DNA from: Thermococci archaeon | GTDB taxonomy: Archaea; Methanobacteriota_B; Thermococci; Thermococcales; Thermococcaceae | Length of the DNA stretch: 16,759 nt | Direction: 5' to 3' | Assembly (NCBI GenBank): GCA_003663535.1 | Contig: QMUE01000004.1 | Coordinates: 1 to 16,759, forward strand | Shown: in pieces, positions 1 through 16,759 of the stretch | How positions within the stretch are numbered: position 1 is the stretch's first letter | Layout: each line of letters opens with the position of its first letter | Notes under the pieces: generated by a model | Database searches by the model: none | What the model saw: the letters and a program-made list of their open reading frames with translations, nothing else | What the model was told of the DNA's origin: nothing | Made by a program: the position numbers and the translations under genes

Positions 1-1006
1 ATGACTCAAGTATTGAAAAGCTCTTTACTTTTATCCCAACTTTTTTTGGCAATTTTTCAATTAAAAATGGAATCTCATCCAAAAATCGCTCTGCAATTAT
101 AAGCCTACCCTCCACGTCAATCTTGAGCCTTACTCTACCAGGCAGCAGTTCATAATCCACCACTTCTCCGTCATCGCCCTTTTCAATATAGACACTTTCC
201 GGCCTGAAGAATATTTTGACTCTCCCTTCTTTTTTAACTTCAAAGCAAAGGCTTCCAATACCTGCTTTGCCATTTTCTGCATTAGCCTCTAAAATGTTAG
301 AAAGGCCTAAAAACTGGGCTACAAACTCATTTTTTGGCTTATAATAAAGATCCAGAGGATTCCCCACTTGTTTTATCTCTCCAATACCCATAACCGCTAT
401 CCTATCACTTATCGCCATCGCCTCTTCCTGATCGTGGGTCACGTAGATTGTGGTTATTCCAAGCTCTCGTTGAATTCTTTTTATTTCCCCTCTGAGCCTC
501 TCTCTTATTTTTGCATCAAGGTTTGAAAGCGGCTCGTCCAAAAGCAGAAGTTGGGGTTCTATTACCAGAGCCCTTGCCAAAGCCACTCTTTGCTGCTGAC
601 CACCACTGAGCTGTTCTGGGTAGCGGTTTTCAAAGCCCTCCAATCCTACTAATTTTAGTGCCCAAGAGATACGTTTTTTTATTTCTTCCTTGGAAAGCTT
701 TCTAAGCTTTAAGCCAAAGGAGATGTTGTCATAAACCGTCATATGTGGAAAGAGGGCATAGTCCTGAAAAACAATACCTATGTTTCTTTCATAAGGGGGA
801 ACTTCATTCATAACAATATCGTCGAAGTATATTCTACCCCTATCTGCTTTTTCAAAGCCGGCTATTATCCTAAGGGTTGTTGTTTTTCCACAGCCACTTG
901 GCCCAAGTAATGTTAAAAACTCTCCGGGTCTTGCCTCTAGAAAGGGAATATTGAGTTCAAAACCCTCTTGCTTAAACTCTATGTCCTCAAGTCTCAGCCT
1001 CACCAT
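1..1006 (-). CDS. ABC transporter ATP-binding protein, Fe3+/thiamine/polyamine class (C-terminus cut by window edge)
   Basis: This frame is open from an ATG at 1006 to the left edge (335 codons, no stop reached). It encodes the cytoplasmic ATPase of an importer. The N-terminal half carries every nucleotide-binding motif: Walker A GPSGCGKTT, Q-loop QDYALFPHMTVYDN, signature LSGGQQQRVALARAL, Walker B LLLLDEPLSNLDA and H-loop VTHDQEEAM. About 100 residues follow that fit a TOBE-type regulatory domain. At 330-370 residues such proteins are normally complete, so only a few residues should be missing. The start has a good ribosome site (GGTGAGGAG) and overlaps the end of the permease gene by 7 bases, so the two are surely co-translated partners. 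The substrate cannot be read from this subunit; FbpC, PotA and ThiQ relatives share the same motifs. Confidence 0.9.
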   Translation of the reverse strand, partial: MVRLRLEDIEFKQEGFELNIPFLEARPGEFLTLLGPSGCGKTTTLRIIAGFEKADRGRIYFDDIVMNEVPPYERNIGIVFQDYALFPHMTVYDNISFGLKLRKLSKEEIKKRISWALKLVGLEGFENRYPEQLSGGQQQRVALARALVIEPQLLLLDEPLSNLDAKIRERLRGEIKRIQRELGITTIYVTHDQEEAMAISDRIAVMGIGEIKQVGNPLDLYYKPKNEFVAQFLGLSNILEANAENGKAGIGSLCFEVKKEGRVKIFFRPESVYIEKGDDGEVVDYELLPGRVRLKIDVEGRLIIAERFLDEIPFLIEKLPKKVGIKVKSFSILES

Positions 1007-2631
1007 ATCTCCTCACCCGTTCTTTCAATCAAAATAAAGGCTATTGTACTAACCACCATTAAAATAACGGACATTGCTGATGCAGGGCCAAACTGTCGTG
1101 ACCCCAGAAAGCGATAAATTGCAATGGTTATTGTTGTGTACTCAGGCTTATATATCATATAAGTAGCCCCAAGCTCGGCTATGCTCATTGCAAAGGCAAA
1201 TATCGCTCCCACCACTATTCCTCCAAAAGCCAGAGGGAGCTCAACTTTCAGGAATGCTTCAAGCTCGTTAGCTCCTAAGCTCATGGCGGCCTCTTTTAAA
1301 CTGGGTTTTATTTTCTTTAACACTGTGGAAATCGCCCTTAGAACAAAGGGATAGGCAATGATTGTGTGCGCGAAGACTATCAGATACCACGTGCCTAAAA
1401 GGTTTAAAGGAGGCTTATGAAACGCTCTTATGTATCCAAGTCCCAAAGTTATTGCGGAAGAGGCTAGGGGTAGCATTACAAGTGCATCAAAGAGATTTTT
1501 ACCCTTAAATTCCCACCTATACATTATGTAAGCTATGCTCAAAGCTAAAAGAGTCGAAATAAGCACCGTAGAAAACCCAAAGAAAAGAGAATTTCTAATT
1601 GCCGTTATGCTGTTTGCACCAAAGATTGGATTGTACTCTGGAGAAAAAACTCTTCTGTACCACTCAAGGGTAAATCCACCTCCATAGGTGAACGAATGGT
1701 AAACAACCGCCATCAAAGGGGACAAGATGAAGATAAACACCATGGCGGAATAAGCTGCTATAAAAACTCCATTTACACTCAAAAGTTCCCTTAAGGTCAA
1801 TGGCACGGGCTCTTTGAATATTCTCTGCTCCTCTGCTTTTACATAGAGATCAAGACTTTTTAAGTAGAGGTACATGAAAATAAAACTCAAAGAAATCTGA
1901 ATTATGGCCAAAGCTGCCCCTGTCTTGAAATCTAAAAGGGTCATTATTGCGGTGAAAATGTCAACTTCTATAGTTGCATACTGGTATCCACCGTGAATTA
2001 ACGGAATTGAAAAACTCAAAAAGCAGAAAACAAAAGTCAGCATCGAAGAGGCAAATATAGCCGGCATAAGCATGGGCAAGGTCACTTTCCTGAAGAGGGT
2101 GAATCCCCTCGCTCCTAAACTCAAGGCTGCTTCTTCATAGTGGGGATTTATGCGTTGCCATAGCGAGGACACCATCCTCACAACTACGGGAAAGTTGTAA
2201 AACACATGAGCTAATATTATTGCCTTCCAAGAGTAAAGAATACCTAGATCTCTTCCAATTAGGTGGGCAAGAATTCCAGATCGCCCAAATAGGATTATAA
2301 ATCCCAAAGCAACCATGATGCTGGGCATTACAAAAGGAACTGTTAGGAGAGCCTTTAAAATTCCCTTACCTGGAAAGTCGTATTTTGCAAAAATATATGC
2401 TCCGGGCAAGCCCAATAATAGTGTAAAGAGTGTAGAAGCCAATGCCTGCCAAAAAGTGAAAAATATAATCCTTCTGTGATAGTTGTTTGAGATAACCCGA
2501 AGGATGTATTTTAGCGTAATCCCGTTATTCCACAGACCTTCTTTTAATATGCTGATTAGGGGGAAGTAAAAGAACAGGAATAAAAAAATCAAGGGCAATA
2601 GGACAATTAAATTCTTTAACCTCATCCCCAT
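1000..2631 (-). CDS. Fused two-domain ABC transporter permease (ThiP/FbpB type)
   Basis: This 543-residue, very hydrophobic inner-membrane protein holds two copies of the binding-protein-dependent permease domain in one chain. Each copy has an EAA loop that docks onto the ATPase: EEAALSLGARGFTLFRKVTLP at about 166-186 and KEAAMSLGANELEAFLKVELP in the second half. The duplicated architecture and the length of about 540 are typical of the thiamine (ThiP) and ferric-iron (FbpB/SfuB) permeases. The gene is followed with overlap by its ATPase. No periplasmic-type binding protein lies upstream; the preceding gene is the broken GH130 frame. The first ATG (2631) has no clear ribosome site, but a TATA box sits about 26 bases upstream, which suits a leaderless mRNA. 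A second ATG two codons later is the alternative. Thiamine versus iron versus another substrate is undecided. Confidence 0.88.
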   Translation of the reverse strand: MGMRLKNLIVLLPLIFLFLFFYFPLISILKEGLWNNGITLKYILRVISNNYHRRIIFFTFWQALASTLFTLLLGLPGAYIFAKYDFPGKGILKALLTVPFVMPSIMVALGFIILFGRSGILAHLIGRDLGILYSWKAIILAHVFYNFPVVVRMVSSLWQRINPHYEEAALSLGARGFTLFRKVTLPMLMPAIFASSMLTFVFCFLSFSIPLIHGGYQYATIEVDIFTAIMTLLDFKTGAALAIIQISLSFIFMYLYLKSLDLYVKAEEQRIFKEPVPLTLRELLSVNGVFIAAYSAMVFIFILSPLMAVVYHSFTYGGGFTLEWYRRVFSPEYNPIFGANSITAIRNSLFFGFSTVLISTLLALSIAYIMYRWEFKGKNLFDALVMLPLASSAITLGLGYIRAFHKPPLNLLGTWYLIVFAHTIIAYPFVLRAISTVLKKIKPSLKEAAMSLGANELEAFLKVELPLAFGGIVVGAIFAFAMSIAELGATYMIYKPEYTTITIAIYRFLGSRQFGPASAMSVILMVVSTIAFILIERTGEEIW

Positions 2632-2652
2632 CGACTTTTAATGGACTTTATT

Positions 2653-2661
2653 GTTTTATAA
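2653..2661 (-). promoter_or_regulatory. Candidate TATA box for the permease-ATPase operon
   Basis: On the minus strand TTATAAAAC lies across the stop codon of the GH130 frame. Its centre is about 26 bases upstream of the permease ATG at 2631, the usual TATA-to-start distance in archaea, so transcription would begin at or next to the ATG and give a leaderless message. This agrees with the missing ribosome site. The call rests on motif and spacing only. Confidence 0.45.
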
Positions 2662-3589
2662 GTCTGTTGTCCAGTATGCCAGACCGATATATCTGTCTGC
2701 CCCACCATAATACAGGAGGAGTTTGTTCTCGTGCTCTACCATGCCTTCAACAAAGACGACGTTGTTAACATGTCCATAGAGCTCCCATTCATACTCCGGA
2801 ACCATTATTGGGTTTTCAGTTCTTGCAATAACCCTATCTGGGGATTTTTTATCGAAAATCGCAACTCCCACTTTGTATTTTAGTCCATCCTTATATCTAC
2901 CAGCGCTGTTGTAAATTAAAGCTATTCCACTACTAATCTCGAACAAAGGAGGACCTGGTTCGACTAAAAACGTTATCAAAGTGTCCTCCTCTCGGAGATA
3001 GTACTGGCTCCTTTATGTACTCCCAGTTTATCAAGTCCCTCGAAACTGCCATCCAAATGTGAGAATCTCCAAAATACATGATATACTTACCTCTAAAATC
3101 TCCATCTCTAAGCTTCTCAGAAGGATTGATCCACTTTTTGTTCACCCCTTAATATTGTTTTTCTCATATTTGAAATCCTCAAATATTGGCCCATGTTTCT
3201 TCCACGTTAAGAGATTCTTTGATGTAGCCAAACACAATCTTGCAGTCTTGCCATCATAACCTGTGTACGTCATGTAATATGTTTTACCAACCTTTACTGC
3301 TCTCGGATCCTCAACACCAGCGCTTTCCCAGAGGTACTCTGGCTCTATCACCGGTTCTGGATGTCTAAAGAAATTGATGCCATCATAGCTTATTGCAAGT
3401 CCAATTCTACCAGTTAGATTATCCTTTTTGGATTCCGCCCTATAAAGCATAACTATTCTATCCTTCTCTTTAACAACTGCAGGATTGTAAATATTTCTTG
3501 AATCAAATCCTTCCCTTGATGGGGATAAAATGGGTTGAGGGATTTTTTGGAGGCTTTATATTGATTTTATTGCCCTCTATTCTGATCAT
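2656..3589 (-). pseudogene. GH130 family glycoside phosphorylase/glycosidase, broken by three single-base frameshifts
   Basis: Four reading-frame segments join into one protein of about 310 residues. It starts at an ATG at 3589 (MIRIEGNKINIKPP), continues at about 3555-3142 (NPAVVKEKDRIVMLYRAES, GVEDPRAVKVGKTYYMTYTG), then 3147-2933 (KYIMYFGDSHIWMAVSRDL, LSPRGGHFDN) and 2965-2656 (VEPGPPLFEISSGIALIYN, GHVNNVVFVEGM, LLYYGGAD). These are the blade motifs of the five-bladed GH130 propeller, in order. The implied changes are an extra A in the A6 run at 3543-3548, a missing G at the G4 run 3145-3148 and an extra T in the T5 run 2966-2970. Repairing all three gives 933 bases, an exact codon multiple. 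GH130 enzymes act on beta-mannosides, releasing mannose 1-phosphate by phosphorolysis or hydrolysing them; the substrate here is unknown. The start lies 4 bases after the debranching-type gene. Real decay and homopolymer sequencing errors cannot be separated from this sequence. Confidence 0.82.
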
Positions 3590-3593
3590 CTTC

Positions 3594-5507
3594 TCAAATA
3601 TTTCGCTCTTCAAACCTAACAACCTCCCTGTTTTGAGATTCAATTAAGTATGGCTTTCCTCTAAACCTAATCAACACAGAAACTTTAAGATTTTCAGACA
3701 ATAGTGCGGAAAAAGTTAGTTCTTTTTCAACTCTAAGACCTAATAAAGCCGTGAGAAATGCAAATACACTTGCGGCACTCCAGGCCTGCGGGGCATTTGC
3801 CCTGGGACATAAAAGTGGGTATTCACTTTCAAGCCCACTGTAGAGTTCAGGAAGCTTAGAGTTTGGGAGGAACTTTGCAGCTTTGAATATCGCCTCTGAA
3901 AGTGCTTTTGCCTTTTCTTTTTCTCCAATTGATGCAAGTCCGAGGGCTATCACTGCATTGTCATGGGGCCATACGCTGCCATTGTGATAGCTAAATGGGT
4001 TGTAGGCTTTTTCATTTGAGCTAAGTGTTCTAATCCCCCACCCAGAGAACATATCCTCCTCAAACAATCTCTCTGCTATTTCTTTTTGATGTTCAGCTAT
4101 CCCTGTAAATAAAAGATGTCCCATGTTGGAAGAAACTACCTTAGAAGGAACGTTATCCCCATCCAAGGCAAGCGCATAAAAGCCATTACACCAGAAATCC
4201 TTATTAAAACGTCTCTTTAAGGCCTTTGCCTCTTTTTCAATCATTTTTGGATCCAGTGAAGTTAAGTTAAGTGAAGCGGCATCCATAAGGGCCTTATAAG
4301 CATATCCCTGCACCTCCACCAGGGCAATGGAGGGTTTTGTTGGAGTGCCTTCCTCGGTCGGGATGCCATCTCTTGAATCCTTCCACCCTTGATTAACCAA
4401 GAGACCTCCCTTATACCTTATGTACCCTCTTCCTCCCTCAAGCCTTCTCAAAATCCATTCTACAGCAGCAGTCAGATTCGGTTTAAGCTCTTCTATCAAA
4501 TTCCTATCGCCCGTCCACCGAAGGTACTCCGCGGCTAAAATAACGTAAAGGGGAGTTGCATCTACCGTTCCATAGTAAGGCGCAAATGGCATTTTTCTTG
4601 AATGAGACAGCTCACCAAATCTAAATTCGTGAGGGATCTTGCCAGGCTCTTCTTCGTTTACAGGGTTAAATTTCTTTCCTTGGATTTTAGCAAAGAACCT
4701 TAGTGTGCCTTCGGCATACTGCGGATAATATGGAAGCAGAAACCAAGAAGTTATAATGCTGTCCCTTCCGAAGGGGCATGCATAATAAGGGATACCAGCA
4801 AACGGAACCATTCCATAGTTTGTGTATGCTGTTAAAGCAATTAAATCCTCAATAGCTCCTTCAAAAACCCTATCAAGCCAAGTTAAGTTTGTTGAAACAA
4901 CATTTGAGAGAATAAGCGACTTTTCTGTCAAAAATACCTCAAGCTCTTTTTTTGAGATTTGAGGGATGAATTCGAGATAAAGAATCTCTTTCTTAAAGGG
5001 TTCCAGAGTAATCTCAGCAAACGCTAATCCTTTTTCAATTCTCATGTTTGTTTTGATTTTTAGGTTTCTCTTGATTTTATCTTTTCCGCTGTAAGAGTAC
5101 TCACCTTCTTTCCCAAGAAAACTCTTGATTCTACGCCTAATCCTCTGCCCGCCAAACTTTCTAACTTCAAAAATATCCTCAATTGGAACCTTGAAGATGT
5201 ACTCGACCCTAAGATTTATTTTTCCCTTTGAGGTGTTGTAGAATTGAAGCTCTTCCCTGTATGCCCAGTTATTTTTTATTTCCCGCTTTCTCAGCAGAAC
5301 CACCTTATCTTCTATGGAGAAATGAGAGTATGCCTTTCTTGGACCGTCTTGAGAACTTCCTATGAGAACACTATCTTTATTCAGCCTGAGCTTCACCCCT
5401 TTCAGAAAGCGAGTGTCAAATATATAGAAACCACCATAATTATCCTTCATGTCCCCATTCTGTCTTGTGACCACAAAAGCCCCATTGTACGAAATGATCA
5501 CCGACAT
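3594..5507 (-). CDS. Glycogen-debranching-type glycosidase (GDE_N_bis plus (alpha/alpha)6 catalytic domain)
   Basis: This is a 637-residue predicted cytoplasmic enzyme. Residues 1 to about 190 resemble the beta-rich N-terminal domain of prokaryotic amylo-alpha-1,6-glucosidase-like proteins (NYGGFYIFDTRFL near the start). About 205-620 form an (alpha/alpha)6-barrel glycosidase domain with family-like motifs YACPFGRDSIITS (243-254), NQGWKDSRDGI (372-382) and SYHNGSVWPHDNAV (506-519). These Asp/Glu-rich loops face the active site in such folds. Annotation pipelines usually call this family amylo-alpha-1,6-glucosidase, but members act on various alpha-glycosides, so branching-point specificity is not proven. 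The start has a strong GAGGTGG ribosome site. The gene lies 23 bases after the isomerase-like gene and 4 bases before the GH130 frame, so the three look like one sugar-processing unit. No signal peptide is visible. Confidence 0.8.
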   Translation of the reverse strand: MSVIISYNGAFVVTRQNGDMKDNYGGFYIFDTRFLKGVKLRLNKDSVLIGSSQDGPRKAYSHFSIEDKVVLLRKREIKNNWAYREELQFYNTSKGKINLRVEYIFKVPIEDIFEVRKFGGQRIRRRIKSFLGKEGEYSYSGKDKIKRNLKIKTNMRIEKGLAFAEITLEPFKKEILYLEFIPQISKKELEVFLTEKSLILSNVVSTNLTWLDRVFEGAIEDLIALTAYTNYGMVPFAGIPYYACPFGRDSIITSWFLLPYYPQYAEGTLRFFAKIQGKKFNPVNEEEPGKIPHEFRFGELSHSRKMPFAPYYGTVDATPLYVILAAEYLRWTGDRNLIEELKPNLTAAVEWILRRLEGGRGYIRYKGGLLVNQGWKDSRDGIPTEEGTPTKPSIALVEVQGYAYKALMDAASLNLTSLDPKMIEKEAKALKRRFNKDFWCNGFYALALDGDNVPSKVVSSNMGHLLFTGIAEHQKEIAERLFEEDMFSGWGIRTLSSNEKAYNPFSYHNGSVWPHDNAVIALGLASIGEKEKAKALSEAIFKAAKFLPNSKLPELYSGLESEYPLLCPRANAPQAWSAASVFAFLTALLGLRVEKELTFSALLSENLKVSVLIRFRGKPYLIESQNREVVRFEERNI

Positions 5508-5530
5508 GATTCCACCTCTAAAATTAAGAA

Positions 5531-7015
5531 TTAAATAGAATGCAAAAGAATTTCGACTTCACGCTCTTTCTCCAAGTCTATGGCTCTAATGCCCCAGAGC
5601 CTTGCAACAAACTCTATTTCGCTTCTAAAATCTCCCGGAACTGCTGATAGGTGATTTGCACCCATAGCATTTAGGAACTTTTCTTTATCTAAGGGGTTTT
5701 TAATAGCTGTATGTGGCCATTGTCTTCCCCATTTTAGTTTAGATTCTATCTCTTCGTCTATTTCAACCCCTTCTGCAAGGAAATAAAGAAGGTAGTACTC
5801 ACCACCTTTTCTTATGAGTCTTGCAACGGTTAGCGTAGTCGGAGGTGTTCTATAGGTCAAAGCCCCTCCACCTGCTCCCTGACACTGGCCTTGAATTGTG
5901 GTGGCCCTTAGATTCTCTTCAGGATTCTCACTAAGTTTTGCGTAGTAAAGAGAAGAAGCTCCACAATTGGCTATTAGTACAAGGTCATCGTCTACATATT
6001 TAATGTCTCCAAAGAGAGGTGGTTTTCCACTTAAGTAGAAGAGCAACGCTGAACTTATCGTCCCTTTTATATCTCCTTCACACGTAGCTGGAATAACTGG
6101 TTTTTCACCCCTCACATCCCTGTTGAATGGAAAGAGAGCCGGAATCAAGCAAGCCATGACACCGTAAACTTCACTCAATTCTGGCTGGCATTTTATGGAA
6201 ACCGCAGCAGTTTCATCCTCATATTCACTCCATATGTCTTTAGCTGCCAAATATATCCCTATCTGCCTCTTCAAGGCCTCTGGGGTTAACATGGTATCAT
6301 CATATTCAATAGTTGCGTGTTTATGGAGCCAGTCAAAGAATTCTTCAATACGAACTCTCTTTTTCTCATCACTAAGCATCCAATCGGCCCTTTTTACTAT
6401 AAGATACTGATCTAAAAAGAGAAAATCTCCAATAAAGCGCTTTAACTGCGGTAGATCATCCATAAGATGTTCCATTCCAAGAGTATAAGGGGCCCCCCAA
6501 ATGAGTAAAGATTTTCTAGAGAGCTCTGATACTGCCTCAACTGCTCTTACCCAAGCTTTTGCTTTTTCAATATCGCCTTTAAGTCTTGTATGACACAAAG
6601 CATGATAATTCACAGCACTTTCCCAAAGAGAGGCACCAACAGAGGTTATACATGTAGTCCCGGCCCATGCGGGATCATCATCTGCATATAGGAGTAAGGG
6701 TTTGTTGACCTTTTTTGCTAATAGTGTTACAAGATTACTCTCTGTCCAATGCCATAACCCAATAATAACTCCACTAATATCCTGTGCTCCTATAAGCTTA
6801 GAGGCCTTTCTCACTTCTTCTTTGCTATCAACACCGAAGTTTTCACCGTTTTTTAATAAGTCATATTTTTTAAGGGCTCCATTCACATCAAAGACTGTGA
6901 ATCCAGAGGCCTCCAACTCATTTATAAGCGTTTTGTGTTTTTCAAGAAGAGCATTTTCTCTTTCTAAAGATAAGGATGTCTTTCGGGGGTCTGTAAAAGT
7001 TACAACAGCAAGCAT
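5531..7015 (-). CDS. L-fucose/L-arabinose isomerase family protein
   Basis: This 494-residue protein has the architecture of L-fucose-isomerase-like aldose-ketose isomerases. An N-terminal Rossmann-like part (GVIIGLWHWTESNLV at 82-96) is followed by a middle domain and a C-terminal beta-rich domain with QGQCQGAGGGALTYRTPPTTLTVARL split over 375-400. Three positions match the Mn2+ ligands of this fold: Glu313 in PATCEGDIKG, Asp337 in PLFGDIKY and His455 in GANHLSAVPGD. The metal site therefore looks intact and an isomerase reaction on a free sugar is likely, but the sugar cannot be named. The start has AGGTGAT five bases upstream. The gene follows malK after 63 bases that include a T-run and a TATA-like box, so it may head its own transcript with the debranching-type and GH130 genes. 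A kinase for its ketose product could be the divergent PfkB protein at 13710. Confidence 0.78.
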   Translation of the reverse strand: MLAVVTFTDPRKTSLSLERENALLEKHKTLINELEASGFTVFDVNGALKKYDLLKNGENFGVDSKEEVRKASKLIGAQDISGVIIGLWHWTESNLVTLLAKKVNKPLLLYADDDPAWAGTTCITSVGASLWESAVNYHALCHTRLKGDIEKAKAWVRAVEAVSELSRKSLLIWGAPYTLGMEHLMDDLPQLKRFIGDFLFLDQYLIVKRADWMLSDEKKRVRIEEFFDWLHKHATIEYDDTMLTPEALKRQIGIYLAAKDIWSEYEDETAAVSIKCQPELSEVYGVMACLIPALFPFNRDVRGEKPVIPATCEGDIKGTISSALLFYLSGKPPLFGDIKYVDDDLVLIANCGASSLYYAKLSENPEENLRATTIQGQCQGAGGGALTYRTPPTTLTVARLIRKGGEYYLLYFLAEGVEIDEEIESKLKWGRQWPHTAIKNPLDKEKFLNAMGANHLSAVPGDFRSEIEFVARLWGIRAIDLEKEREVEILLHSI

Positions 7016-7020
7016 ACCAC

Positions 7021-7060
7021 ATCACCTTATGCCCAAATAAACATACGATTCCTTTTAAAA
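7021..7060 (-). promoter_or_regulatory. Candidate promoter and ribosome site for the isomerase-glycosidase module
   Basis: In the gap after malK the minus strand has an A/T-only TATA-like box (TTTTAAAA, 7053-7060) about 40 bases before the isomerase ATG. With a start site about 25 bases downstream this leaves a leader of roughly 15 bases holding the ribosome site AGGTGAT (7021-7027). The spacing is right, but AT-rich DNA produces such boxes easily. Confidence 0.35.
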
Positions 7061-7069
7061 TTTAAGGAA

Positions 7070-7078
7070 GAAAAAATC
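7070..7078 (-). terminator. T-rich terminator candidate after malK
   Basis: Immediately after the malK stop codon the minus strand reads GATTTTTTC. T-runs of this kind, without a stem, are the usual intrinsic terminators in Thermococcales. The run would wholly or partly separate the transport operon from the isomerase module. Confidence 0.4.
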
Positions 7079-8197
7079 TCAGAATATTGCTTTTTTTGTG
7101 TTTTTATCGAAGATGTGAATTTTCTTCATATCAAAGACAATCTCAATTTTCTGGCCTTCTTTAACCTTAGATTCCGGTGGAAACTTTGCAGTAAACGAAA
7201 TGTCCTCGGCACTCAAGTAGACAATCCTCTCTCCACCGAGGTTTTCTACAATCTCCACAGTCGCTCTAGTCATATTATTTTCCGAAGCCCTCTCCTGAGC
7301 AAGTGAGCCATCGTAGATATCTTCCGGCCTTATACCAAGCACGAGGTTCTTACCAACATAACCTTTTTCTTGAAGCAATTCGAACTGATCTTTCAGAAGT
7401 CTAAGCTTGAATGGCCCAAAATCGACAAATCCACCTTCAGTTAAGGTTCCATTCAAAAAGTTCATTGGAGGTGAGCCAATAAAACCAGCGACAAACATGC
7501 TCGCAGGTCTATTGTAAACCTCTTCTGGAGTTCCTACTTGTTGCAAAACCCCCGCATTCATTACAGCGATTTTGTCACCCATTGTCATGGCTTCAACTTG
7601 ATCATGAGTCACATAAATCGTGGTTACTCCCAGTTGTCGCTGTAACTTCTTCAATTCTGCTCTCATTCTAACTCTAAGTTTGGCATCAAGATTTGAAAGG
7701 GGTTCATCCATGAGGAAAACGTGGGGTCTTCTTATGATAGCCCTTCCCAAAGCTACCCTCTGTCTCTGACCTCCTGAAAGTTCTCTTGGTTTTCTTTTGA
7801 GCAACTCCGTTAATCCCAACATTTCAGCAACTTCTTTTACACGTATGTCAATTTCTTGCTTGGAAATCTTCCTTAGTTTGAGAGGAAATGCAATGTTGTC
7901 ATAAACTGTCATATGAGGATACAATGCATAGCTTTGGAAAACCATTGCAATGTCTCTATCTTTAGGGGGTACAAAAATGCCTTTTTCTGGATCAGCGACA
8001 AGTTTCTCTCCAATATATATCTGTCCCTTGGTAGGTTCTTCAAGACCGGAAATCATTCTAAGGGTTGTAGTTTTACCACATCCACTAGGCCCAAGCAGTA
8101 TCATGAATTCTCCATCTTTGACTTCCAGAGTTATATCTTTAACCGCTGTAACATCTTCAAATTTTTTCCAAACCCCAAGGAGCTTTACTTCTCCCAT
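7079..8197 (-). CDS. malK: MalK-type sugar ABC transporter ATPase
   Basis: This 372-residue ATPase drives the binding-protein-dependent sugar importer encoded upstream. Motifs are complete: Walker A GPSGCGKT (36-43), Q-loop Gln88 in VFQSYALYPHM, signature LSGGQRQRVALGRA (140-153), Walker B FLMDEP (161-166), D-loop SNLDA and switch His198 in VTHDQVEAM. After about residue 235 the GFIGSPPMNFL segment leads into the OB-fold/TOBE regulatory domain, ending KKIHIFDKNTKKAIF. Length and sequence match, from memory, the T. litoralis MalK (also 372 residues), whose structure defined this group. The start lies 5 bases after the trmB stop, so the two are translationally coupled. MalK could serve more than one permease pair, as CUT1-type ATPases often do. 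Identity as a sugar-type ATPase is firm; the sugar is set by the binding protein. Confidence 0.95.
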   Translation of the reverse strand: MGEVKLLGVWKKFEDVTAVKDITLEVKDGEFMILLGPSGCGKTTTLRMISGLEEPTKGQIYIGEKLVADPEKGIFVPPKDRDIAMVFQSYALYPHMTVYDNIAFPLKLRKISKQEIDIRVKEVAEMLGLTELLKRKPRELSGGQRQRVALGRAIIRRPHVFLMDEPLSNLDAKLRVRMRAELKKLQRQLGVTTIYVTHDQVEAMTMGDKIAVMNAGVLQQVGTPEEVYNRPASMFVAGFIGSPPMNFLNGTLTEGGFVDFGPFKLRLLKDQFELLQEKGYVGKNLVLGIRPEDIYDGSLAQERASENNMTRATVEIVENLGGERIVYLSAEDISFTAKFPPESKVKEGQKIEIVFDMKKIHIFDKNTKKAIF

Positions 8198-8202
8198 TCA
8201 CC

Positions 8203-9219
8203 TCACCCCAACATAAATTTTATTTCTCTGCTTTCATAATCTTCAATAACAGCAAAGATACCACCAACTTTTATTACACCATTTTCCGTCTCTAAGTGAA
8301 TGTTATTAACAGCCTCCCTAAAAGATAGAGTATATCCAACAACGTTACCATGAAGAGTTTCTGTCTCCCCAGTTTTCACGTTTTTACCGATCACTTCTGC
8401 CATTATCGGGATAGACTCTATATGCCTCTTGACAAAATCGGCAGCATGGAACATTGCAAAAAATCTAACATCCTGTGGGTTAGTGAGATATTCTTTCTCC
8501 AAGGAGGACTCCTTGAAAATCTCAATTATAAGACTATATTGGGAAAATATTACCTCTGGATAAGTTGCTTTAAAACTTGGAGGGAGGGTTGGCCTGAAAC
8601 TTATATTTTGAATATTTACAACCTCTTTACCATCTGCCATTCCAATTAAGTGATTTAGTTTATAAAACTGCCTTACAAAGAGATTCCCCACACCTTCGAA
8701 TCCCTTTAGATTGGGTATCTTATCAATATAGAGAGACACTGTCACTCCTTTTTCAAGAGTTTTTAATAAATCACTTTGAATATCCTCAAAAAACTCACTG
8801 GGAGTTACTACTATGACCTCGTTTTTTGCAGACCTTAGAGTTTCTCTAAACATCTCAAGGGCCTCTTCAAAACTTTGACTCCTCCATATCGCCGGCCTCT
8901 GTTCTTCGCGTTTAAACTTTTTAATCTCACTTTCTAGCTTCACCATTATGTTCTCAAGTTCTTTTTTAAACCTGAAAAAGGCTATCCTTGGGGAGTATGC
9001 TGCATAAATCCTAGGAGTTCCCTCAACTTCGGTCACAAAACCCCTAATTTTAAGTGATGAGATTGTGTCATAAACCCTATTGTATGGAATTCCGCTTTTA
9101 GTAGAAATTTCCTTCGCAGTGCTGGGCCCATGAACAAGAAGTGTCCAATAAGTCAAGATCTCATACTTCGTAAATCCAATTTCACTCAATGTGTGTAAGA
9201 TTTCAGGATGTATCTCCAT
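8203..9219 (-). CDS. trmB: TrmB, sugar-sensing transcriptional regulator of the trehalose/maltose transporter
   Basis: TrmB represses sugar-transport promoters and releases them when it binds its sugar. Residues 8-75 form the winged helix ([33 protein letters not shown]), 80-108 a coiled-coil linker, and 110-338 the ligand domain with a phospholipase-D-like fold. The four residues reported to contact the sugar in T. litoralis TrmB (Ser229, Asn305, Gly320, Glu326) are all present at the same numbers when translation starts at the ATG at 9219, giving 338 residues. That start is preceded by AGGTGA; a GTG three codons earlier is the weaker choice. The gene sits between treT and malK, the same place as in T. 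litoralis. Two matching operators lie in the malE-pfkB intergenic region. A maltose/trehalose-type ligand is likely. Confidence 0.95.
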
Positions 9220-9250
9220 ATCCGTCACCTGGAAAATATTGAAAAAGAAG

Positions 9251-10489
9251 TTAAAAAGAATTTAGTAAGTCAAGATACCTCTCCAAATGTTTTGTTATAA
9301 TGAAATTCTCCTTGACCCGTTCTTTTGCCTTTTTACCCATATCTTTCACTGTTTCAGGGTGTTTTATTAGATAAATGGCCTTTTCAGCAGCTTCCTCTAT
9401 ATTTTTGACAAGAAAACCTGTTTCTCCATCTACTATCTGCAATTTAATTCCTCCTACAGCTCTCCCGATTACTGGTTTCTCTTTCCACATTGCTTCTGTA
9501 ACCGTTAATCCAAAACCCTCCCTAATAGACATTTGTAAAATCACGTCGCTGGCCCTTTGAAAAGCATTCACTTCCCTTGCATAAACTCCAGTGAGATTTG
9601 TGAGGACTTTAACATCATAATCCTCTCCAAGTTTCCTTAGGGTTTTCTCAAAGTAAATCCAACCCTCTGGATCATCATGTGCCATTACTCCAACCAACAA
9701 GAGCTGAACATCAGGTATTTTTTCTTTGACTTTTCTGTAAACATCTATAACATCAAAGACCCCCTTCCATGGATCAAAACGGGCTACCTGTGTCAGTATC
9801 GGCCTCTCTGGATCAATATCGAATCTTTCTAGGATTTTTAATATTTCAGCTTTACTCAGTTCTATGTTTTTTTCGCTCAGCGGGTCGATTGATGGTGACA
9901 TTATGAGGACTTTATTTTTATCAAGATCCTCTTGAACGTATTCTTCCATATGGAAGATGTACTTGTCGTATTTTGCCACAAATTGCTTCAAAAACTTCCA
10001 GTATTCTAAGTTTGGATCACTTAAGTCTATGTGACACCTCCAAATCCAAGGTTGTTTTTTCTCATAAAACCCTATTAACGGTGCTGGTTGAGGATCGTGT
10101 ATTAAGACGTAGTCAAAATCACTTAGATCGAAATCTTCAGCATTCTTTTTGTTGATTTTCAAATAGAGATTCTTCATTTCCTCAGTTAATTCGAGCTCCT
10201 TGTTCCCCTGAAGAGCATTATGGAAGCTTTTCGTAACATTAAAAAACTCATTTGTACCCTCAATGACAAACCATCTTGTGTCAAGTCCAACATCTCTCAT
10301 CAACGGAACTAGATTATGTAAAATCTCCGCTACTCCCCCACCAAAAGAGGTGGAGTTAACATGGACAAAGCTCTTTCCTTGAAGTTTTTCCATCTTCTCT
10401 TTAATTCTACCTAACCCTTCTTCGCCTATTATTCCTACGTAATCACCCAATTTCTTTCCTTCTCCCCCAAACTTCGTCACTTCATACAT
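9251..10489 (-). CDS. treT: Trehalose glycosyltransferring synthase
   Basis: TreT reversibly joins NDP-glucose and glucose into alpha,alpha-trehalose. In this transporter setting it probably works to use imported trehalose. The 412-residue protein is a GT4-family, GT-B-fold enzyme. The N-terminal Gly loop FGGGVAEIL is at 49-57, the donor-site residues ARFDPWKG at 236-243, and the retaining-GT E-x7-E motif [12 protein letters not shown] at 323-334 (Glu324, Glu332). It is very similar, from memory, to T. litoralis and P. horikoshii TreT. An upstream in-frame extension of 43 codons into malG exists, but the ATG at 10489 has a strong GGAGG ribosome site and begins [13 protein letters not shown] like the characterised enzymes. 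It lies 14 bases after malG. No signal peptide or membrane segment is seen, so it is cytoplasmic. Confidence 0.95.
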
Positions 10490-10503
10490 TTCCCTTCCTC
10501 CTT

Positions 10504-11349
10504 TCATTTCTCTGTAGACCACCCTATCATACCACTTATGTAGTACTTCTGGAATAACGTATAAACCAGCAAGGGGACTAACATCACCATTATTGATGCA
10601 GCAGTCAATATCCCCCAATCAACAAAATATTGGCCTCTAAGAAGGGGTAATCTCTGAGTAGCCACATATTTCTCTGGATTTTGCAGAAAAACCAAGGCTA
10701 GGAAAAAGTCGCTCCAAACCCATGTAAATTGAAGTATTGCTGCAGATATCAATCCTGGAAGTGCCATTGGAAGAACTATTTTATAAAAAATCTTAAAATC
10801 AGATGCCCCATCTATCCTTGCAGCTTCTTCAACATCTGTAGGGAGCATTGAGAAGTAATTCCTCATAAAAAAGATTATCCAAGCCAATCCCCAAGCAGAA
10901 TGAACAAGGATTAACCCTTGAAATTTATTCAAGAGATGGAAATTCCTTAAAAGGAAGTACAGAGGCACTATGGTCATCTGTTGAGGCAGTGCCATTAAAA
11001 AAACTATAAACGCAAAGAGATAATGTTTTACTGGAAAACTGTATCTCGCAAAAGCATAAGCGGCCAATGCGGCTACTAAAAGCGGTGTAATTGTTGACGG
11101 GATCGCTATTATCAAAGAATTTCTAAGACCTTCACTTATTGGAAACATTGGATGGTTAAAAGCACCCACAAAATTCTTTAGAGTTATAGTAAATGGACTA
11201 AAGTGCCACCATCCACCTACTATTTCCCTATAAGGCCTTATTGAGGCCATAAGAACCCCTACAAAGGGTATTAACCAGATTACCCCCAAAATCCATGCAA
11301 TACTGTTTGAAATTATGAATTCTTTAAGCTTATATTTGGGTATATTCAT
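10504..11349 (-). CDS. malG: MalG-type sugar ABC transporter permease
   Basis: This 281-residue membrane protein has about six transmembrane helices (first near 12-34). It carries the CUT1 permease EAA loop EEAARIDGASDFKIFYKIVLP (about 175-195), which contacts MalK. A short cytoplasmic N-terminus, the periplasmic-side loop IRPYREIVGGWWHFSPF and the C-terminal FQKYYISGMIGWSTEK are typical of the MalG partner. The start is the only good one: GGAGGAGG lies a few bases upstream, inside the last codons of malF, and the genes are separated by a single base. Together with MalF it forms the channel of the importer. In-frame family identity is clear; the sugar specificity is not readable from this subunit. 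Confidence 0.93.
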   Translation of the reverse strand: MNIPKYKLKEFIISNSIAWILGVIWLIPFVGVLMASIRPYREIVGGWWHFSPFTITLKNFVGAFNHPMFPISEGLRNSLIIAIPSTITPLLVAALAAYAFARYSFPVKHYLFAFIVFLMALPQQMTIVPLYFLLRNFHLLNKFQGLILVHSAWGLAWIIFFMRNYFSMLPTDVEEAARIDGASDFKIFYKIVLPMALPGLISAAILQFTWVWSDFFLALVFLQNPEKYVATQRLPLLRGQYFVDWGILTAASIMVMLVPLLVYTLFQKYYISGMIGWSTEK

Positions 11350-11350
11350 T

Positions 11351-12232
11351 TTACTCCCTCCTCCGGATTAACCATAAAGCCGGGATAAGTGTTAACGTGG
11401 TCAACAAAACTGCCACCACTGCGGCATAATTGTAGTTAAGGGCCCTTGCGAAATAGTCCCACATTTGAAGTGCAAGCACCATTGAAGCACCGCCAGGACC
11501 ACCTCCCGTGGCTACATAGACAACATCAAATATCTTAAGATCCCATAGAAGGGTCATTGCCACAACCACAATTGTTATTGGTTTCAATAGGGGCCATGTT
11601 ACGTTTTTAAATATCTGGAAGCGATTAGCTCCATCTATCAATGCTGCTTCATAGTAATCTTTTGGTATTGACGCTAATCCAGCTGAGTACATTAACATGC
11701 TAAAACCAGTCCATATCCAAATTGAACCCAAAATTGCTGCAAATAGAGCAGTTTTTGGGTATGCTGTCCAGGTAATTGCTAACCCTTCAATCCCTAATGC
11801 TTTAAATATGGCAGGTATAACACCGGCACCTTCTTCGAAAAGAAAGCGGATGATTAAGCCCCCAACGATCATTGGGATTACCATGCCCAAGAAGACTATT
11901 GACTTGATTACAGAGGCACCTTTAATTTCTTTCCCCCTTAATAAAAGTGCAATTCCTAGTCCCAAAAATACAGTAGCCGGAAGATGAATCGCTATCCACA
12001 CTACGTTATGAATAAGGGCGCCCCAAGGAGGAGAGTTAGTGGGAAATCTATCAAGGTTTACAATGTCCGGGCTCAAAAGAACATTTTTATAGTTTTCTAA
12101 CCCTACAAACTTGTCATCTAGAAAGAAACTAAGATACACAGTCTTAAATACAGGATATATAACAAATGGAACCATTAAAATCAAGGCTGGTAAAAGAAAA
12201 AAGAGAGGAGTCAAAGATTTAGACTTTCTCAT
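11351..12232 (-). CDS. malF: MalF-type sugar ABC transporter permease
   Basis: This 293-residue permease is the first of the pair. It begins MRKSKSLTPLFFLLPALILM with the first membrane helix near 8-30. The EAA loop YEAALIDGANRFQIFKNVTWP lies in the C-terminal third, followed by ATGGGPGGASMVLALQMWDY, a conserved CUT1 MalF/UgpA-family segment. An ATG 13 codons upstream would overlap the binding-protein gene by 26 bases. The ATG at 12232 is preferred because GGGGGAT sits 7-8 bases upstream and the gap to the previous stop is 13 bases. The protein is shorter than E. coli MalF (514 residues), which carries a large extra periplasmic loop; lengths near 295 are normal for archaeal relatives. Confidence 0.93.
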   Translation of the reverse strand: MRKSKSLTPLFFLLPALILMVPFVIYPVFKTVYLSFFLDDKFVGLENYKNVLLSPDIVNLDRFPTNSPPWGALIHNVVWIAIHLPATVFLGLGIALLLRGKEIKGASVIKSIVFLGMVIPMIVGGLIIRFLFEEGAGVIPAIFKALGIEGLAITWTAYPKTALFAAILGSIWIWTGFSMLMYSAGLASIPKDYYEAALIDGANRFQIFKNVTWPLLKPITIVVVAMTLLWDLKIFDVVYVATGGGPGGASMVLALQMWDYFARALNYNYAAVVAVLLTTLTLIPALWLIRRRE

Positions 12233-12245
12233 TAAGATCCCCCTT

Positions 12246-13487
12246 TCATTCTTTTGGGAACTTTTCATCAAGTGTCTTTAGAATCTCATCCAATCTATCC
12301 GGTTGTACCCACAGAAGTTTTAATTGATCCCAGAATGCCTTCTGCCATTCTCCTCCAACACTATCGTCCAAATCTGGTGCTGACTCAACGTTAGCAACCA
12401 CTTTGGCAACATCCTTCATTGGCTCCCAGTAATCATCCATTGTAACTTCCTTCCATGTCGCAAGTTTTCCAGAGCTAGTGCCAACGTGAATCCTTTGTCC
12501 TTCTGTAGCTATAAACTTGGCAAGTTCTAATGCTTCATTTGGATGACTTGTATACTTTGGCACCATGAAGTAATCTGGGGCGAGAACCATTGCCTTAACT
12601 CCTGGGAGTGATATTAGTCCGAGGTCAGTGGGATCATCTACCATACCTGTTAACCACGTTCCCATGAAGTAAAGTGCGTATTCTCCTTTCCACCATAACT
12701 CTACAGCAGACGTCCATTCAATCGGATCACTGAAATATCCAGCCTCTAGAAGTGGTACAAGTCTTTCTTCAAATATGCTCCTCACCTGCGGGTCTTGCCA
12801 CTTAACTTCGCCATTTATAAGTTTCTGTTGGAGTTCTGCCCCACCAAAAGTCATGATAAAGTGCTCAGTTACATCAGAAAGCGGCCATCCAACGCTGTCT
12901 CCACTAACTATTGGTGCTTTTATTCCAGGTATTTGTTTTATTTGTTCAAGCAATTTCACGAATTCATCCCATGTTTCGGGTGGTGTTAAACCATGTTCTT
13001 CAAAGAAGGACTTTCTATACCAGAAACCTGGCTTAGCTGCTGCAGTAAATGGTGCTCCATAGATTTTTCCATCAACTGTAACTGTGTCTAGAATCCCGGG
13101 AACATATTCATCTGGATTGATAATTTGGCCTAGTTCCATTACATGGCCTTTTGTACCCATGTCTGCAATGAACCATCCCCACATGAAGATCAAGTCTGCA
13201 GGAGTATCTCCCGACTCAAATTGCAATGGTAAAATTGTTGAAAGGTCTTCAGCTCTATAGGTCTTGTATTCAACCTTTATATCCGGATGCTCGGCTTCAA
13301 ATGCCTTGATAACCTCATTGAAAGCATCAAGCTCAGCTCCAGACCATGGGCCTATTACTTTCAAAGTAATTTGTTCTACAGTTGTAGTTTGAGTAGTAGT
13401 TTCACCGCCAATACACCCACTTGCCACAACTGCTACTGCCAAAACTCCTACCAACAAAAAACTAAACAACATTTTCTCCGTCTTCAT
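12246..13487 (-). CDS. Sugar ABC transporter substrate-binding lipoprotein (MalE/UgpB class)
   Basis: This 413-residue extracellular binding protein delivers sugar to the MalF/MalG pair. A lipoprotein-like signal is clear: MKTEK, a hydrophobic stretch, then VVASGCIGG with the acylatable Cys25 and a Thr-rich linker (ETTTQTTTVEQ) typical of Thermococcales. The mature part is a cluster-1 solute-binding fold (FNEVIKAFEAEHPDIKVEY; DLIFMWGWFIADMG; KIYGAPF; GEYALYFMGTWLTGM). It is Trp-rich, as sugar clefts are. It does not closely match my memory of the T. litoralis trehalose/maltose-binding protein, so it looks like another subfamily. The frame extends 18 codons further upstream, but the ATG at 13487 follows a GAGGTGTC ribosome site and starts the signal peptide. 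A TATA box overlapping a TrmB-type operator lies just upstream. Confidence 0.9.
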   Translation of the reverse strand: MKTEKMLFSFLLVGVLAVAVVASGCIGGETTTQTTTVEQITLKVIGPWSGAELDAFNEVIKAFEAEHPDIKVEYKTYRAEDLSTILPLQFESGDTPADLIFMWGWFIADMGTKGHVMELGQIINPDEYVPGILDTVTVDGKIYGAPFTAAAKPGFWYRKSFFEEHGLTPPETWDEFVKLLEQIKQIPGIKAPIVSGDSVGWPLSDVTEHFIMTFGGAELQQKLINGEVKWQDPQVRSIFEERLVPLLEAGYFSDPIEWTSAVELWWKGEYALYFMGTWLTGMVDDPTDLGLISLPGVKAMVLAPDYFMVPKYTSHPNEALELAKFIATEGQRIHVGTSSGKLATWKEVTMDDYWEPMKDVAKVVANVESAPDLDDSVGGEWQKAFWDQLKLLWVQPDRLDEILKTLDEKFPKE

Positions 13488-13509
13488 AGAGACACCTCGA
13501 GGTAATATG

Positions 13510-13524
13510 TATACTAAAAGTATA
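13510..13524. promoter_or_regulatory. TrmB operator overlapping the transporter promoter
   Basis: The sequence TATACT-AAA-AGTATA is a perfect palindrome with 6-base arms around a 3-base centre. Its core (13512-13522) is TACT-N3-AGTA, the operator form described for TrmB at the trehalose/maltose operon of T. litoralis. It sits on the downstream edge of the TATA box, a repressing position, and the trmB gene is in the operon it would control. The match is read directly; binding is inferred. Confidence 0.75.
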
Positions 13525-13530
13525 TATATC
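13521..13530 (-). promoter_or_regulatory. TATA box of the transporter operon
   Basis: On the minus strand GATATATATA is centred about 38 bases before the binding-protein ATG. A start site about 26 bases downstream (near 13500) leaves a short leader that holds GAGGTGTC. It overlaps the TACT-N3-AGTA palindrome, so a bound repressor would block TBP. Confidence 0.7.
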
Positions 13531-13591
13531 TTACTGCCCAAATATGTGTGTATATCTGGAGTTACGCATTCCTTATACTTACAAAAAGGTG

Positions 13592-13609
13592 CTAAAAATC
13601 CCCTTTTAG
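13592..13609. repeat. Inverted repeat between the two divergent promoters
   Basis: CTAAAA and TTTTAG face each other across six bases (ATCCCC), with more scattered outer matches. It lies midway between the two TrmB-type operators. It could be an activator or second-repressor site, or chance in AT-rich DNA. Nothing else was recognised in the rest of 13531-13640. Confidence 0.3.
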
Positions 13610-13642
13610 TGACATCTTCAAAAAGTCAAATAAATGATAAGA

Positions 13643-13662
13643 AGTATTTACTTTAAGTATAA
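13643..13662 (+). promoter_or_regulatory. Candidate pfkB promoter with embedded TrmB operator
   Basis: A second exact TACT-N3-AGTA site (TACT-TTA-AGTA, 13649-13659) overlaps the TATA-like TTTAAGTATAA (13652-13662). A start about 26 bases on, near 13683, would give a leader of about 27 bases with the ribosome site GAGGGGGAT. A further AGTA half-site lies at 13643-13646. A competing TATA at 13674-13679 (TTTAAA) would place the start inside the ribosome site and is less attractive. Confidence 0.6.
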
Positions 13663-13709
13663 CAAAGAAAAACTTTAAACATTTATGAGTATCCTAGAGG
13701 GGGATTAGC

Positions 13710-14645
13710 ATGATATTTTCAATAGGAGAAGTCTTGATAGACTTTATTGCGAAAGAGGAGGGAGCATTAAAAGATGTCATAGAATTCGAAAAACATCCTG
13801 GAGGAGCCCCAGCAAATGTTAGCGTTGGGTTAGCAAGATTAGGCGTCAAATGTGCCTTGATAAGTAAAGTAGGGGCTGACTCCTTTGGAGAATTCCTTAT
13901 CAATGCCCTTGAACGAGAAGGTGTGGAAATCAAGTACATTTCTCAAGATATTGAAAAGCACACAGGAATAGTTTTTGTCCAGTTAATAGGTGCAAAACCA
14001 GAATTCATACTTTATGATGGGGTGGCCTATTTCAACATGAAGCTTGAAGATATAATGGTAGATATAGAGAGTGCAACTCTCATTCATTTTGGTAATGTTC
14101 TTTTCGCAAGAGAACCCAGTAGATCCACATTATTTGAAATACTAAACAAGGCCAAAGGAAAGGTTCCCATTAGTTACGATGTTAACATAAGACTTGATCT
14201 TTGGAAAGGAAAAGAGGATGCCATGTTTAAAGACATAGAACACGCTCTAAAACTGGCAGACCTAGTGAAAATAGGAGACGAAGAGGTGGAATATCTGCAA
14301 AAAAATGGATTCAACCTAAATGACTTTGATTTCAAACTGATTGCAATAACCAAAGGTGCAAAAGGAAGCACAATAATTCACAGGGAAATAAAGGTAGAAG
14401 TTCCTTCTTACAAGGTAAAGCCTACTGATACAACAGGAGCTGGAGATGCGTATATGGCAGCCCTTTTGGCCTCTTTGAGTTACATGAACAAGTTAAAAAC
14501 ACTAGAATTCTCAAAGAACGAGCTAGAAGAGATCGGGCGTTTCTCAAATTTAGTAGCTGCCCTCTCAACAACAAAAAGAGGAGCCTGGAGCGTACCCACT
14601 TTAGAAGAGCTCAAACATTATGGGAAGTTTCAATTTCTTCCTTAG
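13710..14645 (+). CDS. PfkB/ribokinase-family sugar kinase, probable ATP-dependent fructokinase
   Basis: This 311-residue cytoplasmic kinase transfers phosphate from ATP to a sugar hydroxyl. Both family signatures are present: GGAPANVSVGLARLG (31-45) and DTTGAGDAYMAALLASL (240-256), with Asp246 as catalytic base and the GAGD anion hole. The IGEVLIDFIA start and HPGGAPAN segment are those of the fructokinase branch, to which the characterised T. litoralis fructokinase belongs. 2-Keto-3-deoxygluconate or another ketose is the main alternative. The start has GAGGGGGAT upstream. It is divergent from the transporter operon and shares its TrmB-type operator sequence. This is notable because Thermococcales phosphorylate glucose with an ADP-dependent kinase and need fructokinase only for a free ketose. 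Its 3' end overlaps the opposing membrane-protein gene by 35 bases. Confidence 0.88.
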   Translation: MIFSIGEVLIDFIAKEEGALKDVIEFEKHPGGAPANVSVGLARLGVKCALISKVGADSFGEFLINALEREGVEIKYISQDIEKHTGIVFVQLIGAKPEFILYDGVAYFNMKLEDIMVDIESATLIHFGNVLFAREPSRSTLFEILNKAKGKVPISYDVNIRLDLWKGKEDAMFKDIEHALKLADLVKIGDEEVEYLQKNGFNLNDFDFKLIAITKGAKGSTIIHREIKVEVPSYKVKPTDTTGAGDAYMAALLASLSYMNKLKTLEFSKNELEEIGRFSNLVAALSTTKRGAWSVPTLEELKHYGKFQFLP

Positions 14646-14952
14646 TTTCTTCTTTTTCCTTCTGGCCGAATAAGCCGATCAAATCATGAAGTACCACTAA
14701 ATCTATTCCAGCATTAAGAGCTTGAGGAAGTGAACCTGCCATTAGCATCAAGATCGCAAAGAAAAAATCTAATCCTTTGTATATTACAGCTATCTTAACA
14801 ACTCTCTTTTGCCCTCTGAATATCCCCCAAGCAAGAAGAAAATTTAACAACGCAAATGCAAGCAACATATATCGCTCAATATTCCCGACTCCACTAGAAT
14901 AATATAAGAGAAAAAGCGATTGAAGGAAAAGTAGGTACGCTGCTAGTTTCAT
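14611..14952 (-). CDS. Small membrane protein of unknown function
   Basis: I do not recognise this 113-residue protein. It is hydrophobic, with about four predicted membrane segments (roughly 3-20, 27-45, 52-72 and 75-92, the last two less certain). A charged cytoplasmic-like tail, GQKEKEETKEEIETSHNV, follows. A Lys/Arg cluster (RGQKRVVK) lies between segments two and three. The ATG overlaps the stop of the broken PLP-enzyme gene in an ATGA arrangement, so it was built to be translated together with that gene. The last 35 bases overlap the end of the convergent pfkB gene. Four-helix proteins of this size are often small transporters or membrane anchors, but nothing here decides that. Confidence 0.7.
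   Translation of the reverse strand: MKLAAYLLFLQSLFLLYYSSGVGNIERYMLLAFALLNFLLAWGIFRGQKRVVKIAVIYKGLDFFFAILMLMAGSLPQALNAGIDLVVLHDLIGLFGQKEKEETKEEIETSHNV
14646..14662 (+). terminator. Pyrimidine-rich terminator candidate for pfkB
   Basis: Just past the pfkB stop codon the plus strand is a run of T and C (TTTCTTCTTTTTCCTTC), fitting a Thermococcales T-rich terminator. On the opposite strand the same bases encode the Lys/Glu tail of the membrane protein. Confidence 0.35.
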
Positions 14953-15807
14953 CGAGCCTCACTCAAGTATTTCTCAAAGACCTCAACGTATTTAAACCCA
15001 TCGTCTGGAAATATCAAAACTGTAGTTCCAAGGTATTTATCGTGGATTTTCTCGAAGGCTTTAACCACCGCACCCGAACTCAGGCCTATTAAAAGGCCAT
15101 CTTCTCTGGCTATCTGTATTGACCCTTCGATTGCTTCTCTTTGGATAATCTCGATTACTTCGTCAATCTCCACCTTAAAGAACCATTTTGGCTTTGTTTC
15201 GAGCCTTTTTATGCCCGGTATCTCTTCGCCTTTGGCCGGTACTACTCCAATAACTTTTGTGGTGTAGCGTTCCTTGAAATATTTCGCTATTCCCCCTATG
15301 TGGCCCGAAGTGCCTATTCCTGCTATTATAATGTCAGGTCTTTTGCCTATGCTTTTCAGTTGTTCGTCTATTTCTCTTGCAGTAAAGAGATAGTGGGCCT
15401 CGAAATTGTCTTCGTTCTCGAACTGGTTGAGGTTGGCTACCCTAGCTTTTCTCGCTTCTTCGACGACGTACTCAACCATATTAGGATCTATAGTCTCAAA
15501 ATCGGTCATAACTACCTCCACACCGAGTACTTTGAGCAGGATTTGGGTAGTCACTGGCGTTGGCTTTGGCAGATATGCTCTAAACCCTATTCCCAGAACA
15601 TTGCTGAGGGATGCCAAAGTCTTCCCGCTCGATAGCCTTCATAAGCATGTTAAAAACTGCTCTGTCCTTTATGCTCCTGCTGAAGGGGTTATAAAAAACT
15701 CCAGCTTGGCAAAATACATCCCCCCTTTCATCTGAAAGTGAAAGCTTGAGCAGGGGGGTTGGTTTGAATTTTTCAAAGAGCTCGAGTGGATTGTTGAACA
15801 CGTTCAT
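14949..15807 (-). pseudogene. Cysteine-synthase-family PLP enzyme, inactivated by an internal deletion
   Basis: Two frames belong to one fold-type II PLP enzyme. The first (15807 to about 15616) reads KPTPLLKLSL and SRSIKDRAVFNM, with the PLP-binding Lys of SxKDR, up to AIERED. The second (about 15617-14949) resumes at LASLSNVLGIGFRAYLPKP and contains the glycine loop GIGTSGHIGG and the late GLSSGAV motif, ending YLSEAR. Family members have about 20 residues between these points, including the substrate-binding TSGN loop. That stretch is absent, and the frames differ by an amount needing a missing length of 3n+2 bases, near 56-62. Without TSGN the product cannot work. Upstream are a GGTGATC ribosome site and a good TATA box, and the downstream gene overlaps it. 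An intact copy would make cysteine or a related amino acid. An assembly error is the alternative. Confidence 0.8.
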
Positions 15808-15839
15808 TTTTGATCACCGTATTGGCCTTTTAATCGGCG

Positions 15840-15847
15840 CTTATAAG
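15840..15847 (-). promoter_or_regulatory. TATA box for the PLP-enzyme/membrane-protein operon
   Basis: CTTATAAG, preceded on the minus strand by A-rich BRE-like sequence (AAAGAAACA), lies about 37 bases before the ATG at 15807. A start about 25 bases downstream leaves a short leader carrying GGTGATC. The promoter looks intact although the first gene is broken. Confidence 0.6.
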
Positions 15848-15868
15848 TGTTTCTTTTGCGGCAATCTT

Positions 15869-15884
15869 ATACAAAAATGTGTAT
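15869..15884 (-). terminator. Small hairpin with T-run after the ThiI-like gene
   Basis: Directly after the stop codon ATACA and TGTAT can pair across CATTTT. The stem is only five pairs, so this is a weak candidate for ending the ThiI-like transcript before the next promoter. Confidence 0.25.
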
Positions 15885-16478
15885 TCAACACTCTTTTCCA
15901 AAGATTTCCCTGTAAATCTTTTTGAACTCGCCGAGAGCTCCCCTTATTATAGGATGCCTCGGCACGAAATTACAGCTTTCTTCAGGCTCTATGCTTATCT
16001 CAAACGTGCCTATCTCCTTTGCAATTTTCTCGATCTCCACTTTATCCATCCCTATAAGGGGTCTAAGTATTGGCAAATCAGTTGCAAGGCTTATTATTAA
16101 AAGATTATCAAGAGTTTGCGAGGCAACTTGGCCGAGAGAATCTCCTGTGACTATTGCCATAGCACCTTTTTCTTTTGCTATCTCTGCGGCTTTCATGAAC
16201 ATGCTGAACTTACAAAAAATGCATACCCACTTTTCTTTTTTCAATTCTACCAGTCTATCGAAGATAGCCTTTTGGTATTCAAAGGCATTAACAACGATTA
16301 ACTCCCCCAAACTCTCCGGAAAAAGTTCTTTAAGTCTCAGCCAGATCCTCCTAACTTTTTGATAATTAATCTCACTCTGCATGAAGTGAATCGGATAAAC
16401 CGTAAAACCTTTTTTGAGCATTAGGTATATTGCCACTGGTGAATCTATTCCTGAACTTAAAAGTGCAACAGCCTTCAC
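15885..16478 (-). CDS. ThiI-like PP-loop protein without THUMP domain
   Basis: This 197-residue protein corresponds to the adenylating half of ThiI, which activates tRNA uridine-8 for 4-thiouridine formation. The PP-loop is LLSSGIDSPVA (6-16), in the place of SGGxDS. C86-x2-C89 in WVCIFCKFSMFMKAA matches the ThiI C-x2-C-K-x3-M segment. TGDSLGQVASQTLDN (111-125) and EESCNFVPRHP (167-176, Cys169) match the conserved ThiI C-terminal block. Full-length ThiI is about 380-480 residues with ferredoxin-like and THUMP domains, absent here. The GTG start at 16478 has a perfect GGAGGTG ribosome site and overlaps the stop of the preceding gene (GTGA). A longer reading from an upstream ATG runs through that gene out of frame and is rejected. 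Sulfur transfer to tRNA or another substrate is inferred. Confidence 0.8.
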   Translation of the reverse strand: MKAVALLSSGIDSPVAIYLMLKKGFTVYPIHFMQSEINYQKVRRIWLRLKELFPESLGELIVVNAFEYQKAIFDRLVELKKEKWVCIFCKFSMFMKAAEIAKEKGAMAIVTGDSLGQVASQTLDNLLIISLATDLPILRPLIGMDKVEIEKIAKEIGTFEISIEPEESCNFVPRHPIIRGALGEFKKIYREIFGKEC

Positions 16479-16759
16479 TTTTCCACCTCCAGAGTTAGAT
16501 AAACTATCCAAGCATTTATGAACGCGGCCCCAACAAGTTCCGGAATAGCAAGTCCCTTGAATATCCCAGTAAGGTAGAGCATTATTATGAAAACTATTGG
16601 GCTGCCAAGAACCCATATGATGGCGGATTTCTTTTTTTGCACCATTCTCAAACCACAGATAAAGATATCTGCAAGGAGCAAGATGTAAAAGGAGAGTGCA
16701 AAAAATGAATGGGGCTTATACTCCTCGGGAAAAATTCCCACAAGCAACAATGACAGCAT
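16475..16759 (-). CDS. DUF998-like membrane protein, N-terminus beyond the window
   Basis: These are the last 94 residues of a membrane protein whose start probably lies past the right edge. The Met at the edge may be internal. Four hydrophobic segments are visible. The motif LLLVGIFPEEYKPHSFFALSF, an acidic-His loop between helices, resembles archaeal DUF998 proteins, where GxFPe and a His recur. The family has no assigned reaction. The stop codon overlaps the GTG start of the ThiI-like gene, so the pair is translationally coupled. The family call is from memory of a short motif and should be treated as tentative. Confidence 0.55.
   Translation of the reverse strand: MLSLLLVGIFPEEYKPHSFFALSFYILLLADIFICGLRMVQKKKSAIIWVLGSPIVFIIMLYLTGIFKGLAIPELVGAAFINAWIVYLTLEVEK

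Follow-up and report, generated by a model that had tools for sequence, protein, structure and literature searches.

TrmB is a model sugar repressor of Archaea and, as far as the available text of the sources goes, has so far been understood as one dimer on one promoter. The review of the system (PMC4158304, cited here from part of its text, as are the papers below) places its site, TACT-N3-AGTA, at the BRE/TATA of malE, where repression is relieved by maltose and trehalose. An earlier note on the DNA described here had given this palindrome as the literature operator of TrmB at the trehalose/maltose (TM) operon, in agreement with the review. TrmB is described therein as a dimer, with no tetramer in the available text; Y50 and D51 contact the DNA, and G320 and E326 contact the sugar. 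TrmBL1 is a paralogue from the TrmB family that acts on the TGM (TATCAC-N5-GTGATA) of the Thermococcales glycolytic regulon, and the placement of the site sets activation or repression: sites downstream of promoters repressed nine of nine templates, and upstream sites activated two of three in vitro (PMC4706686). One such site may serve a divergent pair, as for PF1538-1535 and PF1539 (PMC4706686). The present locus differs from this system, since an exact TGM within 500 bp upstream is lacking at all 58 kinase genes considered below, and TGM control of the kinase is thereby rejected.

An ATP-dependent fructokinase of the ribokinase family with fructose as its substrate is described from T. litoralis (Qu, Lee and Boos 2004, via PMC4412284, part of the text). 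It comes from the species whose TM locus shares the layout found here and is a candidate for the kinase of this locus. The available text of the TrmB review contains no word beginning with kinase or fructokinase, and a kinase-side TrmB site is not stated in the available text of that review or of PMC4706686, PMC6640164, PMC2246101, PMC4412284, PMC11046441, PMC3750489, and PMC11519228. Genome-wide ChIP-seq and the mapping of transcription start sites were done in P. furiosus strains that had lost the island (PMC4706686, PMC6640164, from the parts available); hence, these studies could not have shown a second operator. Such an operator, if true, would change the one-dimer picture, and it is also found at the T. 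litoralis-type locus, the one at which TrmB was first investigated. It would also add a sugar kinase to the regulon, and the operator pair lends itself to a simple test of cooperation between archaeal repressors over distance.

The window, meaning the whole stretch of 16,759 nucleotides that was analysed, resembles the malE TM operon of P. furiosus and T. litoralis by having the same palindrome, operator 1 at the TATA box, and the cognate trmB in the operon (PMC4158304). It differs in that the available text of this review gives the malE site only, whereas the window adds an operator 2 upstream of the kinase BRE, and in that its transporter proteins belong to a different cassette from the MalEFG of the TM operon. 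The presence of trmB in the cluster, as claimed in the earlier note, is borne out by an NF040851 score of 640, above the cutoff of 600, and the encoded protein keeps Y50/D51 and G320/E326 of P. furiosus TrmB (3QPH alignment, positions counted by eye). The features needed below are as follows.

5531..7015, minus strand: protein with a fucose-isomerase C domain (domain match), within the transporter cluster.

8203..9228, minus strand: trmB, the cognate regulator (NCBIfam NF040851, 640.3 bits, cutoff 600).

12246..13487, minus strand: ABC sugar-binding protein, matching 1EU8 only at E 9e-6; not the ortholog of T. litoralis MalE.

13512..13522, no strand assigned: predicted operator 1, TACTAAAAGTA, at −35..−25 of the binding-protein gene, overlapping the 3' end of the TATA box.

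13521..13529, minus strand: TATA box of the transporter operon, TATATATA, read from the sequence with malE as precedent (PMC4158304, in part).

13649..13659, no strand assigned: predicted operator 2, TACTTTAAGTA, at −61..−51 of the kinase gene.

13667..13682, plus strand: best kinase BRE/TATA, GAAAAACTTTAAACAT, at −43..−28, with 8.4 bits by the profile trained on G079.

13710..14645, plus strand: PfkB-family sugar kinase, fructokinase-like, 311 aa, with PH1459 as its nearest solved relative.

The divergent intergenic region that holds both operators comprises 222 bases. A scan with the exact pattern finds exactly two matches to TACTNNNAGTA in the whole window, at 13512-13522 and 13649-13659. 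Both are exact copies of the perfect palindrome TACT-N3-AGTA, and they lie 137 bp apart from start to start. The scan thus confirms the earlier note, which had listed these two copies and no further one; its placement of operator 1 on the transporter TATA box also holds. The overlap with BRE/TATA that marks a TrmB operator is found at this position; operator 2 shows none with the best kinase BRE/TATA. By chance, 0.18 exact 11-mers would be expected in the window on average, and at least two are found in 6 of 200 shuffles; with one mismatch permitted, nine matches compare with 6.4 expected. Genome-wide in G000 (1.65 Mb), the bare 11-mer occurs at 23 places versus 45 for the reversed control pattern. 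The 11-mer alone is therefore weak evidence, and conservation decides.

For this purpose, kinase relatives were collected from 94 genomes of the family at a threshold of 55% identity, and 58 of the 59 obtained were used. G051 was dropped, as its N terminus is missing, and the listed relatives of at most 38% identity were left out. The 500 bases upstream of each kinase were scanned, or less where the contig ended. At 16 of the 58 loci the kinase directly faces a binding-protein gene, of which two (G083, 74 aa; G082, 25 aa) have only the start of that gene on the contig. Both sites are present in all 16, which is the outcome of the check proposed in the earlier note, namely motif conservation in orthologous intergenic regions. 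Herein, the malE-side site is exact throughout. The kinase-side site is exact in 11 loci (G000, G083, G079, G074, G078, G077, G082, G081, G075, G002, and G053) and carries one mismatch in five (G076, G080, G084, G064, and a partial G047 copy). At the remaining 42 kinase loci, which lack this facing arrangement, no exact site occurs within 500 bp. A fucose-isomerase-like gene directly faces the kinase in 22 of these, and in a partial G064 copy among them a distant binding-protein gene (25–27%) faces the kinase from 1.4 kb away, with no operator.

The extended motif TWTACTTTWAGTAYA, derived from the window's own two sites, has 63 matches in the 94 genomes compared with one for the reversed control, and 58 of the 63 are located in intergenic regions of transporter clusters. 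Within the genus (13 genomes), it matches 22 times (control, 0), with 20 matches in this one intergenic region and the remaining two representing one common site inside an ORF of G000 and G083. The five of the 63 sites that lie elsewhere were not taken as further TrmB targets; three are inside ORFs (G000, G083, and G007). The sites L200:1349 (G016) and L201:1577 (G073) are found outside TrmB clusters and not in an ORF of at least 110 aa. In G081 (L141), both operators are exact, yet its cluster has no malG, treT, or trmB match, and TrmB was not found in this genome at E 1e-60.

Both sites of the window are predicted, from their sequence and conservation, to be TrmB operators, which we consider very likely. 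That operator 2 is instead a functionless palindrome in AT-rich promoter DNA, arisen by chance or in decay, is highly improbable. The frequency of the bare 11-mer in the genome, the mismatch in 5 of 16 copies of operator 2, and the sites kept in G081 without a detectable TrmB would agree with such a palindrome; the retention of the site, exact or with one mismatch, at every one of the 16 facing loci despite divergence of the DNA in between, and the near confinement of the extended motif to transporter clusters would not.

The position of operator 2 relative to the kinase promoter was assessed with a BRE/TATA profile trained on 118 Shine-Dalgarno-bearing upstream regions of G079. All 16 facing loci, close relatives included, have the best profile window of the last 150 nt between positions −43 and −48, while 6% of best windows per locus would be expected by chance in the zone −49 to −42. 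In the window, seven bases separate operator 2 from the predicted kinase BRE downstream of it. The claim of the earlier note that operator 2 sits on the probable kinase TATA box is therefore not upheld, as the profile puts the BRE/TATA downstream and the operator just upstream of it. Operator 2 itself was rejected as the kinase TATA box, with profile windows that share at least six bases with it scoring at most 0.24 bits over the 16 loci. Windows touching it by at least one base reach at most 4.3 bits, compared with 2.8–10.2 for the downstream element. The argument rests on the conserved position, because shuffles often reach the score of this element, the share whose best window equals it ranging from 1% (G064) to 87% (G002, where the kinase promoter is weak with 2.8 bits). 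The profile is modest and gave the malE-type TATA box only 2–5 bits in most loci, so that a weak second TATA box at operator 2 may remain. In P. furiosus, 23 bp separate the last TATA adenine from the start site, and 5' UTRs have a median length of 13 nt (PMC6640164, in part); with this spacing, the kinase 5' UTR would be about 8 nt long, or about 25–28 nt were operator 2 the TATA box.

The gap from operator 2 to the BRE/TATA is 6–16 bp in 14 of the 16 loci, 24 in G002, and 117 in G053, with individual values of 6, 7, 11, 13, 14, 16, 24, and 117 bp among the lineages; the distance to the kinase ATG ranges from 61 to 173. Operators on the transporter side have their first base between −34 and −49; wherever a TATA box could be resolved with the profile, they overlap it or come after it. 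A trmB-side operator is also placed far out in G058 and G067 (−80..−70).

A location upstream of BRE/TATA would also suit an activating site, at which TrmB would turn the kinase on without sugar, opposite to the earlier note. The paralogue TrmBL1 provides the model, as its upstream sites activate in the in vitro experiments cited above and of seven TrmBL1 units with an upstream site, six are upregulated under gluconeogenic conditions (PMC4706686, in part). The variable distance between operator 2 and BRE/TATA (6 to 117 bp), however, fits a contact activator poorly, the kinase is elsewhere found behind operators placed for repression, and the available text of PMC4158304 describes TrmB only as a repressor. 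We hold activation to be quite improbable.

Operator 2 keeps its distance to operator 1 more strictly than its distance to the kinase promoter. Among the 11 exact pairs, some of which are close relatives, ten show 137–138 bp, and G002 shows 103. The five pairs with an imperfect operator 2 have spacings of 140 (three), 131 (G064), and 137 bp. In distant lineages, the similarity of the DNA separating the operators is at the level of shuffled sequence (G000 versus G074, 0.55, shuffled 0.58; G074 versus G053, 0.55, shuffled 0.55), whereas nearer relatives retain some resemblance (G074 versus G078, 0.71, shuffled 0.59; G000 versus G076, 0.72, shuffled 0.60). In G053, the kinase promoter is 117 bp away from operator 2, yet the two operators keep a distance of 138 bp. 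An additional stretch of about 105 bp separates operator 2 from the kinase promoter at this locus (L145:3847-4014); it contains repeats of the post-operator sequence AGTATAAACAC and looks as if it arose from local duplication. The near-fixed distance at which both sites are kept suggests a pair and not one switch per gene; it could instead reflect low indel rates.

Our preferred reading, tentative and given somewhat less than an even chance, is that a paired TrmB operator governs the transporter promoter and probably also the kinase, which describes the locus better than one operator per TATA box. By analogy to the malE operator, a TrmB dimer on operator 1 would block the transporter TATA box when sugar is absent. 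Operator 2, which lies at a distance of about 137 bp and just before the kinase BRE, would hold a second dimer. Through cooperative binding, looping, or a wider repressive complex, this dimer would strengthen the occupancy or the repression of the transporter promoter. Operator 2 would bring the kinase promoter under TrmB as well, and the transported sugar would free TrmB and allow both the transporter and the kinase units to be expressed. Binding of TrmB to operator 2, joint action of the two sites, and induction of the kinase by sugar are what we infer from sequence. Looping has no structural basis yet, since TrmB is described as a dimer without a tetramer. Helical phasing was rejected as looping evidence, with Rayleigh p values of 0.49–0.55 for the eight lineage spacings at six pitches of 10.3–10.8. 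The deviating spacings of G002 and G064, the transporter promoters with a single exact operator, the sites kept in G081, and the six unlinked kinases described below also speak against the preferred reading.

Exact second operators are found without an adjacent kinase as well. In G007, the site lies 148 bp away, past the end of a co-directional gene with a CoA-binding domain; in G011, it lies 147 bp away with no ORF of at least 50 aa there and one mismatch in operator 1. The site in G030 (110 bp) is accompanied by a co-directional upstream ORF, and the one in G006 (126 bp) faces an ORF of the formamidase family, which begins at Pfam position 56, so that its start looks missing or shifted in the assembly. 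Considering the loci without a facing gene, three of ten have an exact second site compared with 0.007 expected per locus, G007 and G011 being relatives. Six further genomes (G018, G020, G038, G039, G043, and G009) have one exact site and one-mismatch second sites within 250 bp that are individually not significant. G021 has one exact operator and no second site within 250 bp even with one mismatch, and the transporter promoter also bears a single exact operator in G056, G066, G093, and one G058 cluster. In L155, L156, and L157 (G038, G039, and G043), TACTTATGGTA is located 191–193 bp upstream of the single exact operator and is possibly a degenerate second operator; a TrmB-like gene is co-directional and upstream in these genomes.

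The second operators beside other genes (G007, G030, and G006) or beside no ORF of at least 50 aa (G011) would be expected if operator 2 were an auxiliary upstream operator of the transporter promoter only and the kinase a bystander. The tie of the spacing to operator 1 and the unlinked kinases without an exact operator in six genomes with TrmB clusters point the same way. Against a bystander kinase, 14 of the 16 loci have the end of operator 2 within 6–16 bp of the predicted kinase BRE, a kinase stands behind a TrmB-type operator in several other clusters, and the divergent genes of the treT-type clusters and of G086 each have an operator shortly before the start codon. We regard it as unlikely.

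The treT-type clusters, 11 in number, contain two operators 192–200 bp apart between treT-trmB and the transporter genes, and each operator is located 15–49 bases before its own start codon, where readable. A second operator hence need not mean joint action.

In the bacterial lac and gal systems, a single promoter is flanked by two operators whose distance can reach a few hundred base pairs. A wider form of the preferred reading, which we find rather doubtful, is that Thermococcales sugar-transport operons are under a paired TrmB operator that acts via a higher-order complex (loop or bridge), as an archaeal counterpart of the lac/gal type, and couples divergent genes, the fructokinase among them. 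Under this wider form, a second site 100–150 bp upstream would be kept in many clusters whatever the neighbouring gene, and the operator distance would be near-constant within the kinase-facing group. The likeness to lac and gal is limited in that TrmB is described as a dimer (PMC4158304, in part) and the spacings show no helical phasing.

As to the kinase gene, its isomerase-like partner and the kinase form a recurring pair, and both are found inside TrmB clusters elsewhere; together, they may form an isomerase-fructokinase route. In G086, the kinase is located directly behind a DUF2139 gene, and this gene and the transporter bear operators at −35 and −37. In G013, G090, G048, G071, and others, the kinase follows the transporter genes on the same strand, behind a promoter with a TrmB-type operator; these clusters have the two operators 192–200 bp apart between treT-trmB and the transporter genes. 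G006, G007, G011, G021, G038, and G043 have a TrmB cluster, and their kinase is located elsewhere and faces the isomerase gene. The unlinked kinase in these six genomes has no exact operator within 500 bp; hence, the kinase is not a general TrmB target. Of the earlier note's claim that the kinase belongs to the TrmB regulon, a narrower part is plausible: judged by the conserved sites and by the linked kinases behind operators, TrmB may control those kinases that are linked to the cluster, and the six unlinked kinases without an exact operator speak against more.

Such control could also be exerted separately, with operator 2 as an independent repressor site of the kinase, at which TrmB would block this gene until the same sugar frees it. 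Operator 2 is kinase-proximal in all 16 facing loci, the partner isomerase belongs to the transporter cluster, and kinases elsewhere follow operators placed for repression, such as those of G086, all of which would fit. An independent site is nevertheless rather improbable, as operator 2 is located upstream of BRE/TATA, unlike the transporter operators on or after the TATA box, exact second operators occur without an adjacent kinase, and operator 2 of G053 keeps its distance to operator 1 and not to the kinase promoter. Within the preferred reading of a paired operator, induction of the kinase by the transporter's sugar would be one of several outcomes and is uncertain.

The inducing sugar is likewise uncertain, because the binding protein of the window is not the trehalose/maltose-binding protein. 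The window was rejected as the characterised trehalose/maltose transporter, given the E value of 9e-6 to 1EU8 and malF and malG products only 34% and 31% identical to those of G078. G078 is the T. litoralis-type locus: its binding protein matches 1EU8, and both operators 1 and 2 are present. G078 and G075 have T. litoralis-type MalEFG at this position next to the same pair of operators, and G077 has a T. litoralis-type MalE. Unlike the permeases, treT, trmB, malK, and the kinase are 74–85% identical between the window and G078. As read from these sequences, the transporter cassette (window 10504-13487) is exchanged between relatives while the control region stayed. At the other end of the window, a GH130 phosphorylase gene (2656-3450) is apparently split into the ORFs 2656-2979 and 3142-3450, which match different parts of the Pfam model.
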